Source: Cytophagaceae bacterium SCN 52-12 (GTDB lineage Bacteria; Bacteroidota; Bacteroidia; Cytophagales; Spirosomataceae). From it: DNA of 52,171 bases. Below, one piece after another: positions 1 through 52,171 of the stretch; position 1 is the first letter of the stretch; every line of letters begins with the position of its first letter. The DNA is taken from NCBI GenBank assembly GCA_001724175.1, contig MEDT01000044.1, positions 1 to 52,171 on the forward strand. Direction: 5' to 3'. The notes below the pieces were generated by a model. The model ran no database searches. It saw only the letters and a program-made list of their open reading frames with translations, and was not told the origin of the DNA. Made by a program: the position numbers and the translations under genes.

Positions 1-21
1 CAAGTTTCGCCGGGCGGATAA
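1..21 (+). CDS. C-terminal end of an upstream gene, possibly the dcw penicillin-binding protein (partial)
   Basis: Frame 1 reads six codons (QVSPGG) and then a TAA at 19-21. In Bacteroidota the gene before murE is usually the FtsI/SpoVD-type penicillin-binding protein, whose PASTA-like tail often ends in similar Ser-Pro-Gly strings. Six residues cannot identify a gene, so this is a positional guess only. Confidence 0.25.
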   Translation, partial: QVSPGG

Positions 22-52
22 GTCGATTTAAACGTACCTTTGAGCGAAGTTT

Positions 53-60
53 TATATTTG
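53..60 (+). promoter_or_regulatory. Candidate -7 promoter box for murE
   Basis: TATATTTG fits the Bacteroidota -7 consensus TAnnTTTG and lies 24 bases before the murE start. No good -33 TTG lies at the usual 19-21 base spacing, so this may be weak or accidental. murE may also be transcribed from upstream in the cluster. Confidence 0.3.
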
Positions 61-83
61 GATCGTCGTTTATTACAGATAAC

Positions 84-1550
84 GTGAAAAGAGAGGTTTT
101 GTTAGCAGATTTGTTGAAAAATGTAGAAGTGACGGAAGTCAGGGGAAGTATTTCCGTAGCGATTTCAGGAATAGTTACCGACTCCAGGAAAGTTCAGCCC
201 GGCAGTTTGTTCGTCGCTGTTCGCGGGACTCAAACCGACGGCCATGCTTACCTGGGACAGGCGCAGGAACTGGGCGCGGCAGCTTTTGTTGTGGAAAATC
301 TTCCCGGGGAAACCGCAGACGACTGCGTATATATTGTAGTACCGGACTCTTCGGTGGCATTGGGCAGGATCAGCGCTTCTTTTTATGACGATCCGTCGGG
401 AAAACTGAAGCTTATAGGCGTAACCGGCACTAACGGGAAAACTTCTGTCGTCACATTTCTTTTTCAGCTTTTCAGGAACCTGGGACATCGGTGCGGAATG
501 ATTTCCACGGTTCAGAACCAGATAGAGGACGAGGTCATACCCTCCACCCACACCACACCCGAAGCGATAGTGCTGCAGGAGCTTCTGGCAAGGATGGCCG
601 ATGAAGGATGCAGCTACGTGTTTATGGAAGTGAGTTCGCACGCCGTGGTGCAGCGAAGGATAGAAGGACTGAAATTTGCCGGGGCTGTCTTTACGAATAT
701 TACCCACGACCACCTCGATTTTCACGGGACTTTCGATCATTATATCGCCGCCAAAAAAGCCTTTTTTGACGGCTTGACCAAAGATTCCTTTGCCCTGATA
801 AATGCTGACGACCGGCGGGGCAGCGTAATGGTGCAGAATACGAAGGCAAGGATATATGCTTATTCCATGCGGAATATCACCGATTTCCGTGCCAGGATCC
901 TGACGGCCACGCTCCAGGGAATGCAGCTGCTTATCAACGACAAGGACGTGTGGGTGAGGCTTATAGGAGCGTTCAACGTTTCAAATTTGCTGGCTGTCTA
1001 CGGAACGGCGCTGCTCCTGGGCGAGGATGAAGAGACGGTGCTGACGGAGCTTTCCGGGCTGCTTCCTCCTCCCGGCCGTTTCGAGGTGGTGCACGATGGG
1101 AAAAAAGACATAACCGCTATAGTGGATTATGCCCATACGCCCGACGCCCTGGAAAACGTATTGTCGACTATTGCGCAGCTCAGAACCCACAACGAAAAGG
1201 TGATTACGGTAGTGGGGTGCGGAGGTAATCGCGATACCACAAAACGGCCTAAAATGGCAGCTATTGCCTGTAAATACAGCAATCTCGCCGTTTTTACTTC
1301 CGATAACTCCCGGAATGAAGATCCGGAAGCCATCATAGAGCAGATGAAGGCGGGCGTAGCCCCGATCGACTATAAGAAAACAAAGACGATCGTCGACAGG
1401 CGGGAAGCTATCCGCTGGGCGGTTGCGCAGGCGGAAAAGGGCGATATCATCCTGGTCGCCGGGAAAGGACACGAAACTTACCAGGAAGCAAACGGGGTAC
1501 GTCATCATTTCGACGACAGGGAAGAAGTGCGGGCGGCCTTCGAATTTTAA
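84..1550 (+). CDS. murE: UDP-N-acetylmuramoyl-tripeptide synthetase MurE
   Basis: This cytoplasmic Mur ligase adds the third amino acid (expected meso-diaminopimelate) to UDP-MurNAc-L-Ala-D-Glu in peptidoglycan synthesis, using ATP. The 488-residue protein has the usual family length. The ATP-binding loop GTNGKTS is at about residues 115-121, followed by the HTTPEA substrate loop and the C-terminal ligase domain with GKGHETYQ. The start is GTG at 84; no upstream in-frame ATG fits. The amino-acid-selecting loop that reads DNPR in typical DAP-adding MurE reads DNSR here (residues 407-410): Asp, Asn and Arg are kept and Pro is replaced by Ser. The gene is followed after 72 bases by mraY on the same strand, the normal dcw order, which supports the assignment. 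Confidence 0.95.
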   Translation: MKREVLLADLLKNVEVTEVRGSISVAISGIVTDSRKVQPGSLFVAVRGTQTDGHAYLGQAQELGAAAFVVENLPGETADDCVYIVVPDSSVALGRISASFYDDPSGKLKLIGVTGTNGKTSVVTFLFQLFRNLGHRCGMISTVQNQIEDEVIPSTHTTPEAIVLQELLARMADEGCSYVFMEVSSHAVVQRRIEGLKFAGAVFTNITHDHLDFHGTFDHYIAAKKAFFDGLTKDSFALINADDRRGSVMVQNTKARIYAYSMRNITDFRARILTATLQGMQLLINDKDVWVRLIGAFNVSNLLAVYGTALLLGEDEETVLTELSGLLPPPGRFEVVHDGKKDITAIVDYAHTPDALENVLSTIAQLRTHNEKVITVVGCGGNRDTTKRPKMAAIACKYSNLAVFTSDNSRNEDPEAIIEQMKAGVAPIDYKKTKTIVDRREAIRWAVAQAEKGDIILVAGKGHETYQEANGVRHHFDDREEVRAAFEF

Positions 1551-1622
1551 AATTCCAAATCCTTGATTTGTTCCTCATAATTTAGGCAACTTTGCGGGAC
1601 TATATCAGACTTTTTCGGGCAC

Positions 1623-2837
1623 ATGCTTTATTACCTTTTTGAATTTCTTGACAAGCGGTACGATTTTCCCGGGGCAGGGGTTTTCCAGTACATTTCCTTC
1701 CGGGCTTTAGGGGCTGCGATATTGTCGCTTTTTATAGCAGCTACCTACGGAAAGAGAATAATCAATTACCTGCACTATAAGCAGGTCGGAGAAACCGTCA
1801 GGGACCTGGGCCTGCCGGGACAAAAGGAAAAAACAGGGACGCCCACCATGGGGGGCTTTATTATCCTCGCTTCCCTGCTGGTTCCGGTACTTCTCTTTGC
1901 CAAGCTGACCAATGTTTACGTAGTGCTGCTGATCATCACTGCGGTGTGGACGGGGATGATCGGGTTCGTAGACGACTATATTAAGAAGTTCAGGAACAAC
2001 AAAGAAGGCCTGCACGGGCGGTTTAAAATATTCGGTCAGGTTACCCTGGGCCTGATAGTAGGGCTTACGCTCAGCTTTAACCAGGATGTAAAGATCCGCG
2101 TTTATGACCAGCCGTTTGTGAGCCCTGAATTGGGGGAGATCAACCGGTTTCACGACCTGGTCAACCCCATGATCACTACCGTCCCTTTTTTAAAGAACAA
2201 TTCATTCGATTACAGCATGCTTACCTTCGGGCTTGTACCCGAAAGCTATACCTGGATCATCTATACGCTCCTGGCCATATTCATCATCACCGCAGTCTCT
2301 AACGGGGCCAATATCACTGATGGTATAGACGGGCTGGCGGCCGGCTCATCCGGAATTATCGCCGTGACGCTGGGGGTGCTTGCCTACCTGTCGGGGAACG
2401 CCCGCTTTGCCCAGTACCTGAACATCATGTATATCCCCAATTCAGGAGAGCTTGTGATTTTCTGCGCGGCATTCGTAGGGGCCTGCATCGGCTTTCTCTG
2501 GTACAACGCTTACCCGGCGCAGGTATTTATGGGCGATACGGGCAGCCTGATGCTGGGAGGGGTCATCGCCGTGATAGCGCTTGCAATCCGAAAGGAATTG
2601 CTGATACCGGTGCTCTGCGGAGTATTCCTCGTAGAGCTCCTGTCGGTCATGATGCAGGTGAGCTATTTTAAGTTTACAAAGCGACGATATGGCGAAGGCC
2701 GGAGGATTTTCCTGATGTCGCCGCTTCATCATCATTTCCAGAAAAAAGGCTATCACGAAGCTAAAATAGTAACACGTTTCTGGATTGTGGGGATTATCCT
2801 GGCGATATTCTGCCTGGTCACGCTCAAGCTGAGATAG
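1623..2837 (+). CDS. mraY: Phospho-N-acetylmuramoyl-pentapeptide-transferase MraY
   Basis: This integral membrane enzyme transfers phospho-MurNAc-pentapeptide to undecaprenyl phosphate to make lipid I. The 404 residues contain about ten hydrophobic segments. Visible family motifs are GTPTMGG early in the protein, the VDDYIKK acidic pair, [23 protein letters not shown], and the HHHF histidine cluster near the C terminus. The length is typical of Bacteroidota MraY, longer than the roughly 360 residues of E. coli because of an inserted loop around residues 160-200. It follows murE in the usual order, but the next expected gene, murD, is absent. Instead a repeat element and convergent ahpD follow, so the division cluster is broken here. 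Confidence 0.96.
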
Positions 2838-2861
2838 CCGTATCCGGTTTTACGATAAAGG

Positions 2862-3002
2862 TACAGAGGACACGAAGGACTGGGGGGAGTTGAAAATTGA
2901 AAATTGAAAATGGAAAATGGAAAATTGAGAACTTTCAACTCTCAACTTTCAACTTTCAACTCTCAATTCCTCCATAGTTCTGTGCCCTTTGTGTCCCTGT
3001 GA
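2862..3002. repeat. Composite nested inverted repeat (locus A)
   Basis: Between convergent mraY and ahpD there are two nested imperfect inverted repeats. The outer arms are the ACAGAGGACACGAAGGAC word (about 2863-2880) and its approximate complement CCCTTTGTGTCCCTGT (2985-3000). The inner arms are tandem TTGAAAAT/TGGAAAAT words (about 2889-2930) facing tandem ACTTTCAACTCTCA words (about 2931-2968). The whole can fold into one long hairpin and could terminate transcription from both sides. Similar words recur between genes in many Bacteroidota genomes as far as I recall; I know of no assigned function. Confidence 0.75.
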
Positions 3003-3027
3003 TTATTTTTATTACAAAGGCAGAAAA

Positions 3028-3618
3028 TTACAGCAGCACTGCGAAGCTTTTGATAATAGCGCCGATGCGGACGGCATCATAAACGCGGGCCTGGGTTCCG
3101 CCGTGGCTGAGCACAGACTGCTCGTGCGACGCCACGCAAAGCTCGCAGCCGTTCAGCGCGGAGATCGTAAGGCTCAGCAGCTCGAAAAACTCCTTGCCTA
3201 ATACCGGGTTCATCATGATGCTCATCTTGATGCCGGCAGGAGTGGTTTCGTAATACTCCTTCTTTACAAAATGGCGGAAACGATAGAATACGTTGTTCGC
3301 GTTCATCAGGGAAACGCAGGCGGCGACCTCGGCGATCTCTCCTTCGGTTGCGCCCTCATTTTGCGCCAGCGCTTCAAGCCCCGCTACGAGAGCAGACTGT
3401 TTCTCGTTAATGGCGGTGCCTAATGCGAGGAGGAGGATTTCCTTCCTGGACAGGTTCTGGTATTTCAGGACGTTGCTTACGTTTACCTTCAGGTCTTTCA
3501 GGTAGCGGTGGTCGACGGCAGACAGCTTATCCAGCAGTGTGCTTTCAAAGCTTTCCGGGAGGTTGACCTCTTTTAAAAGTGATTCTTTTGGATTGGTTGA
3601 TGTTGCAAACGGATACAT
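3028..3618 (-). CDS. ahpD: AhpD-type alkylhydroperoxidase (carboxymuconolactone decarboxylase family)
   Basis: AhpD is an all-helical cytoplasmic thiol protein that passes electrons from lipoamide-type donors to the peroxiredoxin AhpC. The 196-residue protein has the CMD-family redox motif CELCVASHE at about residues 158-166, with the two cysteines (158, 161) and the downstream His-Glu of the proton relay. It lies 98 bases downstream of the ahpC gene on the same strand, so the two are probably cotranscribed and work as a pair. Its 3' end faces mraY across repeat locus A. No AhpF flavoprotein gene is nearby, which agrees with AhpD being the reductase. Confidence 0.88.
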   Translation of the reverse strand: MYPFATSTNPKESLLKEVNLPESFESTLLDKLSAVDHRYLKDLKVNVSNVLKYQNLSRKEILLLALGTAINEKQSALVAGLEALAQNEGATEGEIAEVAACVSLMNANNVFYRFRHFVKKEYYETTPAGIKMSIMMNPVLGKEFFELLSLTISALNGCELCVASHEQSVLSHGGTQARVYDAVRIGAIIKSFAVLL

Positions 3619-3716
3619 AATGGAGCATGCTTAAGGAATACGGGCGGTCCCGTCAGGAGGCCGCCCTTTCCGATTCTAGTTTGTTATATCTTGTACGTTG
3701 ATGCACTTCCGGGGTA

Positions 3717-4271
3717 TCAGACCGCCAGCGTAGCCTCGCCTTTCTGCCAGTTGCAAGGGCACAATTCGTCTGTCTGGAGCGCGTCGAGCACCCGGATTAC
3801 CTCGTTAACGTTACGTCCTACAGACAGGTCGTTTACACTGACCCAGCGTATGACGCCCTGGGGATCTACGATATAGGTAGCACGATAGGCAACTTTTTCA
3901 CCGGCTTCCAGGATGCCCAGCTCCTCGGCAAGAGACTTGGAAGTGTCGGCAAGCATCGGGAACTGGAGACCGCGAAGATCCTCGTGATCTTTCCTCCATG
4001 CCAGGTGAACGAATTCGCTGTCGGTAGATGCGCCGATCAGAAGCGTATCACGGTCATTGAAATCTTCGACGTGCTTGTTGAATTCGGCGATTTCAGTCGG
4101 ACAAACGAAGGTAAAGTCCTTAGGCCACCAGAAAAGAACCATCCACTTGCCGGCGGCACGGTGATCGTTGGAAGTGATATCGTAAAACTCATTGCCTTTC
4201 TCCAGTGAGACAACGGCTGTTTTCTTAAAGTAAGGAAACTCAGCACCTACCGATAAAATACTATTTGCCAT
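3717..4271 (-). CDS. ahpC: Peroxiredoxin AhpC, AhpD-linked type
   Basis: This thiol peroxidase reduces peroxides and peroxynitrite in the cytoplasm. The 184-residue protein has the thioredoxin fold with the peroxidatic cysteine in FTFVCPTE (Cys57). Near the C terminus ELCPCNW supplies Cys171 and Cys173. This double C-terminal cysteine arrangement is the one known from mycobacterial AhpC, which is served by AhpD rather than AhpF, and ahpD is indeed the next gene. The N terminus MANSILSVG starts directly at the peroxiredoxin domain. A good Bacteroidota promoter lies 48-78 bases upstream. No OxyR-like gene is adjacent. Confidence 0.92.
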   Translation of the reverse strand: MANSILSVGAEFPYFKKTAVVSLEKGNEFYDITSNDHRAAGKWMVLFWWPKDFTFVCPTEIAEFNKHVEDFNDRDTLLIGASTDSEFVHLAWRKDHEDLRGLQFPMLADTSKSLAEELGILEAGEKVAYRATYIVDPQGVIRWVSVNDLSVGRNVNEVIRVLDALQTDELCPCNWQKGEATLAV

Positions 4272-4318
4272 GAGAGATAAAATTTTTATAAAGTGAAAAT
4301 TGTATTATTTCTGTATGG

Positions 4319-4349
4319 CAAATTTACGGCTATTTGCCGGGAAGGACAA
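4319..4349 (-). promoter_or_regulatory. Probable promoter of ahpC-ahpD
   Basis: On the minus strand TTG (4349-4347) is followed after 20 bases by TAAATTTG (4326-4319), an exact match to the Bacteroidota -33/-7 pattern TTG-N19to21-TAnnTTTG. The -7 box ends about 48 bases before the ahpC start codon. Confidence 0.5.
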
Positions 4350-4476
4350 TTCTCATCATGGTACTTTGCGAGGAAAAGCTATGAAGCAGGTAATTTATGC
4401 GATTTATTGTTTTTATGCATGTATAGATGTACTCTATAAGAAGTGCCTTCCGGCAGAAGAAAATATAATATTTCCA

Positions 4477-5769
4477 TTACAGGAAGTTGACGATGCTTTC
4501 CAGCCCCATACCCCTGGAGCCTTTGATCAGTATGTGGCTGTTTTGGCAGGGATGATCCATGATCCAGTTGTGAAGCGAGAATTTGTCAGCGAAATAGTAG
4601 GCCCGGGGAAGTCTGCTGAGCGCATGAGCAATCTCCTTGCCGAAAAGCAGGACCGTATCGAAATTACCTTTCGCGATAATTTCTCCGAGCAATTCATGTT
4701 CTGCCCGGCTTTCATGGCCGAGCTCGAGCATGTCGCCCAGCACTACCATTTTATGCCCGGCTTCCATTTTGGCAAAATTTTCCAGGGCGGCCGCCATCGA
4801 GGAGGGATTGGCGTTATAGGCATCCAGGATAATGGTGTTCGTATTCTGCCTGACGATCTGCGACCGGTTATTGCCCGGGACATAATTGGATATGGCGAGA
4901 TGGGCGTCGTCGGGCGATATTCCGAAGTAGTCGGCGACAGAGAGAGCAGCGCATATGTTGCCGAAATTATACTCTCCCACTAAGTTGGTAGAAACCGTCA
5001 TATCGTCTGCTGTATAGCTGATAAACGGTGATTGGCCGATTAGCTGCGGGGTCGATTGCTGGTTATCCGAGTTATAGAAGATGATCTCGCCGAAAGCCCG
5101 GCGTTTGCTTGCCATCTCCATCAGAATTTCATTCTTTGCATTGACGAATACGGTTCCTTTTTTCTTTGACAGGTAATCATAAAGCTCTCCTTTCGCTTTT
5201 TTGACACCTTCAAGGCTGCCGAACCCTTCCAGGTGGGCTTTACCGATATTGGTTATGAGGCCGTGCGTAGGCTGCGCGATGGCGCACAGCAGCGCGATCT
5301 CCTTCTCATGGTTAGCGCCCATTTCGATAATCACCATTTCAACAGCCCGCTCGTCAACCGAGAGGACCGTCAGCGGCACGCCGATGTGGTTATTGAGATT
5401 CCCCTCGGTAGCATAGGTTTTAAACCGTGTGGAAAGCACACATTTGAGAAGCTCTTTGGTCGTGGTCTTGCCATTCGAGCCTGTAAGCGCTATGACCGGG
5501 AAGCTGAAAGATTTCCGGTGGAGCCTGGCCACCTCCTGCAGCGTATCGAGCGTGTTTTCAACGAGCAATATCCTATCGGACGTAACGGCTTCCGGATCGT
5601 CTGCTACGGCATAGGCCGCACCCTTTTCCAGGGCTTCGGCGGCGAATTTATTCCCATCGAAATTTTCTCCCTTTAGCGCAAAGAAGATACAGCCGTCGGA
5701 GATCCGGCGCGAATCCGTTGAAATGAGGCGGTTCTCCAGGTAAAGCTGATATATTTGTGAAGTATCCAT
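4477..5769 (-). CDS. murF: UDP-N-acetylmuramoyl-tripeptide--D-alanyl-D-alanine ligase MurF
   Basis: This cytoplasmic Mur ligase adds D-Ala-D-Ala to UDP-MurNAc-tripeptide, the last soluble step before MraY. The 430-residue protein has the N-terminal DSRR substrate loop, the ATP-binding loop TGSNGKTTTKE at about residues 96-106, the central EMGANHEKEI region, and the C-terminal LDAYNANPSSM and LGDMLELG motifs of MurF. It stands alone on the minus strand away from murE-mraY, a common arrangement for murF in Bacteroidota, where it often sits outside the dcw cluster. It is divergent from the FG-GAP protein gene with about 100 bases between the true starts. Confidence 0.95.
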   Translation of the reverse strand: MDTSQIYQLYLENRLISTDSRRISDGCIFFALKGENFDGNKFAAEALEKGAAYAVADDPEAVTSDRILLVENTLDTLQEVARLHRKSFSFPVIALTGSNGKTTTKELLKCVLSTRFKTYATEGNLNNHIGVPLTVLSVDERAVEMVIIEMGANHEKEIALLCAIAQPTHGLITNIGKAHLEGFGSLEGVKKAKGELYDYLSKKKGTVFVNAKNEILMEMASKRRAFGEIIFYNSDNQQSTPQLIGQSPFISYTADDMTVSTNLVGEYNFGNICAALSVADYFGISPDDAHLAISNYVPGNNRSQIVRQNTNTIILDAYNANPSSMAAALENFAKMEAGHKMVVLGDMLELGHESRAEHELLGEIIAKGNFDTVLLFGKEIAHALSRLPRAYYFADKFSLHNWIMDHPCQNSHILIKGSRGMGLESIVNFL

Positions 5770-5847
5770 GAATGGGTCCGTTGTCCGTGTTTTTGCTTCA
5801 GGCTATCTGTGTCGGGTCGTATTTTTCGTTTATAATCAACGACGGCC

Positions 5848-5855
5848 CAAAAATA
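5848..5855 (-). promoter_or_regulatory. Candidate -7 promoter box for murF
   Basis: The minus strand reads TATTTTTG, a full TAnnTTTG match, about 79 bases before the murF start. The nearest TTG upstream is 24 bases away, longer than usual. The box would place the murF promoter in the divergent gap shared with the FG-GAP gene. Confidence 0.35.
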
Positions 5856-5870
5856 TGCGAAATATCTTCT

Positions 5871-8072
5871 ATGAAATTACAAATTACTGTAATATTAGTT
5901 ACACTGTTTTTTTCATGTGAAATGGCTTCCGCGCAAACCTCCTGGTTTGTACGGGATACGAGCTCCGTTGTGAAAAAGGGAGGTGTGTTAACGGACAGAC
6001 CCTGGGCCGGCGGGCTGAATGCGGTGCAATACGGCAAGATCGACCTCGATGGCGATGATACCGAAGACCTGGTCGTTTTCGACCGGACCAGCAGCAAAGT
6101 GAGCACATTCATAGCAGACCCGGTTCTGAAGCAATACGTCTATCGTCCCGAGTATGAGCTGGCGTTCCCGGCGATCACTAACTGGATGGCCCTGGTCGAC
6201 TACGACGGCGACGGCATAAAGGAGCTGTTTACCTACGTATCGCAGGGAGTAACTGTCTACCGCCGGGAAGAAAATGCGTCCGGCGGATGGGAGTGGGTGC
6301 GCATAAAACCCTACCTGACCACCACCGGGCTTTCCGGAAACCCTGTAAACCTCCAGGTGGCTGCTTCCGATATTCCCGCCCTGACCGATTTCGACGGGGA
6401 CGGGGATATGGACATTATAACTTTCGAAGCCGGCGGAGACTTCGTGGAGCTGAACCAGAACATGAGCATGGAGCGCTACGGTGTTCCCGACAGCCTGGAA
6501 TTTATCAGGAACGGCGAGTGCTGGGGCGATTTCAGGAAACACACATGCGATGATTTCGAGTTTGGTATACAGTGCGGAGTGAACGACTCCGGGCGGGACA
6601 ATGCGCGGGTCATGCATACCGGCAATTCGATCCTTCTGCATGACCTGAACGGCGACGGGAAGAAGGACATGCTCCTGGGAAACGTCGATTGCGAAAACCT
6701 GAGCATCTTATATAACAGCACTGCAGGACTTGAAGCAAGGTACACGACCTATTCGTCTGACTACCCGGCAACCGACCCCGCGGCTATGCCGATGTTTCCG
6801 GCCGCTTATCTCGAAGATGTGGATTTTGACGGGGTAAAGGATCTTCTCGTGTCGCCCAATGTCTACGGGAATGACAACCTCATGATGGACTTCATCTCCT
6901 CAGGCTGGTACTATCACAACGCCGGGACTGACAACGTGCCAGATTTTCAGCTGAGACAGAAGGACTTTCTTCAGTCGGGTATGGTCGATGTCGGAGAGAA
7001 TGCTGCCGTGTCGTTCTTTGACGTCGACGGAGACGGCGACGCGGATATGGTGATCGGGAACAGAGGGACCTTCAACGGTACGGATTTCCGCGGCGCGCTC
7101 TGGTTGTTTAAAAATAACGGCACCCCGGCAAAGCCGGTTTACGAGCTGGAAACCGACGACTTCCTCCAACTGCTGAAGCTGGGACATACCGATCTCCAGC
7201 CGCACTGGCACGATTTCAATGGCGACGGCCGTACAGACCTGGGGATCGTTTCCGTCTACAACCGCAGGCTGCTGTTTCAATACATCCCCAACCAGGGATC
7301 CGGCGCCGTACAGCTGAATGCTTCGGCGCTGGTGGAGGTCCCTTTACCGGGAGACCTCTCGGTATCCGACAAGATCTGCTTCTATGATGCAGACCGCGAC
7401 GGGGATATGGACATCCTGGTGGGAGGCGTCTTGGGAAATATAAGCTACTATGAAAACACCGGCAGCGCGGCTGCTGCCGTTTTTACGCTACGCGACGCTG
7501 CCTTTGGAGGCATAGGGCCGGCCTTCTCGAGAAGATTCCTTTCCCTGGCCGTGGCCGATCTTGACCTGGACGGGAAGACGGATATCGTGATGACGGACAT
7601 GAGCGGAAAGATAAAGATACTGCATAGCGGCGAATGGGGCGCATGGTCGAAAGAAGACTCTTCGGTGATTTACGACGCCGTCAGGGACGGCCATTCCGCG
7701 CCTTACCTGGGCACGAAGCTGCATGCCGCCATCGCAGATGTCAACAACGACCGTAAACCGGACCTGGTAATCGGCACGGCAGCGGGAGGCGTCTATCTTT
7801 TCCTGAATCGCCTTCCTGTGACGATTTCAGGCAATGAGCCTGAGGCAGAGCTTACGGTTTACCCGAATCCCGCGCGGGGCGGATTTTTTGTCAGGACGAC
7901 GCATCCGGGAGAGCTGGAGATCTTCGATATGCTCGGGAGGCAAATTTATACTTCGCCGGTTCCTGCGGAATCGCCGCTGGCCATAGACGCTTCGGACTGG
8001 GAAAAGGGAATTTACATCATCAGGTTAAAAAGAGAGGCCGGCCTGGAAGTGCGCAAGGTCGCGCTTTACTGA
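5871..8072 (+). CDS. Secreted FG-GAP/VCBS-repeat protein with T9SS sorting domain
   Basis: This is a predicted cell-surface or secreted beta-propeller protein of unknown ligand. The start was set at ATG 5871, giving a normal signal peptide (MKLQITVILVTLFFS... ending ASAQ) and 733 residues. An upstream ATG at 5772 would add 33 residues that spoil the signal peptide. About ten calcium-binding-like repeats of the form D-x-DGDG-x-x-D are spread through the protein, for example DYDGDGIKELF, DFDGDGDMDII, DLNGDGKKDML, DVDGDGDADMV and DFNGDGRTDLG. The last 75 residues carry VYPNPARGGFF, FDMLGRQIY and KGIYIIRLKR, a type A T9SS sorting domain, so it should cross the outer membrane by type IX secretion. 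It stands alone, divergent from murF. Confidence 0.88.
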   Translation: MKLQITVILVTLFFSCEMASAQTSWFVRDTSSVVKKGGVLTDRPWAGGLNAVQYGKIDLDGDDTEDLVVFDRTSSKVSTFIADPVLKQYVYRPEYELAFPAITNWMALVDYDGDGIKELFTYVSQGVTVYRREENASGGWEWVRIKPYLTTTGLSGNPVNLQVAASDIPALTDFDGDGDMDIITFEAGGDFVELNQNMSMERYGVPDSLEFIRNGECWGDFRKHTCDDFEFGIQCGVNDSGRDNARVMHTGNSILLHDLNGDGKKDMLLGNVDCENLSILYNSTAGLEARYTTYSSDYPATDPAAMPMFPAAYLEDVDFDGVKDLLVSPNVYGNDNLMMDFISSGWYYHNAGTDNVPDFQLRQKDFLQSGMVDVGENAAVSFFDVDGDGDADMVIGNRGTFNGTDFRGALWLFKNNGTPAKPVYELETDDFLQLLKLGHTDLQPHWHDFNGDGRTDLGIVSVYNRRLLFQYIPNQGSGAVQLNASALVEVPLPGDLSVSDKICFYDADRDGDMDILVGGVLGNISYYENTGSAAAAVFTLRDAAFGGIGPAFSRRFLSLAVADLDLDGKTDIVMTDMSGKIKILHSGEWGAWSKEDSSVIYDAVRDGHSAPYLGTKLHAAIADVNNDRKPDLVIGTAAGGVYLFLNRLPVTISGNEPEAELTVYPNPARGGFFVRTTHPGELEIFDMLGRQIYTSPVPAESPLAIDASDWEKGIYIIRLKREAGLEVRKVALY

Positions 8073-8195
8073 GCTGTCAGCCATCAGCTATCGGCCGTCA
8101 GCCCGTTTTCATCGCTTTTCCTGACCGTCGATTTTAGCTGATTTCTGATAGCTGACAACTGATTTCTGATAGCTGATTTCTGACAGCTGACAGCT
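8073..8195. repeat. GCTGATAGCTGA-word inverted repeat (locus B)
   Basis: Between the convergent FG-GAP gene and the adaptor gene, a left block (8073-8102) reads AGCTGTCAGCCATCAGCTAT. A right block (about 8138-8195) repeats CTGATTTCTGATAGCTGA-type words and ends GACAGCTGACAGCT. The right block is the approximate reverse complement of the left, so a long imperfect hairpin is possible. The word family returns at 25197-25275 and in part at 9358-9372. Confidence 0.7.
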
Positions 8196-8197
8196 AA

Positions 8198-9301
8198 CTA
8201 CTGTACAGGCTCTATGGCGATCGGGCTTCCGTTGGGGATTTCGTCGGTAGCGACTTTCAGGATAATATCACCGGGGTGTATATCGCCGAATATCTGGACC
8301 TGTGAATCGGTAATATCTCCCCGGTGCACGTTCACCCGCTCGGCCATACCATTTGCTACCTTGATGACAAAGGTCTGCTCCATATTGCTCAATACAGCCG
8401 ATTTAGGAACGAACACGCTGCCTTCATGAGCCTGAACCGGCAGGCGGGCCGAAACGTACATACCCGGTTTCAGCTTTCTTCCCGAATTTGAAATGTCAAT
8501 CTCAATCATCTCCGAGCGGGTATCAGGACGGACACTGTGCGAAATACGGCTGATGTTCCCGCTGAATACCTGGTTCTGGAATGTCCTGACCGTAAATTGC
8601 ACGGGAGTGCCCTCGCGGATATCGCCCAGGTAGGCTTCAGGCACAGCCAGCCGGAGACGAAGCCGGTCGAGCTGCTTGATTTTCAGCAGCGGCACTGAAT
8701 TCTGCCCGCCCGGACCTACGAAGGCTCCCGGCGACAGCCGGCGGTCTGTAACCACCCCCGCGAAGGGAGCGGTGATTTTCAGGTAGTCAACCAATTGCTT
8801 GACCGATTCATAATGCGCCTGCTCTGCAACCACCATCAGGCTGTCGGAAACAAGCTTCGCCCAGTAAGTCTCCACGTCCATCTCGGAAATGGCTCCCGGT
8901 GTCTGCCGCGTTTTGAGCGCACGCTGGTAGACCGCGCGGCTCGATTGGTAGCCTGCCTCGGCCGCCTTGACTTTGGAATAAGCGGCAGTGAGATTGGCAA
9001 TGAGCTCCGGCGCTTCGAGCTCGGCAAGCAGCTGGCCCTTGTTTACCCGGTCGCCGATGTCGACGTGCATTTTGCTGATGTAGCTGCTTACGCGGGGATA
9101 AAGATCGGTTTCATAAAAGCTTTCCAGCTCGCCGGGCAGGTTTATTTCCCTGACAGGCTGCGCGCCCCTGACCATAATGGCCGTATACCGGAATTCGTCA
9201 TTTTGGCTCCGGGTTTCCTCTGCCAGGTTTTCCGGGTGCTTTTTGGGTCCGCAGGAAGCCAGCAGGAGGGCGGCTACCGCTATTTTCAATATATGATTCA
9301 T
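8198..9301 (-). CDS. RND efflux periplasmic adaptor lipoprotein (HlyD/MFP family)
   Basis: This adaptor should link the inner-membrane RND pump encoded just upstream to a TolC-type outer-membrane channel. The start was set at ATG 9301, which gives a lipoprotein signal with lipobox LLLASC and 367 residues. The longer frame runs through repeat locus C and is not credible. Domains in order are: barrel-sandwich half with ISKMHVDIGDRVNKGQLLAELEAPEL at about residues 67-92 (lipoyl half), a helical hairpin, the second lipoyl half ITAPFAGVVTDRRLSPG, a beta-barrel and a membrane-proximal domain. It is the last gene of the tolC-RND-adaptor operon, separated from the pump gene by 82 bases of repeat. The MFP assignment is secure; the substrate is not known. 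Confidence 0.9.
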   Translation of the reverse strand: MNHILKIAVAALLLASCGPKKHPENLAEETRSQNDEFRYTAIMVRGAQPVREINLPGELESFYETDLYPRVSSYISKMHVDIGDRVNKGQLLAELEAPELIANLTAAYSKVKAAEAGYQSSRAVYQRALKTRQTPGAISEMDVETYWAKLVSDSLMVVAEQAHYESVKQLVDYLKITAPFAGVVTDRRLSPGAFVGPGGQNSVPLLKIKQLDRLRLRLAVPEAYLGDIREGTPVQFTVRTFQNQVFSGNISRISHSVRPDTRSEMIEIDISNSGRKLKPGMYVSARLPVQAHEGSVFVPKSAVLSNMEQTFVIKVANGMAERVNVHRGDITDSQVQIFGDIHPGDIILKVATDEIPNGSPIAIEPVQ

Positions 9302-9309
9302 TTGAAAAA

Positions 9310-9375
9310 AATGATGAGACGATAAGACAATGAGGCGATGAGATAATGAGACGATTTTCGATTTCTGACAGCTCA
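9310..9375. repeat. Tandem ATGAGACGAT-word repeat (locus C) inside the efflux operon
   Basis: Three tandem units of about 16 bases (ATGAGACGATAAGACA, ATGAGGCGATGAGATA, ATGAGACGATTTTCG) lie between the RND gene and the adaptor gene, which are transcribed in the same direction. They are followed by GATTTCTGACAGCT, a 14-base word also present in locus B. The block separates two cotranscribed genes and may affect message stability or relative expression; that part is inference. Confidence 0.7.
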
Positions 9376-9383
9376 TAACCATT

Positions 9384-12300
9384 TCAGTTAACGTGGTTGG
9401 AGATGGTCACCGATTGGGCCTCGGTGCTTTTCAGATCAAAATCTTCACTTTCGGGGTTGTCGGGATCGAGCGATACGGAATTGAACGACACCTTTTTCAT
9501 CATCAGCGAAAAGACAACCGGCAGTATGAACAGGGTGGCGACGGTGGAAGTGAGGAGTCCTCCGATAACCGCCCTTCCCAGCGGAGCTACCTGCTCGCCT
9601 GTGTCGCCGAAGCCGCTTGCCATAGGCACCATCCCTATAGACATGGCCAGGGTCGTCATCAGGATAGGCCGCAGCCGGAGTGTTCCGGCAGTCCTGGCAG
9701 CCACGCCTGCGTCGCGGTACTGGAGCCGCAGCGTTTCAGCGTTGGTGACGAGCAGCAGGGCGTTGGCTACCGAAACGCCTACCGACATGATAATTCCCAT
9801 ATAGGACTGCAGGTTGAGGGTCTGGCCCGTGACCAGCAGCAGGAAAAGGGCGCCTGCCAGCACCGACGGGATCGTGATCATGATGATGCAGGCCAGCCTG
9901 AACGACTGGTAGGTGGCAGACAGGAGGAGGAAGATGACCACGACAGCCAGGAGCAGGCCAAACTGCAGGCTTTCGAGCGTTTCCCGGAGAAGCTGGGCGA
10001 TGCCTTCCACGCTGACCACGCTGCCCCGGGGAGGATCGCCTGCGTCTGCAACCGCCTCGTGCACCGCTTCGCTGGCAGTACCGAGATCCACCTGGTGCGT
10101 ATTGGCCGTGATGGTAAGCATCCTGCGGGGGCCGCGCCTGTCGTACTGGGCGGGCACGTTGCTGGTAGAGATCGTAGCTACGTCGCCCAGGGTAGGTCTT
10201 AGCTGTCCTTTTACAAGCGGGATATTTTCGACATCGGCAACCGACTGCATATACTGGGGAGACATTTCTACCTGTACCTGGTAGGCGAAGCCTTTGCCCT
10301 GGTCGAGCCAGAGGTTTTTGGCGGTAAAGCGGCTGGAAGAGGTTGCTGCTACCAGCGATTTGGCGATCACGTCGACCGACAGACCCAGCTGCGCGGCCCT
10401 TTCCCGGTCGATATGGATCTGCACGGTAGGATAGCGCAGCGGCTGCTTGATCCGTACATCCCGCAGATAAGGTATCTTGTCGAGCTCTTTGATTATTTTT
10501 TGTGCAAATACCTGGTTTTCGGCAATATCTTTTCCGCCTATCACCACTTCGATAGGTGTGGAGGCACCCTGGCTCATGATCTTTTCAGTGAGCTCGATCG
10601 GCTCGAAAGTCGTTTTGAGATCGGGCAATTCCTTATGGATGCGCTGCCTGATCTGGTCCTTCAGGAGATCGAGCGATTCCAGCTTGTAATCGCGAGAGAG
10701 GCTTACCTGCAGGATCGCCTCGTGAGGCCCGGAATTGAACACGTACAAGGCGCTGGTCCCGTAGCTGGAAGGGGTCATGCCGACATAGGCCGACGTAATG
10801 GAGATATTCTGCTTCCCGACCAGGTCCTCCAGCTGTGCGAGCACCTCTTTCACCCGTTCCTCCATCCTTTCAAGCCGGAGGCCTTCGGGGCCTATCAGCC
10901 GGACCTGGAATTGCCTGGCCTTGTTCTGGCGCGGCATCAGGTCAGTCCCGATGTTCATAAACAAAATGGCGACCAGCGAAAAGGCGGCCACGAGGTAAAT
11001 CGCTACAACAGCTGTGCGCCGCTTCATCAGCCTGCTCAGCAGCAGGCCATAGCGATGCTGTATCTTGTCCATCAGCCCTGCTTTTTTCTCAGGCTTGGGA
11101 GCGTCGTCTCCGATATCTTCCGGGTGCTGATGCTCTTTGAGCCACCAGTTGCACAGGATAGGGACGAGCGTCTGTGAGAGTACATAGGAGACGATGATCG
11201 AAAAGCCTACCGCAAGCGACAGCGGCAGGAACATACCTTTGGGAATACCCGTCATCATAAAAGCCGGTGCAAATACGGCCAGGATGGCTACCGTAATCAG
11301 GAACAGCGGAAAGCTCATTTCGGCTGAGGCGTCTTTAACAGCCCGGGCTTTGCTTTTGCCCATTTCAAGGTGCTGGTGTATATTTTCTATCACTACGGTC
11401 GACTGGTCGACCAGGATACCGATCGCCAGCGCCAATCCCGACAGCGTCATGATGTTGATCGTCTGGCCGCTGAGCTGCAGCATCAGGATCGCCGATAAAA
11501 GCGATGCAGGGATGGTAAGAATCACGATCAGCGAGCTTCTCAGGTCTCTCAGGAAAAGGAATACCATGAGCCCGGTGAGGAGCGCGCCTAAACCGCCTTC
11601 CACCGCCAGCGCATGTACCGACTGCATCACATACACCGACTGATCGAACTCGTACGCCAGGTCTATGTATTCGGGCAGGAGGCTTTTCATCTCGGGCAGC
11701 TTCGCCTTGAGGGCGGACACAACCGACATGGTAGAGGCGTCGCCGGATTTGGATACCGGTATGTAAACCGAACGTTTCCCGTTGATCAGCGCATATCCTA
11801 CCGGGACGTCGGTCGCATCTTCCACCGTAGCGACATCGCGCATGAAGACCATCGGGCCTACGCCCTGTCTCAGCGGGATATTGAAAAAATCTTCCACGTT
11901 GTCGAGCACGGTGTTGCTCGGGGTCATTACCATGAAATCGCCGATGCGGACGTTGCCGGCCGGTGATATCTTGTTGTTGGCCACTACCGCCGCTACGATC
12001 TCATCAGGCGTAAGCTCGTAGCTTTTCATCCGCTCAGGGTCGACGCGTATGACCACCGTCCGCTCGTTGGAGCCGAAAGGAGAGGTAGCGATGCCTCCCG
12101 GTATCTGCGAAAATAGCGGTCTGATCCGCGATGAAGCCATATCCTGCAGCTCGGCGAGCGGAGCGCTTTTGCTGCTGAATACCAGCTGTCCTACCGGAAG
12201 CGACGAAGCATCGAACCTTACCACGGTGGGCGGGACCGTCCCGGGAGGGAGATAGTTCATTACCCGGTTGACCTGGTTGGCCACTTCGCCGGCGACCTGC

Positions 12301-12599
12301 GACATATCGACATTCTCGTAGAATGTACACTTGACAAGACAGGTCCCCTGTATATTTTTGACTTCTACATCTTTGATCCCCGATACGTACAGCATCTGGT
12401 TCTGGTAGCGGGTAGCGACGAAACCTTCCATCTGGTTGGCCGACATCCCGCCGTAAGGCTGGGAGATGTAAATGGTAGGCAGGTTCAGATTGGGGAAAAT
12501 ATCGACCGGTATCCTGAAGAGCGCCAGGGCTGCAAAAATAGCTACAGCAAAAAGCGCCACTACGATGGCAATTGGCTTGTTGAGTGCAGTCTTTAACAT
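9384..12599 (-). CDS. RND efflux permease, HAE1-like (AcrB family)
   Basis: This is a 1071-residue trimeric inner-membrane proton-driven exporter, the pump of efflux module 1. The N terminus (MLKTALNKPIAIVVALF) is the first transmembrane helix, followed by the porter domain with the GIKDVEVKN and GGIATSPFG regions, helices 2-6 around residues 325-480, a second porter half and helices 7-12. In the fourth helix, where AcrB has the proton-relay pair Asp407-Asp408, this protein has GILVDQSTVVIENI: Asp398 is kept and the neighbour is Gln399. It sits 9 bases after tolC and before the adaptor gene. The substrate cannot be deduced; this single-Asp form is seen in a branch distinct from classical multidrug pumps, as far as I can judge. 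Confidence 0.92.
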   Translation of the reverse strand: MLKTALNKPIAIVVALFAVAIFAALALFRIPVDIFPNLNLPTIYISQPYGGMSANQMEGFVATRYQNQMLYVSGIKDVEVKNIQGTCLVKCTFYENVDMSQVAGEVANQVNRVMNYLPPGTVPPTVVRFDASSLPVGQLVFSSKSAPLAELQDMASSRIRPLFSQIPGGIATSPFGSNERTVVIRVDPERMKSYELTPDEIVAAVVANNKISPAGNVRIGDFMVMTPSNTVLDNVEDFFNIPLRQGVGPMVFMRDVATVEDATDVPVGYALINGKRSVYIPVSKSGDASTMSVVSALKAKLPEMKSLLPEYIDLAYEFDQSVYVMQSVHALAVEGGLGALLTGLMVFLFLRDLRSSLIVILTIPASLLSAILMLQLSGQTINIMTLSGLALAIGILVDQSTVVIENIHQHLEMGKSKARAVKDASAEMSFPLFLITVAILAVFAPAFMMTGIPKGMFLPLSLAVGFSIIVSYVLSQTLVPILCNWWLKEHQHPEDIGDDAPKPEKKAGLMDKIQHRYGLLLSRLMKRRTAVVAIYLVAAFSLVAILFMNIGTDLMPRQNKARQFQVRLIGPEGLRLERMEERVKEVLAQLEDLVGKQNISITSAYVGMTPSSYGTSALYVFNSGPHEAILQVSLSRDYKLESLDLLKDQIRQRIHKELPDLKTTFEPIELTEKIMSQGASTPIEVVIGGKDIAENQVFAQKIIKELDKIPYLRDVRIKQPLRYPTVQIHIDRERAAQLGLSVDVIAKSLVAATSSSRFTAKNLWLDQGKGFAYQVQVEMSPQYMQSVADVENIPLVKGQLRPTLGDVATISTSNVPAQYDRRGPRRMLTITANTHQVDLGTASEAVHEAVADAGDPPRGSVVSVEGIAQLLRETLESLQFGLLLAVVVIFLLLSATYQSFRLACIIMITIPSVLAGALFLLLVTGQTLNLQSYMGIIMSVGVSVANALLLVTNAETLRLQYRDAGVAARTAGTLRLRPILMTTLAMSIGMVPMASGFGDTGEQVAPLGRAVIGGLLTSTVATLFILPVVFSLMMKKVSFNSVSLDPDNPESEDFDLKSTEAQSVTISNHVN

Positions 12600-12608
12600 G
12601 AAAGTGGG

Positions 12609-14036
12609 TTAATTAGGGATTTGTTCCAGGAAAACGTCAAAGTCGCCCTTGGCAGCAGCTTTGATCAGCAGGGATCTCCATACATTGTTCACTGAAATCA
12701 GGTATTCCGTTTCCGCCCTGATGTAGAGGTCTGTCACCTGGGTAAGGAGCATAATGTTTTCCATCCCGCTTTCGTAACGGGCCATAGACTGCGCATAGGC
12801 ATTTCTGGCTGCATCGAGCATGACGGGGGTTTTCTGGACCGACTGGTAGGAGAGGTTGAACTGGATATCGGAGCTTTTCAGCTCCGCCGTCGTTCTCATC
12901 ATGGCCGTATTGTATTCTTCCGTGAGCGCATTATAGCGGAACTGCTGCGCCGCGAGCCGGCGCCGGATCTCGAAGGTCCTGGTCGGATGCCAGACCAGCG
13001 TCGCGCCCAGGGCGTAGTTAAAGGCACGCAGACCGAGCCCTGAGAAGGATGAGGATATCGTAAAATCGCCGTCAGGTCCGGGCTTCTGGTCTATTCCGGA
13101 GCCTCTGCCCCAGAAGGAGCCGATCATATGCAGCTCGGGCATAATCCCGAGGCGGGTTCTCTTCATTTCGTTTTCCGCTTCTTTCTGACGGGAAAGGAGC
13201 GTCCGGAGGCGCGGATGTTTTTCGGGCTCGCTGCTGGCAAAGCTGAAGCTTGCCGGAAGCCTGGAGAAGAAGCTCATGGTGTCAATTTCCAGCTCTTTGC
13301 CTGCCTCCCCGATCAGCTCGCTCAGCAAAACTTCGTATTTTTTGGCCTGTGCCTGGCTTTCCATCCATTGAAGGAGCGCCCGGGTAGACTCTGCGATCGC
13401 GATAGAGCTGTCTATCCCTGCCTTGAGGCCGGAGCTGGCGTTCGCCCTTGTCACCGTCACGATGTCTTCCGTACGGCGAAGGTTTCGCTCCTGCAGGCGT
13501 GTATATTTTAATGCGTTCAGGGCCAGCAGGTAAGCGTCGGCTACTTTGATCTGGTGTTCAAAAAGCTCCTGCTCATAGACCTGGGCGGCGGTTTGTTCCC
13601 TGGAAGCGGCCAGGGTTCTGTCGGCGTCCTTCTTCCCGAATGTAAAAGCCTGCCAGTCGACAACTGTAGAGGCGAGCGAAGTCCAGGCGGGCTGCCAGTC
13701 GAAACCGTTCGGCTTTACCGAGCCGCTCAGGCCGAGCAAAAGGCCGTCATAGCCCAGGTTGGCGCCTCTCACCTGGTTGGAAGTGCTGAATAATGCCTGG
13801 GCCTGGATACCGGCTTTGGGATAGTAAGCCGCCATCGCCGCCCGAAGGTCTTCGCCGGCAGCCAGCTTTTCTGCGATCCTTTTCTTCAGGGTCGGGTAGT
13901 TGGCCCTGGCCTTTTCAAGAGCCTGCAGAAGATTAACCGATACGATCTCTTCGGACTGCTGGGCAAAACTTCGGTAAGAAAGAATATAGAAAAAGAAGAG
14001 AGTGAGAAAGAAAGCGAATCCGGGGCTTCGTAACAT
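12609..14036 (-). CDS. TolC family outer-membrane efflux channel
   Basis: This 475-residue protein has a signal peptide (ending RSFAQQ at about residue 27) and the two long coiled-coil/helical repeats of outer-membrane efflux proteins, with NLLQALEKARANYPTLKKR in the first and a second repeat near residues 280-470. It should be the outer-membrane duct for the RND pump and adaptor encoded downstream, and it is the first gene of that operon. Its upstream region carries three phased CTAAT sites (14087-14114), which suggests direct control by the two-component regulator encoded 1.6 kb upstream on the same strand. A start at ATG 14036 fits the signal peptide. Confidence 0.88.
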   Translation of the reverse strand: MLRSPGFAFFLTLFFFYILSYRSFAQQSEEIVSVNLLQALEKARANYPTLKKRIAEKLAAGEDLRAAMAAYYPKAGIQAQALFSTSNQVRGANLGYDGLLLGLSGSVKPNGFDWQPAWTSLASTVVDWQAFTFGKKDADRTLAASREQTAAQVYEQELFEHQIKVADAYLLALNALKYTRLQERNLRRTEDIVTVTRANASSGLKAGIDSSIAIAESTRALLQWMESQAQAKKYEVLLSELIGEAGKELEIDTMSFFSRLPASFSFASSEPEKHPRLRTLLSRQKEAENEMKRTRLGIMPELHMIGSFWGRGSGIDQKPGPDGDFTISSSFSGLGLRAFNYALGATLVWHPTRTFEIRRRLAAQQFRYNALTEEYNTAMMRTTAELKSSDIQFNLSYQSVQKTPVMLDAARNAYAQSMARYESGMENIMLLTQVTDLYIRAETEYLISVNNVWRSLLIKAAAKGDFDVFLEQIPN

Positions 14037-14086
14037 AATGCGCTGAAATGCCTTTAAATTTTATCTCAGCAAAATACAGCCGGCAG

Positions 14087-14114
14087 ATTAGGATGGGATT
14101 AGCTGCCGATTAGA
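14087..14114 (-). promoter_or_regulatory. Three-unit, 11-bp-phased response-regulator operator in front of tolC (module 1)
   Basis: On the minus strand TCTAAT (14114-14109), GCTAAT (14103-14098) and CCTAAT (14092-14087) are spaced exactly 11 bases apart. This is the spacing of half-sites bound head-to-tail by OmpR/PhoB-family regulators. A -7-like TATTTTG follows at 14076-14070, so the array covers the -33 region, the usual position for an activator. The first unit is 78 bases from the tolC start. A matching five-unit array precedes the second tolC gene at 46477. Confidence 0.7.
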
Positions 14115-14210
14115 TTTTTATTCAGGGGTATTAAAAAAATTTTAATATCGGCAGATGTCTGAAGAAAACGGATAGGGAGGCGGGCTGATGTATCGGGGGC
14201 GTCCCCGGCG

Positions 14211-14231
14211 ACCACCGGTTCCACCGGCGGT
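14211..14231 (-). terminator. GC-rich hairpin downstream of the histidine kinase gene
   Basis: The minus strand reads ACCGCCGGT-GGA-ACCGGTGGT, a 9-bp stem with one G-U pair and a 3-base loop, 42 bases after the kinase stop codon. There is no U-run after it, so termination is uncertain. It may simply separate the regulator operon from the efflux operon. Confidence 0.3.
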
Positions 14232-14272
14232 TATCCACGTGCCATCCCCGCGGGAATTTTACGCTAAGGGCC

Positions 14273-15661
14273 TTATGCATACGGGAAGGGGAAATCGACA
14301 ACGATCTCCGTGCCTTTACCGATTTCGGAAGACATCGTGATTCCTCCCCGGTGGAGCCTGATGATTCGTTGCGCCAGCGTCAGGCCTATTCCGAACCCCT
14401 GCCGGGAAGTAGCATTCGAGCCTCTCTGGAGCGGCTCAAGGATCTGCAGCATCTCGTTTTGAGGGATCCCTATCCCCCGGTCCCTGACCCGTACCCTCAG
14501 CGACGTTTCGGTATTCATTTCCAGGGAGATGCTTACCTCGTTATCGTTGGAGTATTTACAGGCGTTGTCGATCAGGTTGGTAATGGCAGCTTTCAGCAGG
14601 GTTTCTTCGCCTGGTATGACCAGGGGCCGGTCCTGCAGCCTGACGCCGTCGCTGAAGGTAAGCCGTATCTTCTGAAGCGGCCATTTCGACTGCACCTGGT
14701 CCATGCAGTCCATCAGCAGCTCCATCATATCGACTTTATGGGTGTTGATGTAATCCTCCTGGTTCTCGATCCCGGCGAGCATCAGCAGCCCGTTCGAAAG
14801 GCTGATGAGGCGATCCAGCTCGGCGATCGCTTTTTGCTGGCTTTCCCTCAGGCTAGTCTCATCCTTATCGTAATAGAGCGCGGTTTCCAATAGCCCTTTG
14901 AGGGTAGCCATCGGGGTGCGGAGCTCGTGCGAGGCCTGGGAGATAAACGACCTTTGGTTGGCAATCAGGCGTTCATGCTGGTCAAGCAGCTCGTTAAAAG
15001 ACGTGGTCAGGGAGCCTACCTCGTCGCCCGGGGTGAGATTCTGAAGGCGGAATGACAGGGAATTGTTGAAGCGCCCTTTGATCTGGTCGATCAGGGAATT
15101 AAGGGGAGACAGTGTTCTCAGGGCAAAAAAATGTGCAAAAATGGCGACCAGCGCAATGCAGATAATATTTGTAAGGATGAGCAGGTCGGCGAGCGATTCC
15201 TGTCGCTGGTACCCTTCCGAATCGTACGCCGTTATGATGGCGACGTACGGCTTCTCCGAATCAGGCTGAAAGGATACCCGGTAGGCCATAGCCACGCCGT
15301 TTTTTTCGCGCTCATGCGCTTTTACGGGGTAAGAGAAAAAAAGCTTTCCTTCCTGCCTGACGCTGTCGAGGAAAGAAGGAGCAGGGTAAAAATCATAGAC
15401 CTGTATATTGGAATAATAAAGGCTGTCCGTACCGGAAAAGACGAGGTCCGTCTGCTCATTGAGAACGGTATTGATGCTTCCTTTCAGGCTTCCTTCGGGA
15501 TCAAACAACTGCTGGGTGCCCAGGACCCGTCGCTCCAGGCGCTGCTGGAAGAAGGTATTCCGGTGCTTGGCATACGTGAAATAGATAAACAGCGAAAATG
15601 AAAGCAGCACCAGCGTGACGAAGAAAACGAACCACAAAATCAGGCGATGACGGATCAGCAT
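14273..15661 (-). CDS. Two-component sensor histidine kinase (module 1)
   Basis: This is a 462-residue inner-membrane sensor kinase. Order of domains: first membrane helix at residues 8-30, a periplasmic sensor of about 125 residues, second membrane helix at about 158-181, HAMP linker, HisKA box FISQASHELRTPMATLKG with phospho-accepting His245, and an ATPase domain with N box NLIDNACKYS, G1 box RDRGIGIP and G2 box GFGIGLTLA. It is encoded 4 bases after its response regulator, so the two are one operon. The location directly upstream of the tolC-RND-adaptor operon suggests it senses a compound exported by that pump or the envelope stress it relieves; the signal is unknown. Confidence 0.92.
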   Translation of the reverse strand: MLIRHRLILWFVFFVTLVLLSFSLFIYFTYAKHRNTFFQQRLERRVLGTQQLFDPEGSLKGSINTVLNEQTDLVFSGTDSLYYSNIQVYDFYPAPSFLDSVRQEGKLFFSYPVKAHEREKNGVAMAYRVSFQPDSEKPYVAIITAYDSEGYQRQESLADLLILTNIICIALVAIFAHFFALRTLSPLNSLIDQIKGRFNNSLSFRLQNLTPGDEVGSLTTSFNELLDQHERLIANQRSFISQASHELRTPMATLKGLLETALYYDKDETSLRESQQKAIAELDRLISLSNGLLMLAGIENQEDYINTHKVDMMELLMDCMDQVQSKWPLQKIRLTFSDGVRLQDRPLVIPGEETLLKAAITNLIDNACKYSNDNEVSISLEMNTETSLRVRVRDRGIGIPQNEMLQILEPLQRGSNATSRQGFGIGLTLAQRIIRLHRGGITMSSEIGKGTEIVVDFPFPYA

Positions 15662-15665
15662 GTCT

Positions 15666-16340
15666 CTATTCCTTTAGCATATAACCCATACCAATGACGG
15701 TGTGAAGAAGCTTCTGGGGGCGCCCGGCTTCGATTTTCTTCCTGAGGTAGTTGATGTAAACATCAATGACATTCGTATTGGTATCAAAGCGGATGTCCCA
15801 GACCTTTTCGGCGATATCTACCCTGCTTACAATTTTCCCGGCATTCAGCATCAGGTATTCGAGCAGGGCGTATTCCCGGCTGGTCAGGTTGATGCGCTGC
15901 CCGCCCCGTGTAACGATGCGTGCGTCGGCATGAAGGACAAGGTCGGCGACGGCGATGCTCCTGCCGGTATCTTCCAGGGGCGCTATTCTCCGGCCCAGGG
16001 CCTTGAGCCTGAGCACCAGCTCCCTGAATTCAAAGGGCTTGACCAGATAATCATCAGCGCCCGATCCGAATCCTTTCTCTTTATCTGTTATGCTGTCAAG
16101 GGCCGTAAGCAGGAGCACGGGCTGCGTTTTGTCGTTGCCCTTGATCTCTTTGCAAAGGTCGAAGCCATTGATTTTAGGAAGATTAAGGTCGAGAATGACG
16201 ACGTCGTATTTTTTGCCGTCATAAAACCGCAGCCCCATGAGACCATCAAAAGCCACGTCGACGTCGAAACCTTCCTCGTTCAGACCTCTTTTGATAAACG
16301 ACGCTACGTTAGCTTCATCTTCTACCAGTAAAATCCGCAT
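15666..16340 (-). CDS. OmpR-family response regulator (module 1)
   Basis: The protein has 224 residues from ATG 16340 (MRILLVEDE); the longer frame to 16421 adds a non-homologous leader. The receiver domain shows the acidic pocket (VEDE), phospho-accepting Asp51 in ILDLNLP, Thr in LLLTALD and Lys in LVKPF. The C-terminal winged helix has NLTSREYALLEYL and the recognition helix region NVIDVYINYLRKKIE. That region is nearly identical to the regulator of module 2, so both may bind the same CTAAT repeats. It is likely the activator of the downstream efflux operon through the site at 14087-14114. A perfect TATCTTTG box lies 53 bases upstream. Confidence 0.93.
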   Translation of the reverse strand: MRILLVEDEANVASFIKRGLNEEGFDVDVAFDGLMGLRFYDGKKYDVVILDLNLPKINGFDLCKEIKGNDKTQPVLLLTALDSITDKEKGFGSGADDYLVKPFEFRELVLRLKALGRRIAPLEDTGRSIAVADLVLHADARIVTRGGQRINLTSREYALLEYLMLNAGKIVSRVDIAEKVWDIRFDTNTNVIDVYINYLRKKIEAGRPQKLLHTVIGMGYMLKE

Positions 16341-16392
16341 GTTCTGAACCCTGATCTGTCTAAGTACTGTTTCCCTGGCTTGAAAGCAAAGG

Positions 16393-16400
16393 CAAAGATA
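16393..16400 (-). promoter_or_regulatory. Candidate -7 promoter box of the module 1 regulator-kinase operon
   Basis: The minus strand reads TATCTTTG, a full TAnnTTTG match, 53 bases before the regulator start. A single CCTAAT hexamer (16410-16405) lies just upstream of it, which might be an autoregulatory half-site, though no phased partner is present. No clear -33 TTG was found. Confidence 0.4.
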
Positions 16401-16448
16401 CGAAATTAGGTGTTTGGCCATAAACTGGTAAATTACCTTTCGGAGTGC

Positions 16449-16456
16449 TAGCTTTG
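16449..16456 (+). promoter_or_regulatory. Candidate -7 promoter box for the porin gene
   Basis: TAGCTTTG matches TAnnTTTG and lies 135 bases before the porin start, implying a leader of about 125 bases. It sits in the divergent gap shared with the regulator operon. No clear -33 element was seen. Confidence 0.3.
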
Positions 16457-16590
16457 CATCCTAATAACATAACACGATTTTTTAAAAGCTGTTTATTTTT
16501 GACCATGCGGCCGGTTGTCTTACGAAGCTGCCTGTTACGAGGTTGTTTATCTCTGATTTCCGGCAGTTGATCGTCCCAAATATATTCTTA

Positions 16591-17799
16591 ATGAAAAAGA
16601 TCTTTTGCTTGTTGAACCTGCTGGGAATGCAGGAGGTTTTGCCTGCGCAGAGTGACAGCACGGCTTCCAAAGGAGCCGTAGAAAAAAAAGTAACGGAGCA
16701 GAAGTGGGATTGGATCGATATCAAAGGATATACCCAGCTCAGGTACAACGAGCTGTTTGAAACCAACCCTAAGCTCGAATGCGAGCAGTGTGACAAATCG
16801 TGGGGCACCGGAGTAGGGCTGTATTTCAGGAGGATGAGATTTTCGGTCGACATGAAGCTGCTGCCCAGGCTTACCTTTACCGTTCAGCCGGACATTGCGG
16901 GCCTGATCGAAGGCGGGGCGGCGGTCCAGCTTCGTGACCTGTATTTCGAATACGGGTTCGATAAAAAGAAGGAGCTGAGGGCAAGGCTCGGACAAACGAG
17001 AGTGCCCTACGGACATGAGAATATACAATCCACCAGGAACAGGATACCGCTCGACAGGAATGATGCCCTGAACAGCGCTTTTATCAATGAACGGGATTGG
17101 GGGCTGTTTCTTTACTGGACTCCTGAGCGGTTTCAGCAACGTTTTGAGGCAAGGGCCAGAGACGGCTTGAAAGGGACCGGCGACTACGGCATCGTTTCAT
17201 TAGGAGTTTTCCAGGGGCAGAGCACGCTGCGAGACCTGAACAGGAGCAAGCATGTTGTGGCCCGTATTGCCTACCCGCTGGATGCAGGCAGCCAGATGCT
17301 GGAGTTTGCAGTGCAGGGATACTGGGGAAGGTACACGATTGCCGCCGAAAAGAAGACGCCCGGCGTCAGGACCAATGCGACCGGTACCTATCCCGACAGG
17401 CGGGTAGCAGTCTCGACGGTGCTGTTTCCGAAACCCTTCGGTTTGCAGGCCGAGTACAACTGGGGAACGGGGCCTGAATTTACCCACGCCACGGGAAAGA
17501 TCACTGCGCAGCCGCTATGGGGCGGCTATGTGCTGGCCAATTACCGGCTGCCGATGGGCAAGATGGTTTTGTATCCCTACGCAAGGGTGCAGCACTTTGA
17601 CGGCGCAAAAAAGCACGAACGTGATGCCAGGCACTATATCGTAAAAGAACTGGAAATAGGAGCCGACTGGCAGATTTCAAGGTATGTCGAGCTGATCGGC
17701 GCTTTTACGCTGTCGAACCGGAAGTTTGAGGACTTCAGGCTACCCGATAATAACCAGAAGGGCTCGCTGGCCAGGCTTCAGCTCCAGGTAGGATTTTAA
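16591..17799 (+). CDS. Outer-membrane porin, OprO/OprP (phosphate-selective porin) family
   Basis: This is a 402-residue predicted 16- to 18-strand outer-membrane barrel. The start was set at ATG 16591, giving a short signal peptide (MKKIFCLLNLLGMQ... ending LPAQ); the frame opens earlier at 16543 without a plausible leader. Family features are the opening WDWIDIKGYTQLRYN, the FRRMRFSVDMKLLPRLTFTVQPD segment, LRARLGQTRVPYGHEN and a final strand ending in aromatic QVGF. The family name is historical; Bacteroidota members need not be specific for phosphate, and no phosphate-uptake genes are nearby. It is divergent from the module 1 regulator operon and its stop codon is one base from the stop of the convergent SGNH hydrolase gene. 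Confidence 0.8.
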   Translation: MKKIFCLLNLLGMQEVLPAQSDSTASKGAVEKKVTEQKWDWIDIKGYTQLRYNELFETNPKLECEQCDKSWGTGVGLYFRRMRFSVDMKLLPRLTFTVQPDIAGLIEGGAAVQLRDLYFEYGFDKKKELRARLGQTRVPYGHENIQSTRNRIPLDRNDALNSAFINERDWGLFLYWTPERFQQRFEARARDGLKGTGDYGIVSLGVFQGQSTLRDLNRSKHVVARIAYPLDAGSQMLEFAVQGYWGRYTIAAEKKTPGVRTNATGTYPDRRVAVSTVLFPKPFGLQAEYNWGTGPEFTHATGKITAQPLWGGYVLANYRLPMGKMVLYPYARVQHFDGAKKHERDARHYIVKELEIGADWQISRYVELIGAFTLSNRKFEDFRLPDNNQKGSLARLQLQVGF

Positions 17800-17800
17800 G

Positions 17801-18484
17801 TTACAGCCAGGAGGTGATCAGGGGCTTAAGCTCCGAAGCCCATTTTTTGTAGGCTTCCCGGGTAAGGTGGGTCCTGTCGCGGGCAAATCCGTCTTTCAGG
17901 CCGTTCTGATCGGCCAGCCATCGGTTGGGGTCGGTCGTCGCGATGCCCAGCGAGTCGCAGTAGCCGACCAGCCAGTTGTTCAGGCTGTCGACCCTGGCTT
18001 TGGTAGCCGGAGATTGTTTTTCATACAAGGTCAGCTGCACAACGGTTTTTACGCCTGCTGTCCTGAGCTTTAAAAGGAGTGTTTTGTAGTCGCCGGTGGT
18101 TTCGGCTACCGACCGCTCGAGGATCGTCAGATCGTTTATCCCCCCCATTACGACACACAGTTCAGGAGAGTAGCGCAGCACCCTGCGGTCGGTTTCGTCC
18201 TTCAGATGGCATATGCCGAGACCGGGAACACCGCTGTTTTTGATATCACACCGGTCAAGAAGGATATTCCATTCGCCCTGGGCAGTGATGGAATCGCCCA
18301 GGAAAACGATCCCGGCTTTTTCCTTCCAGTCGAGGAATGCCTGCAAAAGTCTCTCCCTGTAGTGATAAGCGATGCCGGAAGCGGCGGCCAGGAAAAGGAA
18401 ATTAACAAGCAATGAGAAGTAAAGGAGCCGGCTTTTACGCTTTTCGGAACGACTATGCCTTACGGTTTCTGATAGGCTGCTCAT
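17801..18484 (-). CDS. Membrane-anchored SGNH/GDSL hydrolase, tail gene of the N-ATPase operon
   Basis: This 227-residue protein has a short basic N-terminal region, one hydrophobic segment at about residues 20-40 (signal anchor) and a GDSL-type esterase domain facing the periplasm. Block I is FLGDSITAQG with nucleophile Ser65; GGINDL gives the Gly-Asn pair of block III, and FARDRTHLT near the C terminus gives the Asp-x-x-His of block V. The ATG overlaps the TGA of atpG by four bases (ATGA), so it is translationally coupled to the N-ATPase operon. It is not a known subunit of the N-ATPase, and its substrate (lipid, glycan or peptidoglycan acetyl ester) cannot be read from the sequence. Confidence 0.82.
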   Translation of the reverse strand: MSSLSETVRHSRSEKRKSRLLYFSLLVNFLFLAAASGIAYHYRERLLQAFLDWKEKAGIVFLGDSITAQGEWNILLDRCDIKNSGVPGLGICHLKDETDRRVLRYSPELCVVMGGINDLTILERSVAETTGDYKTLLLKLRTAGVKTVVQLTLYEKQSPATKARVDSLNNWLVGYCDSLGIATTDPNRWLADQNGLKDGFARDRTHLTREAYKKWASELKPLITSWL

Positions 18485-19350
18485 GATCGTCTCATAGCGT
18501 TAAACCCCGCGACAATATCAAAAAGTTCCGTATCGATGCTGTCCTGCCGGAGCTGGTGGTAACGGGTCTTCATCTGGCCGGATAGCTCTTCGATATTCTT
18601 TTCAGCTCTTTGCATCGCCTTTAGCCGGCTGGCGTTTTCACTGGCAAGCGAAAAAACGCAGGACCGGTAGAGGGCGGTGAACAGGTATTCCCGGAAAAGC
18701 GCAGAGAACACTGTCCCGGGAGAGCCTGCGATCTGCGGGATACGATTGGACGGCCACGGTCTGTGACGGGTTTTCTCCTGCCATTCCTCGTCGAAAGGGA
18801 GCAGCTTTCTCAGCACAGGGACATAATCATCGGCCTTTCTTGGCCGGTTGAATATGGCGTATACCGCTGCAAGCGGAGCTTTGGCGCGCAGCTGCTCGAT
18901 TTCGAGCAGGAGCCGGCCGGTAAGCGTAGTTACTGCCTGTATGGAGCCGGGAACATGAAAAACCGAAGCCACGTGCAGTCCGGCATCTTTTAGCAGGTAT
19001 TCTACCCTTTCACCTACAGCCCATATTTCCACCCGTTCTTTGACAGGCCGGATAGACCGGGCAGAAAGGGCAGCGATTGCATGGTTGAACGGACCTACGA
19101 GCCCCTGGTCCGACCCCATCACGATAAACAGGGTCGTGCCCCCGGACAACGGCGGGGACGGGAACAACTGCTCATGAAGAAGGTAAACCCGGATGCCGGA
19201 CAGGATGGTCTGGTAGTAGGCTTCCAGGGCATCGACCGCTTTCTGATAACGGCCGATGTTGGAAGCGGTGATCGCCTTCATGGTTTTGACCACGGCCCCG
19301 AGATCGCCGGCCTGCCTGATCTTACGCTGCATGCTTTCAATAGATTCCAT
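18481..19350 (-). CDS. atpG: N-ATPase F1 gamma subunit
   Basis: This is the 289-residue central-stalk subunit of the alternative F-type ATPase. The start MESIESMQRKI at 19350 overlaps the end of atpA by 14 bases; a longer frame to 19578 reads through atpA and is rejected. The family pattern is the N-terminal coiled-coil helix with AVVKTMKAITASNI, the central FIVMGSDQGLVGPFN fold, and the C-terminal helix with SLASENASRLKAMQRAEKNIEEL. It is divergent from ordinary housekeeping gamma subunits, as known for N-ATPases. It is the last ATPase gene in the operon and overlaps the SGNH hydrolase start. Confidence 0.9.
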   Translation of the reverse strand: MESIESMQRKIRQAGDLGAVVKTMKAITASNIGRYQKAVDALEAYYQTILSGIRVYLLHEQLFPSPPLSGGTTLFIVMGSDQGLVGPFNHAIAALSARSIRPVKERVEIWAVGERVEYLLKDAGLHVASVFHVPGSIQAVTTLTGRLLLEIEQLRAKAPLAAVYAIFNRPRKADDYVPVLRKLLPFDEEWQEKTRHRPWPSNRIPQIAGSPGTVFSALFREYLFTALYRSCVFSLASENASRLKAMQRAEKNIEELSGQMKTRYHQLRQDSIDTELFDIVAGFNAMRRS

Positions 19351-20914
19351 CCTGCTGCTTTGTGATATGTTCCGTTTGAGTCCCGGCGTCAAACCGCGCG
19401 AGCGCTTTCGAGGCCATATCCAGGAGAATAGCCTCATCTTCTTCAGTAATATCTCCCGAGTCGTACATACGCCGGCGGGTCTCCTGCGGAATCCTGCCGG
19501 ACTCCCTGCAAAGCACTTCCTGGGCGTCGTGTATTTTGCTTTCAGGGATATGATCGAGCAAATGGTTTTTAAGCGCAAGCAGCACCATTACCTGCTCAGC
19601 TACCGAAAGCGGGCTGGCTTCTGCCTGGACCAGGCACTGACGGATGCGTTTTCCGTGTTCGATCCTTTTCCTGGTATCATTGTCGAGCCTGGCGCCGAAC
19701 CTGGCAAATGTTTCCAGCTCCTCGAACTGGGCGTAGGTAAGCTTCAATCTTCCCGCCACCTTCCGGTAAACCTTCCATTGCGCCTTCCCGCCTACGCGCG
19801 ATACCGATTTGCCCACGTCTATCGCCGGCAGTATCCCCAGCCCGAACAGGGTAGGGGACAGGTAGAGCTGGCCGTCGGTGATAGAAATAAGGTTTGTAGG
19901 GATGTAAGCCGACATATTCTGGGCTTCCGTCTCGACGATCGGCAGGGCAGTCAGGGAACCTCCCCCTGACGATACGCTCAAATGCGTAGATCGTTCCAGC
20001 AGGCGGGAGTGGAGATAGAAGATATCGCCGGGGAAAGCTTCCCGGCCGGGCGGCCGCTCCAGGAGCAGCGACATTTCGCGGTATGCCCTGGCGTGCTTCG
20101 TAAGATCGTCATATACAATGAGCACGTCCTTTCCCTGCTCCATAAAGTATTCAGCCATACTTGTCGCCGCATAGGGAGCGATATACTGGAGGCCGCTGGG
20201 ATCGCTGCCTTCGGTCACCATTACGATGGTATATTCCATAGCGCCTGCCTCTTCCAGGCGCGCGACGCTGGCAGCCACGGCAGCAGAACGCTGACCGATG
20301 GCGCAGTATACACAGATGACATTCTTGTCCCGCTGACTTAATATCGTATCGATGCCGATAGCGGTTTTCCCGGTCTGCCGGTCGCCGAGTATCAGCTCCC
20401 TTTGGCCTTTCCCGATCGGGATCAGCGCGTCAATCACTTTGATGCCGGTCTGGAGAGGCGAGTTGACGGGCGATCGATCCATAATAGCGGGAGCAGGGCG
20501 CTCTACCGGGAAGCGCGCCGAAAAGCTCACCGGGCCTTTCCCGTCCAGTGGCATACCCAGCGGGTTGACGACACGCCCCAACAGACCTTCACCTACGGGG
20601 ATATCCAGCGTCCGGCCCGTTCTCCGGACAGACTCCCCCGCTTTCAGACCGGATTCGTTGCCCAGGAGCACAACCCCGGTTTCGGTTTCGTCGAGGTTGA
20701 ACGCAATGCCATAATTGTTTCCGGGGAATTGTACCAGCTCCTGGTAGCCTACGCCCGGAAGGCCGCTTACCGTTGCCACCCCCGACCGGATGCTCTTTAC
20801 AATACCGGTCTCTTCAAACCTGATCCCCGGTTTCATCGCTGCTCTTTTCGCGGAAAAAGAACGGTAGGTTTGTTTTACAAAATCCAGGAGATCGTCATTA
20901 TTGTGCATAGCCAT
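19337..20914 (-). CDS. atpA: N-ATPase F1 alpha subunit
   Basis: This is the non-catalytic nucleotide-binding subunit of the F1 head, 525 residues, slightly longer than usual because of an extended C terminus. The beta-barrel start is FEETGIVKSIRSGVATVSGLPG-like (residues 33-54); the Walker A loop GDRQTGKT is at residues 177-184, and the SVSRVGGKAQ region carries the arginine finger that completes catalytic sites on beta. The divergence from housekeeping alpha and the gene order identify it as the N-ATPase form. It starts 9 bases after atpF. Confidence 0.95.
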   Translation of the reverse strand: MAMHNNDDLLDFVKQTYRSFSAKRAAMKPGIRFEETGIVKSIRSGVATVSGLPGVGYQELVQFPGNNYGIAFNLDETETGVVLLGNESGLKAGESVRRTGRTLDIPVGEGLLGRVVNPLGMPLDGKGPVSFSARFPVERPAPAIMDRSPVNSPLQTGIKVIDALIPIGKGQRELILGDRQTGKTAIGIDTILSQRDKNVICVYCAIGQRSAAVAASVARLEEAGAMEYTIVMVTEGSDPSGLQYIAPYAATSMAEYFMEQGKDVLIVYDDLTKHARAYREMSLLLERPPGREAFPGDIFYLHSRLLERSTHLSVSSGGGSLTALPIVETEAQNMSAYIPTNLISITDGQLYLSPTLFGLGILPAIDVGKSVSRVGGKAQWKVYRKVAGRLKLTYAQFEELETFARFGARLDNDTRKRIEHGKRIRQCLVQAEASPLSVAEQVMVLLALKNHLLDHIPESKIHDAQEVLCRESGRIPQETRRRMYDSGDITEEDEAILLDMASKALARFDAGTQTEHITKQQDGIY

Positions 20915-20923
20915 GAGTCTGTG

Positions 20924-21670
20924 CTAATCAATGTCGATCGTCGCAATTTCATGAAGATAGCCTGATATATGCCATTCCAGCCGGTGGTGATTGACCTGTA
21001 TTTCCACGCCGCAGATCAGCTCAGGCCTGATTTCGAACGACAGCGTGACCGGGCCGGCGTCGAGCAGGCGGGTGAGCGCTTCGGAAGCAGCTTTTTGCTG
21101 CGCAGGGGCCAGGCCGAACGCCGTTCTGACCACGACAGCCTGCGGACCGGCAACAAGCATCTGCCTGTATTGCTGCTCCTGAAGCGCGCCGGGAGCCCCG
21201 AGATGCTTCAGGAATTCATCAAAGATATAGGCTTCCAGGTCGAGGGACGCCAGGTCTGTGAGCGCTTTCCGGGCAATGCTAAAGACTTCTTCGCGCGCCA
21301 TCCGGGAGATCTGGTGCCGGATCAGCTCGCGGTCATCTCTGAAAGCCCTGACGAGCCTGTGTCTTTCTTCTTCCGTTTCTTTCCGGACTTCTGCCATCAG
21401 CAAAGCTTTTTCCGCGTCGGCTTCCTGCCGGGCAGCCGCCAGCAGCTCTTCGCGCCGGGCCTCAAGCTGCCGGTAGTTCTCCTCGTATGAAGCTTTGACC
21501 CGGAAGGCATCCTGCCTGACGGCATCCGCCGCTGCAAGCTCATCGGCGATTTTCTTCTTCCTACCGGCAATAGCTTCCGCGACGGGCCGGTAGAGAAACC
21601 GCCGGAGAAGCAAGGCCAGTATGATAAAGTTGACGACCTGGGCCGCAACAGTAAACCAGTCGATCAGCAT
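20924..21670 (-). CDS. atpF: N-ATPase b subunit with delta-like C-terminal extension
   Basis: This peripheral stalk subunit has 248 residues, much longer than a standard b subunit of about 160. The N terminus is one membrane helix (WFTVAAQVVNFIILALLLRR), followed by a charged coiled coil through about residue 125. The last 70 residues contain AVVVRTAFGLAPAQQKAA, then PVTLSFEIRPELICGVEIQVN, which resembles the C-terminal domain of F1 delta (a region ending in a Gly-Gly-Val/Ile turn). No separate delta gene exists in the operon, so the extension may supply the delta contact with F1. Lack of a delta gene is a recognised feature of N-ATPase operons; the fusion reading is inference. Confidence 0.85.
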   Translation of the reverse strand: MLIDWFTVAAQVVNFIILALLLRRFLYRPVAEAIAGRKKKIADELAAADAVRQDAFRVKASYEENYRQLEARREELLAAARQEADAEKALLMAEVRKETEEERHRLVRAFRDDRELIRHQISRMAREEVFSIARKALTDLASLDLEAYIFDEFLKHLGAPGALQEQQYRQMLVAGPQAVVVRTAFGLAPAQQKAASEALTRLLDAGPVTLSFEIRPELICGVEIQVNHHRLEWHISGYLHEIATIDID

Positions 21671-21681
21671 ATCCCGGTTTT

Positions 21682-21951
21682 TTAGTTTCCTGCAAAGTGA
21701 TTCCAGAAAGGATTGGCAAAAATGAGTATCATAGAGATTACGAAACAGTAAATACCCGATGACTCGATCATAGCGAGCCCCACAAACAAAGTACGTGTTA
21801 TGGTGGGCGATGCGTCGGGCTGCTGGGCTATCGCATTTAATGCAGAAGCCACGGCGCGTCCCTGCCCGAGCGACGGCGCTATGACGCCTATGGCGGTGGT
21901 GAGGCCGGCGATCAGGATCGAAGCTGTTGCGACAAGTGATAAGGTATCCAT
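21682..21951 (-). CDS. atpE: N-ATPase c subunit with Na+-binding residues
   Basis: This 89-residue hairpin proteolipid forms the membrane rotor ring. The first helix carries APSLGQG with Gln30, and the second carries MIESSGIY with Glu63, Ser64, Ser65 and Tyr68. These correspond with a constant two-residue shift to Gln32, Glu65, Ser66, Thr67 and Tyr70 of the Na+-binding Ilyobacter tartaricus c-ring. The complete ligand set strongly suggests Na+ rather than H+ as the transported ion. The polar loop AQQPDASP between the helices is normal. Confidence 0.93.
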   Translation of the reverse strand: MDTLSLVATASILIAGLTTAIGVIAPSLGQGRAVASALNAIAQQPDASPTITRTLFVGLAMIESSGIYCFVISMILIFANPFWNHFAGN

Positions 21952-21968
21952 AGCAATTCAGTTAGGTA

Positions 21969-22634
21969 TTAATTGTTTTTGGAAGCCGCGGCTATATAGA
22001 CCGTGGCCAGGATTGTGAAAATATAGGCTTGTATCACGCCGGTCAGGAGGCCGAATAAGCTCATGATGACCGGGAAGAAAAACGGCGCCAGGCTCAGCAG
22101 GATACTGATGATGATCTCCCCGCTCATGATGTTGCCGAAAAGCCGGAATGACAGTGACAGCGTCCTGGTGAACTCGCCGATGATATTGAAGGGCGCCATA
22201 AGGGGATTCGGGCTGAAGTAGGTTTTCAGGTATGCCTTAAATCCCATGTCGTAGATGTTGTAAAAAGGTACTGCCAGGAAAACGCAGAAAGCCAGGGCGG
22301 CCGTAGTGGAAAGCGAGCCGGTAGGCGCCCGGTATCCGGGAAACACGGTCGCAACGTTGGCGCAAACTATAAAAAGAAAAAGCGTGCCCAGGAAAGGCAG
22401 GTACCTGGCCGGGTTTTGCAGCCCTGCCTCGCTGATCTGCTCATTCAGGGTGATGAATATCATCTCGAGCACTCCCTGCCTGCCGCTTACCGGTTTGTCG
22501 GGATGGATATTCCGGGTAATCAGCCAGGAAATCCCTGTCAGGAGCATCATAATCGCCCAGGTCGTTACCAGGGTGTTGTTGATCCTGAAGCTTCCGTAAC
22601 TCCAATAGATGATCTGATCGGGCGTAATGTTCAT
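21969..22634 (-). CDS. atpB: N-ATPase a subunit
   Basis: This is the membrane stator subunit with the ion half-channels, 221 residues from ATG 22634 (MNITPDQIIYW). The ATG overlaps the atpR stop by four bases; the longer frame to 22862 reads through atpR and is rejected. Visible are five or six hydrophobic segments, FLGTLFLFIVCANVATVFPG in the middle, and SLSFRLFGNIMSGE with the essential stator Arg. It is shorter than housekeeping a subunits of Bacteroidota, which carry a long periplasmic N-terminal part. Confidence 0.93.
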   Translation of the reverse strand: MNITPDQIIYWSYGSFRINNTLVTTWAIMMLLTGISWLITRNIHPDKPVSGRQGVLEMIFITLNEQISEAGLQNPARYLPFLGTLFLFIVCANVATVFPGYRAPTGSLSTTAALAFCVFLAVPFYNIYDMGFKAYLKTYFSPNPLMAPFNIIGEFTRTLSLSFRLFGNIMSGEIIISILLSLAPFFFPVIMSLFGLLTGVIQAYIFTILATVYIAAASKNN

Positions 22635-22936
22635 CTGAAAGGGATTTTTGACGGAGACTCTGCGGGGCCCGGTTTCCCGGTAAACGATATGACGGCGAAA
22701 CGGGCGGCTACAAAGCCGGCCGTACAGATCAGGATCCTTTGCCAGCTGCCGTCGGATATGTAGTAGAAAACAGCCATAACGACCGCCGTACGGATGATAA
22801 ATGAACCTGAAAACAGGAAAAAGGGATTCCTCAGCCGGACTCCTTTTCTCACTGTATACCACAATCCGCCGAAGAACAGGATCCCGCTAAGGATGCCGGC
22901 GATAAAAACTCCCGATGATTCCAGCCATTCAGTCAT
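22631..22936 (-). CDS. atpR: N-ATPase accessory membrane subunit AtpR
   Basis: This 101-residue membrane protein with three hydrophobic segments is found only in N-ATPase operons and is proposed to act in c-ring or a-subunit assembly. The start was chosen at MTEWLESSG (22936), which overlaps atpQ by 8 bases; a longer frame to 22978 is entirely inside atpQ. Arginines in membrane-embedded positions (IIRTAVV, ARFAVI) fit the AtpR description. The assignment rests mainly on size, topology and position between atpQ and atpB. Confidence 0.8.
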   Translation of the reverse strand: MTEWLESSGVFIAGILSGILFFGGLWYTVRKGVRLRNPFFLFSGSFIIRTAVVMAVFYYISDGSWQRILICTAGFVAARFAVISFTGKPGPAESPSKIPFR

Positions 22937-23243
22937 TTTGATGCTTGTTTTCTTTATTGATATCCCTGTTTTCTTCATTCAGCCACTGATAGGCGATGAC
23001 GCACCCGAGCATCAGCCCCCCTATCATGAAAGTCAGCGTCCACGAAAAATGCTGCGGGTAGGTCTTGTCCAGCCACCAGCCGAGAGCCGTTCCCAGCAAA
23101 AGCGGGAGGGCTACCGACCAGCCGACCATCCCCATGGTGCCTAGGCCCAGCCAGACGCTTCTTTTAGGGGTTTGCCTGGACTTCAGTTTTCGTTGCTCTA
23201 TTTCCCTGATCCTGTCGGGAAAAGATTCTGGTTTTGCTGCCAT
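22929..23243 (-). CDS. atpQ: N-ATPase AtpQ (AtpI-like) membrane protein
   Basis: This 104-residue protein has a charged N-terminal 30 residues, then two membrane helices (SVALPLLLGTALGWWLD and FMIGGLMLGCVIAYQWL) and a charged tail. It resembles AtpI, the c-ring assembly factor; the conserved Gly-x-x-x-Gly and Trp-Trp-Leu-Asp pattern is typical. It lies between atpC and atpR, as expected for N-ATPase operons. Confidence 0.85.
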   Translation of the reverse strand: MAAKPESFPDRIREIEQRKLKSRQTPKRSVWLGLGTMGMVGWSVALPLLLGTALGWWLDKTYPQHFSWTLTFMIGGLMLGCVIAYQWLNEENRDINKENKHQND

Positions 23244-23260
23244 CGCGATACGTCAGTGGC

Positions 23261-25143
<1,883 letters not shown>

Positions 25144-25146
25144 CTA

Positions 25147-25160
25147 ATTTTCCGGAAAAT
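25147..25160. promoter_or_regulatory. Perfect 14-bp palindrome upstream of the N-ATPase operon
   Basis: ATTTTCCGGAAAAT is its own reverse complement. It lies 103-116 bases before the atpD start and, on the minus strand, just upstream of a -7-like TAGCTTTT (25146-25139). It may be an operator for the N-ATPase operon; no binding protein can be named. Confidence 0.4.
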
Positions 25161-25196
25161 CATAGTTTTTCGAAACTGATTTTTGTCATAAATGGC

Positions 25197-25275
25197 TTTC
25201 AGCTATCTTCCGATAGCTATCGGGACAGCTATCAGTCTGCCGATAGCTGAAGGCTGACAGCTGATAGCTGATAAC
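25197..25275. repeat. GCTGATAGCTGA-word inverted repeat (locus D)
   Basis: This stretch has the same word family as locus B: TTCAGCTATCTTCCGATAGC-type words on the left facing GATAGCTGAAGGCTGACAGC-type words on the right. It lies between divergent atpD and nnr, ending 13 bases before the nnr start, so it is not in a terminator position. Confidence 0.7.
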
Positions 25276-25288
25276 CTATTTTAAACCA

Positions 25289-26767
25289 ATGAAAATACTT
25301 TCGGCTGCGCAGATAAGAGAGCTTGACGCCTACACCATCCGGACCGAACCCGTGCCGTCGGTCGATCTGATGGAGCGGGCCGCGAAGGCATTCGTGCAAT
25401 GGCTCCTCTGCAAATTTGACGAAGCGCATGAATATGCCATCTTTTGCGGGAAAGGGAACAACGGAGGCGACGGCCTGGCCGTTGCCAGGATGCTTATCGG
25501 GCGGGGGAATTCGGTAAAGGTCTTTATCGTCGAGCACCGGGAGTCGGGCACGCCCGATTTCGAGGAAAACCTCCGGAGGCTGGAAGGACTGACGGAGCCT
25601 GTCTTTGTACGGTCTGCAGCCGGTTTTTCTTTACCCGCCACCGGGATAGTCATCGATGCCCTGCTGGGGACCGGGCTTATTAGCCCTGCCAGGGGACTGC
25701 TGGCTGACGTGATCCCGGCCATCAACGACTCCGGGCTGACGGTAGTCTCGGTCGATATAGCCAGCGGGCTTTTTACCGATAAGGCCAATGAGAGCGAAGA
25801 TGTCATTGTGAAGCCCGACTATACCGTCTCTTTCCAGGTTCCCAAATTAGCCTTCTTCATACCTGACTGCTATCCCTATGTCGGGGAATGGCATATTGCT
25901 GACATCGGGCTCGACCGGGAATTCCTGGAAAAGCAGCCTTCGGACTACTTTCTCACTACTAGGGAAAATTTGCCACACCTCAAAAAAAAGCGAGGCAAAT
26001 ATTCCCATAAAGGTACTTATGGTCACGCACTTATGATTGCAGGCAGCTACGGGAAAATGGGAGCGGCCGTGCTTTCTTCCAGGGCGTGCCTGCGTTCGGG
26101 TGTCGGACTGCTGACCGCCTATGTCCCCGGCTGCGGCTACGAGATCATGCAGATCGCGGTTCCGGAAGCTATGGTGATGACAGACCCCGGCCGGCGCTTC
26201 CTCGTTTCGATGCCGGAAAGTCTCATCTATTCGGCAATAGGCGCCGGGCCCGGAATCGGGACCGAGCAGGGTACCCTGGAGGCTTTTAAAAACCTGCTGG
26301 AGCGTTTTCCCGGGCCGATGGTCCTGGATGCCGACGCCCTGAATTTGCTGGCGCTGCACCCTGAATTGCTGGAATTATTGCCTGAAAATGCCGTATTGAC
26401 TCCCCATCCCAAGGAATTCCAGCGGCTTGCAGGAGCTTCCGGCGACGGCTTCGGGATGGTGGGCAAAGCCCGTGATTTCGCCCGGCAACACAAGGTCATT
26501 GTCTGCCTTAAAGGCGCTCATACTGCCGTAGTGCTGCCCGACGGGAAAGTTTATTTCAATTCCACCGGTAACCCGGGAATGGCTACCGGAGGAAGCGGGG
26601 ACGTGCTCACAGGCATGATACTGGCTTTGCTGGCACAGGGGTATACGCCCGACGTTGCGGCGAGGCTCGCCGTTTACAGGCATGGTGAGGCGGGTGACCG
26701 GCAGGCGGCGGAAAGGACAGAAGAGGCGCTGATCGCATCAGATCTCATAGAGGGTTTACGCTGGTAA
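25289..26767 (+). CDS. nnr: Bifunctional NAD(P)H-hydrate epimerase / ADP-dependent dehydratase
   Basis: This metabolite-repair enzyme restores damaged hydrated NAD(P)H. The N-terminal half (about residues 1-210) is the YjeF-type epimerase with CGKGNNGGDGLAVAR at about residues 52-66. The C-terminal half (about 225-490) is the ribokinase-like ADP-dependent dehydratase with GSYGKMGAAVLSSRAC and NPGMATGGSGDVLTG near residues 431-445. The 492-residue fused form is the normal bacterial length. It starts 13 bases after repeat locus D and is divergent from the N-ATPase operon. Confidence 0.94.
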   Translation: MKILSAAQIRELDAYTIRTEPVPSVDLMERAAKAFVQWLLCKFDEAHEYAIFCGKGNNGGDGLAVARMLIGRGNSVKVFIVEHRESGTPDFEENLRRLEGLTEPVFVRSAAGFSLPATGIVIDALLGTGLISPARGLLADVIPAINDSGLTVVSVDIASGLFTDKANESEDVIVKPDYTVSFQVPKLAFFIPDCYPYVGEWHIADIGLDREFLEKQPSDYFLTTRENLPHLKKKRGKYSHKGTYGHALMIAGSYGKMGAAVLSSRACLRSGVGLLTAYVPGCGYEIMQIAVPEAMVMTDPGRRFLVSMPESLIYSAIGAGPGIGTEQGTLEAFKNLLERFPGPMVLDADALNLLALHPELLELLPENAVLTPHPKEFQRLAGASGDGFGMVGKARDFARQHKVIVCLKGAHTAVVLPDGKVYFNSTGNPGMATGGSGDVLTGMILALLAQGYTPDVAARLAVYRHGEAGDRQAAERTEEALIASDLIEGLRW

Positions 26768-26845
26768 CCCGGCCTCGTAAACTGGCATAATATTTTAGAA
26801 GATCTTATCATCAGAATATATGTGCCACTCTAATGTTTAACGATC

Positions 26846-26995
26846 ATGTACGCTGACCTTAACTACTACCGCAAAACTGAGAAACGCAAAACCTTTACTT
26901 TTTCCACCACCCTCAAATTCGGGGTATTCCTTTTCCTTGCGGCATACCTGCTGGTTAAATTCGTGGAGCCCATACTTGCCAGCGGCACCTATTGA
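26846..26995 (+). CDS. Small single-pass membrane protein, 49 residues
   Basis: An ATG at 26846 opens a frame of 49 codons ending in TGA at 26993. The product begins MYADLNYYRKTEKRK, a polar basic head, followed by one hydrophobic helix (FGVFLFLAAYLLVKFV) and a short tail EPILASGTY. It sits in the 307-base gap between nnr and the FUSC gene on their strand. I do not recognise a family. The basic head, clean single helix and lack of competing genes favour a real small protein, but there is no Shine-Dalgarno evidence (often absent in this phylum). Confidence 0.5.
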   Translation: MYADLNYYRKTEKRKTFTFSTTLKFGVFLFLAAYLLVKFVEPILASGTY

Positions 26996-27074
26996 ACAGG
27001 ATTGCTATTTTGTACAAAAAAGCTGGCAATTTCACTCAAATGAGGTAGTATTGCGCTCGTAAGTCAGCACAGTC

Positions 27075-29300
27075 ATGTACTACCTGGATGGGTTCAGCAA
27101 ATTCGTTCACAGTCAGTATCTCGCATCCGGTGTCCGCCTGACATTGGCAACCCTAATACCGTGCCTGGTTTTCCGGCACTACGGCGTGCTGGAAACCATG
27201 ATGCCGTTTGCGTTGGGAACGCTGTTTATCGGTGCCGTGGATAACCCCGGACCACTCAACCGGCGCAGGAATACACTGCTGTTCGCGATCTTTTTTACTT
27301 TCTTTTCCGGGCTTGTCACGATCTGGCTTCAGCCTTATACGGCCCTGACCTACCTTGCCATTATCGTTTTCGGGATTTTTTTTCCGATGATCGGCGTCTA
27401 CGGCAACAGGGCCAACGCAGTGGGCACTATCAGCCTGCTGGTATTTATTTTCACACTGAATGAGAGCCCTGCCGAAGGTAAGGTATACCAGCATGTACTG
27501 GTTTTCATGGCAGGAGGCTTCTGGTATTTCCTGATCTTCCTGCTGTCTTCGGGGCTGCGCCCTTACCTGCCGGCCCAGCAGCTGATGGGCGAGAACCTGG
27601 TCCTGCTCGGTGAGCTGCTGTCGGTAAAGGCCAGGTTTTATATGCCCAACCCCAGGTTCGGCCGGTTGTACGATAAGATGGTGCCGCTGCAGGTAGCCCT
27701 GAAGGAGAACCACGAGGTTTTGAGAGAGATCGTTTTCAAAACGCGGCAGATGGTGAAAGACTCCAGCAATAAAAGCCGGACGCTCGTACTGATGTACCTG
27801 GACAGCCTGGACCTTTTCGAGCAGATACTGAACTCGCAGCAGGACTACCGGCATCTTGTCAAGGTGTTCGGGGATACGAAAATCCTCAGGATTTTCGGCA
27901 TCTATATCAGCTGGCTGGCAGAAGAAGTACAGCATATAGGCGTTGCGGTACAGGCAGGGGCCGTATCTACCTCTAACCGGGACCTTGCAGAAGGCTTTCA
28001 TAAATGCGAGCTTGCCTTCTACCGGTTTCGTTCGGCAAGGATGACCCAGGAAAACGTGGAGGACTTTATCATGCTGAAGCAGGTGCTGCTCAGCATAAGG
28101 GATATCACCGAAAGGGTAAAGAAGCTGCATCTTCTTACGAAATACGAGGCAGGAGGGACCGAGGAGCTGGGAAGCCTGGCCGGCGCCGACGGCATTGTGC
28201 CGAGAGAAGACCTGAATCCAAGGATACTGCTCGATAATTTTTCCCTGAAGTCGACCCATTTCAGGCATGCATTGAGGCTGACCCTGGCGCTGGTAACAGG
28301 TTTTACCATATCGCTTATCTGGAACATCGGTCACAGTCACTGGGTTTTGCTTACCATAGTGACCATCATGAAGCCGGCCTTCGGCATCACCAAGCAGAGA
28401 AACCTTTACAGGATCGCCGGGACGTTTCTGGGCGCTTCCGTAGGATTCCTCGCCATTTACCTCGTGAGCAGCAACACCGGGCTGTTCGTGCTGATGATGA
28501 TCGCGATGATCATAGCCTACACCTTCCTGAAAACCAATTATTTTATTGCTTCGGCCGGGATCACCATTTATGTCATAATAGGTTTTTATTTCCTGAATTC
28601 CCAGATGATCGGGGAGGTGCTCGTCGACCGGATCATCGATACGGCGATAGGCTCGGCCATCGCTTATCTTTTCTCCATGTTCGTGCTGCCTTCCTGGGAG
28701 TCATCGAACCTCAATGTGACCGTGCAGGAGGCGCTGGAGTCGAACCAGCATTATTTTGAAACGGTGTCTTCGGTCTTCTCTACGAAAGAGATCGACCTTG
28801 CTCTCCTGAAGCATCACAGGAAGGAAGCGATCATCGCGCTGGCCAACGTTTCCGATACGTTCCAGAAAATGATGTCGGAACCCCGACGGCAGCGGGTAAA
28901 GCTGGAGGATTTCCACCAGTTTGTGGCTACCTCGCATATGCTGACCTCTTACATTGCTTCTCTGTCGACGTATGCCCAAAGCGGGGGAAGCCGTTTCGAT
29001 ATCGGCGGATTTGCTCCCAAGATAAAGGAGATAGACAGGAACCTGACTACCGCCATTTCGATCGTGCAAGGGAAACAGATAGAGCGGACGGAAGTGATCA
29101 AGCAGGCGCTTCCTCAGAACGAGCAGCTGATCCAGATGCTCTCCCTTGTAAAAAAGGAAATTCGCGAAACCGGCAGGGAAGAGGTCGCCGATCCCGTTCT
29201 GAACAGGGATTTTTCGGAGCTGAGAACCATTGACGGGCTGTTTGAGCTTATCAACACCCTTACGGTCGATATCGTTAAAATTCTCAGCAGGCTTTTTTAG
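27075..29300 (+). CDS. FUSC family integral membrane protein (YccS/YhfK-like)
   Basis: This 741-residue membrane protein has two sets of hydrophobic helices: the first at about residues 20-165 and the second at about 400-545, each followed by a large soluble, mostly helical region. The second set contains the fusaric-acid-resistance-like core (ALVTGFTISLIWNIGHSHWVLLT, then MKPAFGITKQRNLYRIAGTFLG) with its typical basic residue pattern. The related YccS, YhfK and AaeB proteins are proposed exporters of aromatic or other organic acids. No adaptor (AaeA-like) gene is nearby. The substrate is unknown. Confidence 0.82.
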   Translation: MYYLDGFSKFVHSQYLASGVRLTLATLIPCLVFRHYGVLETMMPFALGTLFIGAVDNPGPLNRRRNTLLFAIFFTFFSGLVTIWLQPYTALTYLAIIVFGIFFPMIGVYGNRANAVGTISLLVFIFTLNESPAEGKVYQHVLVFMAGGFWYFLIFLLSSGLRPYLPAQQLMGENLVLLGELLSVKARFYMPNPRFGRLYDKMVPLQVALKENHEVLREIVFKTRQMVKDSSNKSRTLVLMYLDSLDLFEQILNSQQDYRHLVKVFGDTKILRIFGIYISWLAEEVQHIGVAVQAGAVSTSNRDLAEGFHKCELAFYRFRSARMTQENVEDFIMLKQVLLSIRDITERVKKLHLLTKYEAGGTEELGSLAGADGIVPREDLNPRILLDNFSLKSTHFRHALRLTLALVTGFTISLIWNIGHSHWVLLTIVTIMKPAFGITKQRNLYRIAGTFLGASVGFLAIYLVSSNTGLFVLMMIAMIIAYTFLKTNYFIASAGITIYVIIGFYFLNSQMIGEVLVDRIIDTAIGSAIAYLFSMFVLPSWESSNLNVTVQEALESNQHYFETVSSVFSTKEIDLALLKHHRKEAIIALANVSDTFQKMMSEPRRQRVKLEDFHQFVATSHMLTSYIASLSTYAQSGGSRFDIGGFAPKIKEIDRNLTTAISIVQGKQIERTEVIKQALPQNEQLIQMLSLVKKEIRETGREEVADPVLNRDFSELRTIDGLFELINTLTVDIVKILSRLF

Positions 29301-29409
29301 GCAGCTTCTGACGGAAGCGGACGTACTGCAAATTCAGTATTTCATTTGGTTTTGGAACAAGGCATTTTTGCTGACCTGATTTTCTGTTTTTTACAATCCG
29401 GAGCCAGCA

Positions 29410-30723
29410 ATGAAAAAAATACCTGCCTTGATCTTAGCCTGTTCTGTTTTGATGAACCATGCCGGGGCGCAGTGTCCCGCCGGCGATATTTCGCTCTGGC
29501 AACAGGCGCAGGTAGACAATTTTCCGGCGACGTGTTCGTCTGTCGACGGGAATGTGTATATATACGGGAATGTATCAAACCTGGCGGGGCTCAGCCATAT
29601 TACCTCGATTTCGGGCAACCTCAGCATCTATCAGACTTCGATGACTACATTTTCCGGGCTTAGCCAGCTCGAGCATATCGGAGGCGATCTTTACATGTAC
29701 CAGCTTCCTTCTACTTCCATTACCGCTTTGGGAAAGCCGGGCGGGCTCACAATAGGACGGGATCTTTACATCTATAACAACCAGTTCCTGGCCGGGATCG
29801 ACGGATTAAGCACCATCAGCTCGGTCGGACGGGATGTTTACATCTATCAGAACAATGCGCTGACAGGCAGCAAGGGCCTGGAAGGGATTACTTCTATCGG
29901 ACGGGACCTCAAAATTAACCGTAACCCGCTGTTACAGGACTTTAACGGCCTAAAGGAGGTAACCCAGATAGGCCGGGATATCGAAGTATACCAGAACCCC
30001 GCGCTATTGAGTATCGAGGGGCTGGCTAAGCTCGCCTCTTTAAGCGGGAGCCTCAACGTGTTCCAGAACCCGGGCCTCGCCTCATGTGCGGTCAGCGCTT
30101 TCTGCAGCGCCTTCGACGGCCCGCCCGGCCAGGTCAATATATTCGGCAATGCGGAAGGGTGCAACAGCGTCGGACAGGTGGAAAGCGCGTGTGATGCATT
30201 GCCGGTTACGCTTCTTTATTTCAGGGCCGTTCCCGAATCGTCGATGCTGCGCCTGAGCTGGGCCACGACGGCTGAAAGTAACTGCAGCCGGTTCGAGATA
30301 CTCGGCAGCGACGACGGGGTCAATTGGGAGAAAGCAGGCAGCGTGACGGCCGTCGGGAAGAGCGTAACGCTGCAGAAGTATGAATTCAGCCAGTTTCCGT
30401 CAGGAGCTCCGTCGCTTTATTACCGGCTTAAAATTGTAGATCATGACAACAGCTTCTCTTATAGTAAAATAATAAGTATAGAAGGTTTCTCTGCATATAA
30501 GGCCATAGTATATCCTAATCCGGCAAAAGAGGTATTTTTCATCCGGGATGGCGGACGGGGGATACGGGAGGTCAGCATGCATGATGCAAACGGCCGTCTC
30601 ATATTCCGGCAGACGGCCGGACCGGAGTACAGGCCCGGGGCGCCGGCCCCGGGCGTTTACAGGCTTTCGATCAGCTTTGGCGACGGATGGACGGAATACA
30701 GCCGGGTAGTTTTATCTCCTTAA
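29410..30723 (+). CDS. Secreted receptor-L-domain-like repeat protein with T9SS sorting domain
   Basis: This 437-residue protein has a signal peptide (MKKIPALILACSVLMNHAGA). Residues about 40-240 form some nine repeats of 21-25 residues, each ending in a strand such as VYIYGN, LSIYQT, LYIYNN, VYIYQN, IEVYQN or LNVFQN, preceded by an IGRDL/SSVGRD turn. This pattern matches receptor-L-type right-handed helical folds of Bacteroidota surface proteins. A beta-sandwich linker (DALPVTLLYFRAVPESSMLRLSW) follows, and the last 70 residues carry VYPNPAKEVFF and APGVYRLSI, a T9SS sorting domain. Its stop shares the TTAA at 30720-30723 with the stop of the convergent GH13 gene. The ligand is unknown; adhesion or carbohydrate binding is a guess. 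Confidence 0.82.
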   Translation: MKKIPALILACSVLMNHAGAQCPAGDISLWQQAQVDNFPATCSSVDGNVYIYGNVSNLAGLSHITSISGNLSIYQTSMTTFSGLSQLEHIGGDLYMYQLPSTSITALGKPGGLTIGRDLYIYNNQFLAGIDGLSTISSVGRDVYIYQNNALTGSKGLEGITSIGRDLKINRNPLLQDFNGLKEVTQIGRDIEVYQNPALLSIEGLAKLASLSGSLNVFQNPGLASCAVSAFCSAFDGPPGQVNIFGNAEGCNSVGQVESACDALPVTLLYFRAVPESSMLRLSWATTAESNCSRFEILGSDDGVNWEKAGSVTAVGKSVTLQKYEFSQFPSGAPSLYYRLKIVDHDNSFSYSKIISIEGFSAYKAIVYPNPAKEVFFIRDGGRGIREVSMHDANGRLIFRQTAGPEYRPGAPAPGVYRLSISFGDGWTEYSRVVLSP

Positions 30724-32456
30724 TCCGATATTTCCCAGATCCTGAAAGTATTCGGCGGGAGGTTAAGCGGTATCCCGCCGGGACTTTCCGAAAAACGGAA
30801 GCGGAAGTCCCAGGTCTGAGCGCCGAAGATCTCTTTTATTGTATAATGACGCCCGGTATCCAGTCCGAGCACCTCACGCCAGACCTGCTCCGGGATGCGG
30901 AGATGAGTGGAAAAGAGCCGGTTCTGGTCAAAATTGTAGGCCAGGATTATCTTCTGCCGGCCTGTATAGCGGAGAAACGAGAAAAGCCTGGAGCTGTCGT
31001 AGCCGGGACTTTGCCCGTGGAAATTTACATATTGAAGATCAAAAAAAGCCCCGGAATAAAAGGCCTCATTTTCAGTTGCGAGCCGGTTCAGGTCCGCATA
31101 GAATTTCCTCAGCGTCTTTTGCGGCCCCGAGAGTTTTGCGCCGTCGAACCTGCCTTTGTTTACCCATGCCTGAAGCTCGGTAATGCCCCAATAATCATAA
31201 ATGGTCGTGCGGCCGTCGTCTCCCTGGTATCCTTCCGAATCTCTTGCGGCCACACCGACTTCCTGGCCGGAATAAATCATAAGCGGGCCGGTATGGAGCG
31301 TCGCGCTGAGCGCCATGGCCGGGAGCGCCCTGAAAGGATCACCCGCAAAATAGCGGGATGCGATGCGCTGCTCGTCGTGGTTCTCGAGAAAACGAAGCAT
31401 GTGAGGTGCGATGTCTCCCGACTCTTCCTTCCACACCCGTGTAATATCGTCGGCATTTCCGTGTCCCTCGATCAGCCTCCGGAGCGTATCATACAGCCCG
31501 ACCTTATCGTAAAGGTAGTCGAAGCCGCCCTCATGGATATACCTTCTGTATTCTCCCGGGTTGTATATTTCAGCTATGAAAATGATGGCGGGATTGACGC
31601 TTTTAACCTGCGGGATCACCCACGCCCAGAATTCTGCCGGAACCATCTCGGCCATGTCGCAGCGGAAGCCGTCGACCCCTTTTCCCGACCAGTAGAGCAG
31701 GATGTCTCTCATCTTCAGCCAGGTGTCGGGCAGCGGGTCAAAATGCGCCGTTCTTCCGTTCAGGTAGTCCACTCCGTAATTTAGCTTGGCCGTGTCGTAC
31801 CAGTCGTAGACCGATGGGGTGGCGCTGAATACGTCATTGCCGGTAGCTTTTGCGGGAATTTCGGTGTAATCGTTTTGAGCCTTTACGGGTGAGGATATGC
31901 CGTCCGGGATCATGAAAGCTTCACCGGGCAGGTAATAATAGTTGTTCTGTGCCGCAAAGGGCGCATCCCGGTCGTCGTTCTTCCCGAAGTCGTCAATCCC
32001 CTCCGGCTTCTGATCGGATTTGTAGGACCTGGCAACGTGGTTAGGAATAAAATCGATGATGCTTTTCAGTCCGTTCTCCCGTGTACGGTGGATCAGCGCT
32101 TCGAATTCGCTGATCCGCATGGTGACATTCTCAGCCAGGTCCGGGTCGACGTCATAATAGTCCTTAATGGCATAGGGCGAGCCTGCAATGCCTTTTACGA
32201 TCATCGGGTGGTCTCTGGCTATTCCGAAAAGGGAGTAGTCGGTAAGGGTGGCGTGCTCCAGGACGCCGGTATACCAGACGTGCGTGACGCCAAACTCTTT
32301 CAGGGCGCTTAAGGCTTTATCGGTGATGTCGTTGAACTTCCCGCACCCGTTTTCTTTGATGCTTCCGAAAAATTTATTCCTGGTTTTGGTATTGCCGAAA
32401 TGACGAACGAGGAGCTGGTAAACAATGAGCTTATTATTCTGGGTCGTCGCGGGCAT
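30720..32456 (-). CDS. GH13 alpha-amylase-family glycosidase, cytoplasmic
   Basis: This 578-residue (beta/alpha)8-barrel enzyme has no signal peptide. The GH13 conserved regions are IIDFIPNHVAR (region I), GFRCDMAE with nucleophile Asp267, FIAEIYNPG with acid/base Glu296 and FLENHDEQR with Asp361, so the catalytic triad is intact. The C-terminal about 80 residues form the usual beta-sandwich domain. Lack of a secretion signal suggests action on internal or imported maltodextrin, glycogen or trehalose-type substrates; the exact specificity cannot be told. It is not in an obvious sus-type locus. The MFS transporter gene upstream on the same strand is 193 bases away, so linkage is weak. Confidence 0.88.
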   Translation of the reverse strand: MPATTQNNKLIVYQLLVRHFGNTKTRNKFFGSIKENGCGKFNDITDKALSALKEFGVTHVWYTGVLEHATLTDYSLFGIARDHPMIVKGIAGSPYAIKDYYDVDPDLAENVTMRISEFEALIHRTRENGLKSIIDFIPNHVARSYKSDQKPEGIDDFGKNDDRDAPFAAQNNYYYLPGEAFMIPDGISSPVKAQNDYTEIPAKATGNDVFSATPSVYDWYDTAKLNYGVDYLNGRTAHFDPLPDTWLKMRDILLYWSGKGVDGFRCDMAEMVPAEFWAWVIPQVKSVNPAIIFIAEIYNPGEYRRYIHEGGFDYLYDKVGLYDTLRRLIEGHGNADDITRVWKEESGDIAPHMLRFLENHDEQRIASRYFAGDPFRALPAMALSATLHTGPLMIYSGQEVGVAARDSEGYQGDDGRTTIYDYWGITELQAWVNKGRFDGAKLSGPQKTLRKFYADLNRLATENEAFYSGAFFDLQYVNFHGQSPGYDSSRLFSFLRYTGRQKIILAYNFDQNRLFSTHLRIPEQVWREVLGLDTGRHYTIKEIFGAQTWDFRFRFSESPGGIPLNLPPNTFRIWEISD

Positions 32457-32649
32457 GGCATTTTCAGATTTAGTAGCAAGCGACAGCTAAAATACGCAAA
32501 ATCTCGTCTTCCGAAGGTTATTAGCCGGGATTTAAAGCCGGTATTCTCAAAATTACGGAAGAGGGCGAGATGATGTCGCCGCTCTTCCCGGAATTGAGAT
32601 TTGCTGTTAAAGAAGCATTTGAACAGGTGGATCCGGCGCTGCGGAAATC

Positions 32650-33888
32650 CTATTTAAATGCTGAAATTCTTGGTACCAGGAGCGCAATGAGCAACCCCAT
32701 GACGGAGATGATGCCGAAGGAGAAACGGAGATCGGTAAGCTCGGCTACGAACCCGATCAGCGGCGGGCCCAGCAAGAATCCGAGGTAGCTGATTCCCGAA
32801 ACACCCGCCAGGGCGATCGACGGGGCCATGCCCGGTATTTTTCCGGCTGTGCTGTATACCATGGGCACTACGGAAGAAACTCCGAAGCCTACGATGATAA
32901 AGCCCAACGTTGCGGTAAGCAGCTGGGGGAAGAAAATAGCCGTGCTGAGACCTGTAAAAATGAGCAGGCCGTTTAGCTGAAGCATTCGCTGTTTCCCGAA
33001 GCGTACCTGCAGCTTGTCGCCGGTAAAACGCCCCAATGCCATCATGATCATGAAAGAAGCATATCCCAAAGGGATCAGGCTGCCTTCGGCCTTAACAATT
33101 TTCTGAAAGTATACGCCGCTCCAGTCAAACATGGTGCCTTCGCTTGCCATGCAGCAGAATCCTATGATGCCCAGCTGCAGGATTACTTTCGGAGGTTTCC
33201 GGAAGCGGGACGTTTTTTCGGTTGATTCCTGCGACGGAGAAGTGGTTGCGCTCTCGGTAAGAAACCTGTTGGCAAAGAAAGTAGAGATAATGCCTGCAAT
33301 CGCGATGATCCAGAAGTGCTGATAGGGCGTCAGCTTAAGGCTGATCATGAGCAGGCCGATAAGCGCGCCGCTGAACCCGGCTGTCGACCACACGCCATGA
33401 AAAGATGCTAGAATCGGTCTTCCATACATTTTTTCGACGCTTACCGCCTGGGTATTGACCGAAATGTTGCAGAGATTGCCGGAAATCCCCATGGCAAACA
33501 ATGCAAGTCCTAATTGCCAGCCTTCCTTCGCTAGTCCGAGGTTGGTCAGGCTGAAGGCATAAAAAACAAAAGCGATTCCCAGGGTGATCTTGCTGCCGTA
33601 CCTGGCTACAATCCTGCCTGAAAAAGGGAGCGTAAGCATCTGTCCGGCCGGCAGAGCCAACAGCAGCGTACCCAGTAACGCTTCGCTTAACCTGAGGGAA
33701 GCCTTGATATCGGGGATCCTGCTGGCCCAGGTGGCAAATGAAAGCCCGAGACAGAAAAAATAAACGGCTACAGCAATTCTCTGGTGACTTTTATTAAAAA
33801 CGGGAGGAGTGGTCCTGTGTAAATGAAATCTTTCTTTTGTTATATGTGTCTTCGGTATCCTTAATACCTTTTCAAGGCTGATATTCAT
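32650..33888 (-). CDS. MFS transporter (12-helix, YbjJ/FucP-like)
   Basis: This 412-residue major facilitator protein has a hydrophilic N-terminal 37 residues and then 12 predicted membrane helices. The loop 2-3 motif A region is GRIVARYGSK, and the equivalent in the second half is GRFTGDKLQVRFGKQ. Similar Bacteroidota proteins are annotated as sugar or drug transporters; the substrate is not evident. The start at 33888 is well supported by a promoter and operator immediately upstream, with a predicted short leader of about 16-20 bases. No regulator gene adjoins it. Confidence 0.85.
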   Translation of the reverse strand: MNISLEKVLRIPKTHITKERFHLHRTTPPVFNKSHQRIAVAVYFFCLGLSFATWASRIPDIKASLRLSEALLGTLLLALPAGQMLTLPFSGRIVARYGSKITLGIAFVFYAFSLTNLGLAKEGWQLGLALFAMGISGNLCNISVNTQAVSVEKMYGRPILASFHGVWSTAGFSGALIGLLMISLKLTPYQHFWIIAIAGIISTFFANRFLTESATTSPSQESTEKTSRFRKPPKVILQLGIIGFCCMASEGTMFDWSGVYFQKIVKAEGSLIPLGYASFMIMMALGRFTGDKLQVRFGKQRMLQLNGLLIFTGLSTAIFFPQLLTATLGFIIVGFGVSSVVPMVYSTAGKIPGMAPSIALAGVSGISYLGFLLGPPLIGFVAELTDLRFSFGIISVMGLLIALLVPRISAFK

Positions 33889-33897
33889 AGCAATTAT

Positions 33898-33942
33898 GTG
33901 TAATTCGATGCAAAATTAATGTATTGATATCGAATTACACAA
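33898..33942 (-). promoter_or_regulatory. Promoter with overlapping 12-bp inverted-repeat operator for the MFS gene
   Basis: GTGTAATTCGAT (33898-33909) and its exact reverse complement ATCGAATTACAC (33929-33940) are separated by 19 bases. Between them, on the minus strand, lies TAATTTTG (33918-33911), a full -7 match. A TTG (33942-33940) 21 bases upstream serves as -33. The half-sites therefore flank the -7 element and cover the -33 spacer, the layout expected for a repressor operator. Confidence 0.7.
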
Positions 33943-34111
33943 CTATTGCCAGGAAGTTCGAATATTTGAAAAGTTAAATATTTGAAAAGTGCAGGATTTC
34001 CCCGGGACAGTAGCATAAGCTCCTCATAATTATATTATCCGCATATGAGGACTCTTCAACCATATGAAAGTTTAGAATGCTTTTCGTAGCCAGCCGCTAT
34101 AGTTATCCGGG

Positions 34112-34669
34112 TCAGTACAGCTGGCCGAAGGTACCTTTCAGGTAGCCGTCGTACGGCTCCTTTTTGTAATGATCGCCGCCGATGTAGGTCACGATCTGGT
34201 AGAATTCTCCGGGCTTGATATAGCCGGGCACAGGCTGGATGACCCTAAAGCTTTCGTCGATGAAGACCGTCGTAGGGAAGCTGGGCTTGTTATTGCTCAG
34301 CACCATGGCCCACGAATGGATACCTCCTTTTCCCTGGGCCATGAAATGATAGCTCCTGTTTCCAAGCTTAATGCTCTGGCGCTGCTCGGCGTTGAATTTG
34401 ACAGGATAATAATTTTTGTTGATATACTCGGCAATTTCCGCTTTAGCATAAGTTTCCCGGTCCATTACCTTACACCACCCGCACCAGTCGGTATAGAGGT
34501 CGACAAGTATTTTACGCGGCTCTTTTTGGTTGAGCGCATAGGCTTCTTCGGGCGTAAGCCAGTTTACTTTAGCTTTTTTGTCGGCGGGAGCCGGTACAGG
34601 AAGCTCAAAAGAAGATAACCCGGTTATAAATATGATCGCTAGGAAAGCTGCACCAGCCAGTCTGAACAT
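34112..34669 (-). CDS. Secreted thioredoxin-family protein with WCGWC motif
   Basis: This 185-residue protein has an N-terminal signal peptide or anchor (MFRLAGAAFLAIIFITGLSSF) and a thioredoxin-fold domain of the Thioredoxin_7/DUF255-like type. The active-site motif is YTDWCGWCKVMD with Cys63 and Cys66. The cis-Pro region is PSFPTTVFID. It likely acts in the periplasm on disulfides of exported proteins. It lies among T9SS cargo genes on the same strand, but no functional link is shown. Confidence 0.82.
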   Translation of the reverse strand: MFRLAGAAFLAIIFITGLSSFELPVPAPADKKAKVNWLTPEEAYALNQKEPRKILVDLYTDWCGWCKVMDRETYAKAEIAEYINKNYYPVKFNAEQRQSIKLGNRSYHFMAQGKGGIHSWAMVLSNNKPSFPTTVFIDESFRVIQPVPGYIKPGEFYQIVTYIGGDHYKKEPYDGYLKGTFGQLY

Positions 34670-34719
34670 TCGTTTTGCCTGTTAATTAAGTCGTCGATAC
34701 AATAACGCTTTATTTCGCC

Positions 34720-34754
34720 AGCCCGGATATATCCGGGCTCATGTTAAATAACAT
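34720..34754. terminator. Two adjacent palindromes, possible terminator of the short T9SS-like gene
   Basis: AGCCCGGATATATCCGGGCT (34720-34739) is a perfect 20-bp palindrome able to form an 8-bp GC-rich stem with a TATA loop. It is followed by ATGTTA-AA-TAACAT (34741-34754). They lie 64-98 bases after the stop of the gene at 34818-35222. No clean U-run is present, so termination is uncertain; a protein-binding site is an alternative. Confidence 0.35.
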
Positions 34755-34817
34755 CTTTTTACCGGTAAAAATTACATGGGGTGAAAAAAAGTTAAGCGCG
34801 GGCAGAAGCGAGCTGCG

Positions 34818-35222
34818 TCATTCTTTTACGATCCTGAAACTCTGTTTCTTCCCGCCGGTTTCGATGTTCATGATATAGATGCCGCCCGGGAAACGGGTCA
34901 TATCGAGCTGCTCTATCCTTGCGGTGCCCTGCCGGGTTAATATCGGTACGCTTTTGAGATTGAGCGCCGATCGTGGGTAACCGTTTAGAATCGATGCCGG
35001 AAGCGCTTTGACCTGGTTTTCGCCCCGCGCATAGTAGCTGATCTTTACCGAAAAGAGATTGCCTTCCTGAAACGAGCCGGTAACCGTTACCGGGATCCTT
35101 ACTTTTTGCCCGACACAATAGTGATCTCCGGGAGACTCGTTAAGCGAGATCGACGGGCTTTGGGCCGGCGAAGCCTGAGCAAAAAAGCAGCTCAGGCAAA
35201 TCATAAAGAATGCGGTACGCAT
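34818..35222 (-). CDS. Short secreted protein: Ig-like segment joined to half of a T9SS sorting domain
   Basis: This is a 134-residue frame from ATG 35222 (MRTAFFMICLSCFFAQASPAQ, a signal peptide); an upstream GTG at 35237 would add five residues. Residues about 22-60 (SLNESPGDHYCVGQKVRIPV...GNLFSVKISYY) resemble the opening of Bacteroidota Ig-like/adhesin domains. The last 45 residues (LDMTRFPGGIYIMNI and FRIVKE) match only the second half of a T9SS sorting domain; the YPNP half is missing. It may be an internal-deletion remnant of a much larger secreted protein, or a short functional protein. Confidence 0.6.
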   Translation of the reverse strand: MRTAFFMICLSCFFAQASPAQSPSISLNESPGDHYCVGQKVRIPVTVTGSFQEGNLFSVKISYYARGENQVKALPASILNGYPRSALNLKSVPILTRQGTARIEQLDMTRFPGGIYIMNIETGGKKQSFRIVKE

Positions 35223-35301
35223 AGTAAGCGATTTCACAGAAGAGATTTGAAACTGGTATCGCCTGCATTTTACAAAAATCTTTTCCGGAAAAAAATGACG
35301 C

Positions 35302-37317
35302 TCACCGGCCCGTCACTATTTTTTTTATAAACCGCCCTTTCCCTGATTCAAATTGCAGGAAGTAAAGTCCTTGTACCCAGCTCCGGGACGGGATTTTCAT
35401 CACCCTGGTATCGTCTTGAAATTCAAAGCGGTCGATCGTACGCCCCAGGGCGTCGTATACCGAAAGAATGCCGCCTGCAGGCCTGTTGAGCTCGATGGTG
35501 AGCTCGCTGCCCGGCTTCAGCGGATTGGGATAAACCAGGACGCCCGGCAAGCTTTCTGCCCCGGTACCGGCGATCACGGGAAGGCTGATGTCGGCGAGCC
35601 CATAGCCAGCCGATTCCGAAGTGCTGCTTTCGGCCTTTATACGGTATGACAGGACGCCTCCGCTATTGCCGGGCGTATCCGTGAAAGCCGTGGTGGCAGC
35701 GCCCGGCCTGCCGATCGTGGTCCACCTGCTTTCAGATTCCTTCTTCCGCTGCAGCACATACGATTCGGCGCCTGCGACGGCATCCCATTTGAGGTCGACC
35801 GAAACAAGGTCGGTGGCAGCGGACAGCGCCGGCGTACCGAGCGCGCTCCCGATAGGCACATGGTAGAAGGTAAAGGCCCGCATCCCTTTCCCGTTGGTGA
35901 TAAAAGGGCCTGTAAAGGGATAATAGCTTCCGCCCTCCTGCAGGTAAGGAGGCAGGTAATTCAGGAAACCTGCATTTTGAGGCGCATTCAGCGTCAGGGT
36001 AACCCGGTTTTCTTCGGCTTTTCCCGAGCCCACCGCCCCCGCGAAGTCATCGAGGTAGAAAAAGTCTTTGATATCCAGCGTTACCGAGCCGTTCGGCTGA
36101 TACGGGCCCGGGTATACCAGCTCCTGGTGCTCGTCGAACACAAGTACCAGCTCCTTTTTTTCGCTGTTTTTATAGAAGACTTTCCTGATATTGGGAGAGT
36201 CTATCTGAAGCGTATCTTCCAGGTTATAGAAGTCCCTGCAGATCAGCCTTGAAACCTCGAACCCGCTTTGGACATTGCCTTCACGCCCGTAGTGAAGCCC
36301 GTCGAATGCTTTTGTGCCGACGGTAGCGAGCGAGCGGATATCCGGGTAGATATCAGGCAGCCTGCGTTGATAGTCCCGCAATATGGTACCGGCGAAGGAG
36401 GGATAATAGATGATGTCGATCTGGAACACATACATTCTTTTCAGGGCCGGGATGTCGGTTTTCAGGTGATGATACAGCTTGTCGAAATTTTCTTCCCAGT
36501 TCCAGCCTTCATTGTAAGCTTCGGTTTCTCCCTGGCGGTAAATAAATGCCTTGCAAACGGAGGCGACGCCTGATTTCTGAAGGCGGTACAGCATTCTGCC
36601 GTAGCCGGTTGTCAGATCGGCCGGGTTATTTTCGGTCCGTATGGCATGAGAGAATGCAGACGACCAGTGAAAGCCTCCGTTAATGAGGCAGTTCGGAACG
36701 CCGCTTTGCTCCGCAAGCCGTTTTTGAATCTCCAGCCCCATCGCGCCTACGTTGGTTTTGTCCGAGCGGTTGGAAATCGTCCATAAAGTATCGGCCGGAT
36801 CGTAAGGCTCGATATTGAGCGTGCCGGTAATCACCCCGAACGTCCTGCAGAAATCGTTCGTTTCGGTTTCAGAAAAGAATCCCGTCGAATTGGATTGTCC
36901 CATGATGACGAATGCATCGCCGCTGACTATCTTTTCCCGCTTTACGATCAGCACGGAATCGGAAGCTTTGCAGGCGTATACGCTAAAATTGTAGTTGGCG
37001 AGCTCGGCTTTGATCGTGGCGCTGCCTGCAGAAAACGATCCGCGGTTCCCGGTATAGGTAATCGGGGCTTTGATATACCGGATGCGGGTATCGTTGCGGG
37101 TTACGACGACAGACATATAGCTGTAGCCCGCGGCTTCTATGGTACCCGAGACAGGTATTTCGGCTTCGTTCTTTTCGTTCCGTGGGTAAAGCTGGTAATC
37201 CTGGGGAAGCTGGTTGAAAAATACAAAGCTGAATTGCTGGCCAAAGACCGGGCTGCCGTTTGGAATGAAGAAGCAGAAAATAACCAGGCAGCGGAGAAGA
37301 CGACGGGCGGCTTGCAT
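35302..37317 (-). CDS. Secreted sialate-O-acetylesterase-like SGNH hydrolase with Fn3-like and T9SS domains
   Basis: This 671-residue protein has a signal peptide (ending SPVFGQQ at about residue 28). The N-terminal beta domain precedes an SGNH esterase domain: VIMGQSNSTG gives nucleophile Ser142, IYRQGETEAYN contains the QGE signature of the sialate O-acetylesterase family, and DGLHYGREG gives Asp339 and His342. A fibronectin-III-like domain follows at about residues 500-590 (DLKWDAVAGAESYVLQRKKE). The C-terminal T9SS sorting domain has VYPNPLKPG, VYDALGRTID and QGLYFLQF. It is likely a surface or secreted deacetylase of glycan acetyl esters. It lies downstream of yceI, separated by a strong terminator. 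Confidence 0.85.
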   Translation of the reverse strand: MQAARRLLRCLVIFCFFIPNGSPVFGQQFSFVFFNQLPQDYQLYPRNEKNEAEIPVSGTIEAAGYSYMSVVVTRNDTRIRYIKAPITYTGNRGSFSAGSATIKAELANYNFSVYACKASDSVLIVKREKIVSGDAFVIMGQSNSTGFFSETETNDFCRTFGVITGTLNIEPYDPADTLWTISNRSDKTNVGAMGLEIQKRLAEQSGVPNCLINGGFHWSSAFSHAIRTENNPADLTTGYGRMLYRLQKSGVASVCKAFIYRQGETEAYNEGWNWEENFDKLYHHLKTDIPALKRMYVFQIDIIYYPSFAGTILRDYQRRLPDIYPDIRSLATVGTKAFDGLHYGREGNVQSGFEVSRLICRDFYNLEDTLQIDSPNIRKVFYKNSEKKELVLVFDEHQELVYPGPYQPNGSVTLDIKDFFYLDDFAGAVGSGKAEENRVTLTLNAPQNAGFLNYLPPYLQEGGSYYPFTGPFITNGKGMRAFTFYHVPIGSALGTPALSAATDLVSVDLKWDAVAGAESYVLQRKKESESRWTTIGRPGAATTAFTDTPGNSGGVLSYRIKAESSTSESAGYGLADISLPVIAGTGAESLPGVLVYPNPLKPGSELTIELNRPAGGILSVYDALGRTIDRFEFQDDTRVMKIPSRSWVQGLYFLQFESGKGRFIKKIVTGR

Positions 37318-37351
37318 ACGGGAAGGAAACGAAATAGTTATTTGAAGGCAA

Positions 37352-37418
37352 AAAAAACCGTTCTATCTGTGTCTTTGCGGTTGTTTTCACAGCAAAAACA
37401 CGAACAGAACGGTTTTTT
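37352..37418 (-). terminator. Rho-independent-type terminator after yceI
   Basis: On the minus strand AAAAAACCGTTCT (37418-37406) pairs perfectly with AGAACGGTTTTTT (37364-37352). An inner stem GTGTTTTTGC / GCAAAGACAC with one G-U-type mismatch extends the hairpin. The structure ends in a run of T residues and begins 16 bases after the yceI stop codon. Confidence 0.65.
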
Positions 37419-37433
37419 AGAATTTCTTTTACT

Positions 37434-38063
37434 TTATATAGCCGCAGCTTCAAGCGTAATTTTGAAGTTGATCTGCTTGCTGATCAGATCATCGGGCTTG
37501 CCGGCGTATGAAACGTTCCAATCTTCACGCTCGATGTTGAAATCGGCAGTGCCTTTGAAAGACGTGTCGGTAGCTTCGGCAACATTGGCGTTGAAAGTGA
37601 TATTTTTGGTAATGCCGCGAATAGTGAGGTTGGCAGATACCACGATCGTACCGGCGTCGGCGCCGTCTTTTACGTCTGTTATTTCCAGAGTAGCTTCAGG
37701 GTGATTGGCTACGTCGAAGAAGTCCTCGCTTTTCAGGTGGCCTTCCAGCTTGCCTTTGAATTCCCCTTCGAGATCCTTGTCGTTGATGGTATTAAGGTCA
37801 ATTACAATTTTGCCGCCGGTCAGCTTACCATCTTTTACAGTGAGGGTGCCTTCTTTGATCTGCACATCCCCCTTATGCTCGCCGCTTACCTTTTTTCCAT
37901 GCCATTCAACGCTGGAAGCGGCAGTATTTACGGCTAGCTCCGTTCCGTCGGCCGAAGTAGCTTCCGCGGCCTCAGTGGTCTCAGCTTTTTCACCTTCCGG
38001 GTTGCTGACGCATGATGCAAATAAAAATGCGCTCATTCCGGCTAATAACAATACTCTTTTCAT
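37434..38063 (-). CDS. YceI family lipoprotein
   Basis: This 209-residue lipoprotein has lipobox LFASC and a low-complexity Glu/Ala/Thr linker (residues 22-45). It is followed by the YceI lipocalin-like barrel: SVEWHGKKVSGEHKG, LTGGKIVIDLNTI, HLKSEDFFDVANHPEATLEI and LTIRGITKNITFNA. Members bind isoprenoid-type lipids in a hydrophobic barrel; the cellular role is unclear but often tied to envelope or acid stress. It is a single gene with its own terminator. Confidence 0.9.
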   Translation of the reverse strand: MKRVLLLAGMSAFLFASCVSNPEGEKAETTEAAEATSADGTELAVNTAASSVEWHGKKVSGEHKGDVQIKEGTLTVKDGKLTGGKIVIDLNTINDKDLEGEFKGKLEGHLKSEDFFDVANHPEATLEITDVKDGADAGTIVVSANLTIRGITKNITFNANVAEATDTSFKGTADFNIEREDWNVSYAGKPDDLISKQINFKITLEAAAI

Positions 38064-38228
38064 AGAATGTTAAATTAATTGTAGTTACATATAATGTCTG
38101 ACAACACAATAATAGAAAATAGCGTTCAATGTTTGCTTATAAAACTTAAAATTTCCTTAGAGAAAGTTGTGAATCGTACCTCTTACCGGATGCAGCGAAA
38201 GATTTTAAGGCCTAAAGCCATCGTTGTA

Positions 38229-40271
38229 TCAGGCTACAGGAACGGTCACTGAGATGGTAGTACCCTTGTCCGGCGCTGATTCGATCTGTACTTTACCCCC
38301 GATCGATTCGATCCGGTTGCTGATGTTGTGGAATCCCATCCCGTTCCGGGCACTGGTATTTTCCATTCCTTTCCCGTCGTCCGATAGGGTCATGGCGAAT
38401 GTATTTTCCTCGATGGAGATACGGATTCGGACATTTCGCGCCTGCGCATGCCTGAGGGCATTGTTGATAGCCTCTAGGGCTACGTTGTAGAGCTGGTGCT
38501 CCTCGTTCTTTGAAAGGCGCTTGTACATGTTATGCGCTTCGAAGTCAAACCTGATATCGCCCAGCTCGTTCAGCTTCCGGACGAGCTCGGTGAAAGCGGC
38601 CGGGAGCCCTTCCCGCTCAAGCTCCGGCGGCAGCATGTTGTGCGAGATCAGGCGCACGTCCTTATAGGCATCATTGGCCATTTCGAGGAGCTTTTGATGA
38701 AGCGACCGGTTAAATCCGTCCCAGTTCTCGGTGTCCATGCTTTCCAGGCTCCACCTGAGCGCGGCAAGCTTGGTGTTCAGGTTGTCGTGCAGCTCGGAGG
38801 CCACCCGGCGCCGCTCGATCTTTTGCCCGCGGTCGAGGGCCATTTCGATTTCCCTGTTTTTATTGACCAGCTGTTCATTGTATTTCCTGAGTCTTTTGTT
38901 GGCCCATAAAATGTAAACCAGGATACAGATCGCGGCGAGCCCCGCCAGCAGGAGCGCATTCTTCGTCCTGACAAGCTGCCTGTTTTCCAGCTGCTGTATT
39001 TCGAGCTCCTTCGCAGACTTCATCTTGTCCAGCTCATAGTTCATGTTGGAAGCCATGATCCGCTGGCGGGACTCGTCATTGAGAAGGCTGTCGGAAGCCG
39101 CTTTATACCTTACATAATAATCGTAGGCCAGTGAATAGCTGCCGAGGTTTTTATAGGCTTCGCTGAGCTGCCTGAGGTAGTTGCTTCTCTCGTTCAGCAT
39201 TTCGCTCGCTTCCTCAATACGGTTCAGCCCCCTGCCGGCGCTTTGGATGGCGTCGCGGTATCTCTTCTGCTGAAGGTAAAGGTTCCCATAGTTGATCTGC
39301 GTGAAATGGTAGAGCGCGTCGCCCGGATTATGGGCCTTGAACACGCTGTCGGAGCGCTGGTTAAAGGTCCATGCCCTGGTGTAGTCGCCCAGCTTGAAAT
39401 AGACATCGCTGATCCGGGCATAGGCGGAAGTGAGAAACTGGGCAGAGCCGGTGCTTTCGTAGATTTTCGCTGCTTCCGTATATGAAGCCAGCGCTTTCTC
39501 CGGCTCGTTTTGCTTCTTGAATACATCCCCTTTCTGGTTATACAGGAAAGCCAGTATTCTTATGTCGTTGTTTTTCCGGGCTATCTGTTCCGCTTTGTCG
39601 AAACATTCAAGCGCTTCCTTATACATTTCGACCTGGGTATAGGTGACCCCGAGATTGGGAAGCGTTGCTCTCAGCGCCTTTTCGTCGCCCAGCGACTCCA
39701 GCATCCTGCGGGCTTTCAGGTAAAGCTCTATGGCCTGCGCATATTTCCCTTCCCAGCCGAGCATCCCGGCTTTTTCCTGGTAAACCATTGCTTCCCAATG
39801 TTTTGCGCTTCCTTTCCTGAAGATGTCCAGGGCGAGATTAAACAGGGAATCGACGGGTTCCGGACGGTCCATTTCAGTCATGGAAACCAGCTGGGCCCTC
39901 CTGAAAAAAGAAATACCCCTGGTGAGCTCGTCGCCTGCTTCGCGGGCCTTGCGGTCGACGGTATCCAGGTGGGCATAAGCGTCGTCAACCTTGTCGAGGA
40001 CATCCATTTCTATCCTGACGAACTGGAACCGCGCATTTGCTTCTCCCTTGAGGAAGCCCTGCTTTTTGGCAAGGCCGATTGCCTGAAGGCAATAAATTTT
40101 TGCAAGCGAATCTTCGCCGCTTATCCAGTAGGCATGGCTCAGCGCATTGAGCGTATTGACCCTGGCGGTGTCGGAAGCAGCCTGGCTTTTCAATGCCCTG
40201 AAAAGAGAATCGCCGGGCTGCGCGCCTGCGAGAGTGGGAAGTATGGTCAGGATCAGCAGGAGGTTTCTCAT
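38229..40271 (-). CDS. Orphan TPR-containing sensor histidine kinase (NarX/DegS-like, HisKA_3)
   Basis: This 680-residue protein starts at ATG 40271 (MRNLLLILTILPTLAGAQ, signal peptide); a GTG six bases upstream is less likely. Residues about 25-400 are tetratricopeptide repeats facing the periplasm, for example AMVYQEKAGMLGWEGKYAQA and LAFLYNQKGDVFKKQNEPEK. A single membrane helix is at about 425-445 (ALLLAGLAAICILVYILW), then a coiled coil, the HisKA_3 box RRRVASELHDNLNTKLAAL with phospho-accepting His495, and an ATPase domain with NALRHAQARNV, DDGKGM and GMGFHNISNRIE. Such kinases normally pair with a LuxR-type regulator; none is in the window. It is divergent from the TonB-type receptor gene. 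Confidence 0.9.
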   Translation of the reverse strand: MRNLLLILTILPTLAGAQPGDSLFRALKSQAASDTARVNTLNALSHAYWISGEDSLAKIYCLQAIGLAKKQGFLKGEANARFQFVRIEMDVLDKVDDAYAHLDTVDRKAREAGDELTRGISFFRRAQLVSMTEMDRPEPVDSLFNLALDIFRKGSAKHWEAMVYQEKAGMLGWEGKYAQAIELYLKARRMLESLGDEKALRATLPNLGVTYTQVEMYKEALECFDKAEQIARKNNDIRILAFLYNQKGDVFKKQNEPEKALASYTEAAKIYESTGSAQFLTSAYARISDVYFKLGDYTRAWTFNQRSDSVFKAHNPGDALYHFTQINYGNLYLQQKRYRDAIQSAGRGLNRIEEASEMLNERSNYLRQLSEAYKNLGSYSLAYDYYVRYKAASDSLLNDESRQRIMASNMNYELDKMKSAKELEIQQLENRQLVRTKNALLLAGLAAICILVYILWANKRLRKYNEQLVNKNREIEMALDRGQKIERRRVASELHDNLNTKLAALRWSLESMDTENWDGFNRSLHQKLLEMANDAYKDVRLISHNMLPPELEREGLPAAFTELVRKLNELGDIRFDFEAHNMYKRLSKNEEHQLYNVALEAINNALRHAQARNVRIRISIEENTFAMTLSDDGKGMENTSARNGMGFHNISNRIESIGGKVQIESAPDKGTTISVTVPVA

Positions 40272-40383
40272 CAGCACGTATAAAACTTGTTCTGTGTGGA
40301 TGCACTAAAATTAAAGCATTTACCCGTTAATTGCAGAGGAACAATGTAAAATACAGGTTTTCCTATAGACGTTCCCTGTTTCC

Positions 40384-40395
40384 TAACAATTGTTA
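40384..40395. promoter_or_regulatory. Perfect 12-bp palindrome between the orphan kinase and the receptor gene
   Basis: TAACAATTGTTA is self-complementary and lies 63-74 bases before the receptor start and 113 bases before the kinase start, in the divergent promoter region. It may be an operator acting on either gene; it could also be chance in an A/T-rich stretch. Confidence 0.3.
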
Positions 40396-40457
40396 ATGCG
40401 ACCGGGATAGCGCCTCCTTGTTTCGTAGCTTTATCGGCTGTTAGGCAAGACGTTATA

Positions 40458-42845
40458 ATGAAATTTTATCCATATCTTATTCTGTCGTTTTTATTTCCCG
40501 GGTTTTTACTTGCTCAGAGTGGAGGCGTGAAGGGGACCATACTGGATGAAAACGGCGGTGAAGTGCCATTCGGCAATGTAGCAGTTTTCAGGCTCCCGGA
40601 TTCATCCCATGTCACCGGCGTGCCGGCAGACGGTAACGGGGCTTTCTTTGTCCCGCTGGAAAACGGCAGCTATTTTGTGAAAATTACGGTAGTTTCTTTC
40701 CGGGAGCGGGCCGTTTACGGTATCCGGGTCAATAATTCCATCGCTGATCTGGGCAGGATCAGGCTTTTGCCCGACGTGACGACGCTGGAAGAAGTGGTTG
40801 TCCAGGGAGAACGCAGCCAGATGCAGCTTGATCTGGACAAACGGGTCTTCAACGTAGGAAGCGACCTGGCGAGCATCGGCGGATCGGCGGTCGATATTCT
40901 CAATAATGTCCCGTCGGTGTCGGTCGATCCCGAGGGTGTGGTGAGCCTCAGGGGAAGCGAGAATGTCAGGATCCTGATCGACGGACGACCTTCGGGGCTT
41001 ACCGGCATCGGGAGCCCGGATGCGTTGCGGCTGCTGCAGGGCAATATGATCGACAGGATCGAGGTGATCACCAACCCGTCGTCGCGGTATGACGCCGAAG
41101 GCGAGGTAGGTATCATCAATATCGTACTGAAAAAGAATGTCAACCAGGGGCTGAACGGCGCTTTTTCGCTCAACCTGGGATACCCGCTGAATTACGGCGG
41201 GAGCTTCGACCTGAACTACCGCAAGGATCGCTTCAATTTTTTCGGGACATACGGCTACAACCTGCGCACCACAAAAGGAGGCGGCAGCTCCTACCAGAAG
41301 TTTATGACGCCCGATTCGCTCTTTTCCTACCGGGAAAACAACTCACGCCAACGCCAGAGCGGATCGCATCTCCTGCGCGGCGGAATGGAATATTACCTGA
41401 ACGACAATGAATTCCTGGGCGCGGCAGTACTGTACCGCACCGGAAGAGGAAAGAACAAAAGCCGGTATGAGTTCAATGATTATGACGAAAACGATGTCCT
41501 GTTCAGGAGCAGCGTAAGGTCGGAGATAGAATCTGAACCTGAGACCAATATCGAAGCTTCCGTCTCGTATAAAAAGGAATTTGAGAAGAAAGGGCATACC
41601 CTGACCGCCGACGTGAAGCTCATCGACAGCCGGGAGCTGGAGCTGGCCGACTTTTTGCAGACCAGCACAGCTGCGCCCGATTTGCTTCAGAAATCTTCCA
41701 ATACGGAGGACGAGCGGAATTTTCTCGTACAGGTAGATTACGTCCATCCTTTCGGGAACAAAGGAAAATGGGAAGCCGGTATCAAGAGCAATTCAAGAAA
41801 GATCGTCAATGATTTTACCGTACAGGAGCTTGGGGAGTCCGGAAGCTGGAGCGTTCTGCCGCAATATGACAACAACCTGGTCTATGATGAGCGGATCCAC
41901 GCGGCCTATCTTATGGCGGGTGAGCATTTCGGTAAATTTTCTTTACAGGGCGGGCTCAGGGGCGAGTTTTCGGATATTGCCACCTCGCTGCCCGAGACCG
42001 GAGAGAGCAATCACAGGACCTACTTCAATATCTTCCCGAGCATCCACCTTTCCTACGAACTGCCCGACGACAAGGCCGTGCAGCTGAGCTACAGCCGGCG
42101 TTTGAGCAGGCCCTGGTTCAGAGATCTGCTTCCTTTTTCAGGTTACAGCAACAACCGTTCGCTCAGGGTAGGAAATCCCGACCTCAATCCTGAATATACC
42201 AACTCGATGGAAGCGGGCTATCTTGCCAACTGGGACAATGCCTCGCTGTTGGGAAGCGTATACTACCGGTACCGGACGGGGGTTATCCAGCGGATTACGC
42301 TGGTTGATTCAGTGGGCTTCAACCGGGTATTCCCGGTCAATCTTTCCACTCAGAATGCCTACGGCCTGGAGTTCAACGGCTCGCTCACGGTCAGCGGCTG
42401 GTGGAAAATGAACGGCAACTTCAATTTTTTCAGGGCAATTACCGAAGGAGCCCACGAAGGCAGGAGCTACGGGAGCGATACCTACTCCTGGATGGGCAGG
42501 TTTACATCAAAAATGACGCTCCTCAGGAAATGGGATTTCCAGGCCGGCATCAACTACCGGGGCGCCCAGGTCACGCTGCAGGGAAAGCAATTGCCCTCCT
42601 ATAACATCGACCTGGGCCTGGCCAGAGACGTTTTCAAAGGAAAAGGTACCGTTATTTTCAGTGTTCAGGATCTGTTCCAGACACGGAGATGGCGTACTAT
42701 TGTCGACCAGCCCGAATTTTATTCCAATTCCGACTTCCTGTGGCGCGGGAGACAATTCCTGCTTACTTTCAACTATCGCCTCAACAGGAAGAAAACCAGC
42801 AAGGATTCGCTCCAGGAAATGGGAGAGAGCAGGGACGAAGGTTAA
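40458..42845 (+). CDS. Outer-membrane beta-barrel (TonB-dependent-receptor-like) protein with carboxypeptidase-regulatory domain
   Basis: This 795-residue protein has a signal peptide (MKFYPYLILSFLFPGFLLAQ). An Ig-like carboxypeptidase-regulatory domain covers about residues 22-105 (GVKGTILDENGGEVPFGNV). A plug domain at about 110-225 contains VVVQGERSQMQLDLDKRVFN, GGSAVDILNNVPSVSVDPEG, VRILIDGRPSGL and IEVITNPSSRYDAEG. The rest is an outer-membrane barrel of the OMP_b-brl_3 type with many aromatic strand ends. This class is widespread in Bacteroidota without a SusD partner; the ligand is unknown. It is convergent with mscS (9 bases between stops) and divergent from the orphan kinase. Confidence 0.88.
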   Translation: MKFYPYLILSFLFPGFLLAQSGGVKGTILDENGGEVPFGNVAVFRLPDSSHVTGVPADGNGAFFVPLENGSYFVKITVVSFRERAVYGIRVNNSIADLGRIRLLPDVTTLEEVVVQGERSQMQLDLDKRVFNVGSDLASIGGSAVDILNNVPSVSVDPEGVVSLRGSENVRILIDGRPSGLTGIGSPDALRLLQGNMIDRIEVITNPSSRYDAEGEVGIINIVLKKNVNQGLNGAFSLNLGYPLNYGGSFDLNYRKDRFNFFGTYGYNLRTTKGGGSSYQKFMTPDSLFSYRENNSRQRQSGSHLLRGGMEYYLNDNEFLGAAVLYRTGRGKNKSRYEFNDYDENDVLFRSSVRSEIESEPETNIEASVSYKKEFEKKGHTLTADVKLIDSRELELADFLQTSTAAPDLLQKSSNTEDERNFLVQVDYVHPFGNKGKWEAGIKSNSRKIVNDFTVQELGESGSWSVLPQYDNNLVYDERIHAAYLMAGEHFGKFSLQGGLRGEFSDIATSLPETGESNHRTYFNIFPSIHLSYELPDDKAVQLSYSRRLSRPWFRDLLPFSGYSNNRSLRVGNPDLNPEYTNSMEAGYLANWDNASLLGSVYYRYRTGVIQRITLVDSVGFNRVFPVNLSTQNAYGLEFNGSLTVSGWWKMNGNFNFFRAITEGAHEGRSYGSDTYSWMGRFTSKMTLLRKWDFQAGINYRGAQVTLQGKQLPSYNIDLGLARDVFKGKGTVIFSVQDLFQTRRWRTIVDQPEFYSNSDFLWRGRQFLLTFNYRLNRKKTSKDSLQEMGESRDEG

Positions 42846-42854
42846 GCCGCCGGT

Positions 42855-43688
42855 TTACTGTTTCTTTTCCCCCGAAGCTACGATGTGAATTTCGTTCTGG
42901 GCAGGAGGCGCTGCCACATTATGCTCATTCAGCGTCTCCCGTATAGATTCCTGGTTGTCGTAGAAGGCTCCTGAATAATCGTTTTTGGATGCCCAGGAAT
43001 AGACAATAAGATTGACGGAGCTGGGAGTCAGTTCACTGACCAGCACCTGCGGCGCAGGCGTATTCAGCACCCTTTTGTCTTTTTTCAGCACTTCCAGGAT
43101 GAGACCCCTTACCTTTTTGATGTCTTCCCTGCTGGATACCGACAGCTTATATTCTATTCTGCGCGATTCGATATCCGAATAATTGGTGATGATCGAATTG
43201 GCCAGCACGCCGTTTGGCGAGAAGACGGCGATGCCGTCTGCCGTCCTGAGGGTCGTATATAAAATATCTATTTTTTCTACCGCTCCCGCCGCACCCGAAT
43301 TGCTCTGGATGCTGTCGCCCACCCTGAACGGTCTGAACAGCAGGATCAGCACGCCCCCTGCCAGATTGGACAGGCTCCCCTGCAATGAAAGTCCTATCGC
43401 CAGGCTGGCGGCGCTCAGCACTGCCAGGAACGAGGTCGTCTTGAATCCCATGGTGCTTGCCACAGAGATGATAAGCATCGCGTAAAGGATAAACTTGAGA
43501 AGGCTCAGGATGAACTCTCTCAGGGAAGGATCGACTTCCCTTCTTTCGAAGCGGTTATGGATTATTTTTGCGACCAGCCGGATGATGTATACCCCGGCAA
43601 AAAGAATAATGAGCCCCAGCGCTATGGAAGGAACCCTGTCTAATATCGAGTCGAGTATCTTTTCTAAACCGTTTTCAACCTGTTTCAT
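42855..43688 (-). CDS. Small-conductance mechanosensitive channel (MscS family)
   Basis: This 277-residue protein has three membrane helices at about residues 20-115. The pore helix has the Gly/Ala-rich pattern LAVLSAASLAIGLSLQGSLSNLAGGVL, followed by the beta domain FRPFRVGDSIQSNSGAAGAVEKI and a C-terminal alpha/beta domain. The size and order are those of E. coli MscS. It should release osmolytes on hypo-osmotic shock. It is divergent from yjbQ. Confidence 0.93.
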   Translation of the reverse strand: MKQVENGLEKILDSILDRVPSIALGLIILFAGVYIIRLVAKIIHNRFERREVDPSLREFILSLLKFILYAMLIISVASTMGFKTTSFLAVLSAASLAIGLSLQGSLSNLAGGVLILLFRPFRVGDSIQSNSGAAGAVEKIDILYTTLRTADGIAVFSPNGVLANSIITNYSDIESRRIEYKLSVSSREDIKKVRGLILEVLKKDKRVLNTPAPQVLVSELTPSSVNLIVYSWASKNDYSGAFYDNQESIRETLNEHNVAAPPAQNEIHIVASGEKKQ

Positions 43689-43815
43689 AACGAATTGAGA
43701 TAAGTTTTGTAGTCCAAAAATAGCTAAAGGGCCCGGGCCGGCAACAGAGCGGGAATGATTTTATATTTTTACATTGCAGCAGACATCGTGTTGAAAGCTT
43801 AAAATAGTCACATTC

Positions 43816-44235
43816 ATGTTTATACAGGAGATACTGGATATCGTCCCTAAAAAAAGGGGGTTTCATCTGATTACGGGCCAGGTTACGGACGCGTTGCACG
43901 GCATCGGTACCTGGAAAGCCGGGATGTGCCAGGTGTTCATACAGCACACTTCCGCTTCATTGACGCTCAACGAAAATGCGGACCCGACGGTCAGGATGGA
44001 TTTTGAAACTTATTTCAATAAATCAGTTCCCGAAAATGACCCCGATTACCGGCATGACTACGAAGGTGCAGACGACATGCCCGCTCATATCAAATCGTCG
44101 CTGCTGGGTGCATCGGTGCTGATCCCGATCCGTAACGGCCGTCTTGCGCTGGGCACCTGGCAGGGCATCTATCTTTGCGAGCACCGCGACAGGGGAGGCA
44201 GCCGAAGGGTGGTTGTTACCGCATGGGGAGCATAA
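43816..44235 (+). CDS. YjbQ/UPF0047 family protein (secondary thiamine-phosphate synthase-like)
   Basis: This 139-residue single-domain protein has the family patterns FIQHTSASLTLNENADP (residues about 42-58), HDYEGADDMPAHIKSSL and LGTWQGIYLCEHRDRGG near the C terminus, with the conserved His and Glu residues of the putative metal/active site. Weak thiamine-phosphate synthase activity has been reported for the family, but the true role is unsettled. It lies 32 bases before the module 2 response regulator on the same strand and could be cotranscribed with it. Confidence 0.9.
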   Translation: MFIQEILDIVPKKRGFHLITGQVTDALHGIGTWKAGMCQVFIQHTSASLTLNENADPTVRMDFETYFNKSVPENDPDYRHDYEGADDMPAHIKSSLLGASVLIPIRNGRLALGTWQGIYLCEHRDRGGSRRVVVTAWGA

Positions 44236-44267
44236 AGACAGGGCAGGTATCTGAATGTAATGATGCT

Positions 44268-44951
44268 ATGAGAATACTGTTAATAGAGGATGACCAGCGG
44301 GTAGCCGAGCTGATCAGGAGAGGACTGGAAGAATATGGGTTTGCGCCCACGCTCGCTTATGACGGCCTGCTCGGGAAAAAGCTGGCCCTGCAGAATACCT
44401 ACGACCTGATTATTACCGATATCATACTGCCCAAAATGGACGGCCTGGACCTGTGCAAGCACATCAGGCAGGTTAAGCCCGATATACCTATCATCATGCT
44501 TACCGCCCTGGGCACGACCGACGACAAGGTGGAGGGGTTCGATGCCGGTGCGGACGACTACCTGGTGAAGCCGTTTGAAATGCGTGAATTGCTGGTCCGG
44601 ATCAGGGCTTTACTGAAACGCAATCAGAAGCCGGCCGGTGGCAGCACCGGTTTTGTATTGAAGTATGCCGATCTTGAAATGAACCTGAATACCAAGATCG
44701 CTAAAAGAAGCGGCCGGGAAATCAACCTCACACCCAAGGAATTCAAGCTCCTGGAGTATATGCTGCAAAACCCGGAGCGCGTACTGTCAAGGGTAGAGAT
44801 AGCGGAAAAGGTCTGGGACACTCATTTCGACACGGGAACCAACTTTATAGACGTGTATATCAACTATCTCCGGAAAAAGATAGACAGGGATTTCGAGAAA
44901 AAGCTCATTCACACAAAATCGGGAATGGGGTTTATCCTTAAAAGCGAATGA
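44268..44951 (+). CDS. OmpR-family response regulator (module 2)
   Basis: The protein has 227 residues from ATG 44268 (MRILLIEDD); a longer frame starting at 44175 overlaps yjbQ and is rejected. The receiver domain has the acidic pocket IEDD, phospho-accepting Asp51 in IITDIILP, the Thr in MLTALG and Lys in LVKPF. The winged helix has NLTPKEFKLLEYML and the recognition segment NFIDVYINYLRKKID, nearly the same as in the module 1 regulator. It is the likely activator of the tolC-adaptor-DUF190-pump operon through the five-unit array at 46477-46526. It resembles metal-responsive CusR/CopR/CzcR regulators, but the signal is not shown. Confidence 0.93.
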   Translation: MRILLIEDDQRVAELIRRGLEEYGFAPTLAYDGLLGKKLALQNTYDLIITDIILPKMDGLDLCKHIRQVKPDIPIIMLTALGTTDDKVEGFDAGADDYLVKPFEMRELLVRIRALLKRNQKPAGGSTGFVLKYADLEMNLNTKIAKRSGREINLTPKEFKLLEYMLQNPERVLSRVEIAEKVWDTHFDTGTNFIDVYINYLRKKIDRDFEKKLIHTKSGMGFILKSE

Positions 44952-44957
44952 AATAGG

Positions 44958-45054
44958 CATTAGGTTTTAGGTATTAGGTTTTGGGTTTTGGCAGGCTAAT
45001 ACCTAAAACCTAATACCTAAAACCTAACACCTAAAGCCTAACACCTCAAACCTC
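44958..45054. repeat. CCTAATACCTAAAA-word inverted repeat (locus E) between regulator and kinase genes
   Basis: The left arm (44958-44990) reads CATTAGGTTTTAGGTATTAG and onward; the right arm (about 44997-45054) has CTAATACCTAAAAC repeated with a 14-base period and then decays. The arms are near-complementary, so the 110-base gap between two cotranscribed genes can fold into a long A/U-rich hairpin. The words contain CTAAT but at 14-base, not 11-base, spacing, so this is unlikely to be a regulator array. Confidence 0.75.
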
Positions 45055-45061
45055 CATACAC

Positions 45062-46429
45062 ATGAAAATAAGGGCACAGATCACCTTCCTGTTTACGGTC
45101 GTTACAGCGCTTATCCTGCTGGTATTTGCGTCTGTCATTTACTATACGGCGAATGAAAGCCGGGAGCGGGAATTTTACTCGCTGCTGAAAAAGGAAGCGG
45201 TCACCAAAGCCAATCTTTTCTTCGACGCCAACGTCGACAAGAAGCATTTGCAGGAAATTTACAAGAATAACCGGAAGATCCTTGACGAAGTCGAGATCGC
45301 CATTTACGATACGGGCTTCCACCTGCTCTACCACGACGCGGAGGACATTGACTATGTGAAGGAAAGCAGCGAAATGATCGGGGAAATTCTCAAGCGGGGG
45401 GAGATCTCTTTTTACCAGGAAGATTGGCAGGTCGTAGGCATCCGGTACGAATTTAACGGCAAAAGCTACATTGTAACCGCTACGGCTTACGACCACTACG
45501 GTTTTACAAAGCTGAACCGGCTTCTGAAAGACTGTATCCTGGTATTCATTATTTCTATCCTGTTTATTTACCTGGCCGGGCGCTTTTTTTCCGGGAAGGT
45601 GCTCGATCCGGTCATAGAAATGACTGAAAGAGCGAAGGTTATTTCGGCGACCAGCCTCGACCTTCGTATAAAAAGCAACGGCAGCCGGGATGAGCTTTCG
45701 GAGCTGGCCAATACTTTTAACGAAATGCTGGGAAGGCTGGAAAACTCTTTTGAATCCCAGAAGCATTTTGTTTCGAATATCTCGCACGAGATCAGGACAC
45801 CTCTGGCCGCTATTATTACCGAGCTGGAGCTGTCTTCGGACAGGGAGCGTACAAGGGAAGAGTATAAGGCGGCGATCAGGGACGCGCTTCTGGATGCACG
45901 GAAGCTCGCCCACCTGTCAAACAGCCTGCTGGATATGGCCAAGGCAAGCTACGACCCGGCCGAAATAGCTTTTAAGGAGGTAAGGATAGACGAGATCCTG
46001 CTGGATGCCAGGTACCAGCTTCAAAAGGCTAACCCTTCGTATCGCATCGACATCCATTTTGAAAACGATTTTGACAGCGACAACCAGATTTCGGTAAACG
46101 GCAACGAATACCTGCTTAAAGTGGCTTTCACAAACTTATTTGAAAACGGGTGCAAGTTTTCCGGGAACAGGCAAAGCCTTGTAACCGTCGCTTTCGGTCA
46201 GGAGGGCATTATCCTTAAGTTTTCGGATGAAGGCATCGGAATTCCCGAAGATGACCTGGAAAGCGTTTTTACCCCGTTTTATCGCGGGAAAAACAAGAAT
46301 TTCGCTTACGGCAACGGGATCGGGCTTTCTCTGACCCGTAAAATCATAGACCTTCACAAAGGCAGTCTTTCCGTCGAATCCGAAGAACACCGGGGCACAA
46401 CCTTTACGGTGGTGCTCGGCCACATCTGA
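45062..46429 (+). CDS. Two-component sensor histidine kinase (module 2)
   Basis: This 455-residue inner-membrane kinase has its first membrane helix at residues 8-30, a periplasmic sensor of about 125 residues, a second helix at about 156-174, HAMP, and the HisKA box FVSNISHEIRTPLAAIITEL with His242. The ATPase domain has NLFENGCKFS, DEGIGIP and GNGIGLSLT. The architecture matches the CusS/CopS group, but no metal-ligand cluster is evident by eye in the sensor. It is separated from its regulator gene by repeat locus E and followed after 154 bases by tolC. Confidence 0.92.
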   Translation: MKIRAQITFLFTVVTALILLVFASVIYYTANESREREFYSLLKKEAVTKANLFFDANVDKKHLQEIYKNNRKILDEVEIAIYDTGFHLLYHDAEDIDYVKESSEMIGEILKRGEISFYQEDWQVVGIRYEFNGKSYIVTATAYDHYGFTKLNRLLKDCILVFIISILFIYLAGRFFSGKVLDPVIEMTERAKVISATSLDLRIKSNGSRDELSELANTFNEMLGRLENSFESQKHFVSNISHEIRTPLAAIITELELSSDRERTREEYKAAIRDALLDARKLAHLSNSLLDMAKASYDPAEIAFKEVRIDEILLDARYQLQKANPSYRIDIHFENDFDSDNQISVNGNEYLLKVAFTNLFENGCKFSGNRQSLVTVAFGQEGIILKFSDEGIGIPEDDLESVFTPFYRGKNKNFAYGNGIGLSLTRKIIDLHKGSLSVESEEHRGTTFTVVLGHI

Positions 46430-46476
46430 CCGCCCTGATCCGGGGATTGCCGTTTCCTGATCCGGGATAAATCTGC

Positions 46477-46526
46477 TCTAATAGGATTCTAATTTTTTTC
46501 TGTAGCGCTTCTAACAGCCCTCTGAC
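46477..46526 (+). promoter_or_regulatory. Five-unit, 11-bp-phased response-regulator operator in front of tolC (module 2)
   Basis: Hexamers begin exactly every 11 bases: TCTAAT (46477), TCTAAT (46488), TCTGTA (46499), TCTAAC (46510) and TCTGAC (46521). A -7-like GACATTTG (46538-46545) follows, overlapped by the palindrome TGTCATGACA (46532-46541). No -33 TTG is present, as is usual for activator-dependent promoters. The same hexamer and spacing occur before the module 1 tolC gene. Confidence 0.72.
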
Positions 46527-46583
46527 GGTGATGTCATGACATTTGTGCCGTGCATTTATCACATTATTCAATATCCTAATGAA

Positions 46584-47849
46584 ATGTTAGTGCGTGTCAG
46601 ACCTCATCTTTTAACCGGGCTTCTGCTGTACTTCGCATCGGCCGGTGCGGCCGGCGCCCAAAGCGGCCATTCGCTCCGGATGGCACTGAGGGAGGCCAGG
46701 GAAAACAACCTGGCGCTGAAGGCGGAAAAGTTAAGCATCGACATAGCAGAGACCGACGTAGTGACAGCCGGCTTACGGCCTAACCCGGTTTTGAACAACC
46801 AGGCATTGCAGCTGGTGAGCCCTTCTCATTTCCCGGAGAGGACAGGATGGCTGAACGGTCACAACGTGCAGAACTGGTGGCAGCTGACAAAAACCTTCCA
46901 GGTAGCGGGGCAGCGGGCCAACAAGCTGGATTTTGCAGGCAGGAATGCGGTGGTAGCGGAGAAAAGCTACCGGGAAGCTGAAAGGAACCTGTTCCGGGAT
47001 GTGGCCGGCAAGTGGCTGGAAGCATGGATAGCCCTCAAGCAGCTCGACATGCTGGGCATCGCCAAAAGCAATATCGATAGCCTTACCTATATCAACCAGC
47101 TGCGGTTCCGGAACCAGGTTATTACGCAGACCGATCTTTTCCGTACCCAGGTGCTGGCACGACAGTATGACGTCAGGTATAAGGCTGCCTTGCAGGAGAT
47201 CGCCAACCGGGAGCGGGAGCTGCGGCAGCTGCTCGGGCGCAGGGAGAACATCGCGATCGATACTGCCGATTCTTTCCTGCCTGCTTTTCCGGCCGGCAGG
47301 GACAGCCTGCTGTCGCAGTCATTGGCCATAAGAAGCGACGTTGCGGCGGCGAAGTCCGCAATCGAGGCGGCCGGCAGTAATATCAGGCTTCAGAAATCGC
47401 TCGCCTACCCGCAGCCGGAGCTGGGTATTATCTGGAACCCCCAGAACACCGTCCCCTATGTAGGAGTTTACGGCACCATAGATCTTCCTTTTTTCAGCAG
47501 GAACCAGGGAGAGATCAGGAAGTCGGTCATCCAGAAAGCCCGGGCCGAGCAGGAGCTCGAGTCGATACAGAGCCGGCTTGAGACTGAGGTGACAAATGCG
47601 CTGGCAAGCTACGAAACCCACCGGAAGAATGTACAGGGATTTCAGCCTATCCTCGAGCAATCCAACCTGATTTTAGAGAATGTCAAATACGCGTACCTGA
47701 AAGGAGGAACTACGATCGTAGACTTCCTGGAGGCTCAGCGCAGCTGGCTGGACACCCGGCAGGAATATTACGAAGCACTGCAGGAATACCGGAAAAGCTA
47801 TATAGAGCTGCTCTACACTACAGGTACTATTAATCAATTAGCTCAATAA
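46584..47849 (+). CDS. TolC family outer-membrane efflux channel, CusC/CzcC-like
   Basis: This is a 421-residue outer-membrane efflux protein. The start was set at ATG 46584, which gives a signal peptide (MLVRVRPHLLTGLLLYFASA, cleaved after GAQ); an upstream ATG at 46536 lies within the predicted promoter. The two-repeat helical pattern has LRMALREARENNLALKAEK at the start and the second repeat with KSAIEAAGSNIRLQKSLAYP, ending with GGTTIVDFLEAQRSWLDTRQ. It is the first gene of the metal-type efflux operon. Its stop TAA overlaps the ATG of the adaptor gene by one base. Confidence 0.9.
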   Translation: MLVRVRPHLLTGLLLYFASAGAAGAQSGHSLRMALREARENNLALKAEKLSIDIAETDVVTAGLRPNPVLNNQALQLVSPSHFPERTGWLNGHNVQNWWQLTKTFQVAGQRANKLDFAGRNAVVAEKSYREAERNLFRDVAGKWLEAWIALKQLDMLGIAKSNIDSLTYINQLRFRNQVITQTDLFRTQVLARQYDVRYKAALQEIANRERELRQLLGRRENIAIDTADSFLPAFPAGRDSLLSQSLAIRSDVAAAKSAIEAAGSNIRLQKSLAYPQPELGIIWNPQNTVPYVGVYGTIDLPFFSRNQGEIRKSVIQKARAEQELESIQSRLETEVTNALASYETHRKNVQGFQPILEQSNLILENVKYAYLKGGTTIVDFLEAQRSWLDTRQEYYEALQEYRKSYIELLYTTGTINQLAQ

Positions 47850-48853
47850 TGAAGCATATCCATTTGATCGCCGTTCCGCTGCTGATGCTCTCGTCGTGCA
47901 ACCGGAAAGAACCTGCCGCGCCGCAGAAAGCAGCAGTCCCGGCAGTAGTGAGCCAGGGACAGACCATTTCATTCAGCGATGAAAAGACAGCGGCATTTTT
48001 CAACACTGAAAAGGCTGGCAGCGGCAGCATTCATGCCGACTACAAGGCCGTAGGGAAGATCGGGGCCACTATCTCGCCTTCCAATGCGGGCGCTTCCCAG
48101 AATATTGTATTGTTCGAAAACCCTGATCTGGCGGGCAACTACACCCAGCTGATGCAGCACCAGATCAATATCAGCCAGATCGAGAACATCAACATCAGGC
48201 AGAAAAAGATCGAGCTCGAAAGGACCAGCGATCTGCAGCAGCATGGCGCGGCGACAGGACGGGACCTGCTCAATGCGCAGCTGGCCGTAAGCATGGAGGA
48301 AACCAACCTTGCCAACGAAAGGGCGGCGCTGACCGAGCATGAAGCACGCCTGAAATCGGGCGGGTTTGACCCGGTGCTGCTGCGCCGCGCGAGAGCGGGA
48401 ACCGCCTACATTATTTGCGATGTGCCTGAAAATCAGATCGCCAAGATCAAAGCGGGAAGCGCCTGTAAAATTGTGTTCACCTCGTTTCCGGACGAAACAT
48501 ATACCGGGAGGGTAGAGAACATAGCCGATATGATGGACAATACTACCCGTATGGTAAAAGTACGGATCAGCGTCAACAACAGCTCGAGCAAGCTGAAGGC
48601 CGGGATGTTTGCCGATGTTTCATTCGGGTTGAGCGAAGGGAACTTTATCACCGTCAGCAAGAATTCGCTGGTCACCGTACAGGGAAAGCATCATGTTTTT
48701 GTGAAGAAAAGTCCGGGAGAGTTTGAGCGGCGGGAAGTACAGACCGGGCAGCAGATCGGCGACAGGATAATTATTTTCAGCGGGTTAAGCGACGGCGAGG
48801 AGGTAGTCACAGAAGGCGTGATGCAGCTGAAGGGACTTTCGTTCGGCTATTGA
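47849..48853 (+). CDS. Compact periplasmic adaptor lipoprotein of a heavy-metal RND pump (CusB/CzcB-like)
   Basis: This 334-residue lipoprotein has lipobox LMLSSC. After the N-terminal linker the canonical lipoyl half (Gly-x-V...KGQ-x-L) is hard to find. Instead SQNIVLFENPDLAGNYTQLM leads into the helical hairpin (NINIRQKKIELERTSDLQQHGAATGRDLLNAQ) and then the beta-barrel AYIICDVPENQIAKIKAGS and DNTTRMVKVRISVNNSSSKLKAGMFADV. The lower length and reduced lipoyl domain suggest a compact adaptor variant. It is translationally coupled to tolC and followed after 10 bases by the DUF190 gene. Confidence 0.87.
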   Translation: MKHIHLIAVPLLMLSSCNRKEPAAPQKAAVPAVVSQGQTISFSDEKTAAFFNTEKAGSGSIHADYKAVGKIGATISPSNAGASQNIVLFENPDLAGNYTQLMQHQINISQIENINIRQKKIELERTSDLQQHGAATGRDLLNAQLAVSMEETNLANERAALTEHEARLKSGGFDPVLLRRARAGTAYIICDVPENQIAKIKAGSACKIVFTSFPDETYTGRVENIADMMDNTTRMVKVRISVNNSSSKLKAGMFADVSFGLSEGNFITVSKNSLVTVQGKHHVFVKKSPGEFERREVQTGQQIGDRIIIFSGLSDGEEVVTEGVMQLKGLSFGY

Positions 48854-48863
48854 AATAACAGCT

Positions 48864-49163
48864 ATGGTACAGGTACAGATATTTATCGACAGGGACGAGA
48901 TGATAGGCGCCCAGCCGCTGCACCAATACATTATGCAGCTGCTCATCCACCTCGGGATAGCAGGCGCGACATCCTTCAAAGGCGAATCCGGGTTTGGCAA
49001 GCACCTGCGTCTCAAGCAGCCGTCCGAGCATTTTTCGTTTGACGAAACCCCTCTTCTGCTCACTTTTATCGACGAAGAAAGAAAGATCAGGGAAGCGCTT
49101 ACAGAGCTGAGGAAGAGCTACCGGGGCGGATTTATCGTAACACATCAAGTAGAACAATGGTAG
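48864..49163 (+). CDS. DUF190 (PII-like fold) protein inside the metal-efflux operon
   Basis: This 99-residue soluble protein fits the DUF190 family: MVQVQIFIDRDEMIGAQPLH, the LGIAGATSFKGESGFGKH loop and the final strand-helix LLLTFIDEERKIREALTEL. Known DUF190 structures have a PII-like ferredoxin fold and form trimers, which suggests binding of a small molecule or metal in clefts between subunits. It lies between the adaptor (10 bases before) and the pump (3 bases after), so it is an integral part of the operon. Likely roles are a cytoplasmic modulator or metal sensor for the pump; this is inference. Confidence 0.88.
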   Translation: MVQVQIFIDRDEMIGAQPLHQYIMQLLIHLGIAGATSFKGESGFGKHLRLKQPSEHFSFDETPLLLTFIDEERKIREALTELRKSYRGGFIVTHQVEQW

Positions 49164-49166
49164 GCC

Positions 49167-52100
49167 ATGATCAGGAACCTTCTCCTATTTTCGCTTAAAA
49201 ATCGCTGGCTCGTAGTGGCATTCAGCATCATCGTCATGGGCGCGGGCTTTTATTGCTTTACGAAGCTCAAGATCGAAGCCTACCCCGATATAGCGGATAC
49301 AAACGTTATCATCGTTGCCCAGTACCCGGGAAGGGCGGCCGAAGAAGTGGAGCTGCAGGTAACGGTCCCGATCGAGCGGGCACTACAGAATACCCCCGGC
49401 GTGTTAGACAGGAGAAGCCGCACGATCTTCGGCCTGAGCGTGGTACAGCTGACTTTTAGGGACGGTACCAACGATTATTTTGCACGCCAGCAGGTATTGG
49501 AGAGGCTCACGGGCGCGCAGCTGCCCGACGGGGTCGCCCCGGAGCTGGCGCCTCTTTCGACGGCTGTAGGAGAAATACTCCGTTACGTGGTCGAAGCCCC
49601 GCCGACCTATACGCCGACCCAGTTGCGGGATCTCCAGGACTGGGTAATCAAGCCCTACCTGCTGCAAACGGATGGAATTGCGGATATCACGACTTTCGGA
49701 GGGCCCCTGAAGCAGTTTTATATACTGACCTCGCCCGACAAGCTCCGGAAATACAATCTTACGATCAGCGACGTAGAAAATGCGGTGGAAGCCAATAACC
49801 AGAATACGGGCGGTGGTATCCTGGAAAGGGGAGGGCAAGGGTTTGCCGTCAGGGGATTGGGGGCGATCAAAAACGAGAAGGATATCGAGAACATCGTCCT
49901 GAAATCGGCAGAAGGAGTGCCGGTTTTCGTACGCGATGTGGCCAGCGTCGAAATAGCGCCGCCGCCTCCCAGCGGCGTATTGGGCTACTCTATCCCGGAC
50001 CAGGACGTTAATGTGAACAACGGCGTAGAGGGGATTGTCCTGCTGCGCCGCTATGAAAATCCAAGCGAGGTGCTGGCCGATCTGAAAGTCCGGATCGATG
50101 AGCTGCAGGCGCATGAGCTCCCGGAAGGCGTTACGATCCGGAAGCTGTACGACAGGAGCTTCCTGATCGATCACTCGCTCCATACCGTAGGTCAGACGCT
50201 GTTTGAGGGAATCAGCATAGTGGTGCTGGTGCTGATCTTCTTCCTGGGCAGCGCGCGGAGCGCCCTGGTGGTGGCCCTGACCATCCCGTTTTCACTGTTG
50301 TTTGCGTTTATACTGATGCGTTTGACCGGCATACCGGCCAACCTGCTCTCGCTGGGGGCTATTGATTTCGGTATCATTGTCGACGGCGCATGCGTGATGG
50401 TAGAGCACCTGATCCGGAAATATAAAACCGCCACACCGGAGGAGAGGCAGGAAGGAATACAGAAGATAACGCTCCTGGCCGCCCAGGAAGTCGGGCGGGA
50501 GATCTTTTTTTCGGTCACCATCATCATACTGGCTTATATGCCGATCCTGATGATGACCAGGGTGGAAGGGAAGCTGTTCTCTCCTATGGCCCTGACGCTC
50601 GCCTTTGCGGTGATAGGCTCCATGCTGGCAGCTCTCACCTTCATACCTGTACTGGTTTCATTCGCCTATCACAAAGCCATGTCGGGCAGGCAGGAAATGA
50701 AAGAGCACCGGAATGTGATCCTGTCATTTCTTGAGAAACGATATGAGGCTGCGCTTGCCAGGATATTGCGCGGATATAAACCTGCGGTGATAGCCGGCTT
50801 TTCGGTCGTGCTGGTTCTTGTCGCTTTCGGGTTAAAGCTCGGAACGGAGTTTCTGCCGGAGCTGGATGAAGGTTCCATCTTTCTCCGGGGAAATTTCCCT
50901 GCCGGGATCACCATCCGGGAAAATGCCCGGAATGCGCCTGCCATCCGGAACATCATTGCGCGGTATCCGCAGATCGCCTTCGTGATCACGCAGACAGGCC
51001 GTAACGACGAAGGTACCGATCCCTTCCCGGCCAACAGGAACGAGATACTCGTAGGCTTAAAAGACTACCACCTGTGGAGCGACACGATTTCCAAGAAGGA
51101 GCTGATCGGGCTTGTCCGCGCCGATCTCGAAAAAGAGCTGCCGAGCGTCAGATTTACGTCCGGACAGCCTATAATCGACCAGGTCATGGAAATCGTGACC
51201 GGGAGCGCCGCCGACCTTGCGGTTTCGATCGTAGGCGATGACCTGCATGAAATGCGCGGCAAAGCCGACAGCATCGCTACGATAGTAAGGTCGATGAAAG
51301 GGAGCGAGGGTGTGAACATCGAGCAGGAAGGTGCGCAGGAGCAGCTCGCTATCAATATCAACCGTGAAAATGCAGCCCGTTACGGCATCAACATCGCCGA
51401 TATTCAGAACATGATAGAAGCGGCTATAGGCGGTAAGACATTGTCGGTGCTGTACGACGGCACCAAGCGGTATGACGTCGTAATCCGTTATCTGCCGGAG
51501 TTCCGCAACAATATCGACGAGATCAAAAAGCTGCTGGTGGCTTCGGCGACCGGGTCGCTGATCCCGATGGAGCAGCTGGCCGATATCGGGTTTGTCGAGG
51601 GGCAAACCAATATTTACCGCTACAACAACAAAAGGATGGTAACGGTGCGGACCAATATACGGGGGATCGACCAGGGAAGATTTGTAGCGGAGCTGCAAAA
51701 AAGGATATCGAAGGAAGTGCATATCCCGAAAGGCGATCATATCGTGTACGGCGGGCAATATGAAAACCTGGAACGGGCCGGCCGGCAGCTTTCACTGACG
51801 ATCCCTCTTACCATCGCGGTAGTCTTTGCCTTTCTTTTTATGCTTTTCAAAAACCTGAAGCATACGCTGATCACCATGAGCTGCATCCTGTTTGCGCTGG
51901 CGGGCGGCATTATGGCGCTGCTGCTCCGGGGCTATTATTTCAATGTATCGGCCGGTGTCGGTTTCGTGTCGATTTTCGGTATTTCGGTGATGGCCGGGGT
52001 GCTCCTGGTATCGGCCCTGAATCGCGGCGCCGCTTTGCAGCCGGCAGGAAGCCTGATGATCGCACAGATTTCGAAAGAACAGCTGCGGGCGCTCCTTTCT

Positions 52101-52171
52101 ATCCTGGTGCTGGCGATCCTCGGGCTCATACCGGCCGCCACCTCGAAAGGGATCGGCTCTGACGTACAGCG
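49167..52171 (+). CDS. Heavy-metal efflux RND permease, CzcA/CusA family (partial, runs off the window)
   Basis: From ATG 49167 the frame is open for 1001 codons plus two bases to the window end, with about 30-50 residues missing by family length. The N terminus MIRNLLLFSLKNRWLVVAF is helix 1. The porter region has KIEAYPDIADTNVIIVAQYPG and QYPGRAAEEVELQVTVPIE, characteristic of HME pumps. Helix 4 has AIDFGIIVDGACVMVEHL with the proton-relay Asp406 (CusA Asp405). The second half contains ELDEGSIFLRGNFP and FGISVMAGVLLVSALNRG. It exports divalent or monovalent heavy-metal ions with the upstream adaptor and channel. The ion cannot be read reliably by eye. Confidence 0.93.
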   Translation, partial: MIRNLLLFSLKNRWLVVAFSIIVMGAGFYCFTKLKIEAYPDIADTNVIIVAQYPGRAAEEVELQVTVPIERALQNTPGVLDRRSRTIFGLSVVQLTFRDGTNDYFARQQVLERLTGAQLPDGVAPELAPLSTAVGEILRYVVEAPPTYTPTQLRDLQDWVIKPYLLQTDGIADITTFGGPLKQFYILTSPDKLRKYNLTISDVENAVEANNQNTGGGILERGGQGFAVRGLGAIKNEKDIENIVLKSAEGVPVFVRDVASVEIAPPPPSGVLGYSIPDQDVNVNNGVEGIVLLRRYENPSEVLADLKVRIDELQAHELPEGVTIRKLYDRSFLIDHSLHTVGQTLFEGISIVVLVLIFFLGSARSALVVALTIPFSLLFAFILMRLTGIPANLLSLGAIDFGIIVDGACVMVEHLIRKYKTATPEERQEGIQKITLLAAQEVGREIFFSVTIIILAYMPILMMTRVEGKLFSPMALTLAFAVIGSMLAALTFIPVLVSFAYHKAMSGRQEMKEHRNVILSFLEKRYEAALARILRGYKPAVIAGFSVVLVLVAFGLKLGTEFLPELDEGSIFLRGNFPAGITIRENARNAPAIRNIIARYPQIAFVITQTGRNDEGTDPFPANRNEILVGLKDYHLWSDTISKKELIGLVRADLEKELPSVRFTSGQPIIDQVMEIVTGSAADLAVSIVGDDLHEMRGKADSIATIVRSMKGSEGVNIEQEGAQEQLAININRENAARYGINIADIQNMIEAAIGGKTLSVLYDGTKRYDVVIRYLPEFRNNIDEIKKLLVASATGSLIPMEQLADIGFVEGQTNIYRYNNKRMVTVRTNIRGIDQGRFVAELQKRISKEVHIPKGDHIVYGGQYENLERAGRQLSLTIPLTIAVVFAFLFMLFKNLKHTLITMSCILFALAGGIMALLLRGYYFNVSAGVGFVSIFGISVMAGVLLVSALNRGAALQPAGSLMIAQISKEQLRALLSILVLAILGLIPAATSKGIGSDVQ

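Follow-up and report, generated by a model that had tools for sequence, protein, structure and literature searches.

Direct-repeat operators of OmpR/PhoB-type regulators are already known, as is operator sharing by CopR, CusR and CzcR. The PmrA box is HTTAAK, and Riemerella anatipestifer belongs to the Bacteroidota. In the available extracts of the published work, the operator of M. tuberculosis PhoP was an 11-bp direct repeat (a 7-bp TCACAGC plus a 4-bp spacer) on which binding could be extended to trimers and tetramers, and the PhoP-DNA crystal structure had Tyr220 in the major groove, forming a hydrogen bond to C5, the second base of TCACAGC (PMC4832192). Extracts of three other reports described base reading by Asn196 of PmrA (PMC4660055), one palindrome shared by Pseudomonas CopR, CusR and CzcR, which cross-regulate each other's targets with few in common (PMC11195947), and a DAP-seq motif, TTTAACA, for R. 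anatipestifer PhoP (PMC9603813).

The stretch of DNA analysed here (the window) was 52,171 nt of contig MEDT01000044.1 from Cytophagaceae bacterium SCN 52-12. It contained two efflux modules with the same opening order (Table 1): module 1, all on the minus strand, comprised RR1, HK1, array 1 and then an operon tolC1-RND1-MFP1, and module 2 comprised RR2, HK2, array 2, tolC2, MFP2 and RND2. The original prediction, of three NCTAAT hexamers at exact 11-bp spacing before tolC1, was confirmed on the minus strand (14114-14087); the two spacers were CGGCA and CCCAT, and 50 bp separated the end of the array from the tolC1 ATG (14036). The array predicted before tolC2 was also present, but was longer than first stated, with four units running through 46515. 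The first ATG of tolC2 (46536) overlapped a predicted -7 box, and translation may in fact begin downstream of 46545. An inverted CTAATACCTAAAACCTAAT pair was seen between RR2 and HK2 (44959-45014 of the window), and near variants of it recurred across the genome.

The module 2 pump had been predicted to be of metal type, and this was borne out, RND2 scoring 826.8 bits against the CusA/CzcA cut-off of 701 (TIGR00914) and thus belonging to that family. The module 1 pump, predicted to be HAE1-like, was not clearly so: RND1 gave 361 bits against the HAE1 cut-off of 940 (TIGR00915), by which that assignment was not upheld, and it also failed the heavy-metal model (353 bits against 701, TIGR00914).

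Both RR1 and RR2 scored above the cut-offs of PF00072 and PF00486, indicating OmpR/PhoB-type regulators (Pfam). For both, the best model was TIGR01387 (CopR/CusR/CzcR heavy-metal regulators), with 233.5 and 226.8 bits, respectively, under its cut-off of 279. A recognition segment common to the two regulators, as predicted, was found in each. Within the helix (TNxIDVYINYLRKKI) RR1 and RR2 differed at a Val/Phe position only, so the hexamer alone should not separate the modules. RR1 could here be aligned without gaps with M. tuberculosis PhoP, and PhoP Tyr220 fell on the helix Tyr; counting from Asn188, PmrA Asn196 (numbered as in the available extract) occupied the same helix position.

Table 1. 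Features of the two efflux modules in the window
Feature	Coordinates	Strand	Description	Sequence or basis
Module 1
MFP1	8198..9382	-	periplasmic adaptor	
RND1	9384..12599	-	inner-membrane pump, 1071 aa	Pfam ACR_tran
tolC1	12609..14036	-	outer-membrane efflux protein, 475 aa	Pfam OEP
-7-like element	14070..14076	-	weak, 10 nt past array 1, incomplete match to TAnnTTTG	TATTTTG, read from sequence
Array 1	14087..14114	-	predicted RR1 operator before tolC1; three NCTAAT units, exact 11-bp steps	TCTAAT-CGGCA-GCTAAT-CCCAT-CCTAAT
HK1	14273..15661	-	histidine kinase	TIGR01386 best model, score under its cut-off
RR1	15666..16421	-	OmpR/PhoB-type response regulator	helix TNVIDVYINYLRKKIE, wing HTVIGMGY
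Codon of RR1 Tyr225 (ORF numbering)	15747..15749	-	equivalent of PhoP Tyr220, predicted reader of C in TCTAAT	
Module 2
RR2	44175..44951	+	OmpR/PhoB-type response regulator	helix TNFIDVYINYLRKKID, wing HTKSGMGF
Codon of RR2 Tyr231 (ORF numbering)	44865..44867	+	same helix position as RR1 Tyr225	
HK2	45062..46429	+	histidine kinase	
Array 2	46477..46515	+	predicted RR2 operator before tolC2	TCTAAT-AGGAT-TCTAAT-TTTTT-TCTGTA-GCGCT-TCTAAC
-7-like element	46538..46545	+	7/8 match to TAnnTTTG, 22 nt past fourth array 2 unit (counted by eye)	GACATTTG
tolC2	46536..47849	+	start inferred	
MFP2	47849..48853	+	periplasmic adaptor	
RND2	49167..52169	+	CusA/CzcA heavy-metal pump, open at window end	

The array 1 triplet had a single occurrence in the window and was absent from all 100 shuffles, and CTAAT-N6-CTAAT was observed three times against 0.09 expected. 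(A scan allowing one mismatch proved too loose on chance, with 1.81 expected, and was superseded by these shuffle and exact-pair counts.) In the assembly (5.12 Mb, 79% complete) the 11-bp CTAAT pair came up four times: array 1 accounted for two of these, array 2 for one and contig C46 for the fourth. All four stood just behind OmpR/PhoB regulator-kinase gene pairs, while pairs at 10 and 12 bp were found once each. Spacings of 14 and 16 bp gave numerous pairs across the whole assembly, many of them from a few recurring, REP-like strings. A reversed control pattern gave 6 matches against 4 true ones, although, having TAAT in common, it partly matched true arrays, including array 1. This genome-wide scan indicated that the phased word was rare and not randomly placed. 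The same operator word did precede both tolC operons, as the original prediction held, but a private link between the two pumps could not be maintained, a third copy standing behind a third regulator-kinase pair.

The third copy was a TCTAAT pair ~160 bp behind its gene pair (locus L012, 3048-3215), with a TATATTTG box and, ~115 bases on, a terminator-like hairpin. No convincing gene was found before the hairpin among plus-strand ORFs of at least 25 aa beginning there, the sole such ORF (37 aa) starting inside the last bases of the array; a 124-aa ORF farther on ran in the opposite direction, and Rfam gave no match at the array. From its surroundings, this array perhaps serves a short transcript or is the remnant of a lost target. 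A fourth regulator of the genome with the helix Tyr (Tyr-type), on contig C36, had no callable array beside it, and a Phe-type regulator on contig C56 had TTTAAG-N5-TTTAAG, a pair only, before its tolC.

Among relatives, 222 genomes of the family were scanned for CTAAT-N6-CTAAT-N6-CTAAT; 66 of them held 85 matches in all, and the reversed pattern gave 38, a count contaminated by true arrays (overlapped by 9 of 30 control loci examined); gene context was used instead. For 80 of the 82 distinct sites (our own site and one in G216 were left out), ~4 kb of flanking sequence, less at contig ends, was analysed. A kinase of this kind, a divergent regulator or a TolC/MFP/RND gene adjoined 51 of these sites and was absent at 29. 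With equal short flanks, such a neighbour was present at 11 of 30 true loci, the other 19 being without one, versus 1 of 21 control loci that did not overlap arrays. Wherever a linked site had a regulator nearby, Tyr was at the helix position (44 of 44).

Arrays of several other kinds were noticed among these matches. In the matches listed, module-1 orthologs (G138, G141, G175, G176 and G178-G183) had a fourth or fifth unit and one 10-bp step, the step patterns in several genera being 10-11-11 or 11-10-11-11; such arrays seem to follow helical phase and not a rigid 11 bp, so that the units all face the same side of the helix. Behind HK2-like kinases, thirteen arrays had six units (L134, L136, L143, L145, L146, L148, L175, L176, L178, L184, L188, L193 and L204), of which the fourth was TCTCAT and the fifth TCTAAC in nine and TCTAAT in four, and most were followed by a small ORF and then a ~550-aa protein. 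Three loci of genus g8 (L126, L128 and L129) carried triplets with CTAATAAGT at their end, upstream of genes encoding 458-820-aa proteins; none of the flanking genes matched the reference regulators or kinases, and these triplets are possibly distant regulon members. On inspection by eye of 74 regulator upstream regions, CTAAT pairs were found in two only (forward at L050, reversed at L082), so general autoregulation through the CTAAT word was not supported. At L082, three reversed 11-bp CTAAT pairs lay upstream of the regulator in addition to an array behind the kinase, and autoregulation is possible there.

A survey starting from the kinase was also employed. The set combined relatives of HK2 in 118 genomes of the order (the best candidates, at most 14 per genome, 110 of ~136 places being taken in and other places in our own genome being present already) with 42 of 80 named RR1 relatives (L046-L087) and with our own genome; the other named RR1 relatives, mostly from other phyla, were left out. 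The set yielded 133 regulator-kinase pairs and 129 distinct regulators (87 from the order, 38 named and 4 of our own), after removal of loci with <250 bp behind the kinase and of repeated regulators; the contig-end C56 Phe-type regulator was also absent. An HK1 query of 148 genomes of the phylum returned its own gene and one place already included, and was not used. TAA triplets at a fixed period were scored in 440 bases beginning 40 before the kinase end, the letter before TAA being free. With TAA picked from arrays already seen, all nine letters fitted at period 11 in 66 of the 129 distinct loci, and in at most 2 at each of periods 8, 9, 10, 12, 13 and 14 (before duplicate removal, 68 of 132, and at most 2 of 132 for the other six periods). 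The arrays have the form of OmpR/PhoB-type direct-repeat operators: their units follow one another in tandem at close to one turn of the helix, next to a candidate target promoter.

The letter before TAA was clear in 74 of the 129 loci. At loci with Tyr in the helix (...VYINYLRKKI) it was C 50 times and T 5 times; where the helix had Phe, Leu, Ile or His instead, it was T at all 19. This Tyr/Phe column ranked first among the 225 of the alignment by mutual information with the letter, 0.53 above shuffles, the next being at 0.24. From a further 79 loci, 57 were kept (3 had no pair, 9 were already used and 10 were duplicates). Among these, Phe-type regulators had T in 31, C in 0, mixed letters in 1 and no array in 7, although 29 of the 31 were orthologs reached with one kinase and carry little independent weight. 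Tyr-type regulators were looser (C 6, T 3, mixed 5, none 4), 6 of the 14 called arrays being mainly C. Altogether, 51 of 186 distinct regulators, including the C36 Tyr-type one, had no callable array. In the pooled called arrays, at least one CTAA unit was present in 75 of 78 belonging to Tyr-type regulators, in 1 of 50 of the Phe type and in 1 of the 7 whose regulator had another residue; by units, Tyr arrays held 154 C and 46 T, and Phe arrays 1 C versus 137 T. Judged by these counts, Tyr prefers C yet tolerates T, and Phe arrays almost never have C.

A tree was built from the regulator (helix masked) plus the kinase; it is of a quick kind, and its support values need caution. On this tree there were at least 9 changes of residue and 14 of letter. 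Supported branches gave 6 independent pairs, on average 5.4 of them concordant and 0 opposite (median sign-test p 0.031, range 0.031-0.125); an earlier regulator-only tree gave 3 supported pairs. Ten genomes held both residue types with called arrays, and 9 of them fitted the rule, a few of the arrays being weak. The loss of the hydroxyl in Phe would be expected to fit a switch to T. These comparisons of sequence show the shared TCTAAT code to be a real property of the Tyr-type paralogs of the clade generally, beyond the two modules, and Tyr-type regulators likely read the same switches. In the open-licence literature, as far as its accessible text extends, no report of the phased array or of a Tyr/Phe operator code was found.

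The Bacteroidota -7 element is TAnnTTTG. In the 60 bases past 103 perfect arrays (distinct regulators), 24 such boxes were found versus 3.7 expected, most of the arrays being without an exact box. As many as 22 of the 24, from 18 genera or isolates, started 10-11 or 21-22 nt past the array, where 0.25 were expected, and the commonest distance in relatives was 22.

We consider it probable that array 1 is a tandem operator of RR1, likely activating tolC1-RND1-MFP1, and that TCTAAT is read by the whole Tyr-type clade, RR2 included. Phosphorylated regulator monomers would lie side by side and head to tail, one on each unit; Tyr would hydrogen-bond the C of TCTAAT, and Phe would go with T. The array would abut a Bacteroidota-type promoter, so that the regulator would recruit RNA polymerase to it. 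On such a mechanism there may be cross-talk between the RR1 and RR2 modules. If the modules are insulated, this would be through kinase-regulator pairing, perhaps together with the wing reading the spacers.

The two modules may share their word through descent only, being old duplicates kept fully separate by kinase pairing and local binding. The regulators were 48% identical overall and the kinases only 28%, and each module in the window has its own array, both of which fit such a history. Yet the hexamer was kept while spacers and unit number varied, and C or T followed the residue over at least 9 changes, which speaks for selection on reading, if not for cross-reading. We regard separation by descent as quite possible, if somewhat doubtful.

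With kinases only 28% identical, kinase pairing may well insulate the modules. The original statement that insulation must come from the kinases was nevertheless too strong, as the spacers and wings (HTVIGMGY versus HTKSGMGF) offer a possible second route, though by an association that is not phylogenetically independent. In Tyr-type regulators with a basic wing and a small second residue (such as HTKS or HTRP), spacer GC was 0.11 versus 0.44 around (18 arrays); in those with a Val/Ile wing it was 0.51 versus 0.49 (22 arrays), showing no preference. These wing classes were drawn after the data had been seen, and array 2 was left out by the first-two-units rule. A simple basic-wing rule was contradicted by 11 of 95 arrays, and the wing changed twice only on the tree, giving 2 independent pairs. 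Because of the post-hoc classes, the contrary arrays and the two changes, the link of wing to spacer, strong as it is in counts, is kept here as a hypothesis. The differences in wing and spacer are a possible route, at the DNA level, to partial insulation. They also suggest that cross-talk may be one-way, RR1 binding both arrays and RR2 its own only: RR2 may shun array 1 (CGGCA, CCCAT), and RR1 would tolerate both. Extended to the Bacteroidota, this would be a code with two dials, in which the helix residue sets the second letter and the wing sets the spacer (A/T-rich for a basic wing, any for a Val/Ile wing), so that paralogs sharing the hexamer but differing in spacer would show one-way cross-talk. 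We put this code forward tentatively, as something short of likely.

A joint regulon, in which RR1 as well as RR2 would bind and activate the two arrays so that the pumps answer together to either signal, seems to us unlikely. The hexamer is the same and the helices nearly so, and there is a precedent in the one palindrome shared by Pseudomonas CopR, CusR and CzcR, but the same study, in its available extract, gives few shared targets (PMC11195947). Moreover, each array stands behind its own regulator-kinase pair, here and in many relatives, and the modules differ in spacers and wings. Ownership of the arrays by another regulator, such as the Tyr-type regulator on C36 or that on C46 controlling all of them, is improbable: the C36 regulator, for which no adjacent array was found, would be a candidate, but arrays take their letter according to the residue of the regulator next to them, within single genomes too. 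That the arrays are no operators at all, but a promoter element, bent DNA or a chance repeat, is scarcely credible given the period specificity, the gene context compared with control sites and the residue covariation, even though words rich in A and T are common and repeat families account for many of the other CTAAT pairs in this genome.

It is common for a genome to encode numerous paralogous two-component systems, whose targets are hard to predict. With phased TCTAAT arrays taken as tandem operators of the Tyr-type regulators, the residue-letter rule would allow a prediction, by sequence alone, of which members of the clade could share operators and which are likely insulated at the DNA. 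The question of cross-talk between the two pumps can then be addressed directly, by binding assays that pair natural proteins with natural DNAs.

Compared with the known systems, as far as the extracts of those reports describe them, the arrays resemble the operator of R. anatipestifer PhoP in regulator family and in a core that fits the T-type word TTTAA; the regulon is another one, and the likeness is one of motif. CopR, CusR and CzcR are closely related metal-response regulators that act on one operator, but theirs is a palindrome, in contrast to the phased direct repeats here, and their cross-regulation was measured, whereas ours is predicted. The system of PmrA shares tandem half-sites and a base-reading residue at the same helix position, but has Asn rather than Tyr or Phe, has two half-sites and is found in enteric bacteria. 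In M. tuberculosis PhoP, as here, 11-bp repeats are arranged head to tail, with Tyr on the cytosine at unit position 2 (a bond that is predicted here); the arrays described here differ in their word, TCTAAT, in having 3-6 units, in belonging to another phylum, and in that residue and letter covary across paralogs.
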